Position numbers and translations under genes: made by a program. The notes under the pieces were generated by a model. It did not search any database. It saw only the letters and a list, made by a program, of their open reading frames with translations, and was not told the origin of the DNA. 64,000 nucleotides of DNA, taken from the NCBI RefSeq assembly GCF_900188085.1, contig NZ_FZOU01000011.1, forward strand, positions 1 to 64,000, read 5' to 3'. The stretch is from Granulicella rosea. GTDB lineage: Bacteria > Acidobacteriota > Terriglobia > Terriglobales > Acidobacteriaceae. Within the stretch, counting starts at the first letter, position 1, and every line of letters begins with the position of its first letter. Positions 1 through 64,000 of the stretch are shown piece after piece.

Positions 1-95
1 TCCAGGGCACACGGTTCCAGCCGGCAAAGGACGCCAGCGGAAACCCCATCGATTGGGAGGGTATCGTCAGGGTCAAATTCCAACTGGCCGGATAG
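1..95 (+). CDS. C-terminal end of a TonB-like (energy transducer) protein, partial
   Basis: The frame ending in TAG at 93-95 is open from the window edge and reads ...GTRFQPAKDASGNP, then IDWEGIVRVKFQLAG. A Trp/Arg-x-Phe-x-Pro stretch followed by a Gly-x-Pro turn and a final V-x-F-x-L strand is the usual ending of TonB C-terminal domains, which touch TonB-dependent receptors in the periplasm. Only about 30 residues are inside the window, so the family call rests on this short strand pattern. The gene runs in the same direction as the next one, about 127 bases away. Confidence 0.5.
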   Translation, partial: QGTRFQPAKDASGNPIDWEGIVRVKFQLAG

Positions 96-222
96 GCGAC
101 GCATAACTTCTCGGAGAATTTCAAGACGCGTTACAGGCCGATGCAATAGCATGATCACAAGTTCTCACACAGCCAAACGGGCTGTCGTCATCGCCGCAGC
201 AAAATCACAGGAGCCGCAAAAC

Positions 223-2037
223 ATGATCTCGAAGAAACAAATGACCGCCGGAATCTCAATGGCACTTCTTGCAGTCTCTGCTCTGCCCGCTCACGCTGCC
301 GGCAAGAAGAAAGAGATGTATCAGCCCGGGGTCAAGCTGACTCCCAACCAGAATGCGCTGATCGATAAGGCGATCGTCCGCGAAAAGGCTGTGATCAAGG
401 TTCTGAAGGAGCGTGCGCCGCTCGTCGAGACCTATATCCAGAACATGCGCCCCGATCCGGTGCTTCTGCAGGTTCCTGAGTCGGACCAGCACTACCTTGG
501 CCGCGTCGAATTCAACAAGGTCATCGGCGACCAGACCTTCGACACGGACCCCAAGAAGAAGGGCTTCTTCAAGGCGTCGACCGGCTTTCTGACCGGTCTG
601 AGCGGTTCGCTGCACCTGCAGTTCAAGGAAGCCGGCTTCGTCCAGATGCTTGTGATGGACTCGAAGGACTTCGACCGCCAGCACTACAGCTTCACCTATG
701 TGCGGAACGACTTTCTCGGCACGATTCCGACGGCTGTCTTCGATGTGACTCCGACCGGCGGCAAGAAGGCCGAAGGACGCTTCTTCGGCCGTATCTGGGT
801 CGAGACCCACACCGGCAACGTCGTGCGCTTCAACGGCGACTTCGCGGGTTCGGACAAGGAATATCAGGAGTTCTTTCACTTCGATAGCTGGCGCACCAAC
901 GTGCAGCCGGACCTCTGGCTGCCGACCTCGGTCTACATCGAGGAGAGCGATCCGAAGAGCCACACGAGCACGCTCAAGTTCAAGGCCATCAACCACATCT
1001 GGGGTTATGTGCTGAAGGTGCCGGTCGCCGAGGCCGAAAACACCTCGCTTGAGGTCGAAGGCGCGGTAGACGAGTCGCAGAATGCTCCGGACGTCAGCCC
1101 GCTGGGCGCGCAGCGCGCGTTCATCAAGCAGGCTGAGGATAACGTCATCGAGCGTCTGTTCCGCGCGGGTCTGCTGGCCGCTCCGAGCGACTTCGACAAG
1201 ACGCTGGAAGACATCGCCAACAACCTGCTGGCCTATAACAACATTCCGCTGGGCGCGCCGATCCACTGCCGCACGCTGCTCACGGAGCCGCTCGAGTCGC
1301 TGGCTGTCGGCAACACGCTCATCTTCTCGAAGAGCCTGCTGGACACCACCGCGGTCGTGACGCAGGACGGCGATCAGCAGATCGGCAACCTGTACGCAAT
1401 CGTCGCCTTCCAGCTCGCACACGTCATCACCGGGCACCGTCTGGATACAAAGTACGCCTTCAACGATCGTCTTTTGTTCCCCGACAACTCGACCTTCAAG
1501 AAGATTCCGATGCACCACACGGACGCGGACAACACGGAAGCGGCGAAGAAGGCAATCGAGCTGTTGAGCGCGAAGGAGATCGTCGACAAGCAGAAGTACT
1601 TCGGTCTCTACCTGCAGCAGTTGGCGACGGAGGTCAAGTATCTGAAGGCGCTCAACGAGCCGGTCATCGGCGATGCCCTGGTGAAGAGCGAGACCGACAG
1701 CACCTTCTGGATGCAGGCTCTGGTGTCCAAGGGCGAAAAGCTTGATGTCAAGAACACCAAGCAGCAGGCCGCGATGCCGCTTTCGAGCTTCCTCCGGTTC
1801 GATCCCTGGACCGACAAGCTGATGACGCTGCATCCCGCGTACGAGCCGATCCTCAACGCCCGCGACAAGATGCCGTTTGAAGTGACGCCGATCTATCTGA
1901 AGCTGCAATACTACAAGGCAGATGCGACCCCGGCGCCCGCACCGGCAGCAGCACCCGCTGCTGCTCCGGCCGCCGCTCCCGCAGACCAGAATGCCGCTCC
2001 TGCTGCTGCTCCAACCGCCGCGCCCACGCAACCCTAG
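223..2037 (+). CDS. secreted pseudo-M48 peptidase-like protein (degenerate zinc site)
   Basis: About 604 aa from the ATG at 223, which has GGAG about 10 bases upstream and is followed directly by a signal peptide (MISKKQMTAGISMALLAVSA, cleavage near AHA). An ATG at 151 would put 24 extra residues before the signal and is less likely. The first half resembles an outer-membrane-lipoprotein-sorting type fold. The second half has the M48-like order AFQLAHVITGH (near 1402-1434), where active enzymes have HELAHVxxGH, so the first zinc His and the catalytic Glu are replaced by Phe and Gln. The tail is a low-complexity Ala/Pro linker. Probably a periplasmic or outer-membrane protein without peptidase activity; the true role is unknown. 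Confidence 0.75.
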   Translation: MISKKQMTAGISMALLAVSALPAHAAGKKKEMYQPGVKLTPNQNALIDKAIVREKAVIKVLKERAPLVETYIQNMRPDPVLLQVPESDQHYLGRVEFNKVIGDQTFDTDPKKKGFFKASTGFLTGLSGSLHLQFKEAGFVQMLVMDSKDFDRQHYSFTYVRNDFLGTIPTAVFDVTPTGGKKAEGRFFGRIWVETHTGNVVRFNGDFAGSDKEYQEFFHFDSWRTNVQPDLWLPTSVYIEESDPKSHTSTLKFKAINHIWGYVLKVPVAEAENTSLEVEGAVDESQNAPDVSPLGAQRAFIKQAEDNVIERLFRAGLLAAPSDFDKTLEDIANNLLAYNNIPLGAPIHCRTLLTEPLESLAVGNTLIFSKSLLDTTAVVTQDGDQQIGNLYAIVAFQLAHVITGHRLDTKYAFNDRLLFPDNSTFKKIPMHHTDADNTEAAKKAIELLSAKEIVDKQKYFGLYLQQLATEVKYLKALNEPVIGDALVKSETDSTFWMQALVSKGEKLDVKNTKQQAAMPLSSFLRFDPWTDKLMTLHPAYEPILNARDKMPFEVTPIYLKLQYYKADATPAPAPAAAPAAAPAAAPADQNAAPAAAPTAAPTQP

Positions 2038-2151
2038 ACCAGACAACGCGGAGCCTCTGCGCAATTTGCAAAGGCTCCGCATCGCCTTCTCACTGCGATG
2101 GACTCGTCCATTCGGAACACCGGGGCAAACGCTCCCCCTTAGGAGAATCAC

Positions 2152-2742
2152 ATGTTGAAGTGGTCCGCCTCACTTTTTGGCCTCGCCGCACTTCTCTCTC
2201 TGTCGTCGACCTTGCACGCGCAGGCCTCTCCTACCGCGATTCGCGGCGGCGGCGATATCCAGGCCGGCGTCGGTGTCACGTTCGCCGACGGCGACTATCA
2301 GAACGGTACGGCGAACAATATTGCCAGCTCGAACCTCGGTGGGGTCAGCTTCTTCGCGAACTATGGCTTTACCCACTCGATCGGCGTCGAAGCGGACGTA
2401 CACTTGTTAACGATCTACACGCCGACCGACTTCTCGCAGAAAACGTACATGATTGGACCCCGCTATACCTACCATCGGGGCAAGCAGGCGGTTTACGCCA
2501 AGGTCATCTTCGGTCGCGGTAGCTTCACGTACCAGGAACCGCAGGACCCGGCACGGAAAAACCCCTACTTCGGCAACGGCGCCAGCTTCAACACCTATGC
2601 CTTCGGCGGCGGCTACAGCTACAAGATCAAGCCCCACTACAACCTTTTGGTCGACGTGGAAGATCAGAAGTGGCCGAACTTCGAGCCGCACACCCTGTCG
2701 CCGCTGCTGGTCACCGTCGGTGTCGCCTACGTCATTCGCTAG
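2152..2742 (+). CDS. small outer-membrane beta-barrel protein (paralogue 1)
   Basis: 196 aa with AGGAGA just before the ATG and a signal peptide ending HAQA. The mature part alternates polar and hydrophobic residues and ends in VTVGVAYVIR, typical of an 8-stranded OmpA/OmpW-like barrel closing strand. It shares the order YMIGPRYTYH...YAKVIFGRGSF...PHTLSPLLVTVGVAY with the next two genes, so the three look like tandem duplicates. The ligand or function cannot be read from sequence. Confidence 0.8.
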   Translation: MLKWSASLFGLAALLSLSSTLHAQASPTAIRGGGDIQAGVGVTFADGDYQNGTANNIASSNLGGVSFFANYGFTHSIGVEADVHLLTIYTPTDFSQKTYMIGPRYTYHRGKQAVYAKVIFGRGSFTYQEPQDPARKNPYFGNGASFNTYAFGGGYSYKIKPHYNLLVDVEDQKWPNFEPHTLSPLLVTVGVAYVIR

Positions 2743-3093
2743 TAACTTCCCGATCTCCGGAGACGGCTGAAACGAGGCCCGATTCCGGAGATCGATTTCG
2801 TCTCCCCAGCGCTATAATTCGTCCGCTCCATTTTGTGCAAAGCTTCCATGCATCCGAGCTGGCAAGTCTTACCGGGGTGAATTGGTATGCGGATATCGGG
2901 CTGTCGATAGAGATCGGCGGCGGCTCCGTCTGGTCCGTTGTGTCGGGTCCATTCCAGAGCATCACCTTACTGCGACCTCCTCCTTTCGACAGGCGCCCCC
3001 GTCGTTGGCATATGCCTTGGGTGTTTTTACATCAGGACGCTTTTTCGGGCGGAGATCGCCGCAAAGTATCGTCCTACAGGTAAGGAGATTTGA
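2743..3093. other. intergenic region between barrel genes 1 and 2
   Basis: 351 bases with no convincing gene. Besides the inverted repeat at its left end it holds a perfect TATAAT at 2813-2818 with no good -35 at the right distance. An open frame on + through here (to 3083) has no family signal and I do not call it. The second barrel gene has its own AAGGAG site at the right end. Confidence 0.4.
2751..2794. terminator. inverted repeat after the first barrel gene, likely terminator
   Basis: Perfect 11-base arms CGATCTCCGGA (2751-2761) and TCCGGAGATCG (2784-2794) separated by 22 bases, starting 8 bases after the stop codon and followed by a short T-containing run. Position suggests transcription termination or mRNA 3' end protection; the T tract is weak. 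Confidence 0.5.
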
Positions 3094-3633
3094 ATGTTTA
3101 AGTTGCTGATTGCCGGCTTATGCCTCGCCGGCGTCTTTGCGGGCGCCACGGCGGCTTCCGCCCAGGCGCTCCCCTCGGCTGCGGGCGGTGGAGGCACAGT
3201 ACAGGTCGGCGTCGGCGGAACGTTCCTGAACCCCGACTATGGAAGCAAGAACAATGGCGGAATCACCGCCTTCGCAGACTACGACTTCATGCGGTTTGTC
3301 GGCGTGGAGGGCGAGGCGCACTTCGGTGGCCTGATCAGCCCGTCCGACATCACCGAGAACACCTATCTCGCCGGTCCGCGCGTTAGCTACCACTACAACA
3401 AGCTGACGGGGTACGGGAAGGCGCTCTTCGGACGCGGCACGATTCTCAACCAGGACACCGGACAGTCGTCGGCATTCTTCGCCATCGTCTACGGCGGTGG
3501 CGTCGATTACAGGATTACGCAGCATATCAACATTCGCTGCATCGATTTTGAGCAGGAAAAGTGGCGTGCCTTTGAGCCGCATACGCTCTCCCCGTACACT
3601 GTGACCGTCGGCGTCTCCTACGTCTTTCGCTAA
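3094..3633 (+). CDS. small outer-membrane beta-barrel protein (paralogue 2)
   Basis: 179 aa, ATG preceded by AAGGAGATTTGA. Signal peptide LLIAGLCLAGVFAGATAASA, then a barrel with YLAGPRVSYHYNKLTGYGKA, FGRGTI and the final strand YTVTVGVSYVFR. It is clearly related to its neighbours on both sides. One Cys lies in the mature region (NIRCIDFEQEKW) where paralogues have a hydrophobic residue. Function unknown; outer-membrane location is inferred from the signal, the strand pattern and the C-terminal aromatic strand. Confidence 0.8.
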   Translation: MFKLLIAGLCLAGVFAGATAASAQALPSAAGGGGTVQVGVGGTFLNPDYGSKNNGGITAFADYDFMRFVGVEGEAHFGGLISPSDITENTYLAGPRVSYHYNKLTGYGKALFGRGTILNQDTGQSSAFFAIVYGGGVDYRITQHINIRCIDFEQEKWRAFEPHTLSPYTVTVGVSYVFR

Positions 3634-3711
3634 ACCTCGTCTCACAGTTTGAGCTGACCGCGACTTCGCGTAGGATGGTCTGGCTCCGAGTTTCAGTTTA
3701 CGAGGTATCCG

Positions 3712-4296
3712 TTGTCTACACGTCGCCTGGCCTTCCTCTGCCTTCTCTGTTCCGCTTCGCCTCTGCTGCACGCGCAGGCTAAACACGCCGCCGAGCGCCT
3801 CGGCGACCTTCAGATCGGCGCGGGCTTCGTCGTCGGCAAGTCGGACTACGGTCCGCATCTGCTAGGTGGCGACGTCTATGTCGACTTCGACCGCACCTCG
3901 CACTGGGGCGGCGAGTTTGTCGTCCACCAGGCGAACGCCTCTGGCGGCAGCGGCCTCTATGAGCGCACGTACGAGATCGGGCCGCGCTACACCCGCCACT
4001 ACGGCCCGGCGTCACCCTACGCAAAGGTGATGATCGGGCGCGGCGTCTTCAACTTTCCGGGGTATTACAACACCGTCACGAAGAACTACGGGCCGTCGCC
4101 AGCCAACCTGGCCTACAACATGTACGCCGTCGGCGCTGGCAGCGATCTCCGGGTGTTGGACCACCTGAACGTGCGCCTCGACTACGAGTATCAGCGCTGG
4201 GCCGGCTTTCCGACGAACGGGCTGACGCCGCAGTTGGTGACGGTCGGCGTTGCCTATCACTTCCGCTCCGACAAGATCGGATTTGGACGTCATTAG
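3712..4296 (+). CDS. small outer-membrane beta-barrel protein (paralogue 3)
   Basis: 194 aa starting at TTG (3712) with GAGG 6 bases upstream; no ATG fits before the signal sequence RRLAFLCLLCSASPLLHAQA. Shared barrel landmarks are YEIGPRYTRHYGPASPYAKV, MIGRGVF and QLVTVGVAYHFR. Third member of the tandem set, about 78 bases after paralogue 2, so possibly co-transcribed. Role unknown. Confidence 0.78.
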   Translation: MSTRRLAFLCLLCSASPLLHAQAKHAAERLGDLQIGAGFVVGKSDYGPHLLGGDVYVDFDRTSHWGGEFVVHQANASGGSGLYERTYEIGPRYTRHYGPASPYAKVMIGRGVFNFPGYYNTVTKNYGPSPANLAYNMYAVGAGSDLRVLDHLNVRLDYEYQRWAGFPTNGLTPQLVTVGVAYHFRSDKIGFGRH

Positions 4297-4312
4297 ATCT
4301 GAACGCCAGAAA

Positions 4313-4344
4313 GCCGGGCGGCCCAGGGTTCAGGGGCGCCCGGC
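4313..4344. terminator. bidirectional hairpin between convergent genes
   Basis: GCCGGGCGGCCC (4313-4324) pairs with GGGGCGCCCGGC (4333-4344) with one G-G mismatch and an 8-base loop. It lies between the convergent stops at 4296 and 4384, so it can stop both transcripts. No T tract follows. Confidence 0.55.
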
Positions 4345-4383
4345 GGTGGTTCTACCGGTCGAACAGGTCTCTGACGTCAGCGT

Positions 4384-4980
4384 CTAGAAGTGGTAGGCGA
4401 CGCCGATCGACGGGGTGGAGACGACGAAGTAGCGATTCGTCTTGTACGTATCGTTGAAGCTGGGCGCTTTCACCAGGAATCCGCGATACTCCGCGCGAAT
4501 GTCGAAGCTGGGGCTGATCTCATACGCCACACCCGCGCCGAAGAGCGCGCCGATGTTCGTATTCCGCTTGGAGTCCAGAATGGTCGTACCGTTGTCGCGC
4601 ACCGGGCTGAAGATCATGGTGCCGGTACCGCCCTCGACGAACGGATTGTAGTTGTGATAATTCCGGCTGTACACGTAGGCTGCGGAGAACTCCTGCTGCA
4701 GCGTGTGTACGCGGACCACCGGCTCATTGCTGGTGGAAAACTTGTTCGAGTTCTGCGCGTAGGAGTAGTTGACCTCCAGCGCGCTATGCGGCGTCAGCAT
4801 GTAGCGGTAGCTGGCCAGCACGCCGCCGGTCTTGGTCGGGTTCAGGGCAACGGGGTTGGCTCCATGCACGCCAGGGGCGAACACGCCGGTTCCGCTAATG
4901 CTTACATCCTGCCGGCTTTCTTGCGCATATCCGGCCGCAGCTGACAACATCAGCGCGCCCAACACCATCATCTTCATCAT
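4384..4980 (-). CDS. outer-membrane beta-barrel protein, divergent family member
   Basis: 198 aa read leftwards, convergent with paralogue 3. Signal peptide MMVLGALMLSAAAGYAQ, then alternating strands (GGVLASYRYMLTPHSALEVN, VFSRNYHNYNP-like turns, FVEGGTGTMIF) and a closing strand IGVAYHF. It is less similar to the three + strand barrels and looks like the general OmpA-like porin fold used by many Acidobacteria. The initiator may be either of two adjacent ATGs; the SD (ACGAAGA) is weak. Confidence 0.75.
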   Translation of the reverse strand: MMKMMVLGALMLSAAAGYAQESRQDVSISGTGVFAPGVHGANPVALNPTKTGGVLASYRYMLTPHSALEVNYSYAQNSNKFSTSNEPVVRVHTLQQEFSAAYVYSRNYHNYNPFVEGGTGTMIFSPVRDNGTTILDSKRNTNIGALFGAGVAYEISPSFDIRAEYRGFLVKAPSFNDTYKTNRYFVVSTPSIGVAYHF

Positions 4981-5201
4981 TCTTCGTTAAACCCTTTCAA
5001 ATTCGCGCAATGCTGCCGCGTTCGAACAAGCGCGCCGAGCAGCTTCCGCGCACACGAACTTAAGCATAGTCACTGCGTTCCATTGTAACCGCTTGTCTCC
5101 TTTGACGAAGGAGAGGAGCGAAAAGGGTCGGCGAATCGGCAGAGAGTTTTTCGCAAAGTTGGGCCGCCACACCACGGAACCGGGATGCGGCGGCGGCCCG
5201 G

Positions 5202-5663
5202 CTATGCCTGCGGAGGCGGTTGCGGCGGGTCTCCACCGCCCGGCCCGCCGGCGCCCCGCGCCTTCATCTTCGCCTCCATCTCGTCGAACTTCGTCTTCTG
5301 CTCGTCGGTCAGGATGGCGCGGATCTTCGCCTGCGATTCCTCGCGGATCGCCATCATCTTCGTGCGCTTATCGGCCTGGGCCGTGGACGTATCGTTGCGC
5401 AGCGCCATCATCTTCTGCCGCGCATCGTCCTCGATGACCGTCACCTGCTTCACCTGATCGTCGGTCAGGGAGAGATCCCTGGTCAACCGCGCGAGCATCG
5501 CGGCCTCTCGATCCCCGCGCCCGCCCTGCGGCGGTCCGTCCTGTCCCGAGGGAGGCGCCGGTGGGGCTCCGCTGTCCTGCGCCAGCGCCGGCAACCCGCA
5601 GACGGACAGCATACACATGGCGAGCATCGCGGCCCGCAGCCTCAACTTGACTTCAATCTTCAT
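5202..5663 (-). CDS. Spy/CpxP-like periplasmic protein
   Basis: 153 aa, ATG with AGGA about 9 bases upstream. Signal peptide ends ALAQ. The mature protein is mostly helical with two repeats of the LTxxQ type: LSLTDDQVKQV and ILTDEQKTKFDEME, spaced by a charged helix with MMALRND and MMAIREE. Such proteins are periplasmic chaperones or metal-stress sensors. Both ends are Gly/Pro-rich (GGPGGGDPPQPPPQA). No sensor kinase lies next to it, so the link to envelope stress is only by family. Confidence 0.7.
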   Translation of the reverse strand: MKIEVKLRLRAAMLAMCMLSVCGLPALAQDSGAPPAPPSGQDGPPQGGRGDREAAMLARLTRDLSLTDDQVKQVTVIEDDARQKMMALRNDTSTAQADKRTKMMAIREESQAKIRAILTDEQKTKFDEMEAKMKARGAGGPGGGDPPQPPPQA

Positions 5664-5800
5664 GGGGGAGTTCCTGCCTTCGCATCTCTGCGTTCTGAAA
5701 GTTCCGCGATCCGGGTCCGGTCTCCGCGGCTACTCTGTCAGACGAGAACGCGCGGCAAACGTTCCAAAGTCTCGGGCTGGAGCCATACTCCCACGGCCCC

Positions 5801-6724
5801 CTAAAGCGACCGCTCCGGCTGATAGAGGAACGGCTCGCCGTGAGCGGCCGCATAGTTCTCCACGACCTTCAGGAAGGCCAGCGCGGCGTGCGAAAGATTC
5901 GCCTGACGCCGGTAGACCAGGCGCAGCTTGCGTTCCAGTTGCAACTCCTTCACCCGGACGCGGACCAGCGCGCCGCTCTTCAGCTCCTCCTCGCAGGCCA
6001 GCCACGGCACCAGCGCCACACCGTTGCCCATCTCGACGAAGCGTTTGATCGCCTCCATCGACGGCAGCTCCACACCCATCTGCAGCGGCGTCTTATGCTT
6101 TTTGAAGGTCTGGATCACCTTCAGCCGCTGGGGCGAGGCGATGTTGTGCGCGATGAAGTTCTGGTTGCCGAGCTGCCGGATCGCGACCTCCTGCTGGCCC
6201 GCGAAGGCATGGCGAGGGTTGACGACAAAGACCAGCTCATCCCGATAAACGACCACCGACTGCACCTGAGCGTCGTCCGGCCGGAAGCTGAGCACGCCGA
6301 TCTCGACCGCGTGGCTGAGCACCTCGTCCGGGATGCGGCTGGCCAGCGCGCGCTGCACCGCAACCTTGATCTGCGGGTTCTGGCGACGATACTCGTGCAG
6401 CAGCGGCAGCAGATAAAGACAGGTGTACTCGTTTGCGGCAAGGTTCAGACGGCCGCGGTGGAGTTCACGCAATTCGGTCAGGGCGCCTGAGGCTTCGACT
6501 CGTAGATTCAACAACTTGACGGCATACTCGCGCAGCACTTCCCCGGCGTCCGTCAGGGTGCCATCCCGCGACGAGCGGTCGAGCAACACCTCGCCCAACT
6601 CGCCTTCGAGCTTGGCGATCGCCTGGCTGACGGCCGGCTGGGTACGGTGCAGGCGAGTAGCGGCGCGCGAAAAACTGCGCTCTTCGGCCACGGCGAGAAA
6701 GGTCTCCAGTTGAAACAGGTCCAC
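5801..6724 (-). CDS. LysR-family transcriptional regulator, divergent from leuA
   Basis: 307 aa from the GTG at 6724, chosen because GGAGG lies about 6 bases upstream and the LysR helix-turn-helix (LFQLETFLAVAEERSFSRAA, TRLHRTQPAVSQAIAKLEGE) starts immediately. A longer frame to 6784 adds 20 residues unlike the family. The periplasmic-binding-like effector domain follows (residues about 90-300). The gene is transcribed away from leuA across about 135 bases that contain a T-N11-A palindrome, the classical arrangement for a LysR protein controlling its divergent neighbour. The effector is unknown; a branched-chain intermediate is an inference from position. Confidence 0.88.
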   Translation of the reverse strand: MDLFQLETFLAVAEERSFSRAATRLHRTQPAVSQAIAKLEGELGEVLLDRSSRDGTLTDAGEVLREYAVKLLNLRVEASGALTELRELHRGRLNLAANEYTCLYLLPLLHEYRRQNPQIKVAVQRALASRIPDEVLSHAVEIGVLSFRPDDAQVQSVVVYRDELVFVVNPRHAFAGQQEVAIRQLGNQNFIAHNIASPQRLKVIQTFKKHKTPLQMGVELPSMEAIKRFVEMGNGVALVPWLACEEELKSGALVRVRVKELQLERKLRLVYRRQANLSHAALAFLKVVENYAAAHGEPFLYQPERSL

Positions 6725-6777
6725 GTGCTGCCTCCGTCGTTTTTCTCGGCACGGCCTCAAAAGCCGCTTCGGAAAAC

Positions 6778-6807
6778 AATACACGAATTAGAAATGGTGA
6801 TAGTCAA
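6778..6807 (-). promoter_or_regulatory. putative promoter of the lysR gene
   Basis: On the minus strand TTGACT (6802-6807) and TGTATT (6778-6783) are 18 bases apart, upstream of the GTG start at 6724. It lies close to the leuA control region, so the regulator could autoregulate. Confidence 0.45.
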
Positions 6808-6816
6808 TCTTCTGCG

Positions 6817-6833
6817 CATAAGCCTGTTTTATG
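6817..6833. promoter_or_regulatory. LysR-type operator overlapping the leuA -10 region
   Basis: CATAA-N7-TTATG, a perfect inverted repeat containing the T-N11-A core (T at 6819, A at 6831). Its right arm overlaps TATGAT (6830-6835), a fair -10 for leuA with transcription starting near 6842. Placement suggests direct control of leuA by the divergent LysR protein. Confidence 0.5.
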
Positions 6834-6861
6834 ATGTGCAGAGTAGAGAGTGAGCAACCGC

Positions 6862-8052
6862 ATGGCAGATACTTCGCACACCGCCTCGTCCCAGATCGTA
6901 TTTTTCGACACCACGCTTCGCGACGGCGAACAGAGCCCTGGCTGCACCATGCACCACGATGAGAAGCTGCGCATGGCGCGCCAGCTGGAGGCGCTCGGCG
7001 TCGACATCCTCGAGGCCGGCTTCGCCATCGCCTCGCAGGGCGACCTGGAATCCATCCGCACCATCGCCCGTGAGGTGCGTCGTCCACGCATCGCATCGCT
7101 CGCACGCTGCAAGCGCGAGGACATCGAGGCTGCTGCCCGCTCCATCGAGCCGGCCGAGCGCGCCCGCATCCACACGTTTCTTTCCACCTCCGACCTGCAC
7201 ATGGCGGCCAAGCTGAAGATCACGCGCGAGCAGGCGCTCGAACAGATCGCCGAGATGGTCGCGCTCGCCCGCACCTACTGCGACGACATCGAGTTCTCGC
7301 CCGAAGACGCGACCCGCACCGACCCCGAGTTCCTCGTCAAGGTCTGCGAGGTCGCCATTCAGGCCGGCGCCACAACGCTGAACCTGCCCGACACCGTCGG
7401 CTATTGCATCCCGCAGGAGTACGGCGACATGTTCCGCATGGTGCGCGCGCGCGTTCCGGGCATTGAGAACGTCACGCTCTCCGCGCACTGCCACGACGAC
7501 CTCGGCCTCGCGGTCGCGAACTCCATCGCGGCCATCGAGGGCGGCGCGCGGCAGATCGAATGCGCCATCAACGGCATCGGCGAGCGCGCGGGCAACGCGG
7601 CGCTTGAAGAGGTCGCGGCCATCCTGACCGTGCGCAAGGACAAACTTCCCTACCACAGCAACATCGTGATGAAGCAGCTCTATCCGACCAGCCAGATGCT
7701 CTCGCAGGTCATCAGCTTCGGCGCGGCGCCGAACAAGGCCATCGTCGGCGCGAATGCCTTCGCGCATGCGGCCGGCATTCATCAGCACGGCGTGATGGTG
7801 AACCCGCTGACCTACGAGATCATGACGCCGGAGTCGGTCGGCGTCGCGCACAACTCGCTGGTGCTGGGCAAGCACAGCGGCCGCCGGGCGCTCGAACAGC
7901 GCTTCATCGACCTCGGCCACACGCTCTCGCGCGCAGAGCTCGATGTCGTCTACGGGCGCTTCACCGAGCTCGCCGACCGCAAGAAGCTCATCTACGACCA
8001 GGACCTGCTTGGTCTGCTCCACGAGCATCAGGTTACGGGGGCCAGGGGATAG
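6862..8052 (+). CDS. leuA: 2-isopropylmalate synthase, short form without regulatory domain
   Basis: Condenses acetyl-CoA with 2-oxoisovalerate, the first step of leucine synthesis. The HMGL-like TIM barrel is complete: [14 protein letters not shown] at the start, then [16 protein letters not shown] and [14 protein letters not shown]. The protein ends after about 396 aa ([15 protein letters not shown]), whereas common LeuA proteins have about 120 more residues forming the leucine-binding allosteric domain. ATG 6862 is chosen; GTG 6850 in the same frame is possible. First gene of the BCAA cluster. NifV or citramalate synthase are alternatives, but the leu neighbours favour LeuA. Confidence 0.88.
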
Positions 8053-8073
8053 GGTCTCAGCCCACCCCTGGCC
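8040..8073. terminator. hairpin between leuA and leuB
   Basis: GGCCAGGGG (8040-8048) and CCCCTGGCC (8065-8073) form a perfect 9-base stem around the leuA stop codon (8050-8052). With no T run it is more likely an mRNA stability or attenuation structure than a full terminator, since leuB begins 53 bases later. Confidence 0.4.
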
Positions 8074-8125
8074 GCCAGCCCTGAACTCCAAGCCCCATTC
8101 CCTATTCCCTGTTTTTGGAGAACGC

Positions 8126-9247
<1,122 letters not shown>

Positions 9248-9249
9248 CG

Positions 9250-9459
9250 ATGAGGATCAGCCACAAGACGATGTACCAACTGGTCAACGCCGCCATCGTC
9301 GTGGCGTCGTTGATTCAGCTCATTCGTGGTTACAAATGGTTCATCGTCCTCATCTGCGCCGCGACCTTCGCGGTCATCGGCAACCTCACCGTGTGGCTCG
9401 CGGGCAGCAGGCAGCGAGCCATCGACCGCAAACGAAAACGCGACTACTACGCGAGCTAA
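9250..9459 (+). CDS. small two-helix membrane protein in the leu cluster
   Basis: 69 aa; ATG begins 2 bases after the leuB stop, so translation is probably coupled to leuB. Two hydrophobic segments (LVNAAIVVASLIQLIRG and FIVLICAATFAVIGNLTVWLAG) are followed by a basic tail RQRAIDRKRKRDYYAS, predicting cytoplasmic ends by the positive-inside rule. No family recognised and no link to leucine synthesis beyond position. Confidence 0.6.
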   Translation: MRISHKTMYQLVNAAIVVASLIQLIRGYKWFIVLICAATFAVIGNLTVWLAGSRQRAIDRKRKRDYYAS

Positions 9460-9462
9460 CCC

Positions 9463-10263
9463 ATGAAGATGCGCCATCACAATCCGATCGGGTGTCCCAT
9501 GATCACGAAGGCGAAGCCGAAGCTATCGTGGGGAGTCTCACTTCGTTGTACGGCCATCGCGGCCACACTCGCCTTCGCGAACGTCATGATCGCCCCGGCT
9601 CAAACCCTGGGCCCGCCACCCATCCCGCCGAAGAACGCAAAGAAACAGAAGATCCAATGGGTCGACACCGAATGGCTCTGGCAGTACTCCCCGCCGCCCG
9701 CCGAAGGCCGCGAGAACGACCTCATCCAGGACCCGCACTTTCGCCCGTTCATCGATCAGTACCTGACCGCGCCACAGGCCTTCTGGGGGCCGAACATGCC
9801 GCCGCGCAAGTCGCTCGCCGACACCGCGTACGACTTCCTCGCGATCCCCGGCAAGGTCATCGCGGATGACAACCGCTACCTCACCTTCACCGGCTGCGTC
9901 TTCCACTTCTGCCCCTCGCGCGGGCTCGTCTTTGTCGACCTGAACAGCGGCCAGAAGAACACGCAACCGCTCGTCGTCTTCGCCGCCATCGACTGGATAC
10001 GCGAGTCCAAAGTCACCACCGACCCAGGCGCCGAGTACACGCTCTGGATCTTCCCCGACGTCGCCATGACCAGCGACCACCTGCCCGCGCCACTGGTCAA
10101 GAGCCTCGTGCGCTGGTCCGAAGAGCCCATCGCACGCACCGGCATTCACCAGCGCATCACCACCGCCGTGCTGGTCGATCCCGACGGCACGCCGCACCCT
10201 TTCAAGCCGGATACCATCGGCATCCTCGACCCCCAAACCACCAAACCCGAGGCCACGAAATGA
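9463..10263 (+). CDS. secreted protein of unknown function, coupled to leuC
   Basis: 266 aa from ATG 9463, or 254 aa from ATG 9499; either way an N-terminal signal ([21 protein letters not shown]) precedes a Pro-rich stretch. The mature part has Trp-rich [14 protein letters not shown], a probable disulfide pair in [13 protein letters not shown], and a repeated strand pattern. I do not recognise a family with confidence. The stop overlaps the leuC start by four bases (ATGA), so it is translated with leuC although it is exported and not an obvious leucine enzyme. Confidence 0.7.
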
Positions 10264-11687
10264 GCACTCCGAAAACACTGTTCGAAAAGGTATGGCAGCA
10301 GCACCTCGTCGTTGCTCCCGCGAATGAGCCGTCGATTCTCTACATCGACCTGCACCTCGTACACGAGGTCACGAGCCCGCAGGCCTTCGACGGTCTGCGC
10401 ATGGCGGGGCGCAAGCTGCGCCGGCCTGATCGCACCGTCGCCACGGTCGATCACAACGTGCCGACGTCATCTGTTCAGGATCGGTTACATATTCTCGACC
10501 AGATCTCGTCCAGGCAGATCCAGGCGCTGCGCCAGAACTGCAAGGACTTCGGCGTCGAGTTGTACGACGTGCAGGCGCCCGAGCAAGGCATCGTCCACAT
10601 CATCGGGCCGGAGCTTGGCCTCACTAAGCCGGGCATGACCATCGTCTGCGGCGACTCGCACACCAGCACCCACGGCGCCTTCGGAGCACTGGCCTTCGGC
10701 ATCGGCACCAGCGAGGTTGAGCATGTGATGGCCACGCAGACCCTGCCGCAGGACAAGCCGAAGACCTTCCGCATCTCGGTCGATGGCGCGCTTCCCTACG
10801 GCGTCACCGCGAAGGACATCGTCCTGCACATCATCGGGCAGATCGGCACCGCGGGCGCAACCGGCTATGTCGTCGAGTACGCCGGCTCGACCATCCGCTC
10901 GCTCTCGATGGAAGGCCGCATGACCATCTGCAACATGAGCATCGAGGCCGGCGCGCGCGCAGGCATGATCGCTCCCGACCAGATCACCTTCGACTACCTG
11001 AAGGGCCGTCGCTTCTCCCCTGCCGGCGATGCGTGGAACCTCGCCGTCGAGCAGTGGTCGCAACTTGTAACCGATGAAGGAGCAATCTTCGACCGCGAGC
11101 TGCACATCGACGCCGCGACACTGACGCCCACGGTCACCTGGGGCACCAGCCCCGGCATGGTCACCGGCATCGACTCCACCGTCCCCACGCTCGACCCCAG
11201 CGCAAGCGAGGCCGACCAGAACAACTTCGAGCGCGCGCTCGAATACATGGCGCTCGAAGCCGGCAAGCCGATGCAGGAGATCGCCATCGACCGCGTCTTT
11301 ATTGGCTCCTGCACCAACGCACGCATCGAGGACCTGCGCGCATCGGCCTCGGTCGTACGCGGCTATCACGTCGCCACCACGGTCAGCGCAATGGTCGTGC
11401 CCGGCTCGCAGAGCGTCAAAGCACAGGCCGAAGAAGAGGGTCTCGACATCATCTTCAAGACCGCTGGCTTCGACTGGCGCGAACCCGGCTGCAGCATGTG
11501 CCTCGGTATGAATCCCGACATCCTCGCGCCCGGCGAGCGCTGCGCCTCCACCAGCAACCGCAACTTCGAAGGCCGCCAGGGACGCGGCTCACGCACCCAT
11601 CTCGTCTCGCCGGTGATGGCCGCGGCCGCTGCTATCACGGGTCACCTGACCGACGTCCGCAACTGGAAGTTCAAGGAGGCCAACTAG
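10260..11687 (+). CDS. leuC: 3-isopropylmalate dehydratase, large subunit
   Basis: 475 aa aconitase-family subunit that isomerises 2- to 3-isopropylmalate with LeuD. Seen: [12 protein letters not shown] start, [27 protein letters not shown], and the [4Fe-4S] ligands in [15 protein letters not shown] and [12 protein letters not shown]-terminal [21 protein letters not shown] is typical. Overlaps the preceding unknown gene by four bases, and leuD starts two bases after its stop, with the leuD ribosome site AAGGAGG inside the leuC 3' end. Confidence 0.97.
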
Positions 11688-11689
11688 CC

Positions 11690-12325
11690 ATGATCGCCAT
11701 CAATGTACTGACCAGCACCGCCATCCCGCTCGACATGTCGAACATCGACACGGACCAGATCATCCCGAAGCAGTTCCTCAAGCGCATCGAGCGCACGGGC
11801 TACGGCGAGTTCCTCTTCTACGACTGGCGCTACGATCTCGACACGCCCGACCATGTCTCCGAGCGCAAGGACTTCGCGCTGAACAAGGTCGAGTACAAAG
11901 GCTCGAAGATCCTCATCGCAGGCAAGAACTTCGGCTGCGGCAGCTCGCGCGAGCACGCCGCATGGGCGCTCACCGACTTCGGCTTCCTCGCCGTCATCGC
12001 ACCGAGCTTCGCGGATATCTTCTTCTCGAACGCCGGCAAGAACGGCATGATCCTCGTTCGCCTCTCCGAGGCCGATGTCGAGTTGCTCACGCACCGAAGC
12101 ACGTCGAACCCCGCGCACAAGATCACCATCAACCTCGAGGCCCAGACCGTCACCGACGACCAGGGCTTCAGCGCGACCTTCGAGATCGATCCCTTCCGCA
12201 AGTACTGCCTGCTGAATGGACTGGACGATATTGGGCTTACGCTGCGGCATGAGTCTGAACTGGATAGCTACGAAGCTAAACATGATGAAGAGTTCTGGCT
12301 GACGCCACGAGTAAGTGCTGCATAA
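11690..12325 (+). CDS. leuD: 3-isopropylmalate dehydratase, small subunit
   Basis: 211 aa swivel-domain partner of LeuC. Seen: STAIPLDMSNIDTDQIIPKQ, FLKRIERTGYGEFLFYDWRY, and the substrate-recognition stretch GKNFGCGSSREHAAWAL. Ends LTLRHESELDSYEAKHDEEF, standard for bacterial LeuD. ATG at 11690 has AAGGAGG 8 bases upstream within leuC, so the two are made together. Confidence 0.97.
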   Translation: MIAINVLTSTAIPLDMSNIDTDQIIPKQFLKRIERTGYGEFLFYDWRYDLDTPDHVSERKDFALNKVEYKGSKILIAGKNFGCGSSREHAAWALTDFGFLAVIAPSFADIFFSNAGKNGMILVRLSEADVELLTHRSTSNPAHKITINLEAQTVTDDQGFSATFEIDPFRKYCLLNGLDDIGLTLRHESELDSYEAKHDEEFWLTPRVSAA

Positions 12326-12337
12326 GGGAGGATTGTC

Positions 12338-12799
12338 GTGAATCGCATGAAGATGAGCATCGCACTCGTGGCGTTATCGGTTGGAAGGCTTCTTCAGGCC
12401 CAGACCTCAGACCTCCCAACCGCGCCCAAGCCGGCTCAACTCGCATCGGCGAAGACTGTCTTCATCTCAAACAACACGATAGGCAGCGCAGAAGGCAGTG
12501 AGTTTCTTTATACACATCTCTACAATGCGATCCAGAAGCTTCATCGATTCGACATTGTGCTCACACCTCAAGACGCCGACCTGATTCTCGAGTACAGCAT
12601 CAGTGACGTGGTCGGTCAGAATAATCCCGGACATGTTCATGCACTCCGCATACTCGATCCACGGACTCGAATCGTCTTGTGGTCCATAAATGAATACGAA
12701 CCTGGCGCAAATCGCCAGTCCAGCATTGAAAAGAACCTGCTGGACGCGCACAACCATCTTGCTGCTGATCTGCAAAAGGTCACGTCGCCAACGAAGTAA
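12338..12799 (+). CDS. secreted protein of unknown function between leuD and ilvD
   Basis: 153 aa beginning at GTG 12338, with AAGGGAGGA upstream. Signal peptide ends LLQAQ. The mature region ([20 protein letters not shown], then [11 protein letters not shown], then [15 protein letters not shown]) looks like the small periplasmic domain that Acidobacteria carry in many copies, where a conserved disordered-looking head precedes a strand-rich core. No enzyme motif. Base composition is visibly lower in G+C than in the flanking leu and ilv genes. Starts 12 bases after leuD, so probably co-transcribed. Confidence 0.65.
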
Positions 12800-12831
12800 T
12801 CAGCTCGCATCATCCGCATAAGAGGTCAGTC

Positions 12832-14529
12832 TTGAGCAACGAAATCAATCCGAAGAAGTACAGCATCCCTCTCACCGAAGGCCCGAACCGCGCCGCTGCC
12901 CGCTCGTACCTGCGTGGCGTCGGCTTCAGCAAGGAAGACCTGCACAAGCCCATCATCGGCGTGGCCAACACCTGGACCGAGATCGGCCCCTGCAACTTCC
13001 ATCTGCGCGATGTCGCCGCAGCCGTGAAGCAGGGCATCCGCGACGCGGGCGGCACGCCGATGGAGTTCAACACCGTCACCATCTCGGACGGCATCACCAT
13101 GGGCACCGAGGGCATGAAGGCTTCGCTGATCTCGCGCGAGGTCATCGCGGACTCCATCGAGCTCGTCGCGCGCGGCAACCTCTTCGACGGCATCGTGTGC
13201 ATCGCGGGCTGCGACAAGAACATGCCCGGCACCATCATGGCCATGGCGCGGCTCGACATCCCCGCCATGATGCTCTACGGCGGGTCGATCGCACCGGGCA
13301 AGCTCGCACAGCCCGACGGCTCCATCAAAGAGATCACCATCCTCAACGTCTTCGAGGGCATGGGTTCGCACGCCGCCGGCAAGATTAGCGACGACCAGCT
13401 TGAAGCGCTCGAAGCCGCAGCCTGTCCCGGCCCTGGCGCATGCGGCGGACAGTTCACCGCGAACACCATGGCGATGGCCGGCGAGTTCCTCGGCATCTCG
13501 CCCTTCAACCTCACCGGCGTGCCCGCCATGTCGGCTGAGAAGGCCAGCGCAAGCCGCGAGGCAGGCCGTATGATCCTCGATCTCTGCAAGCGCGACATGC
13601 GTCCGTCGAAGATCCTTACACGCAAGGCGCTCGAGAACGCCATCACCGCGGTCTGCGCCTCGGGTGGCAGCACCAACGCCGTGCTGCACCTCATCGCCAT
13701 CGCGCGCGAGCTGGGCATCCCGCTCGACATGCACGACTTCGACGCGATCAGCGAGAAGACTCCGTTCATCGTGGACCTCTCGCCCGGCGGCAAGTACGCC
13801 GCGACCGACTACCAGGCCGCGGGCGGCTCACGCGTACTTGCCGAGCGCCTTATCGAGAAGGGCCTGCTGCACGCCGACGAGCCCACCGTCTCGGGCCTCA
13901 CGCTGGCTGAGGAGGCTGCCAAGGCAGTCGAGACGCCCGGCCAGGTCGTCATCCGCGAGTGGGAGAATCCGTTGAAGCCCACCGGCGGCCTCGTCATCAT
14001 GAAGGGCAACCTCTCGCCCGAAGGCTCGGTCATCAAGGTCGCGGGCCACGAGCGCATCTTCCACCAGGGCCCGGCGCGCGTCTTCGATTGCGAAGACGAC
14101 TGCCACGCGGCAGTAGAGTCCGGCAAGATCAACCCCAACGATGTCCTCGTCATTCGCTACGAAGGCCCGAAGGGCGGCCCCGGCATGCGCGAGATGCTCG
14201 CCGTCACCGCCGCGGTCAAGGGCATCCCGGAGCTCTCCGAGACCGTTGCCCTCCTGACCGACGGACGCTTCAGCGGCGCGACACGCGGCCTGATGTGCGG
14301 CCACGTCGCCCCCGAGGCCTACCTCGGCGGACCGATCGCCGCCGTGCACGAGGGCGACCTCATCACCTTCGACGTTCCTAACCGGGAGCTGCGGCTTGAG
14401 GTTCCAGCGGAGGAGATTGCTGCACGTCTCGCGAAGTGGTCTGCGCCTGCTCCTCGGTATAAGCGTGGTGTGTTTGCGAAGTACGCCAACTCCGTCAGCA
14501 GCGCAAGTGAAGGTGCGGTCACGACGTAG
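12832..14529 (+). CDS. ilvD: dihydroxy-acid dehydratase
   Basis: 565 aa, start TTG 12832 with GAGG upstream. Dehydrates dihydroxyisovalerate and dihydroxymethylvalerate in valine and isoleucine synthesis. Fe-S ligand cysteines lie in [23 protein letters not shown] and [14 protein letters not shown]. Also seen are [14 protein letters not shown], the C-terminal [14 protein letters not shown] and [21 protein letters not shown] in pieces. Full length for the family. Expression level may be limited by the TTG initiator. Confidence 0.96.
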
Positions 14530-14551
14530 TGCAACGCTAGCGGAGTCAATT

Positions 14552-15112
14552 ATGTCTTGGTTCAAATCGCATAAGGCAGCAGTCACACGAACAGATGCGG
14601 TCGTCGAAGCGGCTACCCTCATGCGGTGGTGCGAAGACTGGCTGACGTTTGATCAGTTTTCTAAGGTGAACGAACACCAGTTTCGTGCAGTTGCGAAACT
14701 GGTTCACTTCACCAAGGTGGCATTCGTGCTGTATTGGCTCGACGGCGCGGCGCAGAGGCCGGGTATCGCAGAGAGAGCACAAGAAGTTCTTACTAATTTT
14801 CGGATCATTTTCGATCCAGATTCTTTTCAAGAACCGAATTCCGCATCGCAGAACGAAGTAGCGAAGTTTCTTGCGGGTCTCGCGACCCGCGCTTTCGCTT
14901 TGGTCGATTCGCAAACTGATGCAAATACGGATGACCCTGAGTATTACGTGAAATTGCGTAGATGGTCCACGGAATGGATGACCTTAGCATTCGAAGATGA
15001 TAACGAGATCGTGGAAATCTACGATCTGATCGGCCTAAAGCTCATATCCGTTTTATTGAGTGAATTATCAGTACTTAGAAAAGCGCTCGCTACCGCCATT
15101 CAAACCGCCTAG
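14552..15112 (+). CDS. uncharacterised soluble protein between ilvD and ilvB
   Basis: 186 aa from ATG 14552 with GGAG 7 bases upstream. Helical and charged (MRWCEDWLTFDQFSKVNEH, VAKLVHFTKVAFVLYWLDGA) with no signal peptide or membrane span. I do not recognise a family. The gene is clearly AT-richer than its neighbours and uses codons such as TTA, TTT and AAT that are rare in the ilv genes, suggesting recent acquisition into the cluster. Gaps to ilvD and ilvB are only about 20 bases, so it should be co-transcribed. Confidence 0.65.
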   Translation: MSWFKSHKAAVTRTDAVVEAATLMRWCEDWLTFDQFSKVNEHQFRAVAKLVHFTKVAFVLYWLDGAAQRPGIAERAQEVLTNFRIIFDPDSFQEPNSASQNEVAKFLAGLATRAFALVDSQTDANTDDPEYYVKLRRWSTEWMTLAFEDDNEIVEIYDLIGLKLISVLLSELSVLRKALATAIQTA

Positions 15113-15132
15113 CCATCTTGAGGAAACAAGTT

Positions 15133-16896
15133 ATGAATATTAATTCGAGCAACAATCAGCATCCTCAACTCACCGGAGCCGAGATCCTCTGGGCCACCCT
15201 TGCCGGCGAGGGCGTCACGACCGTCTTCGGTTATCCCGGCGGCGCGATCCTGCCCATCTACGACGCGCTCCGCAAGTTCCCCACCGTGCACCACATCCTC
15301 ACCCGGCATGAGCAGGGCGCATCGCACATGGCCGACGGCTACGCGCGCGCCAGCGGCCGCGTGGGCGTCTGCATGGCGACCAGCGGACCTGGCGCGACGA
15401 ACCTCGTCACCGGCCTCGCCACGGCCATGCTGGACTCCATCCCGATGATCGCCATCACCGGCCAGGTGTCTTCCAAGGTCTTGGGTTCCGATGCGTTTCA
15501 AGAGGTCGACATCACCGGCATCACCCTGCCCGTGACCAAGCACAACTACCTCGTCACCCGCGCCGAGGACATCGCCCCCACCGTGCGCAAGGCCTTCCAG
15601 GTCGCGCAGCAGGGACGCCCCGGCCCCGTCCTGATCGACATCACCAAGGACGCCCAGCAGGCCACCGCAGCCTTCTCGTTCGAAGACGCAGCGCCCGCGC
15701 CGCATCGCGACCATCCGATGCTGCGCGCTGAATCGACGAGCATCCAGCAGGCCATCGAACTGATCCTCAACGCCAAGCGTCCCGTCATCCTCGCCGGCCA
15801 CGGCATCGCGCAGTCGGGCGCCGAGGCCGAGGTGCTGGCCTTCGCCGAACGCCGCCAGGTGCCCGTCGCCAGCACGCTGCTTGGACTCGGCTCGTTCCCC
15901 GTTCACCATCCGCTCGCGCTGGGCATGATGGGCATGCATGGCGAGTCGTGGGTCAACCATGCGATCCAGCAGTCGGACCTGCTGCTCGCCTTCGGCATGC
16001 GCTTCGACGACCGTGTGACCGGCAACCTCGCCCACTACGCGCCGAACGCGAAGAAGATCCACATCGAGATCGACCCCAGCGAGATCAGCAAGAACGTGCG
16101 CGCGGACGTGGCGCTCATCGGCGACCTGAAGACGATCCTCAGCACGCTGCTGCCGCTCATCCCCGCGAGCAACGACGCAAGCTGGATCAGCGAAGTGAAC
16201 GCCATGAAGGGCGACGCCGCCGTGCGCGACATCATCAACCTGCCGGACAACGGCCATCTCTACGCCGCGCATGTCATCCACGACATCTGGCGCGAGGCCG
16301 TCGCCGCGGGCCGCGAGCGCGAGACCATCATCGTCACCGACGTAGGCCAGCACCAGATGTGGGAGGCGCAGTACTTCAAGCACGATGCGCCACGCTCGCT
16401 TGTCACGTCGGGCGGCCTCGGCACCATGGGCTTCGCCCTGCCCGCCGCCATCGGCGCGAAGGTCGCATGCCCCACCAAGGATGTGTGGGTCATCGCGGGC
16501 GATGGCGGCTTCCAGATGACGGCATCCGAGCTCTCGACCATCATGCAGGAGTCGCTTCCGATCAACATCGCCGTCATCAACAACGGCTTCCTCGGCATGG
16601 TGCGGCAGTGGCAGGAGGCGTTCTACGATAAGAACTACTCGGCCTCTCCGATCCTGTCTCCCAACTTCGTGATGCTTGCGGGCGCACATGGCATCGAAGG
16701 CTCGCATGTCAGCGAGCGCAAGAATGTAACGCCGACGGTTACAAAGGCAAGAACCGGCGGCAAGCCCTTCCTCATCAACTTCCAGGTGGAGAAGGAAGAC
16801 GGCGTCTACCCGATGATCGCACCCGGCGCGGCGCTGCATGAGATGGTAAGGCGGCCTCAGCACGATCCTTTGCTTGAGACTGCGGAGGACGAGTAA
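15133..16896 (+). CDS. ilvB: acetolactate synthase, large catalytic subunit
   Basis: 587 aa from ATG 15133 with TGAGGAAAC upstream; a TTG at 15118 is an alternative. ThDP enzyme making acetolactate and acetohydroxybutyrate. Seen: catalytic Glu region FGYPGGAILPIYDAL plus TRHEQGASHMADGYA, SGPGATNLVTGLA, GQVSSKVLGSDAFQE, and the ThDP/Mg site GDGGFQMTASELSTIMQ...NNGFLG. The C-terminal part VEKEDGVYPMIAPGAALHEM is standard. The partner small subunit lies two genes downstream, separated by a lipoprotein-like gene. Confidence 0.96.
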   Translation: MNINSSNNQHPQLTGAEILWATLAGEGVTTVFGYPGGAILPIYDALRKFPTVHHILTRHEQGASHMADGYARASGRVGVCMATSGPGATNLVTGLATAMLDSIPMIAITGQVSSKVLGSDAFQEVDITGITLPVTKHNYLVTRAEDIAPTVRKAFQVAQQGRPGPVLIDITKDAQQATAAFSFEDAAPAPHRDHPMLRAESTSIQQAIELILNAKRPVILAGHGIAQSGAEAEVLAFAERRQVPVASTLLGLGSFPVHHPLALGMMGMHGESWVNHAIQQSDLLLAFGMRFDDRVTGNLAHYAPNAKKIHIEIDPSEISKNVRADVALIGDLKTILSTLLPLIPASNDASWISEVNAMKGDAAVRDIINLPDNGHLYAAHVIHDIWREAVAAGRERETIIVTDVGQHQMWEAQYFKHDAPRSLVTSGGLGTMGFALPAAIGAKVACPTKDVWVIAGDGGFQMTASELSTIMQESLPINIAVINNGFLGMVRQWQEAFYDKNYSASPILSPNFVMLAGAHGIEGSHVSERKNVTPTVTKARTGGKPFLINFQVEKEDGVYPMIAPGAALHEMVRRPQHDPLLETAEDE

Positions 16897-17438
16897 TGCC
16901 CGGCAGAGCCACGGAAGGCATCGGGAAAGCGCCTTTGGCGCTGATACTTTCCCTGGCCTGCGCCTTTGGATGCAAGGCCACGCCGCCCACGCCAAGAGGC
17001 ACGGTGGAGGCGAAGCCTGCCTTCCCCGACCGGCCTACCGTCGCACCGCCAGCCTTCAAGATCTTTCACCAGGACAACGACACCTACACCCTCGTCACCA
17101 AAGAAGACGCCACCGACGACGAGATTGAAGCGATCGTATGGCAGCTTCGCGACGCGGCTCACACGAAGACCTTCGACGCGCTTCATCTCTCGCAGACCTT
17201 CGTCGACGCACGTCAACCGATCGTCTGGTTCCACGTCTATCGCGGCGCGAAGTGTGCCGGCGAAAAGTTCACCAAGGGCCCGCTTCCCTGCGAGGCGAGC
17301 TACCACGGAGCCGGCGATTACACCTTCGGCTCCTACAAGAATCCACTGACCGACAGCGGAGTGCTGCACCGCGCGGACGGCGCCGAGATCCAGCTATGGG
17401 ATTCCGAAGCGCCTTACACGCCGACGCCTCACTCCTAA
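16896..17438 (+). CDS. putative lipoprotein of unknown function between ilvB and ilvN
   Basis: 180 aa; its ATG shares one base with the ilvB TAA, so translation is coupled. The N-terminus (APLALILSLACAFGCKATPP) has a hydrophobic segment followed by Cys, compatible with a lipobox. Mature part includes ATDDEIEAIVWQLRDAAHTK and a Cys pair in RGAKCAGEKFTKGPLPCEAS. I do not recognise the family. An envelope protein inside the acetolactate synthase operon has no obvious biochemical reason. Confidence 0.68.
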   Translation: MPGRATEGIGKAPLALILSLACAFGCKATPPTPRGTVEAKPAFPDRPTVAPPAFKIFHQDNDTYTLVTKEDATDDEIEAIVWQLRDAAHTKTFDALHLSQTFVDARQPIVWFHVYRGAKCAGEKFTKGPLPCEASYHGAGDYTFGSYKNPLTDSGVLHRADGAEIQLWDSEAPYTPTPHS

Positions 17439-17461
17439 CCCTGCTTCTCTTTTGAGGACCT

Positions 17462-18106
17462 ATGCTCCACACGTTCGTAGCTCTCGTTGAAGACAAACCC
17501 GGCGTGCTCACCCGCGTCGCCTCGCTCTTCCGCCGTCTGAACATCAACATCGTGTCCCTGACGGTCGGCGAGTCGGAGCGGCCCGAGACCTCGCGCATGA
17601 CCATCGTCTGCGAGGCGCCGGACCACGCCGCGCACCGCATCAAGGCGTCGCTCTATAAGCTCGAGATCACCATCGACGTCGACGAGATGGGCCGCAGCGA
17701 AGCCGTCATCCGCGAGCTCTGCCTGATCAAGATCGCCGCCGGCCCAAGCCATCCGAACGGCCAGCAGTCTCGCTCGCAGATATTCGAACTGGCGAACGTC
17801 TTTCGCGCCCGCGTGGTCGACCTGGCGCCGGAGTCGATCATGCTGGAGATGACAGGCAGCTCGTCGAAGATCGAAGGCCTCATCCAGGTCGTCACCGAGA
17901 GCGGATATACCATCCTCGAGGTCTCACGCACGGGCCGCATGGCGATGCGCCGCGGCATGCACACCAGCCGCGTTCTCAAGGCGCTGGGCACACCCGGCGC
18001 CGATACCACGCCGACCAACGCCTTCGTCCGCCCACCCAATCCCGAGCCGCTGGGCGACGACATTCTGCCCAACCAGTTCGACGACGTTCACGAAGAGGAA
18101 GAGTGA
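17462..18106 (+). CDS. ilvN: acetolactate synthase, small regulatory subunit
   Basis: 214 aa, ATG with GAGG 5 bases upstream. N-terminal ACT domain (LHTFVALVEDKPGVLTRVAS, LFRRLNINIVSLTVGESE) binds valine for feedback control; the C-terminal domain (residues about 80-165) activates the large subunit. The C-terminal extension of about 40 residues (HTSRVLKALGTPGADTTPTN and an acidic tail DDVHEEEE) is longer than in the shortest homologues. Called ilvH in some species. Confidence 0.94.
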   Translation: MLHTFVALVEDKPGVLTRVASLFRRLNINIVSLTVGESERPETSRMTIVCEAPDHAAHRIKASLYKLEITIDVDEMGRSEAVIRELCLIKIAAGPSHPNGQQSRSQIFELANVFRARVVDLAPESIMLEMTGSSSKIEGLIQVVTESGYTILEVSRTGRMAMRRGMHTSRVLKALGTPGADTTPTNAFVRPPNPEPLGDDILPNQFDDVHEEEE

Positions 18107-19248
18107 GCCCCGTCCTCGACCATCTGATTGGCCCGGGACTTCTGCTGATTCTGGGCGGCGCCGTCTGGATCGCACGCATCGACGGCCGGCGCTCTCGCGC
18201 GCGCCGGCAACCCAGACTCGTCGCAGCCCGTCAGCCCCTCTCCGATGCCGCGATCACGCGTCCGAGACCCTGGTGGCGTGGTTTATGGGGCGCGGCTGCG
18301 ATGGCGAGTGTTTATCTTCTGGTCTTTCGCGGCATCTCGGGACTGCCTCCCTTCCATCAGGAGCAACAAGGCGGCGCGATCTTGATGTCGTTCTCTTTTC
18401 TTTTCCTGGGCCCGTTCCTCGCCGGAGCCATCACCGTATGGCAGGGCAGCAGTCAGGAGCCATGGACGCTCGGCGAGTGCGTCGTCAATGCGTGGATACC
18501 CATCGCGATCAATCTTGCGCTTGCCATCTTCATCGCATGGGAGGGCATCATCTGCGCGATCTTCATCGTGCCGCCCGCATTGATCTCCTCGGCAGCCGGT
18601 GGCCTCGCTGTAAGAGCGCTCCACCGTTATCTGCGTCTTCGCGGCGGCAACACGACGATGTACTGCCTGGCGGCGCTGCCGCTCGTACTCGCAATGGTGG
18701 AGACCACGCTTAATCAGCCGCTGGAGACGCGCACCGTCCACAACTCGATCGTTGTCCACGCTCCAGCTGCCGTGGTTTGGCGCAACATCGAACGTGTGCG
18801 AGCCATCTCTCCTTCGGAGCTGCGCCCGTCGTGGGCCAACGCCATCGGCTTTCCCAGACCGGTGGAAGCGACGCTTTCCTACCAAGGCATCGGCGGGGTG
18901 CGCAACGCCAGCTTCGAGCGCGGACTCAATTTCGTCGAGACGATCACCGCGTGGGAACCGGACCACCGGATCGCCTTCACCATCCGTGCCGACACCGCCC
19001 ACATTCCTTCGACTACGCTCGATGAGCACGTCACCGTTGGCGGCCGGTTCTTCGATGTTCTTACTGGGGAATATGTACTCGAGCCCCAGGGCGATGGCAG
19101 CACACTCCTCCGCCTGAGCAGTCAGGAGCGCCTCTCCACCGATTTCAATCTCTACGCCGCACTTTGGTCGGACGCGGTGATGTCCGACATGCAAGCCAAC
19201 ATCCTGCATGTCGTTCGTAACCGTTGCGAGACCCAAGCCACACAGTAG
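18103..19248 (+). CDS. membrane protein with C-terminal SRPBCC-like domain
   Basis: 381 aa starting GTG at 18103, overlapping the ilvN stop by four bases (GTGA). N-terminal half has about five hydrophobic segments (for example [39 protein letters not shown]). From residue about 205 a soluble START/polyketide-cyclase-like domain begins ([20 protein letters not shown], ...[20 protein letters not shown]). Such domains bind hydrophobic ligands. Role in this operon is unknown; coupling is by overlap only. Confidence 0.75.
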
Positions 19249-19292
19249 GCGTAAACTTTCAACAGCAACCACAAAGGAAACGTACAAACATC

Positions 19293-20318
19293 ATGGCAAA
19301 GACCTACCACGACGCAGACGCAGACCTCTCTCTTATCCAGGCGAAGAAAGTCGCCATCATCGGCTACGGCTCGCAGGGCCACGCCCACGCGCTGAACCTC
19401 AAGGACTCCGGTGTGGAGGTCATGGTTGGCCTGCGCGCGGATTCGCCCAACGTGGCGCGCGCGAAGAACGCCGGCCTCGCCGTCGGCACCGTCGCCGAGG
19501 TCAGCAAGTGGGCCGACGTCATCATGAACCTCACGCCCGACCAGACCGCGGCGAAGGTCTACCACGAGGACATCGAGCCGAACCTGAAGCCTGACGCGAC
19601 CCTGATGTTCGCGCACGGCTTCAACATCCGCTTCCGCACCATCACTCCGCCCGCCACGGTCGACGTCTCGCTCGTGGCGCCCAAGAGCCCCGGTCACCGC
19701 GTCCGCGAGACCTACACCGAAGGCGGCGGCGTACCCGGCCTGGTCGCGGTCGAGCAGGATGCCAGCGGCAATGCGCTCGCGCTCGCGCTCTCCTACGCCA
19801 AGGCCATCGGCTGCACCCGCGCCGGCGTGCTCGAAACCACCTTCACCGAAGAGACCGAAACCGACCTCTTCGGCGAGCAGGCCGTGCTCTGCGGCGGAAC
19901 CGCGGCCCTCGTCAAGGCGGGCTTCGAGACCCTCGTCGAGGCCGGCTACCAGCCCGAACTCGCCTACTTCGAGTGCCTGCACGAGCTGAAGCTGATCGTC
20001 GACCTGATGTACCGCGGCGGACTCGCCTACATGAACTACTCCATCTCGGACACCGCCGAGTGGGGCGGCTACGAGGCGCAGAAGCGCATCGTCACGCCGG
20101 ACACGAAGAAGGCCATGAAGGAGCTCCTCACCGAGATCCAGAACGGCGCCTTCGCCAAGAAGTTCATCGAGGAGAACAAGACCGGCCGCCACGAGCTGAA
20201 CAAGTACCGCAGCACCGAGTCGGCCGACAAGATCGAGGTTGTCGGCGCGGAGCTTCGCGCGGCGATGCCGTTCCTCAGCCCCGTGAAGGTCGTCGACGGA
20301 GCCGTCGTCAAGGCATAA
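19293..20318 (+). CDS. ilvC: ketol-acid reductoisomerase, class I
   Basis: 341 aa from ATG 19293, with AAAGGAAA upstream at somewhat long spacing. Isomerises and reduces acetolactate. Seen: Rossmann motif [20 protein letters not shown], catalytic region [14 protein letters not shown], metal ligands in [20 protein letters not shown] and [20 protein letters not shown]. Length fits class I (short) KARI. Last recognised BCAA gene of the cluster. Confidence 0.97.
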
Positions 20319-20356
20319 CTCAACCCCGCAGTTCGCCAATAAGAGAGAGGCAACGC

Positions 20357-20869
20357 ATGTCATCCAAGTTCATCTTGAGGGCGCTCGTTGCCTCTCTTGC
20401 GTTCAGCCTTCCCGCCGCCGCGCGCCAGGATACCCAGTTCACGCCGCTCAGCTTTCTCTTCGGCACATGGAGCGCCGCGACGGCGGCCAGCGGGGCAACC
20501 GGCGCCACCGCGCTCGGCGACTATACCTTCCGGCCGGATCTGAAGGGCAAAGTTATCACCCGCACCGGTTCGCTCGATGCATGTAAAGGGCCGCAGGGCT
20601 TCGACTGCGATCATCACGACATGCTCACCATCTACCCGGAGAACGGCGCGCTGCACGCCATCTACTTCGACAACGAAGGCCACACGATCCACTACGACAT
20701 CGCCACGCCGGACGCGAACACGGCTGTCTTCCTCTCGAACACCCCCGGCCCGCAGTTCCGGCTCATCTATCACCTCGAAGGCAAGGTGATGACGGGCAAG
20801 TTCCAGTTCGCGCCACCGGGATCGAAGGATTTCACCTCCTATCTGGAGTGGTCGGGCGCCCGCAAATAG
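20357..20869 (+). CDS. secreted protein of unknown function downstream of ilvC
   Basis: 170 aa from ATG 20357 with GAGAGAGG upstream. Signal peptide ends AAARQ. Mature part FTPLSFLFGTWSAATA...GDYTFRPDLKGKVITRTGS...DMLTIYPENGALHAIYFDNEGH is a strand-rich, lipocalin-like arrangement resembling DUF1579-type proteins (inference). Starts 38 bases after ilvC on the same strand. Confidence 0.68.
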   Translation: MSSKFILRALVASLAFSLPAAARQDTQFTPLSFLFGTWSAATAASGATGATALGDYTFRPDLKGKVITRTGSLDACKGPQGFDCDHHDMLTIYPENGALHAIYFDNEGHTIHYDIATPDANTAVFLSNTPGPQFRLIYHLEGKVMTGKFQFAPPGSKDFTSYLEWSGARK

Positions 20870-20890
20870 CCTCGCCCGCATCTCTTCCTT

Positions 20891-21397
20891 ATGCGCCCAT
20901 CGAATCCCTTCCCTCGCCTGCTCCTCGCCGTCGCACTGACTCTGCCGGTCGCAGCCCGGCCCATGCCGGCCCAGACCACCGGCGTCGACAGCTCCAAGCC
21001 CTTCACCCTCGACTCCATGAAGAGCTACTATCGCCCCATCCTCGTCTTCGCGCCCTCGGCGACGCCGGATTTCATCCAGCAACTGAAGCTGCTCGAAGGC
21101 CACGGCAGCGAGGTCACCGAGCGCGACGTCGTCATTTTGCCGCTGCCCGCGAAGGGCGGCTTCTTCACTGGAACGCATTTCAATAAGGCCGAGGCTGGCC
21201 ACATGACCGCCAGCGAAGCAGCCCACGCACGCGAGCAGTTCCACATCGAACCCACCGGCCTCACCGTTCTTCTGCTGGGCAAGGATGGCGAAGAGAAGTT
21301 TCGTTCCCAGACCCCGGTCACCTGGGATCGCCTCCGCGAGCTGATCGACTCCATGCCCATGCGACAGGAAGAGGACAAGGATCGCAGTAAAAAATGA
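20891..21397 (+). CDS. DUF4174-like secreted protein
   Basis: 168 aa with signal peptide (FPRLLLAVALTLPVAARPMPAQ). The mature domain matches the DUF4174 pattern: YYRPILVFAPSATPDFIQQ at the start and LTVLLLGKDGEEKFRSQTPV, then LRELIDSMPMRQEE at the end. A thioredoxin-like fold is likely but there is no CxxC. Function unknown. 21 bases after the preceding secreted protein, probably the same transcript. Confidence 0.75.
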   Translation: MRPSNPFPRLLLAVALTLPVAARPMPAQTTGVDSSKPFTLDSMKSYYRPILVFAPSATPDFIQQLKLLEGHGSEVTERDVVILPLPAKGGFFTGTHFNKAEAGHMTASEAAHAREQFHIEPTGLTVLLLGKDGEEKFRSQTPVTWDRLRELIDSMPMRQEEDKDRSKK

Positions 21398-21414
21398 AGT
21401 GGAAAAATAATTGT

Positions 21415-21442
21415 TTGGCGAAGAAAAAACGAAGGATATACT
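21415..21442 (+). promoter_or_regulatory. putative promoter of the sensor kinase gene
   Basis: TTGGCG (21415-21420) and TATACT (21437-21442), 16 bases apart, in an AT-rich 160-base gap. This suggests the kinase is transcribed separately from the BCAA cluster. Confidence 0.4.
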
Positions 21443-21558
21443 CGCAGAAACGATCCGCCACGCGGAACATCCTCGCCCCAGACGGCGTATAAAGAGTCAT
21501 AACGCACGTCCTGCGCGTCCAAAGCACTACACGGCTCAAAGCAGTACCATGGAATCTT

Positions 21559-23064
21559 ATGGCGACGACCTACGAACTCCAATCCGAATCCCAGGCCGCC
21601 GAAGTCGAGCCCTATCTTCTGGCGTTAAAGCCGCAGAAGCCGACTCCGCTGCCTGAGATCGTCGAGGCGCTGCGCACCGTCACGCAGCTCAACGGGCTGG
21701 CCGACGAGGAGTATATGTGGCTGGCCACGCACGGCACCGAGCGCATGGGCTGCGAAGGCTCCATGATCTTCCGCGAGGGCGAGCCCACCGCGCATCTGAA
21801 CTTCATCCTGCGCGGGGAGGTGCATGTGCGCCGCCGTGTTTCAGGCCCCATGGCGCTCTTCATCGGACGCGCCGGCCAGATGACCGGTCTACTCCCCTTC
21901 TCGCGCATGAAGGGCTACGGCGGCGACGGCTATACGATCGGGCCGTCGTGGGTGCTGGACATCCACAAAGACCTCTTTCCCGAGATGCTGAAGGCCATCC
22001 CGTCGATGGGCCAGCGCTGCGTCAGCACGCTGCTCGACCGCGTGCGCGAGGTGACGCGCATGGAGCAGCAGGCGGAGAAGCTCTCCGCCCTCGGCAAGCT
22101 CGCCGCCAATCTGGCGCATGAGCTGAACAACCCCGCCTCCGCCGCGCAGCGCACCGCCGCTTCGCTCTTCGCGGAGCTGCGTCAGTACGGCCAGCAGTCC
22201 TACAGGCTAGGCGCGCTCAGCGCCTCCGCCGGCAACGATACATCGAGGCTCTTCAAGGAATGGATCACGCGCACGCGCGCACGCATGGCGGAGTTTGCCT
22301 TCCGCCACTCGTCCGAGGTCAGTCCGCTTGCCCAGTCGGACCGCGAAGATCTCTTCATGCAGTGGCTGGAGCGGCACGACGTACCGGAGCCGTGGACCAT
22401 CGCGCCGACGCTCGCCGATACGCCGCTGGGCCTCGATCAGCTCGACGAACTCGCCGAGATCATCCCCGCGCAGGACCTTCCGCTCTCCTTGACGACCTTC
22501 GCCAGCTCGGTCGGCGTGGAGCGCATGTCCGAGACCATCGTCGAATCGACCGGACGCATCTTCGACCTGATCACGGCCATCAAGGACTACTCCTACATGG
22601 ACCAGGCGCCGATTCAGGATATCGATCTCGCGCAGTCGCTCGAAAATACACTGGCGATGTTCGGTTCACGCCTCGCCGACATCAAGGTCGAGACGGACTT
22701 CGACCCGCATCTGCCGCCCATCGGCGCCTACGGCAGCGAGCTGAACCAGGTCTGGACGGCGCTGATCGAAAACGCGCTGGACGCCATGCCCACCGGCGGC
22801 ACGCTACGCCTGACCACGCGGTTGAACGGTCAGATGGCCTTCGTCGAGGTGATCGACTCCGGCCTAGGCATTGCGCCCACGCTGGTCTCGCGCGTCTTCG
22901 AACCCTTTTATACGACGAAAGCCCCGGGACGCGGCTTGGGCCTCGGCCTCGACACTGCGCAACGCATCGTCAGCAAGCACTCCGGCTTCATTACGGTCGA
23001 GTCCGCGCCGGGACGCACCTGTTTTCAGGTGCGTCTACCGATCGATCAGGCGCAGGCCTACTAA
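21559..23064 (+). CDS. sensor histidine kinase with N-terminal cNMP-binding domain
   Basis: 501 aa. Residues about 35-155 form a cyclic-nucleotide-binding-like sensor (GCEGSMIFREGEPTAHLNFI, LRGEVHVRRRV). A coiled segment RMEQQAEKLSALGKLAANLA leads into the HisKA phospho-His in ANLAHELNNPASAA. The HATPase core follows: N box TALIENALDAMPTGGT, G1 VIDSGLGIAP, F box FEPFYTTKAPGRGLGLGL. No membrane span, so it is cytoplasmic. No response regulator is adjacent. The usual start-site SD is not visible at ATG 21559. Confidence 0.88.
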   Translation: MATTYELQSESQAAEVEPYLLALKPQKPTPLPEIVEALRTVTQLNGLADEEYMWLATHGTERMGCEGSMIFREGEPTAHLNFILRGEVHVRRRVSGPMALFIGRAGQMTGLLPFSRMKGYGGDGYTIGPSWVLDIHKDLFPEMLKAIPSMGQRCVSTLLDRVREVTRMEQQAEKLSALGKLAANLAHELNNPASAAQRTAASLFAELRQYGQQSYRLGALSASAGNDTSRLFKEWITRTRARMAEFAFRHSSEVSPLAQSDREDLFMQWLERHDVPEPWTIAPTLADTPLGLDQLDELAEIIPAQDLPLSLTTFASSVGVERMSETIVESTGRIFDLITAIKDYSYMDQAPIQDIDLAQSLENTLAMFGSRLADIKVETDFDPHLPPIGAYGSELNQVWTALIENALDAMPTGGTLRLTTRLNGQMAFVEVIDSGLGIAPTLVSRVFEPFYTTKAPGRGLGLGLDTAQRIVSKHSGFITVESAPGRTCFQVRLPIDQAQAY

Positions 23065-23159
23065 GCTGACTGCGCCTGCTTCCGTCTGTCGTTGCTTGTC
23101 CTGCTCGTCGTTCCCGCAGCAATCTGCCCCTGCATTTGTATTCAGAGGTAGCAGGAAAC

Positions 23160-23444
23160 CTACTTCGTCACCTCAACCCCACGCCAGAACGCCACGTGAT
23201 GCTTCACGTTGCGCGCCGCCGGCTTGGGATCCGGGTAGTACCACGCCGCATCGGGATTCTCCTGTCCGTCTACGACGAGCGTCCAGTAGCGAGCCTGTCC
23301 CTTCCACGGGCAGCTCGACGAGGTCGAACTGGCCCTCAGGTACTCACGCTTCACCGATTCGTCAGGAAAATACACATTGCCTTCGACCGTCTCGTACGTG
23401 TCGCTTTCAGCTAACAGCTTGCCGTTCCAGGTCGCCTTCGCCAT
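23160..23444 (-). CDS. DUF427 family protein
   Basis: 94 aa from ATG 23444. Seen: KATWNGKLLAESDTYETVEG, NVYFPDESV, SSCPWKGQARYWTL and DAAWYYPDP, all hallmarks of DUF427, a single beta-rich domain of unknown biochemical role. A longer frame to 23546 has no family similarity. The start lies one base after the stop of a possible upstream small ORF (TAAgATG). Confidence 0.85.
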   Translation of the reverse strand: MAKATWNGKLLAESDTYETVEGNVYFPDESVKREYLRASSTSSSCPWKGQARYWTLVVDGQENPDAAWYYPDPKPAARNVKHHVAFWRGVEVTK

Positions 23445-23445
23445 C

Positions 23446-23706
23446 TTACTCGCCCACTTCCAGAACCATCGAGTTGCGCCGCGAGCCATAGAACACAAAA
23501 AACCAGCCACAGACGCACAGCGCATTTGTAACAGGAATAGAGCCAAAACGGAAGCGCCCCCACGCGAACGCGGGCTGCGGAAAATGATTTACGGAATCCG
23601 CAATCCAGCTCTCCGCCCCCAGCGTATACCGTCTGCAACTCAGATCCTCGGGCCCTTCTAAACTCCCCTCGAACAAGTTCATCCGTGGGGGCGAACCTCC
23701 CGGCAC
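23446..23706 (-). CDS. possible small membrane-associated protein upstream of DUF427
   Basis: An 86-aa frame (or 78 aa from the Met at 23682) whose TAA ends one base before the DUF427 ATG, an arrangement typical of coupled genes. It contains one hydrophobic stretch (VTNALCVCGWFFVFYGSRRN) and the ending SMVLEVGE. No family recognised and no clear SD, so it may be a chance frame. Confidence 0.3.
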   Translation of the reverse strand: MPGGSPPRMNLFEGSLEGPEDLSCRRYTLGAESWIADSVNHFPQPAFAWGRFRFGSIPVTNALCVCGWFFVFYGSRRNSMVLEVGE

Positions 23707-23954
23707 GCTGAGACGGAGAATTGAGACGGTGGCTCTGCCATGCGCGGTGTGTAGGACAGAAACTCTGAAACGAAAAAAGCGCGGCGGGATCGGGCATGCG
23801 CTGATGGCTACGCTCGGTTTTTACCCTTGGCTCTGCACGCAGTGCGGTCGATCCAGCCTTCTGCGCGACCGGGGTCCGCGCACGAGAAAGCGGCGGAGCG
23901 CCGATCAATCCAACGACTCTGGACCGCATCTCGTCGCCCCGCCGGTCGCCTCCT

Positions 23955-26729
<2,775 letters not shown>

Positions 26730-27032
26730 TCGTTCCCTTCAACCTTCTGTCCCACCGCAGTCGCCAGCCCTTCGGCCCCAACCGCCTTGCCGCCATGCGT
26801 TTCATTGCGAACCTAACACGCAATTCGTAAACAATCCAATCGGACTATCCCACAAATCGGAGGTTTCGTCCAAATGCCGCATCTTGGACGCCCGCAAAAA
26901 TCAAAAGGTAAACCCAATGAATTGAATCATTTGCGCGTATTTACCACATGCACCCCAGAAAAAATTGTCGTCCTGAGCGAAGCGAAGGATCTGCTGTCGT
27001 ACTTTTTCCGCCCTGCGACGCCGCCAAGGCGT
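26730..27032. other. intergenic region between dprA and topA
   Basis: About 300 bases without a gene. AT-rich around 26820-26960. At about 26967-27000 it carries one REP-like copy (GTCGTCCTGAGCGAAGCGAA then GGATCTGCTG). topA promoter elements are probably here, but I cannot pick a pair with confidence. Confidence 0.5.
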
Positions 27033-28220
27033 CTAAAACGTCTTCACGTAGTTCTTGCCCGGCAACGACCTCACCTTGCCCGAAAGCTCCAGCTCGAAGA
27101 GCGCCGTGAAGATCTCGGCCGACCCCAGCTCACCCTCAAGCGCCTCCATCAGCTCGTCCAACTGCGTGGCCTCGTCGTGCCGCAGCCGGGCGAAGACCAG
27201 CCGCTCATGCTCGGACATCCCCGCTGCCGGTTCGCTCAATAAGGATGCAGCCTCCCCCGATTTCGATTCACCGCCCAGTTTTGCGGCGCGCTCGTCCTCG
27301 AGCTCCAGCCGGATGTGCGTGGGCAGATCCTCCCAGATGTCCTCCCACGTCGCCGTCAGCTTCGCGCCTTGCTTGATGAGCGTGTTCGGACCCCAGGCGT
27401 TCTTGTTCGTCACATTGCCCGGCACGGCGTATACGTCGCGATTCTGCTCCATCGCGCAGCGCGCCGTGATGCGCGTGCCGCTGTACTCCGCCGCCTCGAT
27501 CACCAGCACGCCGACGCTCATCCCGCTCAAAATCCGGTTGCGGATAGGAAAGTTCTGCGGCGCGGGAAACGTCCCCAGCGGGTATTCGCTCACGATCGTC
27601 CCGCCGGTCGCTACGATCTGCTCAGCAAGCTTCTTGTTTTCTTTAGGATAGATGACGTCGATGCCCGTTCCCCAGACCGCGACCGTCTTGCCGCCCGCCT
27701 CGATCGCGCCTTTGTGCGCGGCCGTGTCGACGCCACGCGCCATGCCGCTCAGGATGACGATGCCACGATTCGTCAGGTCGCGCGAGAGCATCTCCGCCAT
27801 GCCGGCGCCGTAGGGCGAAGGCTGCCGCGTACCGACGACCGCGATCCCGGCCCGCTGCAACAGCGGCACATCGCCGCGAATCCAAAGCACCGCCGGGGGG
27901 TCGTAGATCTCGAGCAGCCGGTCCGGATAAGCCGCGTCCGACGGCGTCAGGAAGCATCCGCCCGCCTCCGCCACGCGCTTCGATTCGTCCTCGGCCTTCG
28001 TCCGCGCATGCCCCTCGAAGATGAACTGCGCCGACCTGGCCGGCATGTGCAGGCCTTCCAGCTCGGTCAGCGAGCAGGTAAACAGCCGCTCCGGCGAGCC
28101 CAGCCCCTTCATCGCCTTGTGGATGCGCGTCGGCCCCATGCCCGGCGTCAGGGTCAGTGCCATCCATGCCAGACGCGCCTCTTCCGCGGCAAAACCTTCC
28201 CTGCTGTCGTTCCCGTTCAA
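27033..28220 (-). CDS. dprA: DNA processing protein A (competence, RecA loading)
   Basis: 395 aa from TTG 28220, chosen because GGAGAG precedes it by about 8 bases; longer frames lack family similarity. DprA binds incoming single-stranded DNA and loads RecA during natural transformation. Seen: helix-hairpin start (WMALTLTPGMGPTRIHKAMK), Rossmann-like core (IAVVGTRQPSPYGAGM, SGMARGVDTAAHKGAIEAGG, IPKxxx-type NFPIRNRILSG), and a C-terminal winged helix (SEHERLVFARLRHDEATQLD). Same strand as topA. Confidence 0.93.
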   Translation of the reverse strand: MNGNDSREGFAAEEARLAWMALTLTPGMGPTRIHKAMKGLGSPERLFTCSLTELEGLHMPARSAQFIFEGHARTKAEDESKRVAEAGGCFLTPSDAAYPDRLLEIYDPPAVLWIRGDVPLLQRAGIAVVGTRQPSPYGAGMAEMLSRDLTNRGIVILSGMARGVDTAAHKGAIEAGGKTVAVWGTGIDVIYPKENKKLAEQIVATGGTIVSEYPLGTFPAPQNFPIRNRILSGMSVGVLVIEAAEYSGTRITARCAMEQNRDVYAVPGNVTNKNAWGPNTLIKQGAKLTATWEDIWEDLPTHIRLELEDERAAKLGGESKSGEAASLLSEPAAGMSEHERLVFARLRHDEATQLDELMEALEGELGSAEIFTALFELELSGKVRSLPGKNYVKTF

Positions 28221-28396
28221 AGGCGTTTCTCTCCTGGCCTGGTATGGCTGGCAGACTACCACACGCGCCCAGACAGGAGAACTGTTCCACAAAGCGCACT
28301 TCAGCTCAGCCACGCAGCGGCTTGTTCATCCAGTTGAAAGCCTGCGATTGCCCGCTGCATCGCCACCCTACGATCCATCATCGAATACACTAAACC

Positions 28397-29242
28397 GTGT
28401 CTCAACACCCAAGCCCACTCCGCGTAGCCGCCATCGACTTCCTCAACCCCGCGCCGCTCATGTACGACTTCGAGCATACGGACCGGCTGGCCGAGCGCTA
28501 TACCCTGAACTACACCCTGCCCTCGCAGTGCGCCGCGGACCTGCTCGCCGGCCGCGCCGACCTGGGCCTGATCCCCATCGCCGCCCTGACGCCCGAGTTG
28601 GCCGTCGTGCCCGGATGCGTCATCGCCTCGCTCGACCGCGTGCGCTCCATCCAGCTCGTGATCAAGCAGCCGTACACGCTCGAAACCGTGCGAACGGTAG
28701 CCGCGGACAACGCCTCGCGCAGCTCGCTGGCCTACAGCCAGATCCTCTTCCGAACGTTTTCCGCGAACTCGCCCGTGTACGTCTCGTCTCCGGCCGACCC
28801 GAAGGCCATGCTCGCCCAGGCCGACGCCGCGCTGCTGATCGGCGATCCCGCCCTGCTGGCGCTGGAGGCTCGCGCGGAGATCGAGGCCGCAGTCGGTCCC
28901 TGCACGTGGCTGGACATCGCGCACGAATGGCATACGCGGCTCAACCTGCCGTGGGTCGCGGCGGTATGGGCGGTGCGGCCGGAGTCGCTGACAAACGTGA
29001 CCGCCGCTCAGCTTATCGAAGACCTCCACAGCTCCCGCACCAACGGCCTCGCGCACATCGAACGCATCGTCGAGACCTGGACACCGCGCATCGCGATCGC
29101 CCCCGCGACCATCCGCGAGTACCTGACCCACAACCTGCACTACACGCTCGACGAGCCCTGCATTGCGGCCATTGGCGCCTTCCGCCGCCTTGCCGCCGAG
29201 GCGCAAGCGCTTCCTCCCTTGCCCGAACTGCGCTTCCTCTAA
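28397..29242 (+). CDS. mqnA: chorismate dehydratase (futalosine menaquinone pathway)
   Basis: 281 aa, GTG start 28397. MqnA converts chorismate to 3-enolpyruvylbenzoate, the first step of the futalosine route. Seen: VAAIDFLNPAPLMYDFEH, YTLPSQCAADLLAGRADLGL, IPIAALTP, VRTVAADNASRSSLAYSQIL, ALLIGDPALLAL and WLDIAHEWHTRLNLPWVAAV, all in MqnA order. TACACT ends 5 bases before the GTG with no SD, so the mRNA may be leaderless. No other mqn gene is in the window. Confidence 0.9.
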   Translation: MSQHPSPLRVAAIDFLNPAPLMYDFEHTDRLAERYTLNYTLPSQCAADLLAGRADLGLIPIAALTPELAVVPGCVIASLDRVRSIQLVIKQPYTLETVRTVAADNASRSSLAYSQILFRTFSANSPVYVSSPADPKAMLAQADAALLIGDPALLALEARAEIEAAVGPCTWLDIAHEWHTRLNLPWVAAVWAVRPESLTNVTAAQLIEDLHSSRTNGLAHIERIVETWTPRIAIAPATIREYLTHNLHYTLDEPCIAAIGAFRRLAAEAQALPPLPELRFL

Positions 29243-29297
29243 AAACTAAACACGAAACCCACCGGAACTTCCTCTCTCCACTTCGCGTCATATCAGT

Positions 29298-30020
29298 ATG
29301 AGCTTGCTTGCCGCCATCACGCCTGCGGTCCAATCCACCGTCCTCGCCGCAGCCGACCTGCTGGGCAAGGCTGGCGGAAGCTCGCATGCGCTGTTGCACC
29401 TGCTCATCTCGCTCGGCATCTTCGGCGTCTTTCTGGTCTCGATCGTGGATAGCTCGTTCGTCCCGTTGCCCGTTCCGGGGCTGACGGACATCATGATCAT
29501 CCTCTTTGCGGCGCAGCGCACATCGAACGTCTTCGTGCTGGTCGGCGTAGCGACCCTCGGCTCCGCGCTGGGCGGACTTTTCTCGCACCAGGTAGGACAG
29601 TCGGGCGGCATGGCGTTTCTTGAGAAGCGCATTCCGCCGCGCATCTTCAAACGCGTCTGCGAGTGGATGGAGAATCACGCGATCCTCTCCGTCGCACTGC
29701 CCGCCGTGCTGCCGCCGCCGATGCCGCTCAGCCCGTTCGTGCTGGCCGCGGGCGCGCTGCACATGTCGCGCAAGAAGTTTCTGACGACCTTCACGATCAG
29801 CCGTCTGGCGCGTCACACCGTTGCCGCATGGCTGGGAATCCACTATGGCAAACAGGTCGTCCACTTCTGGAACAAGTTCTCCGCACAGTGGGGAACGACG
29901 ATCCTGGTGGTCGTCTGGGGAGGGATTGCGATCAGCCTCGCCTTCGCCTTCTGGCAGCTCTGGAAGACCAGCCGCACGGTGAAGACGGATCGGCCAAAGG
30001 AAGTTCGCGCGGCCGCATAG
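29298..30020 (+). CDS. VTT/DedA-like membrane protein
   Basis: 240 aa with four or five hydrophobic segments. The VTT core is visible: FGVFLVSIVDSSFVPLPVPG, then LVGVATLGSALGGLFSHQVG, an amphipathic part with ALPAVLPPPMPLSPFVLAAG, and a last span ILVVVWGGIAISLAFAFW. DedA/VTT proteins act in lipid transport across the inner membrane. No SD is seen before ATG 29298. Nearest subfamily resembles YqaA rather than typical DedA (inference). Confidence 0.78.
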   Translation: MSLLAAITPAVQSTVLAAADLLGKAGGSSHALLHLLISLGIFGVFLVSIVDSSFVPLPVPGLTDIMIILFAAQRTSNVFVLVGVATLGSALGGLFSHQVGQSGGMAFLEKRIPPRIFKRVCEWMENHAILSVALPAVLPPPMPLSPFVLAAGALHMSRKKFLTTFTISRLARHTVAAWLGIHYGKQVVHFWNKFSAQWGTTILVVVWGGIAISLAFAFWQLWKTSRTVKTDRPKEVRAAA

Positions 30021-30028
30021 CGAAGACC

Positions 30029-30091
30029 TAACACCGATGATACCGATCTATATATTCATAAAATCGGTCTCATCGGTGCGGATCGGTGTAA
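30029..30091. repeat. ACCGAT-type inverted repeat, compact copy
   Basis: AACACCGATGATACCGAT at the left and ATCGGT...ATCGGTGCGGATCGGTGT at the right form an imperfect inverted repeat around an AT-rich centre (TATATATTCATAAA). It lies between convergent genes. A longer version of the same element flanks 43991-44211, so it is a dispersed family. Confidence 0.6.
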
Positions 30092-30100
30092 GTCCTTTGT

Positions 30101-31111
30101 CTAGAACTCCCAGCGAAGCAGCGTCGCGCCAACCGTGAATCCGGCGCCGACGCTCGCCAGCAATACGAGGTCGCCCTTCTTGATGCGGCCCTCTTCGAGA
30201 GCCGTCGCCATCGCCAGCGGAATCGTCGCAGCCGTCGTGTTGCCGTAGCGGTCGATGTTGATGACGACATGCTCCTCCGTCATCCCCAGCCGCTCGGCGG
30301 TCGAGAGAATGATGCGCTTGTTCGCCTGGTGCGGGATGAAGCATGCCAGATCCTTGCCTACGAGTCCGTTGCGCGTCAGCACCGTCTCGGCCGCCTCGGA
30401 CATCTTGCGCACGGCAAACTTGTACACCGCGCCTCCATCCTGATGCACGTAGTGCATCTTCGCGTCGACCGTCTCATGCGTCGTCGGATGCAGGCTGCCG
30501 CCGCCGGGCATGTTCAGCGAGACAGAGCCCGAGCCGTCGACCTCGTGCCAGAAGTCGACCAGCCCAACCTCGCCCTCTTCACACGGCTCGATCAGCACCG
30601 CGCCGGCGCCGTCGCCGAAGATGACGCAGGTAGTGCGGTCCGTATAGTCCATGATCGAGCTCATCACATCCGCGCCGATCACCAGCACCTTCTTGTGCGC
30701 GCCGGACTCGACCAGCTTCGCGCCAACCTGCAGCGCGTACGGAAAGCCCGAGCAGGCCGCCGAAAGGTCGAATCCCCAGGCATGCTTCGCGCCCAGCTTG
30801 TGCTGCACCAGGCAGGCAGTCGCGGGAAAGGTCATGTCGGGCGTCACGGTCGCGACGATGATGGCCTCGATCTCCGAGGGATCGACGCCTACCCTGGCCA
30901 GGCAGCGCTTTGCCGCCTCGGTCGCCAGATCGCTGGTCGCGACGCCTTTGTCGACGACGTGCCGCTCACGGATTCCCGTACGCTCGACGATCCACTCGTC
31001 GCTGGTCGCCACCATCTTTTCGAGGTCTGCATTGGTCAACAACCGGGGCGGAACGTATGCGCCCACCGAACTGATCTTCGCCCGCACAGACACTCGCGGC
31101 TTCAACGTCAA
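30101..31111 (-). CDS. fabH: beta-ketoacyl-ACP synthase III
   Basis: 336 aa from TTG 31111, which has AAGGA exactly 7 bases upstream; the frame runs on to 31300 but without similarity. Starts fatty acid synthesis by condensing acyl-CoA with malonyl-ACP. Catalytic triad visible: Cys in [14 protein letters not shown], His in [10 protein letters not shown], Asn in [14 protein letters not shown]. Also [20 protein letters not shown] and the CoA-site [11 protein letters not shown]. Normal length. The SRP RNA gene and its repeat array lie upstream on the same strand. Confidence 0.94.
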
Positions 31112-31490
31112 GCTCAAATCCTTCACCTCACTGCAAACTCGTACACCAAGACAATAGTCTAAGCCAAATGTGTGAGCGCAGCGTTTCGGGTGAAATGCGA
31201 AGCTCCGCCCCCACCCGTTCGTTTCCAGTAAGTCTTTTCGAATCTTCGCTTGCGCCGCACTCTGCCTGCAAAATACAGATTGCAGAGAATTTGCGATCAA
31301 AGCACAGAAAATAAAAGACTTACGACGGACCTGCGAGGTCGAACGGCCACAGATAAACCACTTGTTTTGATAGAGTTATCGAATTTCTTGCCTGACCAGG
31401 AATTTGGCCGGGAGTATGTCTTCGAGAGCTGAAAGCTTCAAGCTTGTAAGCTGTCAGCTCGAGACGTTCCTGCCTTCAGCCTGTAAGTTC
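31112..31490. other. region upstream of fabH
   Basis: About 380 bases without a supported gene. Frames here are short and lack family signal. Contains HindIII-like AAGCTT pairs making a small palindrome near 31432-31455 (GAAAGCTTCAAGCTTG). The fabH promoter is probably within 31130-31200. Confidence 0.4.
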
Positions 31491-31899
31491 GAGGTGCGCC
31501 GGGCGACCCACTGCGCCATTGCGGGAATCATCACCGAAGCTAAATTGTGGGTTTGAAGTGCGCCGGGCGACCCACTGCGCCATTGCGGGAATCATCACCG
31601 AAGCTAAATTGTGGGTTTGAAGTGCGCCGGGCGACCCACTGCGCCATTGCGGGAATCATCACCGAAGCTGAATTGTGGGTTGAGGTGCGCCGGGCGACCC
31701 ACTGCGCCATTGCGGGAATCATCACCGAAGCTGAATTGTGGGTTGAGGTGCGCCGGGCGACCCACTGCGCCATTGCGGGAATCATCGCCGAAGCTGAATT
31801 GTGGGTTTGAGGTGCGCCGGGCGACCCACTGCGCCATTGCGGGAATCATCGCCGAAGCTGAATTGTGGGTTTGAGGTGCGCCGGGCGACCCACTGCGCC
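31491..31899. repeat. tandem array of 63/64-bp units sharing the SRP RNA 3' end
   Basis: Six full units begin at 31491, 31555, 31619, 31682, 31745 and 31809 (lengths 64, 64, 63, 63, 64, 64), followed by a partial seventh at 31873-31899. Each unit has a 27-bp part starting GAGGTGCGCCGGG (or GAAGTG in units 2 and 3) and ending ACCCACTGCGCC, then 36-37 bp containing GCGGGAATCATC and AAGCTGAATTGTGGG. The 27-bp part of the seventh copy is the 3' end of the SRP RNA gene on the minus strand. GTGGGT and ACCCAC in each unit can pair. Units differ only at a few bases, so this is not a CRISPR. Confidence 0.95.
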
Positions 31900-31974
31900 C
31901 ATACTATCCCGTTACCGTTGCTTCCTTCCGGACCTGGCGGGGTTGGCGGGGTTACGTCGCGTAGGACCCGGCAC
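31878..31974 (-). ncRNA. ffs: signal recognition particle RNA, small (4.5S-like) form
   Basis: About 97 nt on the minus strand. The universal domain IV core CAGGTCCGGAAGGAAGCA is present (31917-31936 region), enclosed by complementary CCCGCC...GGTAACGGG. The ends pair: 5' GCCGGGTCC with 3' GGGTCGCCCGGC, giving the long hairpin of bacterial 4.5S RNA. A -10 like TAGACT lies at 31981-31986 (minus strand), 7-8 bases before the inferred 5' end. No T-rich terminator follows; instead the transcript would run into the repeat array. Exact ends are estimates. Confidence 0.9.
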
Positions 31975-32037
31975 TCAGCAAGTCTACCATCATTGGCGGG
32001 TCTGTTGCTTGGACTCGGGCTTGTTAGTCTGAACTCC

Positions 32038-33849
32038 GTGAACTCTACGCCCGACAGCCTCGATTCAACGCCGAATTCCGCCGTGACCGCCTACCGCGCC
32101 CGCCAGCAGGAGCTCTCGCTCGAGCAGCAGAACATTCAGACGAAGCGCATGCGTCTGCGCGCGTTGATCTGGGCGGCTCTGCTGCTGATCGCCGCGCTTT
32201 ACGACCAGGCGGCACACCACGGCGCGCACTCGTGGCCGATCCTGCTGCCGGTGGCGCTCATCGCCGGGATCATCCCCTATTACCTCGGGATTCAAAACAA
32301 GCTGCTGCGGATCACGCGGCTGCAGGCCTTCTACGATCGCGGCGTCGCGCGGGCCGATGGGTCGGAGCCGCAGTCCGGGCTGACCGGCGAGGAGTTTCGC
32401 ACCGCCGGCCACCTTTACGACCGCGACCTGAACATCCTTGGGCCGGATTCGCTCTTCGGGCTGCTCGCCACCGTGCGGACCGGCATCGGTCTGCGCGGGC
32501 TGGCGGTGTATCTGCTGCAGCCCGTGCCTCAGACCGGGTCTGCGGCACGGCAGGCGGCGGTGCGCGAACTCGCCCCGCGGTTCGAGCTGCGCGAGCGTAT
32601 CGCGCTGCTGGGCTCATCGCGGTTTCAGGAGGTGAAGGCGACCGTCTTCGATGCATGGCTCGACGAGGCGCCGCCCAGCTTTCCGGGCTGGGTGCGGCCG
32701 GTGCTGGTGGTGACCGCGATGCTGATGGTGGGGATGCTGCTCGCCTCGGCGATCCATACGGCGTGGTGGCCGCTGCTGGCGCCGAACGTGGTCGCGGTCG
32801 CGGCGGTGCAGGCGGGCGTCTCGATGACGGTGCGCAAGCGCGTGCTGGCGGTGCTGGGCGCGTCGAAGGTCGCCGACCAGATGCAGCTCTTTTCGGACGG
32901 GCTGGAGCTGCTTCAGGCGCAGGCGTTCACCGCGCCGAAGCTGGTCGAGCTGCAGCGGCAGGCGCGCGAACCCGACGCCGTCGCGGCGATTCGCGGCATT
33001 CAGAACCAGTTCGTCATCGTCGAACAGCGAACGAAGGAGTACTTCTTCGTCTTCTCGCTGCTACTGGCCGCCGGCACGCAGGCGGCCATCTCCATCGCCG
33101 AGTGGAAGCGCCAGTACGCGCCGGCGATGCGCCAGTGGCTGGCGGCGTGGGGCGAGTTCGAAGCCCTGAACGCGCTCGCGACTTACGCCTTCGAGCACGA
33201 GGCGGACATCTATCCCGAGCTGCTCCCGGCCGATGCGGCTCCGGCGTTCGAGGCGGAGTCGCTCGGTCATCCGCTGCTCCCGGTGAATGCCTGCGTGCGC
33301 AACGACGTGGCGCTGGGCGATGCGACGCGGTTCTACCTCATCAGCGGGTCGAACATGGCGGGTAAGTCCACGTTGCTGCGCGCGGTTGGCGTCAACGCGG
33401 TGCTGGCTTATGCGGGCGCGCCGGTTCGCGCGGCCCGGCTCCGTCTGACGCCGCTGACGCTGGCCGCGTCGCTCGCCCTGACCGACTCGCTCGCCGAGGG
33501 CAAGAGCAAGTTCCTCGCCGAGGTCGAACGTCTGCAACTCACCCTGGACGCCAGCCAGCGCGGCGCGACGCTCTTCCTGATCGACGAGATCTTCAGCGGG
33601 ACGAACTCCACTGACCGCCGGGTGGCCGCAGCCGCGATCCTTGAGCGTCTGCTCGCCAACCACGCCATCGGCGCGCTCAGCACGCATGACCTCGCCCTGA
33701 CGGAGCTCGCCACGCCGGAGGCGCGCGGCCTGAACCTTCACATGGCCAGCCCCGATGCCGACGACCCGCTTGGCTTCGACTACCGGTTGAAGCCCGGCAT
33801 CAACCAAAGCTCGAATGCGCTGGCGATTATTCGCATGATGGGGATGTGA
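32038..33849 (+). CDS. membrane-anchored MutS-family ATPase
   Basis: About 603 aa if the GTG at 32038 is used; the start is uncertain because the frame is open back into the SRP RNA region. Two N-terminal membrane spans (residues about 35-80), another pair around 220-265, then the MutS ATPase at the C-terminus: Walker A SGSNMAGKSTLLRAVG, Walker B LFLIDEIFSGTNSTDRR, and the D-loop His in ALSTHDLALTEL. It lacks the mismatch-recognition domain, so it is not classical MutS. Such proteins are common in Acidobacteria and Bacteroidetes; role unknown. Confidence 0.85.
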   Translation: MNSTPDSLDSTPNSAVTAYRARQQELSLEQQNIQTKRMRLRALIWAALLLIAALYDQAAHHGAHSWPILLPVALIAGIIPYYLGIQNKLLRITRLQAFYDRGVARADGSEPQSGLTGEEFRTAGHLYDRDLNILGPDSLFGLLATVRTGIGLRGLAVYLLQPVPQTGSAARQAAVRELAPRFELRERIALLGSSRFQEVKATVFDAWLDEAPPSFPGWVRPVLVVTAMLMVGMLLASAIHTAWWPLLAPNVVAVAAVQAGVSMTVRKRVLAVLGASKVADQMQLFSDGLELLQAQAFTAPKLVELQRQAREPDAVAAIRGIQNQFVIVEQRTKEYFFVFSLLLAAGTQAAISIAEWKRQYAPAMRQWLAAWGEFEALNALATYAFEHEADIYPELLPADAAPAFEAESLGHPLLPVNACVRNDVALGDATRFYLISGSNMAGKSTLLRAVGVNAVLAYAGAPVRAARLRLTPLTLAASLALTDSLAEGKSKFLAEVERLQLTLDASQRGATLFLIDEIFSGTNSTDRRVAAAAILERLLANHAIGALSTHDLALTELATPEARGLNLHMASPDADDPLGFDYRLKPGINQSSNALAIIRMMGM

Positions 33850-33858
33850 GAAAGACAA

Positions 33859-33884
33859 AAGCAGATTCCCTGCGGGAATGACAA
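33859..33884 (+). repeat. ATTCCCTGCGGGAAT palindromic repeat, copy 1
   Basis: AAGCAGATTCCCTGCGGGAA then TGACAA. The core ATTCCC-TGC-GGGAAT is a small hairpin. Related copies are at 34998-35023 (degenerate) and, as an inverted pair, at 38261-38336. Confidence 0.65.
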
Positions 33885-33947
33885 CCGAAAAGCACGACCC
33901 GGCGCGGCCCTTGCTGGTCCTACCACTCGACGTGTACTCTTTCCGCC

Positions 33948-34985
33948 ATGCGTACTTCTCTGCTTGCCGCCGTTCTTCTTCTCTCTGTCGCCGCCGTTGC
34001 GCAGGACGTCCACGTGAAGGTCTCGCCCAGCGTGAAGACGGGCATCGAGGGCACGAACGAGTTCCCCACGATTCAGAATGCGCTCGACCACCATCCCTTC
34101 GCCGGGCCTGGAGGACGCGTCTTTATCGAGATCGAACCCGGAACGTATCATGAGCGCGTCATCGTCACCCAGAACCACCAGAACGTGACGCTGCTGGGCA
34201 TGGGCGCTAAGCCCGAAGACACCGTCATCACCGCCGGCATGAACGCCAAGATGGCCGGGGGCACCTTCTTCACCGAGACCGCGGAGATCAACGGCGACGG
34301 CTTCGAGGCCGACAACCTGACATTCGAGAACTCCGCCGGCAATACCGGACCGGCCGTCGCGGCCGCCGTCCGGGCCGACCGCGCCGTCTTCAAGCACTGC
34401 CGTTTCCTCGGCCATCAGGACACGCTCTTCGCCGACTACGGCCGCCAATACTACGTCGACTCCTACATCACCGGCGTCGTGGACTACATCTTCGGCGCGG
34501 GCACGGCGGTCTTCGAGCGCGATGTGCTGGAGTCGAACGGACCCGGCTTCGTCACCGCGCAGTCGCGCACGGCGGCCGACCAGACCAGCGGATACGTCAT
34601 CCTGAACAGCAAGGTGACCAGCGCCATCGATCAGAACGCAGGACCGTTGGACCCGTCCACACCGGGCGCGAAGAGCGCGGCCTCGGCAAAGAAGGCCATC
34701 AGCCTGGGGCGTCCCTGGCGGCCTTATGCCCGCGTCATCTTTATCAACACGGAGCTTTCCGCCGACGTGAGTCCGGCGGGTTGGAACAACTGGGGCAAGG
34801 CCAGCAACGAGAAGACCGCCTACTACGCCGAGTCGGGCAACACCGGCCCGGGCGCGAAATCCGGCGACCGCGTGAAGTGGGCGCATCAGCTCAGCCCGGC
34901 GGAGGTGCAGATGTACCTGCCTGCGCAGTTTTTGAAGGGTAAAGACAACTGGAACCCCGTGGCCGAGGCGGCTCGGCTGCCTTAG
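33948..34985 (+). CDS. secreted pectinesterase (CE8)
   Basis: 345 aa with signal peptide MRTSLLAAVLLLSVAAVAQD. Removes methyl esters from pectin in a right-handed parallel beta-helix. Active-site motifs: GHQDTLF (first Asp), YITGVVDYIFG (second Asp), GRPWRPYARV (Arg) and the oxyanion Gln in VTAQSR. FEADNLTFENSAG is the standard substrate strand. TTGCTG (33911) and TACTCT (33935-33940) lie 18 bases apart, ending 7 bases before the ATG with no SD, so the mRNA may be leaderless. Suggests plant-material degradation. Confidence 0.92.
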   Translation: MRTSLLAAVLLLSVAAVAQDVHVKVSPSVKTGIEGTNEFPTIQNALDHHPFAGPGGRVFIEIEPGTYHERVIVTQNHQNVTLLGMGAKPEDTVITAGMNAKMAGGTFFTETAEINGDGFEADNLTFENSAGNTGPAVAAAVRADRAVFKHCRFLGHQDTLFADYGRQYYVDSYITGVVDYIFGAGTAVFERDVLESNGPGFVTAQSRTAADQTSGYVILNSKVTSAIDQNAGPLDPSTPGAKSAASAKKAISLGRPWRPYARVIFINTELSADVSPAGWNNWGKASNEKTAYYAESGNTGPGAKSGDRVKWAHQLSPAEVQMYLPAQFLKGKDNWNPVAEAARLP

Positions 34986-34997
34986 AACGAAAGGCCG

Positions 34998-35023
34998 AAG
35001 CGGATTTCCTGCGGGAACGGCAA
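34998..35023 (+). repeat. ATTCCCTGCGGGAAT palindromic repeat, degenerate copy 2
   Basis: AAGCGGATTTCCTGCGGGAA then CGGCAA, differing from the copy at 33859 at several bases. It follows the pectinesterase stop directly, as copy 1 follows the MutS-like gene. Confidence 0.5.
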
Positions 35024-35120
35024 ACAAAAAGACAAAAGTTCTTGCGTGACAGCGAAGATGTGCATCGTACGGATGTCAGCCGATTCTGGCTCACGACTAC
35101 GGCTCCGAAAGGTCTTCCCC

Positions 35121-35264
35121 ATGCTCATTCTTCTGATCGTTCTGATTCTCGTCTTCGGCTTTGGCGGCGCGCGTCTCGGCCCTGGACTCGGCTACTACGG
35201 CGGCGGCGGCATCTCGCTGATCCTGACCATCGTTCTCATCCTGCTGTTGCTGAAGGTCATCTAG
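35121..35264 (+). CDS. DUF3309-like small membrane protein
   Basis: 47 aa from ATG 35121 with AAAGGT upstream. Two hydrophobic helices (MLILLIVLILVFGFGG and GISLILTIVLILLLLKVI) are joined by a Gly-rich turn LGPGLGYYGGG, the DUF3309 signature. Function unknown. Confidence 0.7.
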   Translation: MLILLIVLILVFGFGGARLGPGLGYYGGGGISLILTIVLILLLLKVI

Positions 35265-35276
35265 TTTTCGGGCCGA

Positions 35277-36818
<1,542 letters not shown>

Positions 36819-36831
36819 TCAGCCACGCGTG

Positions 36832-36928
36832 CTGTCATCCTGAGCGTAGCGAGGGACCTGCTTTTCGCCTGGAGATGCGTCAATACTCCGGGCAAACAGC
36901 AGGTCCTTCGCTGCGCTCAGGATGACAG
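36832..36928. repeat. REP-like inverted pair (CCTGAGCG family)
   Basis: CTGTCATCCTGAGCGTAGCG at the left and CGCTGCGCTCAGGATGACAG at the right enclose GGGACCTGC...GCAGGTCC, forming a long imperfect hairpin around about 40 bases. Located between GH1 and glgA, on the same strand. Other copies at 26967, 42800, 43201, 53303, 55279, 57516 and 62102. Confidence 0.85.
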
Positions 36929-37032
36929 ACGACGACGTGGTTCCAGGGGCTGCAGTGTGCGAGCTTTCAGTCGCTGGGGTATGCTCTCCTTGCGGTTCAT
37001 TCGCATCACACGAAGCACGAGAGGTTGCACAC

Positions 37033-38247
37033 ATGCGAGTCGGTCTGATGACGCGGGAGTACCCGCCCAACGTATATGGCGGCGCCGGCGTTCACGTCGA
37101 GTACCTGTCGCTTGAGCTCGCCAGGAAGATCGAGGTCGAGGTCCACTGCTGGGGCACGCAGCATGAGGACATCGGCGACCTGCATGTGCGCGGCGATGAG
37201 CCGCCGCCGTCGGTCACCGGAGATACGAAGGAGAAGTTCAAGGCAGCCGTCGATGCCTTTGCGCTGAACCTCTCGCAGATGAAGTCGCTTGCGGCGATCG
37301 ACGTCATTCACACGCACACCTGGTACGTGTCGATGGCTGGCTTTCTCGCCAAGAAGCTCTTCCAGATTCCGTTCGTGCTGACGACGCACTCGCTGGAACC
37401 GCTGCGCGCGTGGAAGGCCGAGCAGCTCGGCTCGGGCTATGCGCTTTCAAGCTGGATGGAGCGCACGGCGATCCTCGACGCCGACGCGATCATCGCGGTC
37501 TCGAACGGCACCAAGGCCGACATTCAGAAGGCGTACCCGGATGTCGATCCCGCGAAGATTCATGTGATCTACAACGGCATCGACCTCGAGCAGTACCAGC
37601 AGACGGCGGACACGGACGCGCTGACGAAGTATGGCGTCGATGCGACGAAGCCCTATGTGCTCTTCGTCGGGCGCATCACGCGGCAGAAGGGCGTGACGCA
37701 TCTGGTCGAGGCGATCCAGTATCTGCCGGCCAATACGCAGGTGGTGCTCTGCGCCGGGGCGCCGGATACGCCGGAGATCGCGACCGAGATGCGCAACCTC
37801 GTCGACGAGGCGCTGAAGCAGAATCCGAACATCGTGTGGATCGAGAAGATGGTGACCAAGCAGGAGGCCATCCAGCTTTATTCGAACTGCGCCGTCTTCG
37901 CGTGTCCGTCGGTTTATGAGCCCTTCGGGATCATCAACCTCGAGGCGATGGCCTGCCGCGCGCCGGTGGTGGCTTCGGCTACGGGAGGGATTCTGGAGGT
38001 GGTGGTCGAGGGCGAGACAGGCTACCTCGTGCCCTTCACGCCCGATCCAGTGACGACCTTCCCGAGCGACCCGGCGCAGTTCAGCCGCGATCTCGCGGCG
38101 CCGATTGCGAAGCTGCTGGCCGAGCCGGAGCTGGCGAAGAAGATGGGGCTAGCGGGGCGCAAGAGGGTGGAAGAGAAGTTTTCCTGGACGGCAATCGCGG
38201 ATCAGACGATTGCGCTGTACCGCACGCTGGTGGCTTCGAAGAAGTAG
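37033..38247 (+). CDS. glgA: glycogen synthase-like glycosyltransferase
   Basis: 404 aa from ATG 37033, with GAGAGG 8 bases upstream. GT-B fold: N-terminal MRVGLMTREYPPNVYGGAGV, then the sugar-nucleotide domain with VIYNGIDLEQYQ, LFVGRITRQKGVTHLVEAI and the retaining motif VYEPFGIINLEAMACRAPVV. This matches the actinobacterial/short glycogen synthase group (related to mycobacterial GlgM) rather than the 470-aa E. coli GlgA. Donor (ADP- or UDP-glucose) cannot be read from sequence. Confidence 0.85.
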   Translation: MRVGLMTREYPPNVYGGAGVHVEYLSLELARKIEVEVHCWGTQHEDIGDLHVRGDEPPPSVTGDTKEKFKAAVDAFALNLSQMKSLAAIDVIHTHTWYVSMAGFLAKKLFQIPFVLTTHSLEPLRAWKAEQLGSGYALSSWMERTAILDADAIIAVSNGTKADIQKAYPDVDPAKIHVIYNGIDLEQYQQTADTDALTKYGVDATKPYVLFVGRITRQKGVTHLVEAIQYLPANTQVVLCAGAPDTPEIATEMRNLVDEALKQNPNIVWIEKMVTKQEAIQLYSNCAVFACPSVYEPFGIINLEAMACRAPVVASATGGILEVVVEGETGYLVPFTPDPVTTFPSDPAQFSRDLAAPIAKLLAEPELAKKMGLAGRKRVEEKFSWTAIADQTIALYRTLVASKK

Positions 38248-38260
38248 AGACGACGACAGA

Positions 38261-38336
38261 AGCAGATTCCCTTCGGGAATGACAAGCAAGGGAAGCATTG
38301 CCCTTTTACTTGTCATTTCCGGAGGGAATCTGCTTT
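38261..38336. repeat. ATTCCC-type palindromic repeat, inverted pair
   Basis: AGCAGATTCCCTTCGGGAAT at the left and ATTTCCGGAGGGAATCTGCT at the right, with GACAAG and CTTGTC adjoining the centre, make a near-perfect 26-base inverted repeat. Between glgA and the M13 peptidase gene; likely forms a strong hairpin after glgA. Confidence 0.75.
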
Positions 38337-38385
38337 TGCTTTGAACCACCGCCGCGCCTTGGATGTTCTTGCTAGAATTGCCCCA

Positions 38386-40431
38386 ATGAATCCGCGCATC
38401 GCACTCCCGGCCTTCGCTCTTTGCCTCCTTGCACTTCCCCTCTGCGCCCAGACGGCGCCCGAGACGCACGGCGTCGCCGTCGCCAACATGGATAAGTCGG
38501 TGAAGCCGGGCGACGACTTCTATCGCTACGCCAACGGCGCATGGCTCGACAGGACGGTGATCCCGGCCGACCGCACCAGCATCGGCTCGTTCTCGCTGGT
38601 CGCCAACGTGACGGACAAGCGCGTGGCGGGCATCGTCGCCGAGGCGGCCGCGCACCCGGAGCGCAGCGCGGACGACAGGAAGATGGGCGACCTCTACAAG
38701 GCGTACATGGATGCCGCGGCGGTCGATGCGCGGGGACTTGCGCCCATCAAGCCGTATCTCGAGGCCATCGCCGCCATCAAGACCCAGAAGGAGCTGGCGC
38801 ACGCCCTGGGCCTGACTCTGCGCGCCGACGTCGACGCGCTGAACGCGACCAACTTCCACACCATGAATCTCTTCGGCGTGTGGGTCGCGCCGGGCTTCAA
38901 CGATCCGGACCACTACGCGCCGTACCTGATGCAGGGCGGGCTCTCGCTGCCCGACCAGGCGTACTACCTCACCGACTCGCCCCGCATGAAGACCGTGCGC
39001 GCCGCGCATGAGGCCGATATCGCCGCGCTGCTGAAGCTGGCCGGCTATACCGACACCGAGGCCCGCGCCGCGAAGGTTGTCGCGCTCGAGACCGCCATCG
39101 CGAAGACGCATACGCCGCTGGCCGAGAACGAGGATATCCACAAGGCGAACAACACCTGGACGATGGCCGACTTTCCCGCCAAGGCGCCGGGGCTGGACTG
39201 GGCGACGTACTTCAAGGCGGCGGGCCTCGACACGCAAAAGAGCTTCATCGTGTGGCAGCCCACGGCCTTCACGGGCGAAGCGGCGCTGGTGGCCGGGACC
39301 CCGCTCGATGTCTGGAAGGATTACCTCGCATTCCACCTGATCTACGCCAACGCCGGCGTCATGCCCGCGGCCTTCGCGAACCAGCGCTTCAGCTTCACCC
39401 AGGTGCTGACCGGCGCGCCGCAGCAGCGTCCGCGCGAGCAGCGCGCCGTGGCCTTCGTGAACGGCATGATGGGCGACGCCGTCGGCAAGGACTACGCGAA
39501 GCTCTACTTCTCGCCCGAGGAGAAGGCCAAGGTCCAGCAGCTTGTGCAGAACCTGATCGACGCCTTCCACGTCCGGCTGACGGAGCTGACCTGGATGGCG
39601 CCGGCGACCAAGGCCGAGGCGATCCGGAAGCTCGGCACCCTGAAGGTCTCGGTCGGATACCCGGATACGTGGCGCAGCTACGCCGGACTCGAGATCAAGG
39701 CCGACGACCTCTTCGGCGACGTCCAGCGCGCCGGCCTCTTCGACCTGCACTACGAGCTTTCACGCATCGGCAAGCCGGTCGACCGCAGCGAGTGGTGCAT
39801 GGAGCCGCAGACCGTGAACGCCGTGAACCTGCCGCTCGACAACGGGCTGAACTTTCCTGCCGCGATCCTGCAGCCGCCGTTCTACGACCCGAAGGCGCCG
39901 GACGCGTACAACTATGGCGCGATCGGATCGGTCATTGGGCACGAGATCTCGCATACGTTCGACAGCGAGGGCGCGGCCTTCGACTCCGAGGGCAGGGTCC
40001 GCAATTGGTGGACGCCCGAGGATCTGGCGCACTTCAACGCCTCCACCGCCGCGCTGGCCGCGCAGTACGACAAGTACCAGCTCTTTCCCGATGTGAACGT
40101 GAACGGCAAGCAGACGCTGGGAGAGAACATCGCCGACACGGCCGGCCTGACGGTCGCATACGACGCCTACCACGCGGCCTTGAAGGGAAAACCGGCGCCG
40201 GTCGTCGACGGCCTGACGGGCGATCAGCAGTTCTTCCTCGCCTTCGCGCAGAACTGGGGCACGAAGGCGCGCGAGGCGTCGCTGCGTCAGCAGGTCGCGA
40301 CCGACCCGCATGCGCCGGCGGAGTTCCGCGCAGCCACGGTCCGCAATCTGGACGCGTGGTATGCGGCCTTCCCGATTCAGCCGGCGAATAAGCTGTATCT
40401 CGCGCCCGCCGACCGCGTGCACATCTGGTAG
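38386..40431 (+). CDS. secreted M13-family metallopeptidase (PepO-like)
   Basis: 681 aa with signal peptide ALPAFALCLLALPLCAQ. Zinc site GHEISHTFDSEGAAFD (HExxH) and third ligand Glu in GENIADTAGLTVAYDAY. Also KPGDDFYRYANGAWLDRT and the C-terminal IQPANKLYLAPADRVHIW, normal for the neprilysin family. An extended -10, TGCTAGAAT, ends 7 bases before the ATG and there is no SD, so the mRNA is probably leaderless. Confidence 0.93.
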   Translation: MNPRIALPAFALCLLALPLCAQTAPETHGVAVANMDKSVKPGDDFYRYANGAWLDRTVIPADRTSIGSFSLVANVTDKRVAGIVAEAAAHPERSADDRKMGDLYKAYMDAAAVDARGLAPIKPYLEAIAAIKTQKELAHALGLTLRADVDALNATNFHTMNLFGVWVAPGFNDPDHYAPYLMQGGLSLPDQAYYLTDSPRMKTVRAAHEADIAALLKLAGYTDTEARAAKVVALETAIAKTHTPLAENEDIHKANNTWTMADFPAKAPGLDWATYFKAAGLDTQKSFIVWQPTAFTGEAALVAGTPLDVWKDYLAFHLIYANAGVMPAAFANQRFSFTQVLTGAPQQRPREQRAVAFVNGMMGDAVGKDYAKLYFSPEEKAKVQQLVQNLIDAFHVRLTELTWMAPATKAEAIRKLGTLKVSVGYPDTWRSYAGLEIKADDLFGDVQRAGLFDLHYELSRIGKPVDRSEWCMEPQTVNAVNLPLDNGLNFPAAILQPPFYDPKAPDAYNYGAIGSVIGHEISHTFDSEGAAFDSEGRVRNWWTPEDLAHFNASTAALAAQYDKYQLFPDVNVNGKQTLGENIADTAGLTVAYDAYHAALKGKPAPVVDGLTGDQQFFLAFAQNWGTKAREASLRQQVATDPHAPAEFRAATVRNLDAWYAAFPIQPANKLYLAPADRVHIW

Positions 40432-40457
40432 GTTGAACGAAAGCAAAGCGTACCTCA

Positions 40458-40510
40458 GCGGCTAAAGCCGCAGGACGAAGCCGCTTGGATGGCACGGCTG
40501 AAGCCGTGCC
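40458..40510. repeat. pair of small palindromes (GCGGCTAAAGCCGC type)
   Basis: GCGGCTAAAGCCGC (40458-40471) and GGCACGGCTGAAGCCGTGCC (40491-40510) are compact hairpins with 4-base loops. They follow the M13 gene and precede the CxxC gene; possible transcription end or an intergenic repeat family. Confidence 0.55.
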
Positions 40511-40600
40511 CTTAACAAAACGTTCTGGGAAGAGCCCGAATTTGCAGTGCGGAAGGCCATTCCCTGGACCCTGTTTCCCTGAGTCCTACTTCCTGTCTTT

Positions 40601-40936
40601 ATGCCCTTGACCATTGCCGCAATCCGCACCGGAACCGACCCCCAGGGCCCTCTGCCCGAGGGGTCGTTCCACCGCACGCTCGACGAGCAGATCGTCTGCC
40701 AGAAGTGCGACGCCACCTACAACCTCGTCGCGGACTACGAACAGTCGACGACGAAGTTCTTCGAGGAAGACTCGCGCCGCTACCTGCAGCTTCTGCGCAA
40801 GACCATCGCCATGGGACATATCCAGGGGCACAAGTTCAGCCACTTCGAGACCAACGGCGTGGTCGTCCAGGCGATCACAAAGTCGGACGGTCCGGTCGAG
40901 CTGGGCGCGAAGCCCCGGCGCGCAGGCGTAGAATAG
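40601..40936 (+). CDS. conserved small protein with CxxC, upstream of rimO
   Basis: 111 aa. Seen: SFHRTLDEQIVCQKCDATYN with a single CxxC, then a helical region LQLLRKTIAMGHIQGHKFS. No signal peptide. Not recognised as a named family. Its stop is 5 bases before the rimO start, so the two are likely coupled. The CxxC alone could be a metal or redox site but a partner pair is missing. Confidence 0.65.
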   Translation: MPLTIAAIRTGTDPQGPLPEGSFHRTLDEQIVCQKCDATYNLVADYEQSTTKFFEEDSRRYLQLLRKTIAMGHIQGHKFSHFETNGVVVQAITKSDGPVELGAKPRRAGVE

Positions 40937-40941
40937 AGAAT

Positions 40942-42762
40942 GTGACATCCACGCCCATTCTCGAAGCTCCCGTTCCTGTAGCGACCCGCCCCAAAGTCGG
41001 TTTTGTCTCGCTTGGCTGCCCCAAAAACCTCGTCGACTCCGAGGTGATGATGGGCATGCTCCACCACAACGGCGCGGAGCTGACCCCGCGCGCCGAGGAT
41101 GCCGAGATCATCGTCATCAACACGTGCAGTTTCATCGATTCGGCCAAGCAGGAGTCGGTGAACACGATCCTAGAGATGGTGCAGCACAAGACGCAGAACG
41201 GCGGCAAGGCCCAGCGCATCGTCGTGGCGGGCTGCCTGGTCGAGCGCTATCGGGACGAGATTCGCAAGAATATCCCGGAGGTCGATGCGGTCGTCGGCAC
41301 GGGCGAGCTTGAGGGCATCCTCGCCGCGGCGGGCCTGACGCCGAGCGGCCATGCGAACAACTCGCCGTTCACGATTCTGCCGCAGGGATTCTCGTCCGTC
41401 GGCGCCCAGCCCCAGATTGAAGCGCACATCCAGCATGATCTTTCGGTCATGAATCCGCCGCTGGTCGACGACACGACCGTGCACCGGGCGCTGGTTTCGC
41501 GTGCGCCCAGCGCCGTCTCGCAGCACTCGCGTCCGCTGGCCAATCCCGAGTCGGACGCTGAGGTTGCTCCGCAGCTTCGCATCTCCAGCGAAAGGTCGAT
41601 TCAGGCGGAGATCGCGAAGTCGCTCGCCGAGACGGGGACGACGCACGGCGAGGAGCCGCTGGCGCATGCAGGCGACCACGTCGCGCATGTCAGTCATCCG
41701 GACAAGCCCGCCATCAGCTACCGCGCCGAGGGCGATGCGCGCGAGCAGTCCGGGCGATTCTCGCGCGAGGCCTGGGACGGCGCGACGGCCGCGCTGCCCG
41801 ACTACCTCTACTCGGACGCGACGCCGCGCATCCTGACCACGCCGCGCGCGTCGGCCTACATCAAGATCGCCGAGGGCTGCGACCACCCCTGCACCTTCTG
41901 CATCATCCCGCAGTTGCGCGGCAAGTTCCGCTCGCGGCGCATGGGTTCGATCGTCGCCGAGGCCCAGAACCTGATCGCGCAGGGCGTGCGTGAGATTACG
42001 CTGATCGGCCAGGACACGACCTGCTACGGCGAAGACCTGGGCCTGAAGGACGGGCTTGCGCAGCTTCTGGACGCGCTCGCCGTGCTGCCCGGCCTGCGCT
42101 GGCTGCGCTTCCTTTACACCTATCCCAACAAGGTGACGACGCGCCTGCTCGAGACGATGGCGAAGCATGACACCATCGCCAAGTACCTGGACGTGCCACT
42201 GCAGCACGCCAGCCCCGCGGTGCTGAAGCGCATGAAGCGAGGCGGCAACGCGCAGATCTTCCTGGACCTGATCGCCAAGGCGCGGCGGATCGTGCCGGGC
42301 ATCGTGGTGCGCACCAGCTTCATCGTCGGCTTCCCCGGCGAGACCGAGGCCGACTTTGAGGAGCTGTGCGCCTTCGTCAAGGCAGCCGAGATCGACTGGC
42401 TGGGCGTCTTCACCTATTCGGACGAAGAGGGCGCGAAGGCCTTCGAGCTGGCCTCCGAACTTAAGGTTCCGAAGCGTACGATCGAAGCCCGCCGCCGCAA
42501 GCTGATGCGGATTCAGCAGAAGGTCAGCATGAAGTCCAAGGCCGCATGGGTTGGCCGCGAGATCGACCTGCTCGTCGAAGGCGAAAGCGAAGAGACCGAG
42601 CTGCTGTGGCAGGGCCGTACCCCGCTGCACGCGCCGGAGATCGACGGCAAGGTGCTCATCAACGACTTCGGGCCGCATGAAGAGCTGGTACCGGGAACGT
42701 TCTATCGGGCGGAGATTACCGAGTCGCATGACTACGATGTGGTGGCGCGGATCATCGAGTAG
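40942..42762 (+). CDS. rimO: ribosomal protein S12 methylthiotransferase with large insertion
   Basis: About 606 aa from GTG 40942. RimO adds a methylthio group to an Asp of S12 using two Fe-S clusters. Seen: GFVSLGCPKNLVDSE and NTCSFIDSAKQESV and VAGCLVERY (first cluster), then IAEGCDHPCTFCIIPQLRGK (radical-SAM CxxxCxxC), and C-terminal TRAM (ELLWQGRTPLHAPEIDG). Usual RimO is about 440-460 aa. The extra part is about 140 residues (roughly bases 41330-41790) between the N-terminal domain and radical-SAM core, lacking Cys and of mixed polar composition. Confidence 0.9.
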   Translation: MTSTPILEAPVPVATRPKVGFVSLGCPKNLVDSEVMMGMLHHNGAELTPRAEDAEIIVINTCSFIDSAKQESVNTILEMVQHKTQNGGKAQRIVVAGCLVERYRDEIRKNIPEVDAVVGTGELEGILAAAGLTPSGHANNSPFTILPQGFSSVGAQPQIEAHIQHDLSVMNPPLVDDTTVHRALVSRAPSAVSQHSRPLANPESDAEVAPQLRISSERSIQAEIAKSLAETGTTHGEEPLAHAGDHVAHVSHPDKPAISYRAEGDAREQSGRFSREAWDGATAALPDYLYSDATPRILTTPRASAYIKIAEGCDHPCTFCIIPQLRGKFRSRRMGSIVAEAQNLIAQGVREITLIGQDTTCYGEDLGLKDGLAQLLDALAVLPGLRWLRFLYTYPNKVTTRLLETMAKHDTIAKYLDVPLQHASPAVLKRMKRGGNAQIFLDLIAKARRIVPGIVVRTSFIVGFPGETEADFEELCAFVKAAEIDWLGVFTYSDEEGAKAFELASELKVPKRTIEARRRKLMRIQQKVSMKSKAAWVGREIDLLVEGESEETELLWQGRTPLHAPEIDGKVLINDFGPHEELVPGTFYRAEITESHDYDVVARIIE

Positions 42763-42799
42763 ACTGACTCGCTTGGGGTGTCTGCCTTGCTTTTTGGCT

Positions 42800-42829
42800 G
42801 TCATCCTTCGCGAAGCGGAGGATCTGCTT
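42800..42829 (+). repeat. left inverted repeat flanking the GIY-YIG gene
   Basis: Starts GTCATCCTTCGCGAAGCGGA and ends GGATCTGCTT. It is the exact reverse complement of 43201-43230 over all 30 bases; similarity extends weakly outwards. The core CTTCGCGAAG is itself a palindrome. Confidence 0.9.
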
Positions 42830-42882
42830 CTGTCTTTGCTTTGCCGTTGCCTTTGCTTCGACAGTCCCCTAACCTAACGCAC

Positions 42883-43197
42883 ATGCCACGCGAGCATCAC
42901 TACAGCGTCTACATTCTGGCGAGCCGCTCCCGCACGTTGTATATCGGAGTGACGAACGACCTCTCCGGCCGAGTCCGAGAGCATCGCGAAGGGAGGGCCG
43001 GAAGCTTTACGACACGCTATCAGCTCCATCGGCTCGTTTACTTTGAGCGGTTCCAGTACGTCAACAATGCGATTGCGCGTGAGAAATACTTGAAACACAT
43101 GACCAGAGCAGAAAAGATCGCCCTGATCGAGACGATGAACCCGACTTGGGAGGATTTGGAATCGCCGCTTCCCTCCAGAATCATCGCAGCTATTTGA
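42883..43197 (+). CDS. single-domain GIY-YIG nuclease
   Basis: 104 aa from ATG 42883. The GIY-YIG catalytic motif reads YSVYILASRSRTLYIGVTND, followed by the Arg of LSGRVREHREG and the Glu-containing helix NAIAREKYLKHMTRAEKIAL. This is the small stand-alone (YhbQ/UPF0213-like) type with no DNA-binding extension. It sits inside perfect 30-bp inverted repeats of a family dispersed over the window, suggesting the nuclease acts on or moves with that repeat. No clear SD. Confidence 0.85.
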   Translation: MPREHHYSVYILASRSRTLYIGVTNDLSGRVREHREGRAGSFTTRYQLHRLVYFERFQYVNNAIAREKYLKHMTRAEKIALIETMNPTWEDLESPLPSRIIAAI

Positions 43198-43200
43198 AGA

Positions 43201-43230
43201 AAGCAGATCCTCCGCTTCGCGAAGGATGAC
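43201..43230 (-). repeat. right inverted repeat flanking the GIY-YIG gene
   Basis: Starts AAGCAGATCCTCCGCTTCGC and ends GAAGGATGAC; exact reverse complement of 42800-42829. Begins 3 bases after the GIY-YIG stop and ends 24 bases before yacG. Confidence 0.9.
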
Positions 43231-43254
43231 AACTAAAAAGAAGAAGCAAAAACT

Positions 43255-43473
43255 ATGCCAGCACCCAAAGCACTCTTTTGCCCCACCTGCCGCAAGGTCG
43301 TCCTCGCCTCGAATGAGGAGTTTCCGTTCTGCTCCGACCGCTGCCGCCTGCTCGACCTGGGCAAGTGGGCGTCGGGCGGGTATGTGATCTCGTCGCCCAT
43401 CCACGACCCTGAGTTGCTGGACGAGCTGGAAGGTCTGCGCGATCGCGGCAAGAGCTCGAACAACGATGATTAG
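43255..43473 (+). CDS. yacG: DNA gyrase inhibitor YacG-like zinc protein
   Basis: 72 aa. Two Cys pairs, LFCPTCRKVV and FPFCSDRCRLLDLGKWASGG, form the YacG zinc site; the WASGGYVI ending is typical. In E. coli YacG binds GyrB and blocks gyrase. The last 8 bases overlap the pgpA start, so they are co-translated. Confidence 0.85.
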   Translation: MPAPKALFCPTCRKVVLASNEEFPFCSDRCRLLDLGKWASGGYVISSPIHDPELLDELEGLRDRGKSSNNDD

Positions 43474-43981
43474 CCACCAGAAGCAGGAGCGGCTGACCAC
43501 CTGGCCGAAGCAGCGCACCACCTGGGCGTGGGCGCTGGGGACGTTCTTCTCCGCGGGCCTGCTGCGGCCGGGGCCGGGCACCTACGGCTCGATCGCGGCC
43601 GTGCTGCTGTGGTTCGGCACGGGGCACGCCTTTCATCCGGCGCCGCTTGCGATGGCTGTTGGCACGGGCGTCGCGGCGCTGGCGGCGACGCTGATCGGCA
43701 TTCCCGCCGCGACCATCGTCGCGCGCGAGTCCGGCCGCGAAGACCCCGGCCATGTCGTAATCGACGAGGTCGCCGGGCAGCTCGTCGCGCTGATCGCGAT
43801 TCCCTGCGACTGGCGTCACGCGGCCGTCGGCCTGCTGCTCTTTCGACTCTTCGACATCTTCAAACCGCCGCCGATTCGCCAGCTCGAACGCCTGCCCGAG
43901 GGCACGGGCATCATGCTGGACGACGTGATGGCCGGTGTCTTCGCGCTGATCTGCGGACAGATTTTGCTGCGCTGGCTCTAA
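43466..43981 (+). CDS. pgpA: phosphatidylglycerophosphatase A
   Basis: 171 aa membrane enzyme that dephosphorylates phosphatidylglycerol phosphate. Seen: LGTFFSAGLLRPGPGTYGSI, catalytic EDPGHVVIDEVAGQLVAL, LFRLFDIFKPPPIRQLE and GIMLDDVMAGVFALI, all PgpA hallmarks. Four hydrophobic spans. Overlaps yacG by 8 bases. Confidence 0.93.
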   Translation: MISHQKQERLTTWPKQRTTWAWALGTFFSAGLLRPGPGTYGSIAAVLLWFGTGHAFHPAPLAMAVGTGVAALAATLIGIPAATIVARESGREDPGHVVIDEVAGQLVALIAIPCDWRHAAVGLLLFRLFDIFKPPPIRQLERLPEGTGIMLDDVMAGVFALICGQILLRWL

Positions 43982-43990
43982 GCAAAGGCA

Positions 43991-44211
43991 TAACACCGAT
44001 TTGCACCGATTGAACCGATCTCAAAGACAAATCATTGCTTTGAAGCGGATTACGTGGAGCTGCAAAGCAAGAACAAGCAACAGCAAAGGCAATGCGGGGG
44101 TCTCTCCACTGCGCTGCGCTTCGGTCGAGATGACGAGCACTTGCCCCGTTGCCAGATACCCAAAGGCAATTTGCTCTCAGAGATCGGTTTAATCGGTGGA
44201 GATCGGTGTTG
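43991..44211. repeat. ACCGAT-type inverted repeat, long copy with cargo-free centre
   Basis: The left arm (43991-44022) reads AACACCGATTTGCACCGATT then GAACCGATCTC; the right arm (44180-44211) is its near reverse complement (GAGATCGGTTTAATCGGTGG...). Each arm has three CCGAT boxes. The 157-base centre contains a CTGCGCTGCGCTTCGGTCGA motif near 44113 but no gene. The compact relative is at 30029-30091. Confidence 0.7.
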
Positions 44212-44218
44212 AGCCTTC

Positions 44219-45247
44219 TTATAGAACCACCGCGTACAGTGCATCGCGCGTCGCCAGGATCGTTCGCCCGTCGGGATGGAACGCCAGTCCGACGAGGTTG
44301 CTGCCGGCGAGCACCAGCGACGCCTCGCCGCCGGGCGTGATCCGCACAATGCCGCGTTCGCCACCGAGGCTGGCGGCGATATAGAGGTTATCCTCGCGGT
44401 CAAAGGCGAGTCCCTGGGGACGGCCGAGGCCCTGGAAGAAGATCGTCGCCGTGCCGTTCCGGTCGATGGCATGGACGACTTGGTTCGACGAGGTCGTCGG
44501 CGCCGTGACGTAGAGCGTACCCGTGGACGAAAACGCCAGGTGATAGGCCGCGACCGAGGGTTCGAGCGTGGCGAAGACGAAGGTCTCTCGGTCGGCGATG
44601 GTGTCGTCGCCCTCGAGGTACCGGCCGATCTTGAAGATCGTGCCGGAGCGGTCGCCGACGTAGAGGCAGCCGTCCGGCCCGAAGGCCAGCCCCGACGCGA
44701 TCCCCAGACCCTCGGCGTAGGTGTAGACGACGCCTTCGGGAGAGACGCGGTAGACCGTGCCCTCGGCGCGCGAGCTGACATAGAGGTAGCCATCCGGCCC
44801 GAAGGCGAGGCCGGTCGGATTCAGCAGCTCGCGGACGAAGGGCCGCGCGCGGCCGGTCGAATCGATCTTGAAGATGGGGACGGGCGTCTGCGTGCCGCGC
44901 GCGCCGGAGACGGTGGAGAAGATATTCCCGGCTGCGTCGATCGCCGGATTCGCGACCGGGTGCAGATTCTCCGTCAGCGGCGTCGCGACGGCGAGCGGGA
45001 GACGGTTGCTCTGCGCGCCGTTCGCCTGCACCACCACATCGCCGAAGAGCAGACCCTCCGGCACGCGCAACCCCATCCGCGTGGGCCGCGCCAGTGTGAC
45101 CACCGCCGGTCGCCCGCCGATATCCGCGGCGGCGTGGCTGCCCAGGCGTTCGCCGTGGACCTCGATCTCCGCGCCCGGCATGGCGGCTGTGGGAGAGACG
45201 TGAGTGAGGTGCGGCGCCGCGGGAGCTTTTTTCGAAAATGCCATCAT
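44219..45247 (-). CDS. IPT/TIG plus NHL-type beta-propeller protein
   Basis: 342 aa from ATG 45247 with AGG upstream; the frame extends further without similarity. Residues about 10-85 resemble an IPT/TIG domain (LTHVSPTAAMPGAEIEVHGE). From residue about 110 a six-bladed propeller of SMP-30/NHL type is formed by repeats such as LNPTGLAFGPDGYLYVSSRA, GIASGLAFGPDGCLYVGDRS and RPQGLAFDREDNLYIAAS. No signal peptide. May bind or hydrolyse a lactone or scaffold proteins; unknown. Confidence 0.78.
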   Translation of the reverse strand: MMAFSKKAPAAPHLTHVSPTAAMPGAEIEVHGERLGSHAAADIGGRPAVVTLARPTRMGLRVPEGLLFGDVVVQANGAQSNRLPLAVATPLTENLHPVANPAIDAAGNIFSTVSGARGTQTPVPIFKIDSTGRARPFVRELLNPTGLAFGPDGYLYVSSRAEGTVYRVSPEGVVYTYAEGLGIASGLAFGPDGCLYVGDRSGTIFKIGRYLEGDDTIADRETFVFATLEPSVAAYHLAFSSTGTLYVTAPTTSSNQVVHAIDRNGTATIFFQGLGRPQGLAFDREDNLYIAASLGGERGIVRITPGGEASLVLAGSNLVGLAFHPDGRTILATRDALYAVVL

Positions 45248-45363
45248 GTCCAAGCCTATGCCGTACGCACCAGCCCCGCAACTCCCGGCTCGCGGAAATC
45301 CACTGGCGGTTTCCAGCGGCGCGGGATATAACCAGACCACACCCAGCCGTTCAGGAGAAGACC

Positions 45364-45789
45364 TTGTCGACGCAAAGCAACGCCAACCACGCCATGTGGG
45401 ACCCAATGTGGCACTTCAGCACGCTTCCGATGTCCCTGATCCTCGTTATCTGGTCCGGCGTCTCGCTCTTTCGTCACCACGACGCGCTGCATGCCGAACT
45501 GCTGCTCTTCGCGCTCACGCTCATCATGGCGGTAGCCGCCATTCGCGGCTACGGGCTGAAGAATCAGGATCGCATCATCCGGCTGGAGGAGCAGTTGCGG
45601 CTGCGCCGGCTGATGCCCGCGGAGCCGGAGGTGGTCGATGCGCTGAATCTGACTCAGCTCATCGGACTGCGGTTCGCAGCGGACGCGGAGGCGCCGGCGC
45701 TGGCTCGACGCGCGGTCAAGGAGAACCTCGACCGCAAGGCGATCAAGGCGGCGGTGGTGGTCTGGCGGCCGGACAACCACCGGGTCTAG
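45364..45789 (+). CDS. DUF6526-like membrane protein
   Basis: 141 aa from TTG 45364 with AGGAGA 5 bases upstream. Two hydrophobic spans (LPMSLILVIWSGVSLFR and ELLLFALTLIMAVAAIRGYG) are followed by RLEEQLRLRRLMPAEP and the ending KAAVVVWRPDNHRV. Divergent from and partly upstream of the NHL gene. Function unknown. Confidence 0.72.
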   Translation: MSTQSNANHAMWDPMWHFSTLPMSLILVIWSGVSLFRHHDALHAELLLFALTLIMAVAAIRGYGLKNQDRIIRLEEQLRLRRLMPAEPEVVDALNLTQLIGLRFAADAEAPALARRAVKENLDRKAIKAAVVVWRPDNHRV

Positions 45790-45849
45790 CGGCTGGAGAT
45801 CGAATTCATTGCCGCATTCTGACTTGGTGTAGCATCCTATTCCAAGATC

Positions 45850-47109
45850 ATGATTGCTGAAATCATCGCCGCCGGCTCCGAGATGCTCACGCCGTTCCGG
45901 CAGGATACGAACTCGCTCTACCTCACCGCCGGGCTGAACGATCTGGGCGTGACGGTTGCCTTCAAGACCATCGTCGGCGACAGCCTGGAGCACTTGACCG
46001 GCGCCGCCGTGAACGCGCTGCGCCGCGCCGACATCGTCATCTTCTCGGGCGGCCTTGGCCCGACGGAAGACGACCTGACCCGCGAGGCCGCGGCCGCCGC
46101 GCTCGGGATCGAGCTGCACCCCGACCCCGGCATGATCGCCGCGCTCTACAAGCGGTTCGCCGAGCGGCGCATGACCATGACCCCGAACAATACGAAGCAG
46201 GCCAATGTGCTGGACGGCGCGAAGCTGCTCGAAAACCGGAACGGCACCGCGCCGGGCCAGTTTCTCGAGACGCGCTTCGCGGGCAAGCGCCGCATCGTCG
46301 TCCTGCTGCCCGGCCCGCCGAAGGAGCTGAAACCGCTCTTCGACGAACAGGTGAAGCCACGTCTTGCGGCCACGCTGCCGCCTGCTTTTATTGCGAAGAG
46401 ACAGCTTCGCATGGCGCTCATACCGGAGTCACTGGTCGACTCGCGCACCGCGCCCATCTACAAGACTTACGCCGACGTCGAGACGACCATTCTCGCCGGT
46501 TCGGGCGAGATTCAGCTCAATTTCATCGTCGCCAAACCGACCCTGGCGGAGGCGCAGGCCGTCGTCGACGAGCTGGCCGCGAAGGTCGAAGACGAGATGG
46601 ACGAGGACATCTTCTCCTCGCATGGCGAATCGCTCGAAGAGGTCGTGCTGCTGAACCTGGGCATGCGCCACCTGACGCTGGCCGCGGCCGAAAGCTGCAC
46701 CGGCGGTACCTTCGCCGAACGGCTCACGGCGATTCCGAACAGCTCGCGCAGCTTCGTCGGCGGCGTGGTGGCTTACACGCCGGAGCTGAAGACGCTCTTC
46801 GTCGACGTGCCCGCGGAGATGCTGGCTGCCGAAGGCGCCATCAGCGAGGCTGTCGCGGGAGCTTTGGCCGAAGGCATCCGGCGGAAGACAGGGGCGGATG
46901 TCGGCATCGGCATCACGGGGCTTGCCGGGCCGGGCGGCGGCGTGGGGCCGGACGAGGGCAAGGCCATCGGGCTGGTCTATATCGGGTTGGCGGATGCGGC
47001 GGGAACGGCGGTGAAAGAGGTCAAGATCACCGGCGACCGCGAGCGCGTGCGCTGGTGGGCGAGCCAGCATGCGCTGGAGATGGTCCGGCGGCGGCTGTTG
47101 CAGGGATAA
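45850..47109 (+). CDS. cinA: CinA-family nicotinamide-nucleotide amidase
   Basis: 419 aa two-domain protein. N-terminal MoaB/MogA-like COG1058 domain: IIAAGSEMLTPFRQDTNSLY, VIFSGGLGPTEDDLTREA and LLPGPPKELKPLFDE. C-terminal PncC deamidase: LAAAESCTGGTFAERLTAIP and GIGITGLAGPGGG. Salvages NMN and is induced with competence genes in some bacteria. The window also has dprA and comM. Confidence 0.95.
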   Translation: MIAEIIAAGSEMLTPFRQDTNSLYLTAGLNDLGVTVAFKTIVGDSLEHLTGAAVNALRRADIVIFSGGLGPTEDDLTREAAAAALGIELHPDPGMIAALYKRFAERRMTMTPNNTKQANVLDGAKLLENRNGTAPGQFLETRFAGKRRIVVLLPGPPKELKPLFDEQVKPRLAATLPPAFIAKRQLRMALIPESLVDSRTAPIYKTYADVETTILAGSGEIQLNFIVAKPTLAEAQAVVDELAAKVEDEMDEDIFSSHGESLEEVVLLNLGMRHLTLAAAESCTGGTFAERLTAIPNSSRSFVGGVVAYTPELKTLFVDVPAEMLAAEGAISEAVAGALAEGIRRKTGADVGIGITGLAGPGGGVGPDEGKAIGLVYIGLADAAGTAVKEVKITGDRERVRWWASQHALEMVRRRLLQG

Positions 47110-47185
47110 TCGCGTGGTCGGACCTCGCTGTGGATTTGCGCAAACCCCCGCGAAACAAAAGTCAGCTAAACTCGTTCTTTAGAAC

Positions 47186-47797
47186 ATGAACCCCTGGCTC
47201 GTCTCCATTCCGCTCGCGTACCTGCTTGGCTCGATTCCCTTCGGCTATCTGCTGGTGCGCATCTTCCGGAAGGAAGACATTCGCTCCTCCGGCAGCGGCA
47301 ACATCGGCGCGACCAACGTCGCGCGTTCGGGCGCGAAGGGTCTCGGCATCGCGACGCTGCTGCTCGACCTCGGCAAGGCATATCTGGGAGTCTGGATCGC
47401 TCGCCATCTTGCGCCGGCAGACTACGATCTGCAGGCGGCGGCGGGCGTCGCGGCCATTCTGGGCCACGTCTACCCCGTCTGGCTGAAGTTCAAAGGCGGC
47501 AAGGGCGTGGCGAGCGCGCTGGGCGTCTTTATCGCGCTGACGCCCTGGGCGAGCCTGTGCGTCTTCATGCTCTTCCTGGTCATCGTACTGCTGACGCGGT
47601 ACGTTTCGCTGGCTTCGATCATCGCGGCGGCGGCCTTTCCGCTCTTCGGCTTCTACTTTCAGCCGCAGCGGTCGCCGTGGGTGATCTTCGGATTTTTATT
47701 TATTCCACTGCTTATCATCGCGAAACATCATCAGAACATCCAACGGCTGCTGAAGGGCACGGAGAGCCGATTCGGATCGGGAAAGGCAACGAAATGA
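47186..47797 (+). CDS. plsY: glycerol-3-phosphate acyltransferase PlsY
   Basis: 203 aa. Transfers acyl from acyl-phosphate to G3P, first step of phospholipid synthesis. The five-helix family motifs are present: YLLGSIPFGYLLVRIFRKED, RSSGSGNIGATNVARSGAKG and LGHVYPVWLKFKGGKGVASA. TAAACT lies 13 bases upstream of the ATG. Overlaps gpsA by 4 bases, so substrate synthesis and use are co-translated. Confidence 0.95.
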   Translation: MNPWLVSIPLAYLLGSIPFGYLLVRIFRKEDIRSSGSGNIGATNVARSGAKGLGIATLLLDLGKAYLGVWIARHLAPADYDLQAAAGVAAILGHVYPVWLKFKGGKGVASALGVFIALTPWASLCVFMLFLVIVLLTRYVSLASIIAAAAFPLFGFYFQPQRSPWVIFGFLFIPLLIIAKHHQNIQRLLKGTESRFGSGKATK

Positions 47798-48792
47798 GTC
47801 GTATTGCTGTTCTTGGAGCTGGAGCGTGGGGCACCGCACTAGCGATTTCGCTGGCGCGCCGCGGGGGACATGAGCTGACGCTGTGGTCGCACTCCGCCGC
47901 GCTGGCCGAACAACTGCGGGAGACGGGTGAAAATCTGCAGTATCTGCCCGGCTACACGCTGCCCATGGATGTCGAGGTAACCTCCGACCTGCCGGGCGCG
48001 ATCTTCGAGGCGGATACGATCCTGTGCGTCACCCCCGCGCAGCATCTGCGCGAAGTTCTCAGCGAGATCGCCCCGCTGCTGACCCGCAATCAGGTCATCC
48101 TGAGCGCGAGCAAAGGCATCGAAGATACGACCTTCCTGCGCATGTCGCAGGTGATCGCGTCGATTACCTCGAACCCGGTCGGCGTGCTCAGCGGCCCGTC
48201 CTTCGCGCAGGAGACTGCTGCCGGAATCCCCACCGCCGTTGTGGTTGCGTCCGCCGATCCATCGCTGTCGCAGACGATCCAGAAGGATTTTTCCTCCCCC
48301 TCGCTGCGCCTCTACACCAACGACGACGTCACCGGCGTGGAGCTGGGCGGCGCGCTGAAGAACGTGATCGCGCTCTCGTCGGGCGTCATCCACGGGTTGA
48401 ACCTGGGCAACAACTCCGCCGCGGCGCTGATTACGCGCGGCATCGCCGAGATCACGCGTCTCGCCGTCGCCTGCGGCGGCCGCCGTCAGACGCTCGCGGG
48501 ACTCTCCGGCATCGGCGACCTGGTGCTGACCTGCACCGGCTCGCTCTCGCGCAACCGCACGGTCGGCATCGAGCTGGGACGCGGACGCAAGCTGCCGGAG
48601 ATCATGGCAGGGCTGAACGGTAAGGTAGCGGAGGGCGTTCGGAGCACGGCGGCGGCGCTTGGGCTGGCGGCGCGCTACGGCGTCGAGATGCCGATCACGG
48701 AGCAGATGGACGCGATCCTGCACAAGGACAAGAGTCCGCGCGAGGCCATCAAAGATCTGATGGCGCGGCCTGGGCGGGATGAGTACGTCTAG
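47794..48792 (+). CDS. gpsA: glycerol-3-phosphate dehydrogenase [NAD(P)+]
   Basis: 332 aa from ATG 47794, with AAAGG upstream inside plsY. Makes G3P from dihydroxyacetone phosphate. Seen: Rossmann AVLGAGAWGTALAISLARRG, LSASKGIEDTTFLRM, SGPSFAQETAAGIPTAV, ELGGALKNVIALSSGVIHGL (catalytic Lys) and GLSGIGDLVLTCTGSLSRNR. Ends in a 4-base overlap with the convergent Uma2 gene. Confidence 0.96.
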   Translation: MSRIAVLGAGAWGTALAISLARRGGHELTLWSHSAALAEQLRETGENLQYLPGYTLPMDVEVTSDLPGAIFEADTILCVTPAQHLREVLSEIAPLLTRNQVILSASKGIEDTTFLRMSQVIASITSNPVGVLSGPSFAQETAAGIPTAVVVASADPSLSQTIQKDFSSPSLRLYTNDDVTGVELGGALKNVIALSSGVIHGLNLGNNSAAALITRGIAEITRLAVACGGRRQTLAGLSGIGDLVLTCTGSLSRNRTVGIELGRGRKLPEIMAGLNGKVAEGVRSTAAALGLAARYGVEMPITEQMDAILHKDKSPREAIKDLMARPGRDEYV

Positions 48793-49310
48793 CCAAGGAC
48801 GGCAAACATTTCAGCGACAGACACATGGACCGGGGTTCCGGGGACCGAAAGGTGATCCGGGGCTTCGGTCAACTTTCTGGAGACTGCTGAAAACGCCATG
48901 CGCCGGCGAGGATCGATGACCCATACCACGGAGACTCCCATCGCAAGATAGTCGTCCACACGCTCCTGCATATCGCTCATGCGATCGTCGCGGCAAAGAA
49001 TTTCGACGCAAAGCAGCGGCGGGGTGCGGACGATGGCTTCGTCAGGCGCATCGCTGCCGACCACACAGACATCCGCGATGCGGTAATTTTTTGCCGAGGT
49101 CTGAACACGCTGTTCGGGAAGCACGACAATCTTCCACCGCTCCTCATTGTTTCCAAGGAAACGTACGAGGAACTTCTGAATGCTTGCATGTGGACGTTCG
49201 CCCATATTCCGCTCTTTTACCTGGCCGTCGATCCAGTCGCGATCCGGCCTGTAGGTGGTCTCGAGATAGACCTCGAGCGGGACATAAACCGCCGAATTGA
49301 CAGTCGCCAT
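48789..49310 (-). CDS. Uma2-family PD-(D/E)xK nuclease
   Basis: 173 aa. Seen: YVPLEVYLETTYRPDRDWID, EQRVQTSAKNYRIADVCVVG, LLCVEILCRDDRMSDMQERV and MGVSVVWVIDPRRRM, which follow the DUF820/Uma2 pattern with the active-site Asp, Glu and the later Asp in place. Family members are widespread in Acidobacteria and cyanobacteria; biological role unknown. Convergent with gpsA, divergent from ftsY. Confidence 0.82.
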   Translation of the reverse strand: MATVNSAVYVPLEVYLETTYRPDRDWIDGQVKERNMGERPHASIQKFLVRFLGNNEERWKIVVLPEQRVQTSAKNYRIADVCVVGSDAPDEAIVRTPPLLCVEILCRDDRMSDMQERVDDYLAMGVSVVWVIDPRRRMAFSAVSRKLTEAPDHLSVPGTPVHVSVAEMFAVLG

Positions 49311-49369
49311 GGCTCAACCTCGCACAGAAACATACTAAACCCGGTTCATCCGCTAAACTAGGCTTCAGC

Positions 49370-50353
49370 ATGGCCTTCAACCTTTTCGGCAAACGCGACC
49401 GTACGCCCGAGCCTGAGTCCCCGGCCGAGGCAGCAGCTCCCAAGGGCTTTTTCGACCGGATGAAGCAGGCGGTCTCGCGTACGCGCGAGAACCTGTCCGA
49501 GTCCATCGGCTCCGTCATCGCGCTCACCCGCGAGGTGGACGAGTCGACGCTGATCGACCTCGAACCGCTGCTGCTGGCCGCCGACCTGGGCGGCGAGACG
49601 ACTGCCATCGTCCTCGAACACCTGCGTCAGCGCGCGCTGCGCACCGGCATCGACGGCGGCGCCGACCTGAAGCGACTGCTGAAGTCCGAGTTGAAGGCGA
49701 TCCTCGACGGCGTCGAAGTGCCTATCCAGCATCCGGTAAGCGGGCCGGAGGTCATCATGATGGTCGGGGTCAACGGCACCGGAAAGACGACCACCAGCGG
49801 CAAGCTCGCCAACCTCTTCACTACGCAGGGCAAGTCGGTCCTGCTGTGCGCGGCGGACACCTTCCGCGCGGCGGCCATCGAGCAACTGCAGGTCTGGGCC
49901 GACCGCTCCGGCGTCGCCATCATCAAGACCAAGCAGGGCGGCGATCCCTCGGCTGCGCTCTACGACGCCTGCACGGCTTCGAAGGCGCGCAATATCGACA
50001 TTCTCATCGCCGACACGGCCGGCCGTCTGCACACCAAGACCGACCTGATGAAGGAGTTGGACAAGATGCGCCGGACGGTCGAAAAGCTGATCCCCGGCGG
50101 TCCGCACCAGACGCTGCTGGTGATGGACGCGACCACCGGCCAGAACGGCATGCAGCAGGCGCGGCTCTTCACCGAGGCGGCCAAGGTAACCGGCATCGTG
50201 CTGACCAAGCTCGACGGCACGGCCAAGGGCGGCATCGTGCTCGCCATCGCGACCGAGCTGAAGCTGCCCGTCGTCTACGCCGGAACGGGCGAGAAGATCG
50301 AGGACCTCATTCCGTTCGACAGCTCCAGCTTCATCGATTCACTCCTGGACTAG
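49370..50353 (+). CDS. ftsY: signal recognition particle receptor FtsY
   Basis: 327 aa GTPase that docks SRP-ribosome complexes at the membrane. N domain (FFDRMKQAVSRTRENLSESI) then G domain: G1 VNGTGKTTTSGKLANLF, DTFRAAAIEQL, G3 DTAGRLHTKTDLMKEL, G4 LTKLDGTAKGG and final GTGEKIEDLIPFD. Short acidic N-terminus compared with E. coli. TAAACT (49354-49359) lies 10 bases before the ATG. Its partner RNA gene is also in this window (31.9 kb). Confidence 0.95.
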   Translation: MAFNLFGKRDRTPEPESPAEAAAPKGFFDRMKQAVSRTRENLSESIGSVIALTREVDESTLIDLEPLLLAADLGGETTAIVLEHLRQRALRTGIDGGADLKRLLKSELKAILDGVEVPIQHPVSGPEVIMMVGVNGTGKTTTSGKLANLFTTQGKSVLLCAADTFRAAAIEQLQVWADRSGVAIIKTKQGGDPSAALYDACTASKARNIDILIADTAGRLHTKTDLMKELDKMRRTVEKLIPGGPHQTLLVMDATTGQNGMQQARLFTEAAKVTGIVLTKLDGTAKGGIVLAIATELKLPVVYAGTGEKIEDLIPFDSSSFIDSLLD

Positions 50354-50380
50354 AGGCTCTCCCGCACGGCGATTTTTGCG

Positions 50381-50408
50381 TTGCAAAACCTCCGGCCTGC
50401 GCTAGACT
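50381..50408 (+). promoter_or_regulatory. putative promoter of the M48 peptidase gene
   Basis: TTGCAA (50381-50386) and TAGACT (50403-50408) with 16-base spacing, about 40 bases before the ATG at 50450. Confidence 0.45.
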
Positions 50409-50449
50409 GGCCTCGACACAGGCCCGTCTGCAAGGTCGGAGATACTGCA

Positions 50450-52105
50450 ATGAAGTTCCTCGTCCGCTCGCTTCTCGTGCTGTTCGCCCTTTACGGCATG
50501 GTCTTCGCCATCGGCGACGTTATGCTGGTCTCGCACCAGCTCTCGCTCTGGTGGGGTATCGTCTTCTCGGTCGCCGTCATCGGCCTGCAATTTGCTACCT
50601 CTCCCTGGGTGATCGAGCACATCCTGTCGATCGACTGGGCGCCCGACGCGCTGCCCGAGGTCAACCGCGCCTTCGTCGAGCAGCTCTGCCGCGAGCGCGG
50701 ACTGCCGCAGATCCAGGTCGGCGTCATCTACAGCGGCACGCCGAACGCCTTCGCCTTCGGCCGCGTGCGCTCGGATGCGAAGGTCGTCGTCACCGAGGGC
50801 CTGCTGAAGGCGCTGACGCCCGAAGAGGCCAACGCCGTGTTGGCGCACGAGATCGGGCACATCGAGCACTACGACTTCGCGGTGATGGCCGTCGCGGCGC
50901 TGGCCCCTCTGCTGCTCTACCAGATCTACGTCTGGACCAGCCGCGTGCGCAATGGCGGCACGATCGCCTGGACGGCCTACGCCTGCTACTGGATCGGCCA
51001 GTTCCTCGTCCTGACCCTGAACCGCACCCGCGAGTACCATGCCGACCACTATGCCGCGATGGTGACGCGCGCGCCCGGCGAGCTCTCCTCCGCGCTGGTG
51101 AAGATCGCCTACGGGATGATCCGCGCCGACGGGGAGTACAAGGAATCTCTCCAGAAGGGTTCGACCGCCGACAAGAGCTACCAGCGCGCGCAGCACCAGC
51201 TCGGCTCGACCATCGCGCTGATGGGGATCGCCAACCTGCGTTCGAGCGAGTCGCTGGCAGTCGCCATCGCCGATCCGGCGCGTGCGGCGGCCGTGATGCG
51301 CTGGGATCTGGTCAACCCCTGGGCGCGCTTCTACGAGCTCAACTCCACCCACCCGCTGACGGCGCTGCGCGTGCGCGCACTGAATGCGCAGTCGACCGAG
51401 ATGCACCAGCAGATTGCGTATCCGCTGCCCGCCGGGCAGGCCTCCGACCGCAAGCTCCAGTTTCTCCACTTTCCGCTGCAATTCGTCATCTGGGCCGGCC
51501 CCTGGGTCTTCGGTCTGCTCTGGCTCTTCTCTCACCGGATCACGCATCAACTCGGCCTGCCGGGGCTTTCGACCGGCTGGCTGCTGATCGGCCTGGGCGC
51601 CACCTGGACGGGGCGTATCGCCTATCGGTACCACGGCAGCTTCAAGCCGGCGGCCATTGGCGATCTGCTGGAGGATACCGAGGTCTCGCAGATGAAGCCG
51701 CGTGCTGTGGAGCTGCGGGGCGAGATCGTCGGCAACGGTATGCCCGGATACTACTGGAGCGCCGACCTTGTGCTCCGCGATGATTCCGGCATGGTCTTCC
51801 TGCTTTATCGCTCGTCGATTCCGTTCGCGCGTTTCTTCTTTGCCATCACCGATGCCGGCCGCTTCATCGGCGAGAAGGTCACCGTCACCGGCTGGTATCG
51901 CCGCGGCCTGCGGCCCTATGTGGAGTTATCGCAGATTTCTGGGAATCTGCCGCGCATGTACAGCGGCAGCGGCCCCATCAGCATGCTGAACAATAAGGAC
52001 GCCGGCGAGCGCGAGCTGGTGACCCATCGCTCCTACTCCCGCTGGATCCAAGGAGCGGGCGCCGCCATCGCGACCGCGGCCGGCCTGGTGATGTTGTTCA
52101 GCTAG
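50450..52105 (+). CDS. M48-family membrane metallopeptidase (HtpX-like)
   Basis: 551 aa from ATG 50450 with GGAG 8 bases upstream. Two N-terminal spans (SLLVLFALYGMVFAIGDVML and WWGIVFSVAVIGLQFA), then the zinc site NAVLAHEIGHIEHYDFAVMA, further spans, the third ligand in EYHADHYAAMVTRAPGELSS, and an N-S-T-H-P motif (NSTHPLTALRVRA). A longer C-terminal part (from about residue 395, AIGDLLEDTEVSQMKPRAVE) resembles a small OB-like or NfeD-like domain. Probably membrane protein quality control. Confidence 0.88.
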   Translation: MKFLVRSLLVLFALYGMVFAIGDVMLVSHQLSLWWGIVFSVAVIGLQFATSPWVIEHILSIDWAPDALPEVNRAFVEQLCRERGLPQIQVGVIYSGTPNAFAFGRVRSDAKVVVTEGLLKALTPEEANAVLAHEIGHIEHYDFAVMAVAALAPLLLYQIYVWTSRVRNGGTIAWTAYACYWIGQFLVLTLNRTREYHADHYAAMVTRAPGELSSALVKIAYGMIRADGEYKESLQKGSTADKSYQRAQHQLGSTIALMGIANLRSSESLAVAIADPARAAAVMRWDLVNPWARFYELNSTHPLTALRVRALNAQSTEMHQQIAYPLPAGQASDRKLQFLHFPLQFVIWAGPWVFGLLWLFSHRITHQLGLPGLSTGWLLIGLGATWTGRIAYRYHGSFKPAAIGDLLEDTEVSQMKPRAVELRGEIVGNGMPGYYWSADLVLRDDSGMVFLLYRSSIPFARFFFAITDAGRFIGEKVTVTGWYRRGLRPYVELSQISGNLPRMYSGSGPISMLNNKDAGERELVTHRSYSRWIQGAGAAIATAAGLVMLFS

Positions 52106-52131
52106 CCCCGGCGGTTGGTATGCTGGTTAAA

Positions 52132-53286
52132 ATGTCGACTGAGACGAACGGCCCAGGCAGAAACTCCGACGAAGCGTTCATGCGCCGCGCGCTGGACCTT
52201 GCCACGGCCACCTATGCGATGGCCTCGCCCAACCCGCAGGTGGGCTGCGTGCTGGTGCGCGACGGCGTCATCGTCTCCGAGGGCGCGCATATTTACGATG
52301 CGAAGGACCACGCGGAGATCGTCGCACTGAAGCAGGCCCGCGCCCGTGGCGTCGACCCCGCCGGCACGACCGCCTACGTGACGCTCGAACCATGCAGCCA
52401 CCACGGACGTACCGGCCCCTGCGCCGACGCGCTCGTCGCCGCCGGCATCGCGCGCTGCGTCGTCGCGACCGGCGATCCAAACCCGCTGGTTCACGGCGGA
52501 GGGATCGAGAAGCTGCGGGCCGCGGGCATACCCGTTGCCGTCGGCGTGCTGCAGGCGGAGGCGCGCCAGTTGAACGACGCCTTCGCCCACACCATCCAAA
52601 CCGGGCGTCCCTTCGTGACCCTGAAGGCAGCGCTCTCGGTCGACGGCCGCCTGGCGCCGCCGCTCGAGGAGCGCGAGCCCGGCCGCCCTTTCTGGCTGAC
52701 CGGACCGGCCGCGCGCGAGGAGGTGCAGCGCATCCGTCATGCCTCAGACGCCATCCTCTCCGGCATCGGCACCGTGCTGGCCGACGACCCCGCCATGACC
52801 GACCGAACCGGTCTGCCGCGCCGCCGTCCGCTGCTGCGCGTCGTGCTGGACACCCACCTGCGCATCCCGCTCGACTCGAAGCTCGTACGCAGCGCGGAGA
52901 AAGACCTGCTGGTGCTTTGCGCCGACAACGCCCCTTCGAAGAAGGCCGCGCAGCTTGAGGCCTACGGGGTCGAGGTCGTCCGCATTCCGCGCGAGGCGGG
53001 CCGGCACAGCCTCCCCGCCGTGCTCGACCTGCTCGCCGGGCGCAAGCTGCTGAGCGTGCTGCTGGAAGCTGGGTCGATCCTGAACGGCGCCTTCCTGACC
53101 CAGCATCTCGTCGACAAGGCCGTGCTGATGTACGCCGAGACCGAGCTTGGCCCGAACGCCCTGCCCTTCGCCGCCGGCATTCCCTCGCCCTTTCACCTGC
53201 AGCAGATGCTGCAGCGCGTGGAGACGCGGCAGTTTGGCCCGGACGTCTGCGTGAGCGGCTACCTGCACGATCCCTGGTCTTTGTAG
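52132..53286 (+). CDS. ribD: riboflavin biosynthesis deaminase/reductase
   Basis: 384 aa from ATG 52132; an ATG at 52120 is in frame, but TATGCT (52119-52124) would place the transcript start at about 52132, so a leaderless mRNA is likely. Deaminase domain: zinc ligands in DHAEIVALKQ and LEPCSHHGRTGPCADAL. Reductase domain from about residue 155 (RPFVTLKAALSVDGRLA, RVVLDTHLRIPLDS, EAGSILNGAFL). Catalyses two steps of riboflavin synthesis. No FMN riboswitch is seen upstream. Confidence 0.95.
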   Translation: MSTETNGPGRNSDEAFMRRALDLATATYAMASPNPQVGCVLVRDGVIVSEGAHIYDAKDHAEIVALKQARARGVDPAGTTAYVTLEPCSHHGRTGPCADALVAAGIARCVVATGDPNPLVHGGGIEKLRAAGIPVAVGVLQAEARQLNDAFAHTIQTGRPFVTLKAALSVDGRLAPPLEEREPGRPFWLTGPAAREEVQRIRHASDAILSGIGTVLADDPAMTDRTGLPRRRPLLRVVLDTHLRIPLDSKLVRSAEKDLLVLCADNAPSKKAAQLEAYGVEVVRIPREAGRHSLPAVLDLLAGRKLLSVLLEAGSILNGAFLTQHLVDKAVLMYAETELGPNALPFAAGIPSPFHLQQMLQRVETRQFGPDVCVSGYLHDPWSL

Positions 53287-53302
53287 AACCAACCTGAGAA
53301 GT

Positions 53303-53405
53303 CTGTCATCTTGAGCGAAGCGCAGCGAAGTCGAAAGACCTGCTTCCTGGGATCGCCAAAAGAACAAAAGCAAAAGCAGGTCCTTCGCTGCGCTCAGGAT
53401 GACAG
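53303..53405. repeat. REP-like inverted pair between ribD and ribE
   Basis: CTGTCATCTTGAGCGAAGCG at the left and GCTGCGCTCAGGATGACAG at the right, with GACCTGCTT and AGCAGGTC inside, form an imperfect hairpin of about 30-base arms. Same family as at 36832. Confidence 0.85.
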
Positions 53406-53462
53406 GCGGTTGGGGTGGGCCTGACGAGGCGGCACGCACAAATCCGCTATGCTGGATAGACC

Positions 53463-54113
53463 ATGTTCACCGGACTGATCGAAGCCACAGGCACCGTACT
53501 CTCGCTCACGCCCTCCGCCGGCGCGACCCGCATCGTCGTCTCGGCCCCGAAGCTGGCCTCGCGGCTGAAGACCGGCGACTCCATCTCCGTGTCGGGCGTC
53601 TGCCTCACCGCGCTCGACATCACGCACACGCAGTTCGCCGCCGACCTGGCGGCCGAGACCATCGCGCGCACGACGCTGAGCAAGCTGCGCCCCGGCTCGG
53701 TCGTGAACCTGGAGCTGCCGACGCCCTCCGGCTCGCCGCTCGGCGGACACGTCGTGCAGGGTCACGTCGACGGCACCGCCACGCTGCTCGGCATCGACCC
53801 CATCCACCCGGACGCGCGCGAAACGACGGACTGGCGGATGCGCTTCGCCCTTTCGAGCGAGCTGACGAAGTACGTCGTCATGCAGGGCTCGATCACGGTG
53901 GAGGGCATCTCGCTGACGGTCGCCTCGGTGCTGGGCGATGTGGTGTCGATCGCGGTCATCCCGCATACCTACGCGGTCACGTCGCTGCATACGCTGGCGC
54001 CTGGCTCCCTGCTGAATATCGAGGTCGACGTACTGGGCAAGTATGCGGAGAAGAAGGAAGCGGCAGGACATTTTGAGCTGACGGAGAGCTATCTGCTGGC
54101 GAACGGCTACTGA
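53463..54113 (+). CDS. ribE: riboflavin synthase, alpha subunit
   Basis: 216 aa made of two similar lumazine-binding halves: MFTGLIEATGTVLSLTPSAG, SISVSGVCLTALDI, and GGHVVQGHVDGTATLLGIDP, then GSITVEGISLTVASVLGD. Dismutates dimethyl-ribityllumazine to riboflavin. TATGCT ends 9 bases before the ATG and there is no SD. Named ribC in some species. Confidence 0.94.
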   Translation: MFTGLIEATGTVLSLTPSAGATRIVVSAPKLASRLKTGDSISVSGVCLTALDITHTQFAADLAAETIARTTLSKLRPGSVVNLELPTPSGSPLGGHVVQGHVDGTATLLGIDPIHPDARETTDWRMRFALSSELTKYVVMQGSITVEGISLTVASVLGDVVSIAVIPHTYAVTSLHTLAPGSLLNIEVDVLGKYAEKKEAAGHFELTESYLLANGY

Positions 54114-54148
54114 CGCTCGATCTATAATCTGGACCAGCGAGGTGCAAC

Positions 54149-54436
54149 TTGCGCGATGTCAACGTAATCGACCTGCAAAACGAGCTGAGCACCTACCTTG
54201 ATTTCGCAAAGTCCGGCGAGGTTGTGGTGATTCACGACGACCATCTCCCTGTCGCCAGACTCATCCTTTTTCCTCCTGAAATGACCGGCGACGACGCTGC
54301 CCTCGTCGCTTCGGGCGTGATGACCCTGCCGGAGAAACCTTTCGACATCGACGAGCTCCTTTCTCTGCCCGAAACGACCTTTATCGGAAACGCAGGCACC
54401 CAAGCGATTCTCGATGAGCGAAATGAAGGATGGTAA
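54149..54436 (+). CDS. Phd/YefM-type antitoxin
   Basis: 95 aa, TTG start with GAGG upstream. The DNA-binding N-terminus reads VIDLQNELSTYLDFAKSGEV, VVIHDDHLPVARLILFPPE, as in Phd/YefM antitoxins paired with PIN toxins. C-terminal part LPEKPFDIDELLSLPETTFI would wrap the toxin. TATAAT at 54123-54128 is a good -10. Overlaps the damaged toxin gene by 7 bases. Confidence 0.78.
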   Translation: MRDVNVIDLQNELSTYLDFAKSGEVVVIHDDHLPVARLILFPPEMTGDDAALVASGVMTLPEKPFDIDELLSLPETTFIGNAGTQAILDERNEGW

Positions 54437-54870
54437 GTCGTGGATCGGCGTTCTGGGATGCCAGCTCGTTAATCCCTCTCTGCGCGCAGCAACAAGGAAC
54501 TCAGCAGGCTCGAGAGCTTATACGGCAATTTACCCCTGTCGTATGGTGGGCGACCTCCATTGAAATTCATAGTGCAATCGCCCGCCTCAGCCGGTCTGGC
54601 CACTTGAACGAACGGGACCGCAACGTGGCTTTGCGCCATCTTTCTCTTCTTCAGCATCGCTGGCGCGAGATTGTTCCCAGAACTGAGTTGCGCGATCTTG
54701 CTGAAAATCTGCTCGACGCACATCCGCTACGCGCCGCAGACAGCCTATAGCTTGCCGCGGCTCTTATCTGGTGCCAGCAGAAACCTCATCACCGTCACTT
54801 TCTATCCGGCGATCTGCGTCTGTGTGAAGCTGCGGGAGCTGTGGGCTTTACCGTGATCCAGACAACATAG
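54430..54870 (+). pseudogene. VapC-like PIN toxin interrupted by an amber codon
   Basis: Frame from ATG 54430 reads FWDASSLIPLCAQQQGTQQA (first PIN Asp), IEIHSAIARLSRSGHLNE and AHPLRAADSL, then TAG at 54748-54750. The same frame continues [39 protein letters not shown] and stops at 54868-54870. Intact PIN toxins have ADSLQLAAAL here, so a CAG Gln codon has become TAG. The truncated 106-aa product lacks the last conserved Asp (SGD). Antitoxin is intact. Confidence 0.8.
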
Positions 54871-54871
54871 C

Positions 54872-55225
54872 TCACGGCGCCTGCCTGTTGTAGACGTAGA
54901 TCCAGCAACTGAGGCTTGAGCCATCTTGAAGATGCACCGCCGTCCTCACGCGTAGGAAAAGACTCGCCGCCGGAAGCTCCGAATGGAAGTCTTCGTATTC
55001 ATCCAACTGCGCAAGCGTCTCCGCGTCCGGTACGAGGAAGACCTCGCCTCGCACACGATCGTCGCCGCCTTCATCCAAGACCACACCTGGATATGCACCG
55101 AGCTCGTAGCGGCGGCCGCGAATCTCTCCCTTGCTAACCGGAATGAGGCGGCGCGCGGCGTGAGCGATCTCTGCCGGCGCGCGGTCCGGGTGCAGGGTTC
55201 CGTAGATGAAGAGCAGCTCAGGCAC
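54872..55225 (-). CDS. gamma-glutamylcyclotransferase-like protein
   Basis: 117 aa. Seen: LLFIYGTLHPDRAPAEIA (phosphate/substrate loop), RGRRYELGAYPGVVLDEG, VRGEVFLVPDAETLAQLDEY with the catalytic Glu in the LDEYEDF region, as in the AIG2/GGCT family. Acts on gamma-glutamyl groups in characterised members; the substrate here is unknown. Convergent with the broken toxin gene. Confidence 0.85.
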   Translation of the reverse strand: MPELLFIYGTLHPDRAPAEIAHAARRLIPVSKGEIRGRRYELGAYPGVVLDEGGDDRVRGEVFLVPDAETLAQLDEYEDFHSELPAASLFLRVRTAVHLQDGSSLSCWIYVYNRQAP

Positions 55226-55278
55226 GGTTTGCTTCTCACAAGAAACTTACCTGCTGGCGTCAAGCAGGAACAAACAAC

Positions 55279-55306
55279 AGCAGATCCCCGCTGCGCGAAG
55301 GATGAC
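55279..55306 (-). repeat. REP-like single copy
   Basis: AGCAGATCCCCGCTGCGCGA then AGGATGAC, a single half of the REP-like family, between the GGCT gene and the rho terminator. Confidence 0.6.
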
Positions 55307-55351
55307 AAGCATTTTTTGGCAAGCGGGGACTGAGATGCACGCGATGCAACG

Positions 55352-55389
55352 AAAAACCCCACATCTCCGGTTCGAGATGTGGGGTTTTT
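55352..55389. terminator. strong intrinsic terminator downstream of rho
   Basis: AAAAACCCCACATCTC (55352-55367) and GAGATGTGGGGTTTTT (55374-55389) make a perfect 16-base stem with a CGGTTC loop, with A and T runs on both sides. It lies 17 bases after the rho stop codon (minus strand), so the rho gene itself ends at a Rho-independent terminator, and could also stop + strand transcripts. Confidence 0.92.
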
Positions 55390-55405
55390 GCGGTTGCGAG
55401 GGTTC

Positions 55406-56656
55406 TTACAGCGAGTTCATGTTGTGCAGGAACTCCTGATTGTTCCGCGTCTTGGCGAGGCGGTCGGTCAGCAGCTCCATGGCCTCGGTCGGCGAGAGCG
55501 GATTCAGCACCTTGCGCAGAATCCACGTACGCTGCAGGTCGTCCTTGGGGATCAGCAGCTCTTCCTTACGCGTGCCGGAGCGCTGAATATCGATGGCTGG
55601 GAAGACGCGCTTGTCGACCAGCTTGCGGTCGAGGATGACCTCCATGTTGCCCGTACCCTTGAACTCCTCGAAGATGACCTCGTCCATGCGCGAGCCGGTG
55701 TCGACCAGCGCCGTGGCGATGATGGTCAGGCTGCCGCCCTCTTCGATGTTGCGGGCCGCGCCGAAGAAGCGCTTCGGGCGCTGCAATGCATTGGAATCGA
55801 CGCCTCCAGACAGCACCTTGCCCGACGGCGGGACGATGGTGTTGTAGGCGCGCGCGAGGCGGGTGATGGAATCGAGCAGGATGACGACGTCGCGCTTGTG
55901 CTCGACGAGGCGCTTGGCCTTCTCGATGACCATCTCGGCGACCTGGACGTGGCGTGCGGCGGGCTCGTCGAACGTGGAGCTGATGACTTCTCCGCGAACA
56001 GAGCGCTGCATGTCGGTCACTTCTTCCGGGCGCTCGTCGATCAGCAGGACGATGAGCACGACCTCGGGGTGATTGGCGGTGATCGAATTGGCGATCGACT
56101 GCAGCAGCATGGTCTTACCGGTGCGCGGCGGGGCTACGATGAGTCCGCGCTGGCCCTTGCCGACGGGCGTCAGCAGGTCCATGACACGACCGGAGATGTG
56201 CTCGCGGACCGTCTCCATCTTGATGCGTTCCTGCGCGTAGAGCGGCGTCAGGTTGTCGAAGAGAATCTTGTTGCGCGTCTCCTCGGGGCTCTCGAAGTTG
56301 ATCGCTTCGATCTTGACCAGCGCGAAGTACTTCTCGCCCTCGTGCGGCGGTCGGACGTTGCCGGAGATGGTGTCGCCGGTCTTCAGGTCGAACTTGCGAA
56401 TCTGAGAAGGCGAGACGTAGATATCGTCCGGGCCGGGCAGGTAGTTGTAGTCGGGCGAGCGGAGGAAGCCGTAACCGTCGGGCAGGATTTCAAGCACGCC
56501 CTCGGCGAAGATGTGGCCCTCTTTTTCGCTCTGCGCCTGCAGAATCTTGAAGATGAGATCCTGCTTGCGGAGGCCGCTGGTGCCGGCGATGTCGAGACCG
56601 CGGGCGAGCTTACCCAGCTCGGCGATGTTGTGCTCTTTCAGTTCGGAGATGGTCAT
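55406..56656 (-). CDS. rho: transcription termination factor Rho
   Basis: 416 aa hexameric RNA helicase. Rho N-terminal helix ([20 protein letters not shown]), RNA-binding cold-shock-like part ([20 protein letters not shown]), Walker [19 protein letters not shown], Walker [19 protein letters not shown]-loop [20 protein letters not shown]. Walker A has PPRTGKT; E. coli has PPKAGKT. No inserted N-terminal extension of the kind common in high-GC actinobacteria. Confidence 0.96.
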
Positions 56657-56852
56657 GTGTGTTTCGTCTTTTCTCTTTGGGTGGGTTTAAAACGGAGGCG
56701 GGTCTCGAGCGTACGAGAGGAGACGTGCGGAGTAGATGCAGCAGGAAACAAATCCTGAATTGTGCGGGGGGTGCTGCTGGAGGAAGGGTACAACGTCTAC
56801 CGGTTGTGCAAAAACAGGCTTTTTTCAAGCCGAAGGGTGAAACGGCCGCGCA

Positions 56853-57074
56853 TTAAGCCGCGCGGCGCTGGTGAACCTCAATCTTCTCTACCGGAGCCTC
56901 GGAGGCGTCGTCCATGGGAACGGTGTCCTTGAAACGGTCGAGCACTTCGTTCGTGGTGTCCTGCAGCCGGGTGTTCGGCTTGTGCAGCTTGCGGGTGGCC
57001 TTGGAGGCCAACTGGCAGAGCTGGTAGCGGTTCGTGACGTGCGTAAGGGCTCCAAAGATCAAATCTGAGCGCAT
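56853..57074 (-). CDS. rpoZ: RNA polymerase omega subunit
   Basis: 73 aa, AAGGAGAA before the ATG. MRSDLIFGALTHVTNRYQLC, QLASKATRKLHKPNTR and the acidic/basic tail match RpoZ, which helps assemble RNA polymerase. Upstream of rho on the same strand, 196 bases apart. Confidence 0.88.
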   Translation of the reverse strand: MRSDLIFGALTHVTNRYQLCQLASKATRKLHKPNTRLQDTTNEVLDRFKDTVPMDDASEAPVEKIEVHQRRAA

Positions 57075-57619
57075 AGGTTAATTCTCCTTCTTTCTCTTTC
57101 TACCCGGCAGCGTCGACAGCGCGCCGTTTTTGAAACATGGAAGGACCGTCGACTGCGGGGGGCGGTCCTTTACTACAGTTGTTGCGGAACTCGCTGCATC
57201 CACATATTGGACGCAGACCGTGCGGTAGAAGCTGCACGGATTTGGCCCTCAATCCTTATATTTCCCGATTTGTGGAGGAAAATCCCGCCTTTTGAAGGCG
57301 AGGAAGGGCCTTTCAAATCGATTGATCCAGAAGCATGGTCGAATATCGCCGGAGACAGAAGTTTCGACGAATCCCGTTGACCCTCATGAAAAGTAATTGG
57401 TGTGGCCAGCGCAGTCAATACTTTTTTTGGGAGGCTGACCGATCATCGGGTACGGAAAAAGGGATTTCCCGAAGTGGTTCCCCACTAAATTTGGCACAGA
57501 CTCACATTTTGCCAACCTGAGCGGAGCGAAGGACCTGCCGCTGTCTTTAAAAACTACAGCGCATTGGACGGAAAATCTGGTCCTTCGCTTCGCTCAGGCA
57601 GCAAACCTTCTTGGGCCGA
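57075..57619. other. long intergenic region between comM and rpoZ
   Basis: About 545 bases, AT-richer than the surroundings. No supported gene. Contains two hairpins (AAGGACCG 57141-57148 with CGGTCCTT 57163-57170; CGCCTT 57286-57291 with AAGGCG 57295-57300) and, at the right end, an inverted REP-like pair. The hairpins could belong to a small RNA or to the rpoZ leader. Confidence 0.45.
57516..57600. repeat. REP-like inverted pair between comM and rpoZ
   Basis: CCTGAGCGGAGCGAAGGACC at the left and GGTCCTTCGCTTCGCTCAGG at the right, an almost perfect 20-base inverted repeat. Same family as at 36832. Located right after the comM stop. Confidence 0.85.
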
Positions 57620-59215
57620 TTACGACCAGTAGCTGCGGTCGAGCGTCCGGTACTGGATCGCCTCGGCGATATGTTTTACCGCCACATCCTCCGCCGCGTC
57701 CAGGTCGGCGATGGTGCGGGCGACCTTCAGGATGCGGTCGTGGGCGCGCGCGCTGAGGCCCTGCTGCTGCATCGCGCGTTCGAGCAGGCGCTCGGCGTCG
57801 GTCGAAAGCTCGCAGAAGCTGCGAATCTGCTGCGTGTTCATCTGCGCGTTCGAATACACCGCCTGGGACGCGGCGCGGGCGCTGCCCTTCGTCCGTTCGG
57901 CGTTCTTCACGGCGAAACGCAGATGTTGACGCTCGCGCGCCGCCAGCACACGCCTGCGAATCTCGGCCGAACCCTCCGCCGCCGTGCCGCTGCGCAACTC
58001 CTTATACTGCACCGCCGGAACCTCGATGTGAATGTCGATGCGATCGAGCAGCGGCCCGGAGACCTTCGATACATAGCGCTGGATCAGCGGCGGCGTGCAG
58101 GAGCACTCGCGGCTCTTATCGTTGAAGTAGCCGCAGGGGCAGGGATTCATCGCCGCCGCGAGCATGAAGCGCGCCGGGAAGCTGAGGCTCATGCTGGCGC
58201 GCGCGATCGTCACGACGCCGTCTTCGAGCGGCTGGCGCAGCACCTCCAGCACGTTGCGCGGAAACTCCGGCAGCTCGTCCAGGAACAGCAGCCCGTTATG
58301 AGCGAGCGAGACCTCGCCCGGCCTCGGCACGGCGCCGCCGCCGATCAGGCCCGCGTCCGAGATGGTGTGGTGCGGCGAGCGGAAGGGCCGGTGCGTCACC
58401 AGGCCGTCCTCGCCGTTCAGCACGCCGGCGACGGAGTGGATTTTGGTCGTCTCGAGGGCTTCCTCGAACCGCAACGGAGCCAGAATCGACGGAAGCCGCT
58501 TGGCCAGCATCGTCTTGCCGGAGCCCGGCGGCCCGATCATGAGGATGTTATGCCCGCCCGCGGCGGCGACTTCGAGCGCGCGCTTGGCGACCTGCTGGCC
58601 GCGTACGTCCTTGAAATCATGGGCGAAGCTCTGCATCTCGTCAAGCATCGCGCCGGTCTCGACGCGCAGCGGTACGGCGGCGATCGCACCAAACGCCGCC
58701 TGGTTCAGCAGTTCGCGAACCTCCAGCAGGCTCCGGACGGGATAGACGTTCACGCCTTCGACCACCGCGGCCTCGCGCGCGTTGCTGGCCGGGATGACGA
58801 GATTCCTGATCCCCTTGGCCCGCGCCGCGATGGCGATGGGCAGCATGCCCTGCACGGCGCGCAGCGTGCCGTCGAGTCCAAGCTCGCCGACCAGCAGAAA
58901 GTCCGACAGATCCTTGATGTGCAGCGAGCCGTACGCGCCGAGGATGCCGATGGCGATGGGCAGGTCGAAGCCCGAGCCTTCCTTCTTCAGGTCCGCCGGC
59001 GCGAGGTTGATGGTGATGCGCGTGGGTGGGATGTCGAAGCCGGAGTTCTTGATAGCGGCGCGGACGCGGTCGCGCGACTCGCGCACAGCGGCGTCCGGCA
59101 GGCCGACCGTGTTGAAGGTCTCGTCCTTCTGGACGATGCCCGAAAAGTCGACCTCTACATCGATAATGTGCGCGTCGATGCCGTATACGGCCGCGCTGAG
59201 TGCCTTGAACAGCAT
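57620..59215 (-). CDS. comM: YifB/ComM-like Mg-chelatase-type ATPase
   Basis: 531 aa from ATG 59215; frame to 59302 lacks similarity. N-terminal Lon-like S5 fold ([20 protein letters not shown]) followed by AAA+: Walker [21 protein letters not shown], Walker [21 protein letters not shown], arginine region [19 protein letters not shown] with Cys-rich [17 protein letters not shown]-terminal helical domain ends [20 protein letters not shown]. ComM is a branch-migration helicase aiding natural transformation. Confidence 0.92.
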
Positions 59216-59360
59216 GGGTCGTTCGCCTGATAAAACCGTTGGAGCCTGGTCGATCCGTTGAGGCCGGAAGTCTGATGCAGGAAAGTCATCGGAGTATAGC
59301 ATTTAGACTCAAACAAACAGTTTTCTGCATCTCATGAAGGAAACGCACGCCGGAGGCCTT

Positions 59361-60344
59361 ATGCTGCACGCTGCCCCCTCGATCTTGACAAAGATCCGGA
59401 CCAACCCTTCACGCCGCGCACTCCTTGCCGGCATGTTCTTCTCTCTGCTGCTGCCCGCAACCGCACTCTGCCAGGCCACGCCGGACCAGACGCCCGCGCC
59501 GGTCGCCAATCCCGACGGACAGGTGACGCCCGGCGTCCCGACCAAGCCAAAGACCAGGGCCGAGCTAACCGGCGAGGCATGGGATCTGCTGACCAACGCG
59601 CTGAACGACGACAAGCACCCGGAGATCCGCATCCAGGGACTGGCCGCGCTGGGTACGATGGGCGTCAACCCGCGCTCGTCGAAGCTGATCGAAAAGTCCT
59701 TCTCCGATAAGGACGTGGACGTACGCACGGCGGCGATCCTGGCGGCCGGCCAGACCCGCGACCGCAATCTCTTCACCGGCATCCGCATCCTGCTCGACGA
59801 CAAGGAGCCGCAGGTGGTCTTCACCGCGGCGACCACGCTGTGGAAGATGGGCGACCGCTCGGGCGAGGACATCCTGATGGCCGTCGTCGATGGCGACCGC
59901 AAGACCAACGCCAAGCTGGTCGGCGGCACCATGCACAGCATGAACAAGGAGCTGCACGACCCCGCCGCGCTCGCCAAGCTGGGCGCGATGCAGGGCGCGT
60001 CCATGCTGCTGGGGCCGTTCGGCTACGGCATCACGGCGTACGAGTACATCCACAAGAACGGCGGCGATTCGGCGCGCGTGACGGCGATCGAGCAGATCAG
60101 CGAGAATCACACGCAGCCCATCCGCAAGGAGATGCTCTCCGCCCTGACCGATAAGGATATGCTTGTGCGTGTGGCTGCCTGCAAGGCGCTGCGCACCTAT
60201 CACGACTCCGACGTCGCGAACGCCATCGCAGCGCTCTTTACCGACTCCAAGCGTCCGGTGCAGTTCAACGCCGCGGCGTCTTATCTGATCTCGTCCGGCT
60301 CCGTTGCCGTGCCGCGTCCCGTCACCCACACGACCATCTACTGA
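59361..60344 (+). CDS. secreted HEAT-repeat protein
   Basis: 327 aa from ATG 59361 (GGAGG 4 bases upstream); ATG 59334 in frame has no SD. Signal-like RRALLAGMFFSLLLPATALC. Then about five HEAT-like helical repeats: EIRIQGLAALGTMGVNPRSS, DVRTAAILAAGQTRDRNLFT, QVVFTAATTLWKMGDRSGED, QPIRKEMLSALTDKDMLVRV, and PVQFNAAASYLISSG. Protein-binding scaffold; no partner suggested. Confidence 0.72.
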   Translation: MLHAAPSILTKIRTNPSRRALLAGMFFSLLLPATALCQATPDQTPAPVANPDGQVTPGVPTKPKTRAELTGEAWDLLTNALNDDKHPEIRIQGLAALGTMGVNPRSSKLIEKSFSDKDVDVRTAAILAAGQTRDRNLFTGIRILLDDKEPQVVFTAATTLWKMGDRSGEDILMAVVDGDRKTNAKLVGGTMHSMNKELHDPAALAKLGAMQGASMLLGPFGYGITAYEYIHKNGGDSARVTAIEQISENHTQPIRKEMLSALTDKDMLVRVAACKALRTYHDSDVANAIAALFTDSKRPVQFNAAASYLISSGSVAVPRPVTHTTIY

Positions 60345-60454
60345 TCGCTTTTCCGCACCCTCTGTATGCGAGCGCGCTCTAGCCCCCATTATTCAACGTC
60401 GAAGAGCGGGCACGGCGCGGTCGCATTCCTTTACATTGATTCTTCTGAGGCGCC

Positions 60455-62089
60455 ATGAATACCAGTCTGTTCGAACTCTTCAAGATCGGCATCGGGCCGT
60501 CCAGCTCGCATACGGTCGGCCCCATGCGCGCGGGTCTGCGCTTCGTCCAGACACTGCGCGAAACCCATGCGCTCGATCAAACGGCCAGCGTCGTCGCGGA
60601 GCTCTACGGCTCGCTCGCGCTGACCGGCGTCGGCCACGCAACCGACCGCGCCACACTGCTGGGCCTGCTGGGCGAGGCGCCCGATACGGTCGATCCCGCC
60701 CTGATCGAGGGCTACCTGGCCGCTATTCTCGACACGCAGACGCTGCGACTGGGCGGCACTCATCCGATTCCCTTCCGTGCGTCGGAGCATCTGCTCTTCC
60801 ACCGCGACCGCATGTATCCGGACCCCGACGTGCCCTCGCACCCCAACGGCATGCGATTCACCGCGTATGACGCCACTGGAGCGATCCTTGCGACCGAGAC
60901 GTTCTACTCGGTCGGCGGCGGCTTCATCCTCTCGCAGGCGGAGATCGCCCCCGACCCGACCGAGGCGCAGGTCACTCCGCGCGATGTACCTTACCCATTT
61001 TCGAGCGGCGCGATGCTGCTCGAGGTCGCGGAAAAGAACGGCCTCACCATTGCCGAACTTGTCCTGGCCAACGAATCCGCGTTGCTGGTGCAGGATGAAA
61101 AGAGCGGCGGCGCGTCGAAGATCATCCGGCCGCATCCGGTCGCGGTCATTCCGGAGCCGACGCTTGCGGCCTTCTCGCTGGCATCGGCGGAGGACAGCCC
61201 CTACGGCGGTCTGCCGGTAGGCGCCGCGGCGCTGGGCGCGCTGGATTCGATCAGCCTCGCGCCGCCTCCGCTCGACGAAGCCCCCGAGACCGAGACGCAG
61301 CGGATTCGCAGGAGCGTCATCGGCAGCATCCTCGGCATCTGGCAGGCCATGCAGAGCTGCACCGAACGCGGCATCGCGACCGAAGGCATCCTGCCCGGCG
61401 GGCTGAATGTTCGCCGCCGCGCGCCGCGACTTTCGCAGCGCATCTCCGCGCTCGACGAGAGCGGCAAGCCGCGCGACCCGCTGGCGCCGCTGGACTGGGT
61501 CTCGCTCTTCGCCATCGCGGTGAACGAGGAGAACGCCGCCGGCGGCAAGGTCGTCACGGCCCCGACCAACGGCGCGGCGGGCGTCATCCCGGCCATCGCG
61601 CACTACTATATGCGCTTCATCGACCTAGAGAAGAGTCCGCAGGAGAAGCAGGCCGGCATCGTGCGCTTCTTCCTTACGGCGGCCGCGATCGGCATTCTGT
61701 ACAAGGAGAACGCCAGCATCTCGGGCGCGGAGGTAGGCTGCCAGGGCGAGGTCGGCGTCGCCTGCTCGATGGCGGCCGGCGGGCTGGTCGCCGCCCTGAA
61801 CGGAACCAACGACCAGATCGAACACGCCGCAGAGATCGCCATGGAGCACAATCTGGGCATGACCTGCGACCCCATCGGCGGTCTGGTGCAGATTCCCTGC
61901 ATCGAACGCAACGCCATGGGCGCGGTGAAGGCCGTCAACGCGTGCCGCATGGCGATGCACGAGACCGAAGGCCACAAGCTGACGCTCGACCAGGTGATCG
62001 AGACCATGTACCGGACGGGCATGGACATGCAGTCTCGCTACAAGGAGACCTCGCTGGCGGGGCTTGCCTTGAACATCATCGAGTGCTGA
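60455..62089 (+). CDS. sdaA: L-serine ammonia-lyase (single chain, Fe-S)
   Basis: 544 aa, GAGG 4 bases before ATG. Deaminates serine to pyruvate with a [4Fe-4S] cluster. Seen: FKIGIGPSSSHTVGPMRAGL and the C-terminal AVNEENAAGGKVVTAPTNGA, EVGCQGEVGVACSMAAGGLV, MTCDPIGGLVQIPCIERNAM (cluster Cys). Typical single-chain enzymes are about 455 aa; here about 75 residues rich in Pro/Ala/Glu (roughly bases 61100-61300) are inserted between the two domains. Confidence 0.93.
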   Translation: MNTSLFELFKIGIGPSSSHTVGPMRAGLRFVQTLRETHALDQTASVVAELYGSLALTGVGHATDRATLLGLLGEAPDTVDPALIEGYLAAILDTQTLRLGGTHPIPFRASEHLLFHRDRMYPDPDVPSHPNGMRFTAYDATGAILATETFYSVGGGFILSQAEIAPDPTEAQVTPRDVPYPFSSGAMLLEVAEKNGLTIAELVLANESALLVQDEKSGGASKIIRPHPVAVIPEPTLAAFSLASAEDSPYGGLPVGAAALGALDSISLAPPPLDEAPETETQRIRRSVIGSILGIWQAMQSCTERGIATEGILPGGLNVRRRAPRLSQRISALDESGKPRDPLAPLDWVSLFAIAVNEENAAGGKVVTAPTNGAAGVIPAIAHYYMRFIDLEKSPQEKQAGIVRFFLTAAAIGILYKENASISGAEVGCQGEVGVACSMAAGGLVAALNGTNDQIEHAAEIAMEHNLGMTCDPIGGLVQIPCIERNAMGAVKAVNACRMAMHETEGHKLTLDQVIETMYRTGMDMQSRYKETSLAGLALNIIEC

Positions 62090-62101
62090 CCCAAAGTGCT
62101 T

Positions 62102-62195
62102 GTCGTCCTGAACGTAGTGAAGGATCTGCTTTTTCTTCGGAGTGGAATAGCACTCACAGGCAAACAGCAGGTCCTTCGCTTGGCTCAGGATGACA
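62102..62195. repeat. REP-like inverted pair after sdaA
   Basis: GTCGTCCTGAACGTAGTGAA then GGATCTGCT at the left; AGCAGGTCCTTCGCTTGGCT then CAGGATGAC at the right. Imperfect 29-base arms. Lies between convergent genes. Confidence 0.8.
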
Positions 62196-62224
62196 CGCGT
62201 TCTTGGTGATTCCAACCGACTGCT

Positions 62225-63118
62225 CTAACGTCTCTGCTGCTCCGCCAGCGCCTTTTCAAACGCCGCCTTCCCAGCGGCGATCGTCGCGCGGTATCCCTCG
62301 GGATCGATCCAGACCGCATCGCCCTCCTGCGGCATACGCGCGACCTTGGCGAGCAGGCCGAAGTGCTCGCCGTGGTCGCCCAGGAAGATGTCGCACGGCA
62401 GCGACTCGTAGAGCGCAAAGGTGCGGCGGAAGTCATCGGCGATGCCGGGATACGACGCCGGATGGCCGGGTGAGTCGACAAGTTTGAAATCCGACCAGAG
62501 CGTGTAGCCGCCGACGATGACAACGTTGCGCAGCCTGTCGGCGGGCTCGCCCGGCAGGTGGACCTGCATCGTCCACGTGGTGCAGCCGCGGGTGTGGCCG
62601 GCGGTGCGGTGCGCCGTCAGCGTTACGCCGCCCAACGTGACCGTGTCGCCGTCGTGCAGCACCCGGTCCACCCGCGCGGCGGGATAGCGCGGCACCGAGC
62701 CCGAGGCGAGCAGGAAGTCCGTGCCGCCGCCGGACCGGATCACGCCGGCGTCGTACTCCATCGCCATGGACTGCGCGTGCGTCTCGCGCAGCACGCGGGC
62801 ATAACCGCCGGCGTGGTCGAAGTGCGCCTGGCTGTTGAGGAGGATCTTCGTGTCCTGCCAGCGGAAGCCGAGCTTCTCCACGCTGGCGCGGATGAGCGGA
62901 GGCGACGACGGCAGGTTGGCGTTGATGAGGATGTTGCCGGCGGGCGTCGTGACGAGGTACGCGGCGAGGTCCTGGCTGCCGACGTAATAGAGATTGTCCG
63001 CGATGCGGAACGGCGCGAGCGGCGTGGTCCACGCGGGCTTGACCTCCGCGTCGAGGCGGAGCACTGCAAAAAAGATGAGGCACAGCAGGCCCACGCGGCG
63101 GATCAACTGGAAGTTCAT
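62225..63118 (-). CDS. secreted class B3 metallo-beta-lactamase-like hydrolase (Q variant)
   Basis: 297 aa with signal peptide LCLIFFAVLRLDAE. Metallo-hydrolase fold: NLYYVGSQDLAAYLVTTPAG, zinc site LLNSQAHFDHAGGYARVL, AGHTRGCTTWTMQV and IFLGDHGEHFGLLAKVARMP. The first zinc His of HxHxDH is Gln (QAHFDH), as in GOB-type B3 enzymes. The Ser/Met position (VVIVGGYTLW) is also altered. May be a lactamase or another secreted hydrolase; activity cannot be predicted. Confidence 0.85.
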   Translation of the reverse strand: MNFQLIRRVGLLCLIFFAVLRLDAEVKPAWTTPLAPFRIADNLYYVGSQDLAAYLVTTPAGNILINANLPSSPPLIRASVEKLGFRWQDTKILLNSQAHFDHAGGYARVLRETHAQSMAMEYDAGVIRSGGGTDFLLASGSVPRYPAARVDRVLHDGDTVTLGGVTLTAHRTAGHTRGCTTWTMQVHLPGEPADRLRNVVIVGGYTLWSDFKLVDSPGHPASYPGIADDFRRTFALYESLPCDIFLGDHGEHFGLLAKVARMPQEGDAVWIDPEGYRATIAAGKAAFEKALAEQQRR

Positions 63119-63178
63119 CCTTCAGGTATAAGCGCCCGCCCTGCGGATTACAGGTCGCGTACCGGGTTGGTTAACTCT

Positions 63179-63943
63179 TTACAGGTCCAGACGTCCGCAG
63201 GCGACGCGGCAGACGGTCGGCACGAGGATGGCGCCGTCCTTCGCCCACTGGTCGAAGAAGGTGCGCAGCGCCCGCAGCAGCGGCTGATACTGCGGATCTG
63301 TCTCCCTGGGGCAGATGGGCAGAGCCTTGGTCTGCTGGACGAGCGCCTCATAGGTGAGGGTCTGGTGACCCATGAAGGCGTCTTCGTAGAACTCATTGCG
63401 ACCGAAGAAGGCCTCGACCGCGCCGGTCAGGTCGTAGGGCATACGCTTCTCGCGGAAGCGCAGGCAGTTGGTGCGCAGGACATCCTCGTAGGCCTCGGAC
63501 TGCGCGGCGCCGCTGTAGACGCGGTTGTCGGTGATGAGGACGGCTGTGCCGCCCGGTCGCAGGATGCGGCGGAACTCGGCGCCCACGGCTGCCTGGTCCG
63601 GCCAGTAAAGCGCGCGCGGCGCGGTGACGAAGTCCACCGAGGACGTGGCCAGTCCGGTCGCCTCGGGCGTGCCGTTGCGCACCGTCAGGCTGGGCCACCG
63701 CCCGCGGAGCTGCTCGCACTTATCGCGCTTTTCGTGGTTGCCCTCAACCGCCGTGACGCTGTAGCCATGCTCCAGAAACAGCGCCGAAAGGCGCCCTGAA
63801 CCCGCGCCGATATCCGCTCCCACCATGCCGGGCGCAAACGCGAAACGCGAGGAGAGCATCTCGATGAGCGCCTTGGGGTAACGGTTGCGTGACCGCTTGT
63901 CGTGCATCACGCGGCCTCCGGTAAACAGGTTTGTCCAGTTCAT
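63179..63943 (-). CDS. class I SAM-dependent methyltransferase
   Basis: 254 aa. SAM-binding motif I MVGADIGAGSGRLSALFLEH, acidic residue in YSVTAVEGNHEKRDK, motif II region LATSSVDFVTAPRALYWPDQ and motif III LRPGGTAVLITDN. Substrate domain at the C-terminus (LTYEALVQQTKALPICPRET). No clear substrate. Its ATG overlaps the stop of an upstream partial gene by four bases (ATGA). Confidence 0.82.
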   Translation of the reverse strand: MNWTNLFTGGRVMHDKRSRNRYPKALIEMLSSRFAFAPGMVGADIGAGSGRLSALFLEHGYSVTAVEGNHEKRDKCEQLRGRWPSLTVRNGTPEATGLATSSVDFVTAPRALYWPDQAAVGAEFRRILRPGGTAVLITDNRVYSGAAQSEAYEDVLRTNCLRFREKRMPYDLTGAVEAFFGRNEFYEDAFMGHQTLTYEALVQQTKALPICPRETDPQYQPLLRALRTFFDQWAKDGAILVPTVCRVACGRLDL

Positions 63944-64000
63944 ACTGCGCGCTCCGCTTCCGCCTGCCGCTGCTCGTTCGGGATTCTTCCAGGGCCCATC
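63940..64000 (-). CDS. 3' end of an unidentified gene, partial
   Basis: On the minus strand the frame ending in TGA (63942-63940) is open to the window edge and reads GPGRIPNEQRQAEAERAV. It overlaps the methyltransferase start by four bases, a layout typical of real operon neighbours. Too short for any family call. Confidence 0.35.
   Translation of the reverse strand, partial: MGPGRIPNEQRQAEAERAV

Follow-up and report, generated by a model that had tools for sequence, protein, structure and literature searches.

The Ssn proteins of Neisseria are reportedly a GIY-YIG family that cuts single-stranded DNA at dispersed NTS repeats and has many homologs (the study is said to have appeared in Nature Communications in 2025), and they are said to restrict or steer how such DNA is taken up and recombined. 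For RAYT genes, the article on them (Nunvar 2010, PMC2817692) states that two inverted REPs are invariably present at their flanks. CGTC REPs, including TGTC variants, were defined in a 2013 survey in which Neisseria CGTC-1 corresponds to dRS3 (Di Nocera 2013, PMC3733652). In the accessible portion of that survey these REPs are apparently without a dedicated transposase, the enzyme, if any, that serves CGTC-tagged REPs is left open, the term GIY-YIG is absent, and some of the species named are also found here. A literature search, with subscription papers mostly outside it, returned no work that joins GIY-YIG with REP, RAYT, dRS3 or CGTC REP in the present sense.

The window analyzed here is a stretch of 64,000 nucleotides of the Granulicella rosea genome (contig NZ_FZOU01000011.1, positions 1 to 64,000). 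It contains a gene for a GIY-YIG nuclease of 104 residues (42883–43197, forward strand; from the ATG at 42883 to the TGA at 43197) between two units of sequence TGTCATCCTTCGCGAAGCGGAGGATCTGCTT that are inverted to each other. The left unit (42799–42829, forward strand) comprises a TGTC tag, a 9-bp hairpin with the arms ATCCTTCGC and GCGGAGGAT around a GAA loop, and a CTGC tail, and it points to the gene. The right unit (43201–43231, reverse strand) has the same hairpin, points to the gene from the opposite side, begins 3 bp past the stop codon and has a terminator-like look. All 30 bases of 42800–42829 are complementary to 43201–43230, and the inverted repeat extends to arms of 40 nucleotides (42790–42829, forward, and 43201–43240, reverse) that match at 95%; the inverted arms and the stand-alone nuclease gene reported in a first-pass annotation of the window are thus both confirmed. 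Its 23-nucleotide core occurs in the window at these two places only, at up to 3 mismatches, and in none of 100 dinucleotide shuffles. Folded as single-stranded DNA, the unit of TGTC tag, 9-bp stem, GAA loop and CTGC tail has an energy of −6.1 kcal/mol (z −2.1). The gene and its two units form a cassette of ∼430–450 bp between an upstream frame whose stop is at 42762 and a downstream gene at 43255, which we take, after the earlier annotation, to be rimO and yacG.

The encoded protein matches the Pfam GIY-YIG family at 1.7e-12 and has no second Pfam domain, whereas PADLOC, PHROGs and NCBIfam gave weak or no matches. It carries VYI at residues 9–11, YIG at 20–22, Arg30, His34, Glu67, and Asn86; Tyr10, Tyr20, Gly22, Arg30, His34, and Asn86 are invariant in 30 homologs, and Glu67 is present in at least 90% of them. 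In an AF2 model (pLDDT 86.3, pTM 0.80), residue 72 closes the helix of residues 60–72, which carries Glu67. The closest solved structures are the UPF0213 entries 1zg2 and 1ywl, and the protein is similar to the UPF0213/YhbQ type in fold and size, but yhbQ of Escherichia coli is distant, matches over 31 residues only and has no such units within ∼300 bp. COG2827 and UPF0213 are not mentioned in the available part of PMC1564403. In contrast to GIY-YIG homing endonucleases, no intron or additional DNA-binding module was found; no Rfam family matched within 40000–46000, and the protein has one Pfam domain.

In its features, the nuclease appears to resemble most closely the Ssn single-strand nucleases as reported. 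It shares with them a single small GIY-YIG domain in which the catalytic residues are present, as well as repeats of the same class, both near the gene and dispersed in the genome (we take cognate to mean of the same stem class). Homology can be followed to Neisseria in two steps: the window protein aligns together with that of another locus (L243), which matches a Neisseria gonorrhoeae protein at 49%, and the N. gonorrhoeae homolog, presumably Ssn itself, is flanked by CGTCATTCCC units, which are the same kind of unit. The present system differs from Ssn in having other repeat classes, with four pairs in one genome. If what is reported of Ssn is right, the link between repeat and partner is already known for Neisseria, and what may be new are the other repeat classes, the presence of several pairs per genome, the residue 72–73 code and the replacement of pairs, each described below.

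The unit shares with the CGTC/TGTC REPs, as described in the accessible portion of the survey (PMC3733652), an unpaired tag (TGTC here; CGTC, TGTC or CCTC there) and a stem of 9 bp that starts with AT (8–9 bp starting AT:AT there). It differs in having a 3-nucleotide loop and a CTGC tail instead of a loop of 4–5 nucleotides and a CCA tail, and is therefore regarded as similar to, but not a member of, the published families. Further differences are the long loop inserts in many relatives and the candidate enzyme that is flanked here. With the RAYT/GTAG REP system, as set out in the available part of PMC2817692, the locus shares a gene between two inverted repeats, many copies elsewhere and a paired diversity of gene and repeat. 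However, the enzyme is a GIY-YIG nuclease, the only domain shown by Pfam, and not an HUH/Y1 tyrosine transposase, the tag is TGTC and not GTAG, and in relatives the units can also be direct (18 of 63 genes). The proposal in the first-pass annotation that this is a RAYT/REP layout, with REP-like repeats and a GIY-YIG nuclease in the place of the RAYT, is in agreement with the pairing and flanking counts that follow. The observation is real and general, and the system is RAYT-like in layout and pairing, though not necessarily in transposition.

The genome (5.29 Mb) contains five matches to GIY-YIG, of which four are small; the fifth is a frame of 741 residues on contig C3 that was taken for UvrC by its length alone. 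Each of the four small genes is flanked on both sides by a different repeat class: TCCTTC for the window gene, TTCCC for C11:509511, TCTCGA for C6:33262, and TCCTGA for C11:512508. The last of these (L067; G000:C11:512460-512705) is apparently frame-broken near its start, and yet TCCTGAG copies are the commonest. There are 206 of them in the genome, as compared with 93 of the TTCCC class, which has a 6-bp stem, 2 of a strict TCTCGACC pattern and, for the TCCTTC class, 28 sites at no more than one mismatch including the two of the cassette, or 30 by a looser pattern; the counts are not strictly comparable because the patterns differ in looseness. Reversed-pattern controls gave no matches in this genome. 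When folded as DNA, the TCTCGA-class unit is not stable (z +1.15) and the TCCTGA unit is weak (z −0.36). Related repeats had been claimed at other places in the window, and repeat-like units are indeed present, but their stem classes are not that of the cassette, and most are of a class found beside one of the genome's other small nucleases. They include one unit of the GTCATCTCGACC class of G000:C6:33262 (44099–44134), two of the GTCATTCCC class of G000:C11:509511 (33864–33882 and 38265–38283), and three of the GTCATCCTGAG class of the apparently broken G000:C11:512508 (36902–36926, 53379–53403, and 62170–62194, the last facing a weaker copy at 62102); these six are on the reverse strand, and a further repeat-like unit lies at 53305.

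Homologs are present in 62 of 100 family genomes searched. The 100 stretches that were fetched around homologous places, mostly the better-scoring ones and with few that have internal stops, hold 104 genes from 54 genomes. A unit, defined as GTCA, a 4-nucleotide stem, a loop and the complement of the stem within ∼300 bp of the gene, lies beside 97 of these genes and on both sides of 63. Control ORFs of at least 200 residues in the same stretches have a unit beside 143 of 524 and on both sides of 18 (Fisher p = 5e-42 for the excess of two-sided nuclease genes). Where there are units on both sides, the closest two are in inverted orientation at 45 of the 63 genes and in direct orientation at the other 18. 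With a stricter definition requiring a 5-nucleotide stem, which was later relaxed to 4 nucleotides, units were found beside 50 of the 104 genes and on both sides of 26, against both sides in 0.5% of 553 control ORFs. In two genomes (L131 and L132; G018:C20 and G027:C11), two tandem nuclease genes lie ∼600 bp apart and share the repeat classes around them. In five others (L072, L076, L091, L142, and L159; G049, G028, G074, G094, and G029, respectively), the GIY-YIG frame continues without a stop into a second protein, which looks from its sequence to be enoyl-CoA hydratase-like; L091, L142, and L159 are at one site, and L072 and L076 are at another, along with the unfused L075.

Nuclease and repeat class go together. 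At 61 genes both the left and the right unit belong to a common class, and in 59 of these the two are of the same stem class (mean 20.1 and maximum 30 in 2000 shuffles). In 14 genomes with several such genes, the class agrees in 32 of 34 comparisons within a gene, but in only 21 of 60 ordered pairs when different genes are compared. The stem classes TCCT, TCCC, TTCC, TTCT, TGCT, and TCTC each have a matching complement. Because the definition of the unit itself demands complementarity, covariation was assessed separately on 64 segments chosen by left-right similarity and a GTCAT anchor; the complement of the segment's own stem follows in 58 of them, as compared with 20% for the stem word of other loci. 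Stem class also follows the nuclease tree, with 22 class changes for 82 genes, five long in-frame ORFs having been left out (shuffled mean 41.3, minimum 35 of 300), and, in an enlarged set of 136 genes, 37 changes (shuffled mean 69.7, minimum 62 of 200). Rows with tied classes are excluded from the class counts on the tree and from those for single residues and residue pairs given below. The first-pass annotation had read the perfect identity of the two units as a mark of the active parent copy. Agreement in class between left and right also holds elsewhere, at the 59 of 61 genes, and identity is not evidence of activity; it points to a recent common origin or to homogenization.

In the first set of loci, residues 68 and 72 stood out against stem class. 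Residue 68, for which Thr or Ser had gone with TTCC stems, was rejected as a determinant (0 of 8 in 54 further loci). Residue 72 is glycine in 38 of 42 loci of the first set with stems ending in T and in 10 of 40 with stems ending in C, and in 28 of 33 and 3 of 21, respectively, of the 54 further loci; phylogenetically independent pairs for this residue are too few to separate the correlation from descent. In a set of 208 genes, thinned by identity to 173, the pair of residues 72–73 predicts the class correctly in 107 of 165 leave-one-out cases from which near relatives were excluded (mean 50.5 and maximum 64 in 100 shuffles). It is the best predictor among the adjacent pairs tried; 37 others, taken at every second offset, gave 33–67 correct. 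KHF or KHM goes with TCCTTC in 7 of 8 cases, KHW with TTCCC in 7 of 7, KDW with ..CG[CT] in 10 of 11, and KRW with TCTCGA or TCCCGA in 18 of 23, whereas KGW is looser and common to several classes (TCCTGA in 53 of 84). One KHF nuclease (G177) is flanked by the TTCCC class. His72 and Met73 are, from these correlations, the candidate specificity residues of the window protein.

Across 398 genomes of the family, the TCCTTC class is absent or rare in most and reaches at least 10 copies in 14. In six of these 14 (G000, G101, G398, G074 with 25 copies, G258, and G300), a KH[FM] nuclease is flanked by it. G408 has a broken nuclease copy only, and no matching nuclease was found in the other seven (G395, G003, G344, G113, G349, G121, and G363) among the better-scoring homologs and the part of the lower-scoring ones that were read, some fragments in G003 and G363 being unreadable at residue 72. 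G139, which is outside the list of 14, has both a KH[FM] nuclease and the repeat (10 copies). Of the best-scoring 20 places, which were read irrespective of any repeats, five encode KH[FM] nucleases with the TCCTTC class at their flanks (G000, G300, G258, G398, and G101), and their genomes contain 10–71 copies; G074 and G139 were found otherwise, and L192 and L244 are apparently, by size and counts, from the same genomes as G300 and G258. One set of genomes was picked mainly for having the repeat, and another 20, with close homologs, for having few or none (0–2 copies; G177 is among them), and the match between gene and repeat in these selected genomes is therefore no blind test. The nuclease thus goes with the repeats where it is found, but a repeat population can persist after its partner has ceased to be detectable, or expand with no such partner. 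The first-pass annotation had expected the repeats to be scarcer in genomes lacking the gene; the rarity of the class in most of the 398 agrees with this, and the repeat-rich genomes with a broken nuclease or none do not.

The junction of rimO and yacG was compared in relatives by gap length. In 29 fetched relatives with yacG, the 1.5 kb upstream of it contains rimO in the same orientation in 11 and in the opposite one in 1, and no rimO was found there in 17. In none of the 11 with the same gene order is there a nuclease gene between the two, and gaps of only 19, 57, and 83 bp occur; the comparison suggested by the first-pass annotation thus finds the gene absent from this junction in all of them. 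For 52 of the 104 genes, the flanking sequence resembles that of no other genome in the set. Both flanks are shared between genomes in 33 gene pairs, which comprise 28 genes at nine sites. In 21 of these pairs the nucleases are 46–59% identical, where cross-genome pairs in general have a median of 52% and a 95th percentile of 61%; in the other 12 they are 62–76% identical, which looks like some vertical descent alongside. The stem class is not shared in 12 of the 33 pairs, one of which has no class on one side. The nine sites hold nucleases of different branches, and five have differing repeat classes or mixtures; at one, TTCT nucleases are present in three genomes (L100, L122, and L137) and TCCT nucleases in two (L119 and L146). 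The idea that nucleases stay at a site while the repeats change class was rejected, because two nucleases from one shared site mostly differ as much as any other two do. The sequences suggest instead that whole nuclease-repeat pairs have been replaced or that favored sites have been re-used.

We think it likely that the small GIY-YIG nuclease is sequence-specific and has as its targets the TGTC-tagged hairpins on either side of its gene and elsewhere along the chromosome. By analogy with Ssn, it would probably bind and read the hairpin as single-stranded DNA, on the lagging strand or in incoming DNA, and probably nick it near the TGTC tag. Residues 72–73, at the end of the helix with the catalytic glutamate, would help to set which stem is accepted, and in this proposal several pairs could thereby exist side by side in a cell. 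Repair after a cut at one unit would open the way to copying or gene conversion involving other units. In this manner the repeats would multiply, the two units around a gene would stay similar, and one nuclease-repeat pair could take the place of another at a given site. Such an activity could explain why TGTCATCC... repeats are so abundant in this bacterial family.

A role in the service of the host, in which a domesticated enzyme treats the repeats as marks by which, for instance, single-stranded DNA uptake and recombination are limited or directed, as is reported for Ssn in Neisseria, and selection rather than the enzyme maintains the repeats, is possible but doubtful. The wide occurrence of homologs (62 of 100 family genomes), the CGTCATTCCC units around the Neisseria homolog and the 12 syntenic pairs of 62–76% identity, long kept at one site, are consistent with it, whereas the uneven distribution of the gene, its broken copies and the repeat populations that lack a partner suggest turnover, and the 21 syntenic pairs of 46–59% identity are no closer than most pairs across genomes. 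The 12 more similar pairs, which look like vertical descent, also argue against a full mobile element, an IS-like or homing cassette in which the gene and both units move together and of which the window copy is recent. We consider such an element unlikely. Its movement would account for the lack of the gene at the rimO-yacG junction in all 11 relatives with that gene order, the perfect 30-base arms, the 52 genes without flank similarity, and the different branches and classes at shared sites, but there is one gene per class in this genome, and GIY-YIG enzymes, which hydrolyze DNA without a covalent link, are not known to join strands. Without such a link, conversion driven by nicks, or a function in DNA uptake, is more likely than strand transfer of the RAYT kind. 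It is very improbable that the gene is a passenger, lying merely among repeats that something else spreads or that act as terminators. The repeats are common (206 TCCTGAG copies here), the right unit looks terminator-like, and repeat-rich genomes without a matching nuclease exist, but the pairing of classes within genomes (32 of 34 versus 21 of 60), the correlation with residues 72–73, the tree signal and the control ORF counts would all be unexpected for a passenger.

The layout recurs outside the Acidobacteriota, in Proteobacteria (including Neisseria), Chloroflexi, Verrucomicrobia, Bacteroidetes, Cyanobacteria, and others. Of 80 named loci examined, the 16 non-acidobacterial ones (Chloroflexi, Planctomycetes, Patescibacteria, Ignavibacteria, Verrucomicrobia, Balneolaceae, Croceitalea, and Rickettsiales) have a unit upstream in 15, downstream in 14, and on both sides in 13. 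The 64 acidobacterial ones, some of which are cut by contig ends, have it upstream in 56, downstream in 32, and on both sides in 30. In 11 records chosen from 34 of a plasmid collection, tagged units are present on at least one side in all 11 and on both in 9, with Spirosoma doubtful; the flanked nucleases include those of N. gonorrhoeae, Azospirillum lipoferum, Sinorhizobium meliloti, and Novosphingobium aromaticivorans. In many bacteria such enzymes are accompanied by a version of the repeat particular to each, and the system of repeat and partner thus looks widespread and not due to chance. On balance, the sequences favor small GIY-YIG nucleases as the dedicated enzymes of the CGTC/TGTC REP superfamily across bacteria, which would read their hairpins through residues 72–73, with several pairs per genome and with whole pairs swapping at shared sites. 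For the question left in the part of the 2013 survey available (PMC3733652), the data point to one enzyme family with a matching layout in many phyla and a specificity code that can be tested directly; such nucleases could become programmable single-strand cutters. On plasmid AZO_p3 of A. lipoferum (L342), the nuclease and its repeats lie between sufB and sufC, and on plasmid p1 of Planktothrix agardhii (L346) they lie between an MmeI-like restriction gene and drmA of DISARM. Two Sinorhizobium loci (L343 and L353) share the nuclease gene and differ in the number of upstream repeat pairs; one strain has a stack of additional pairs, together with the DNA between them, that the other lacks.
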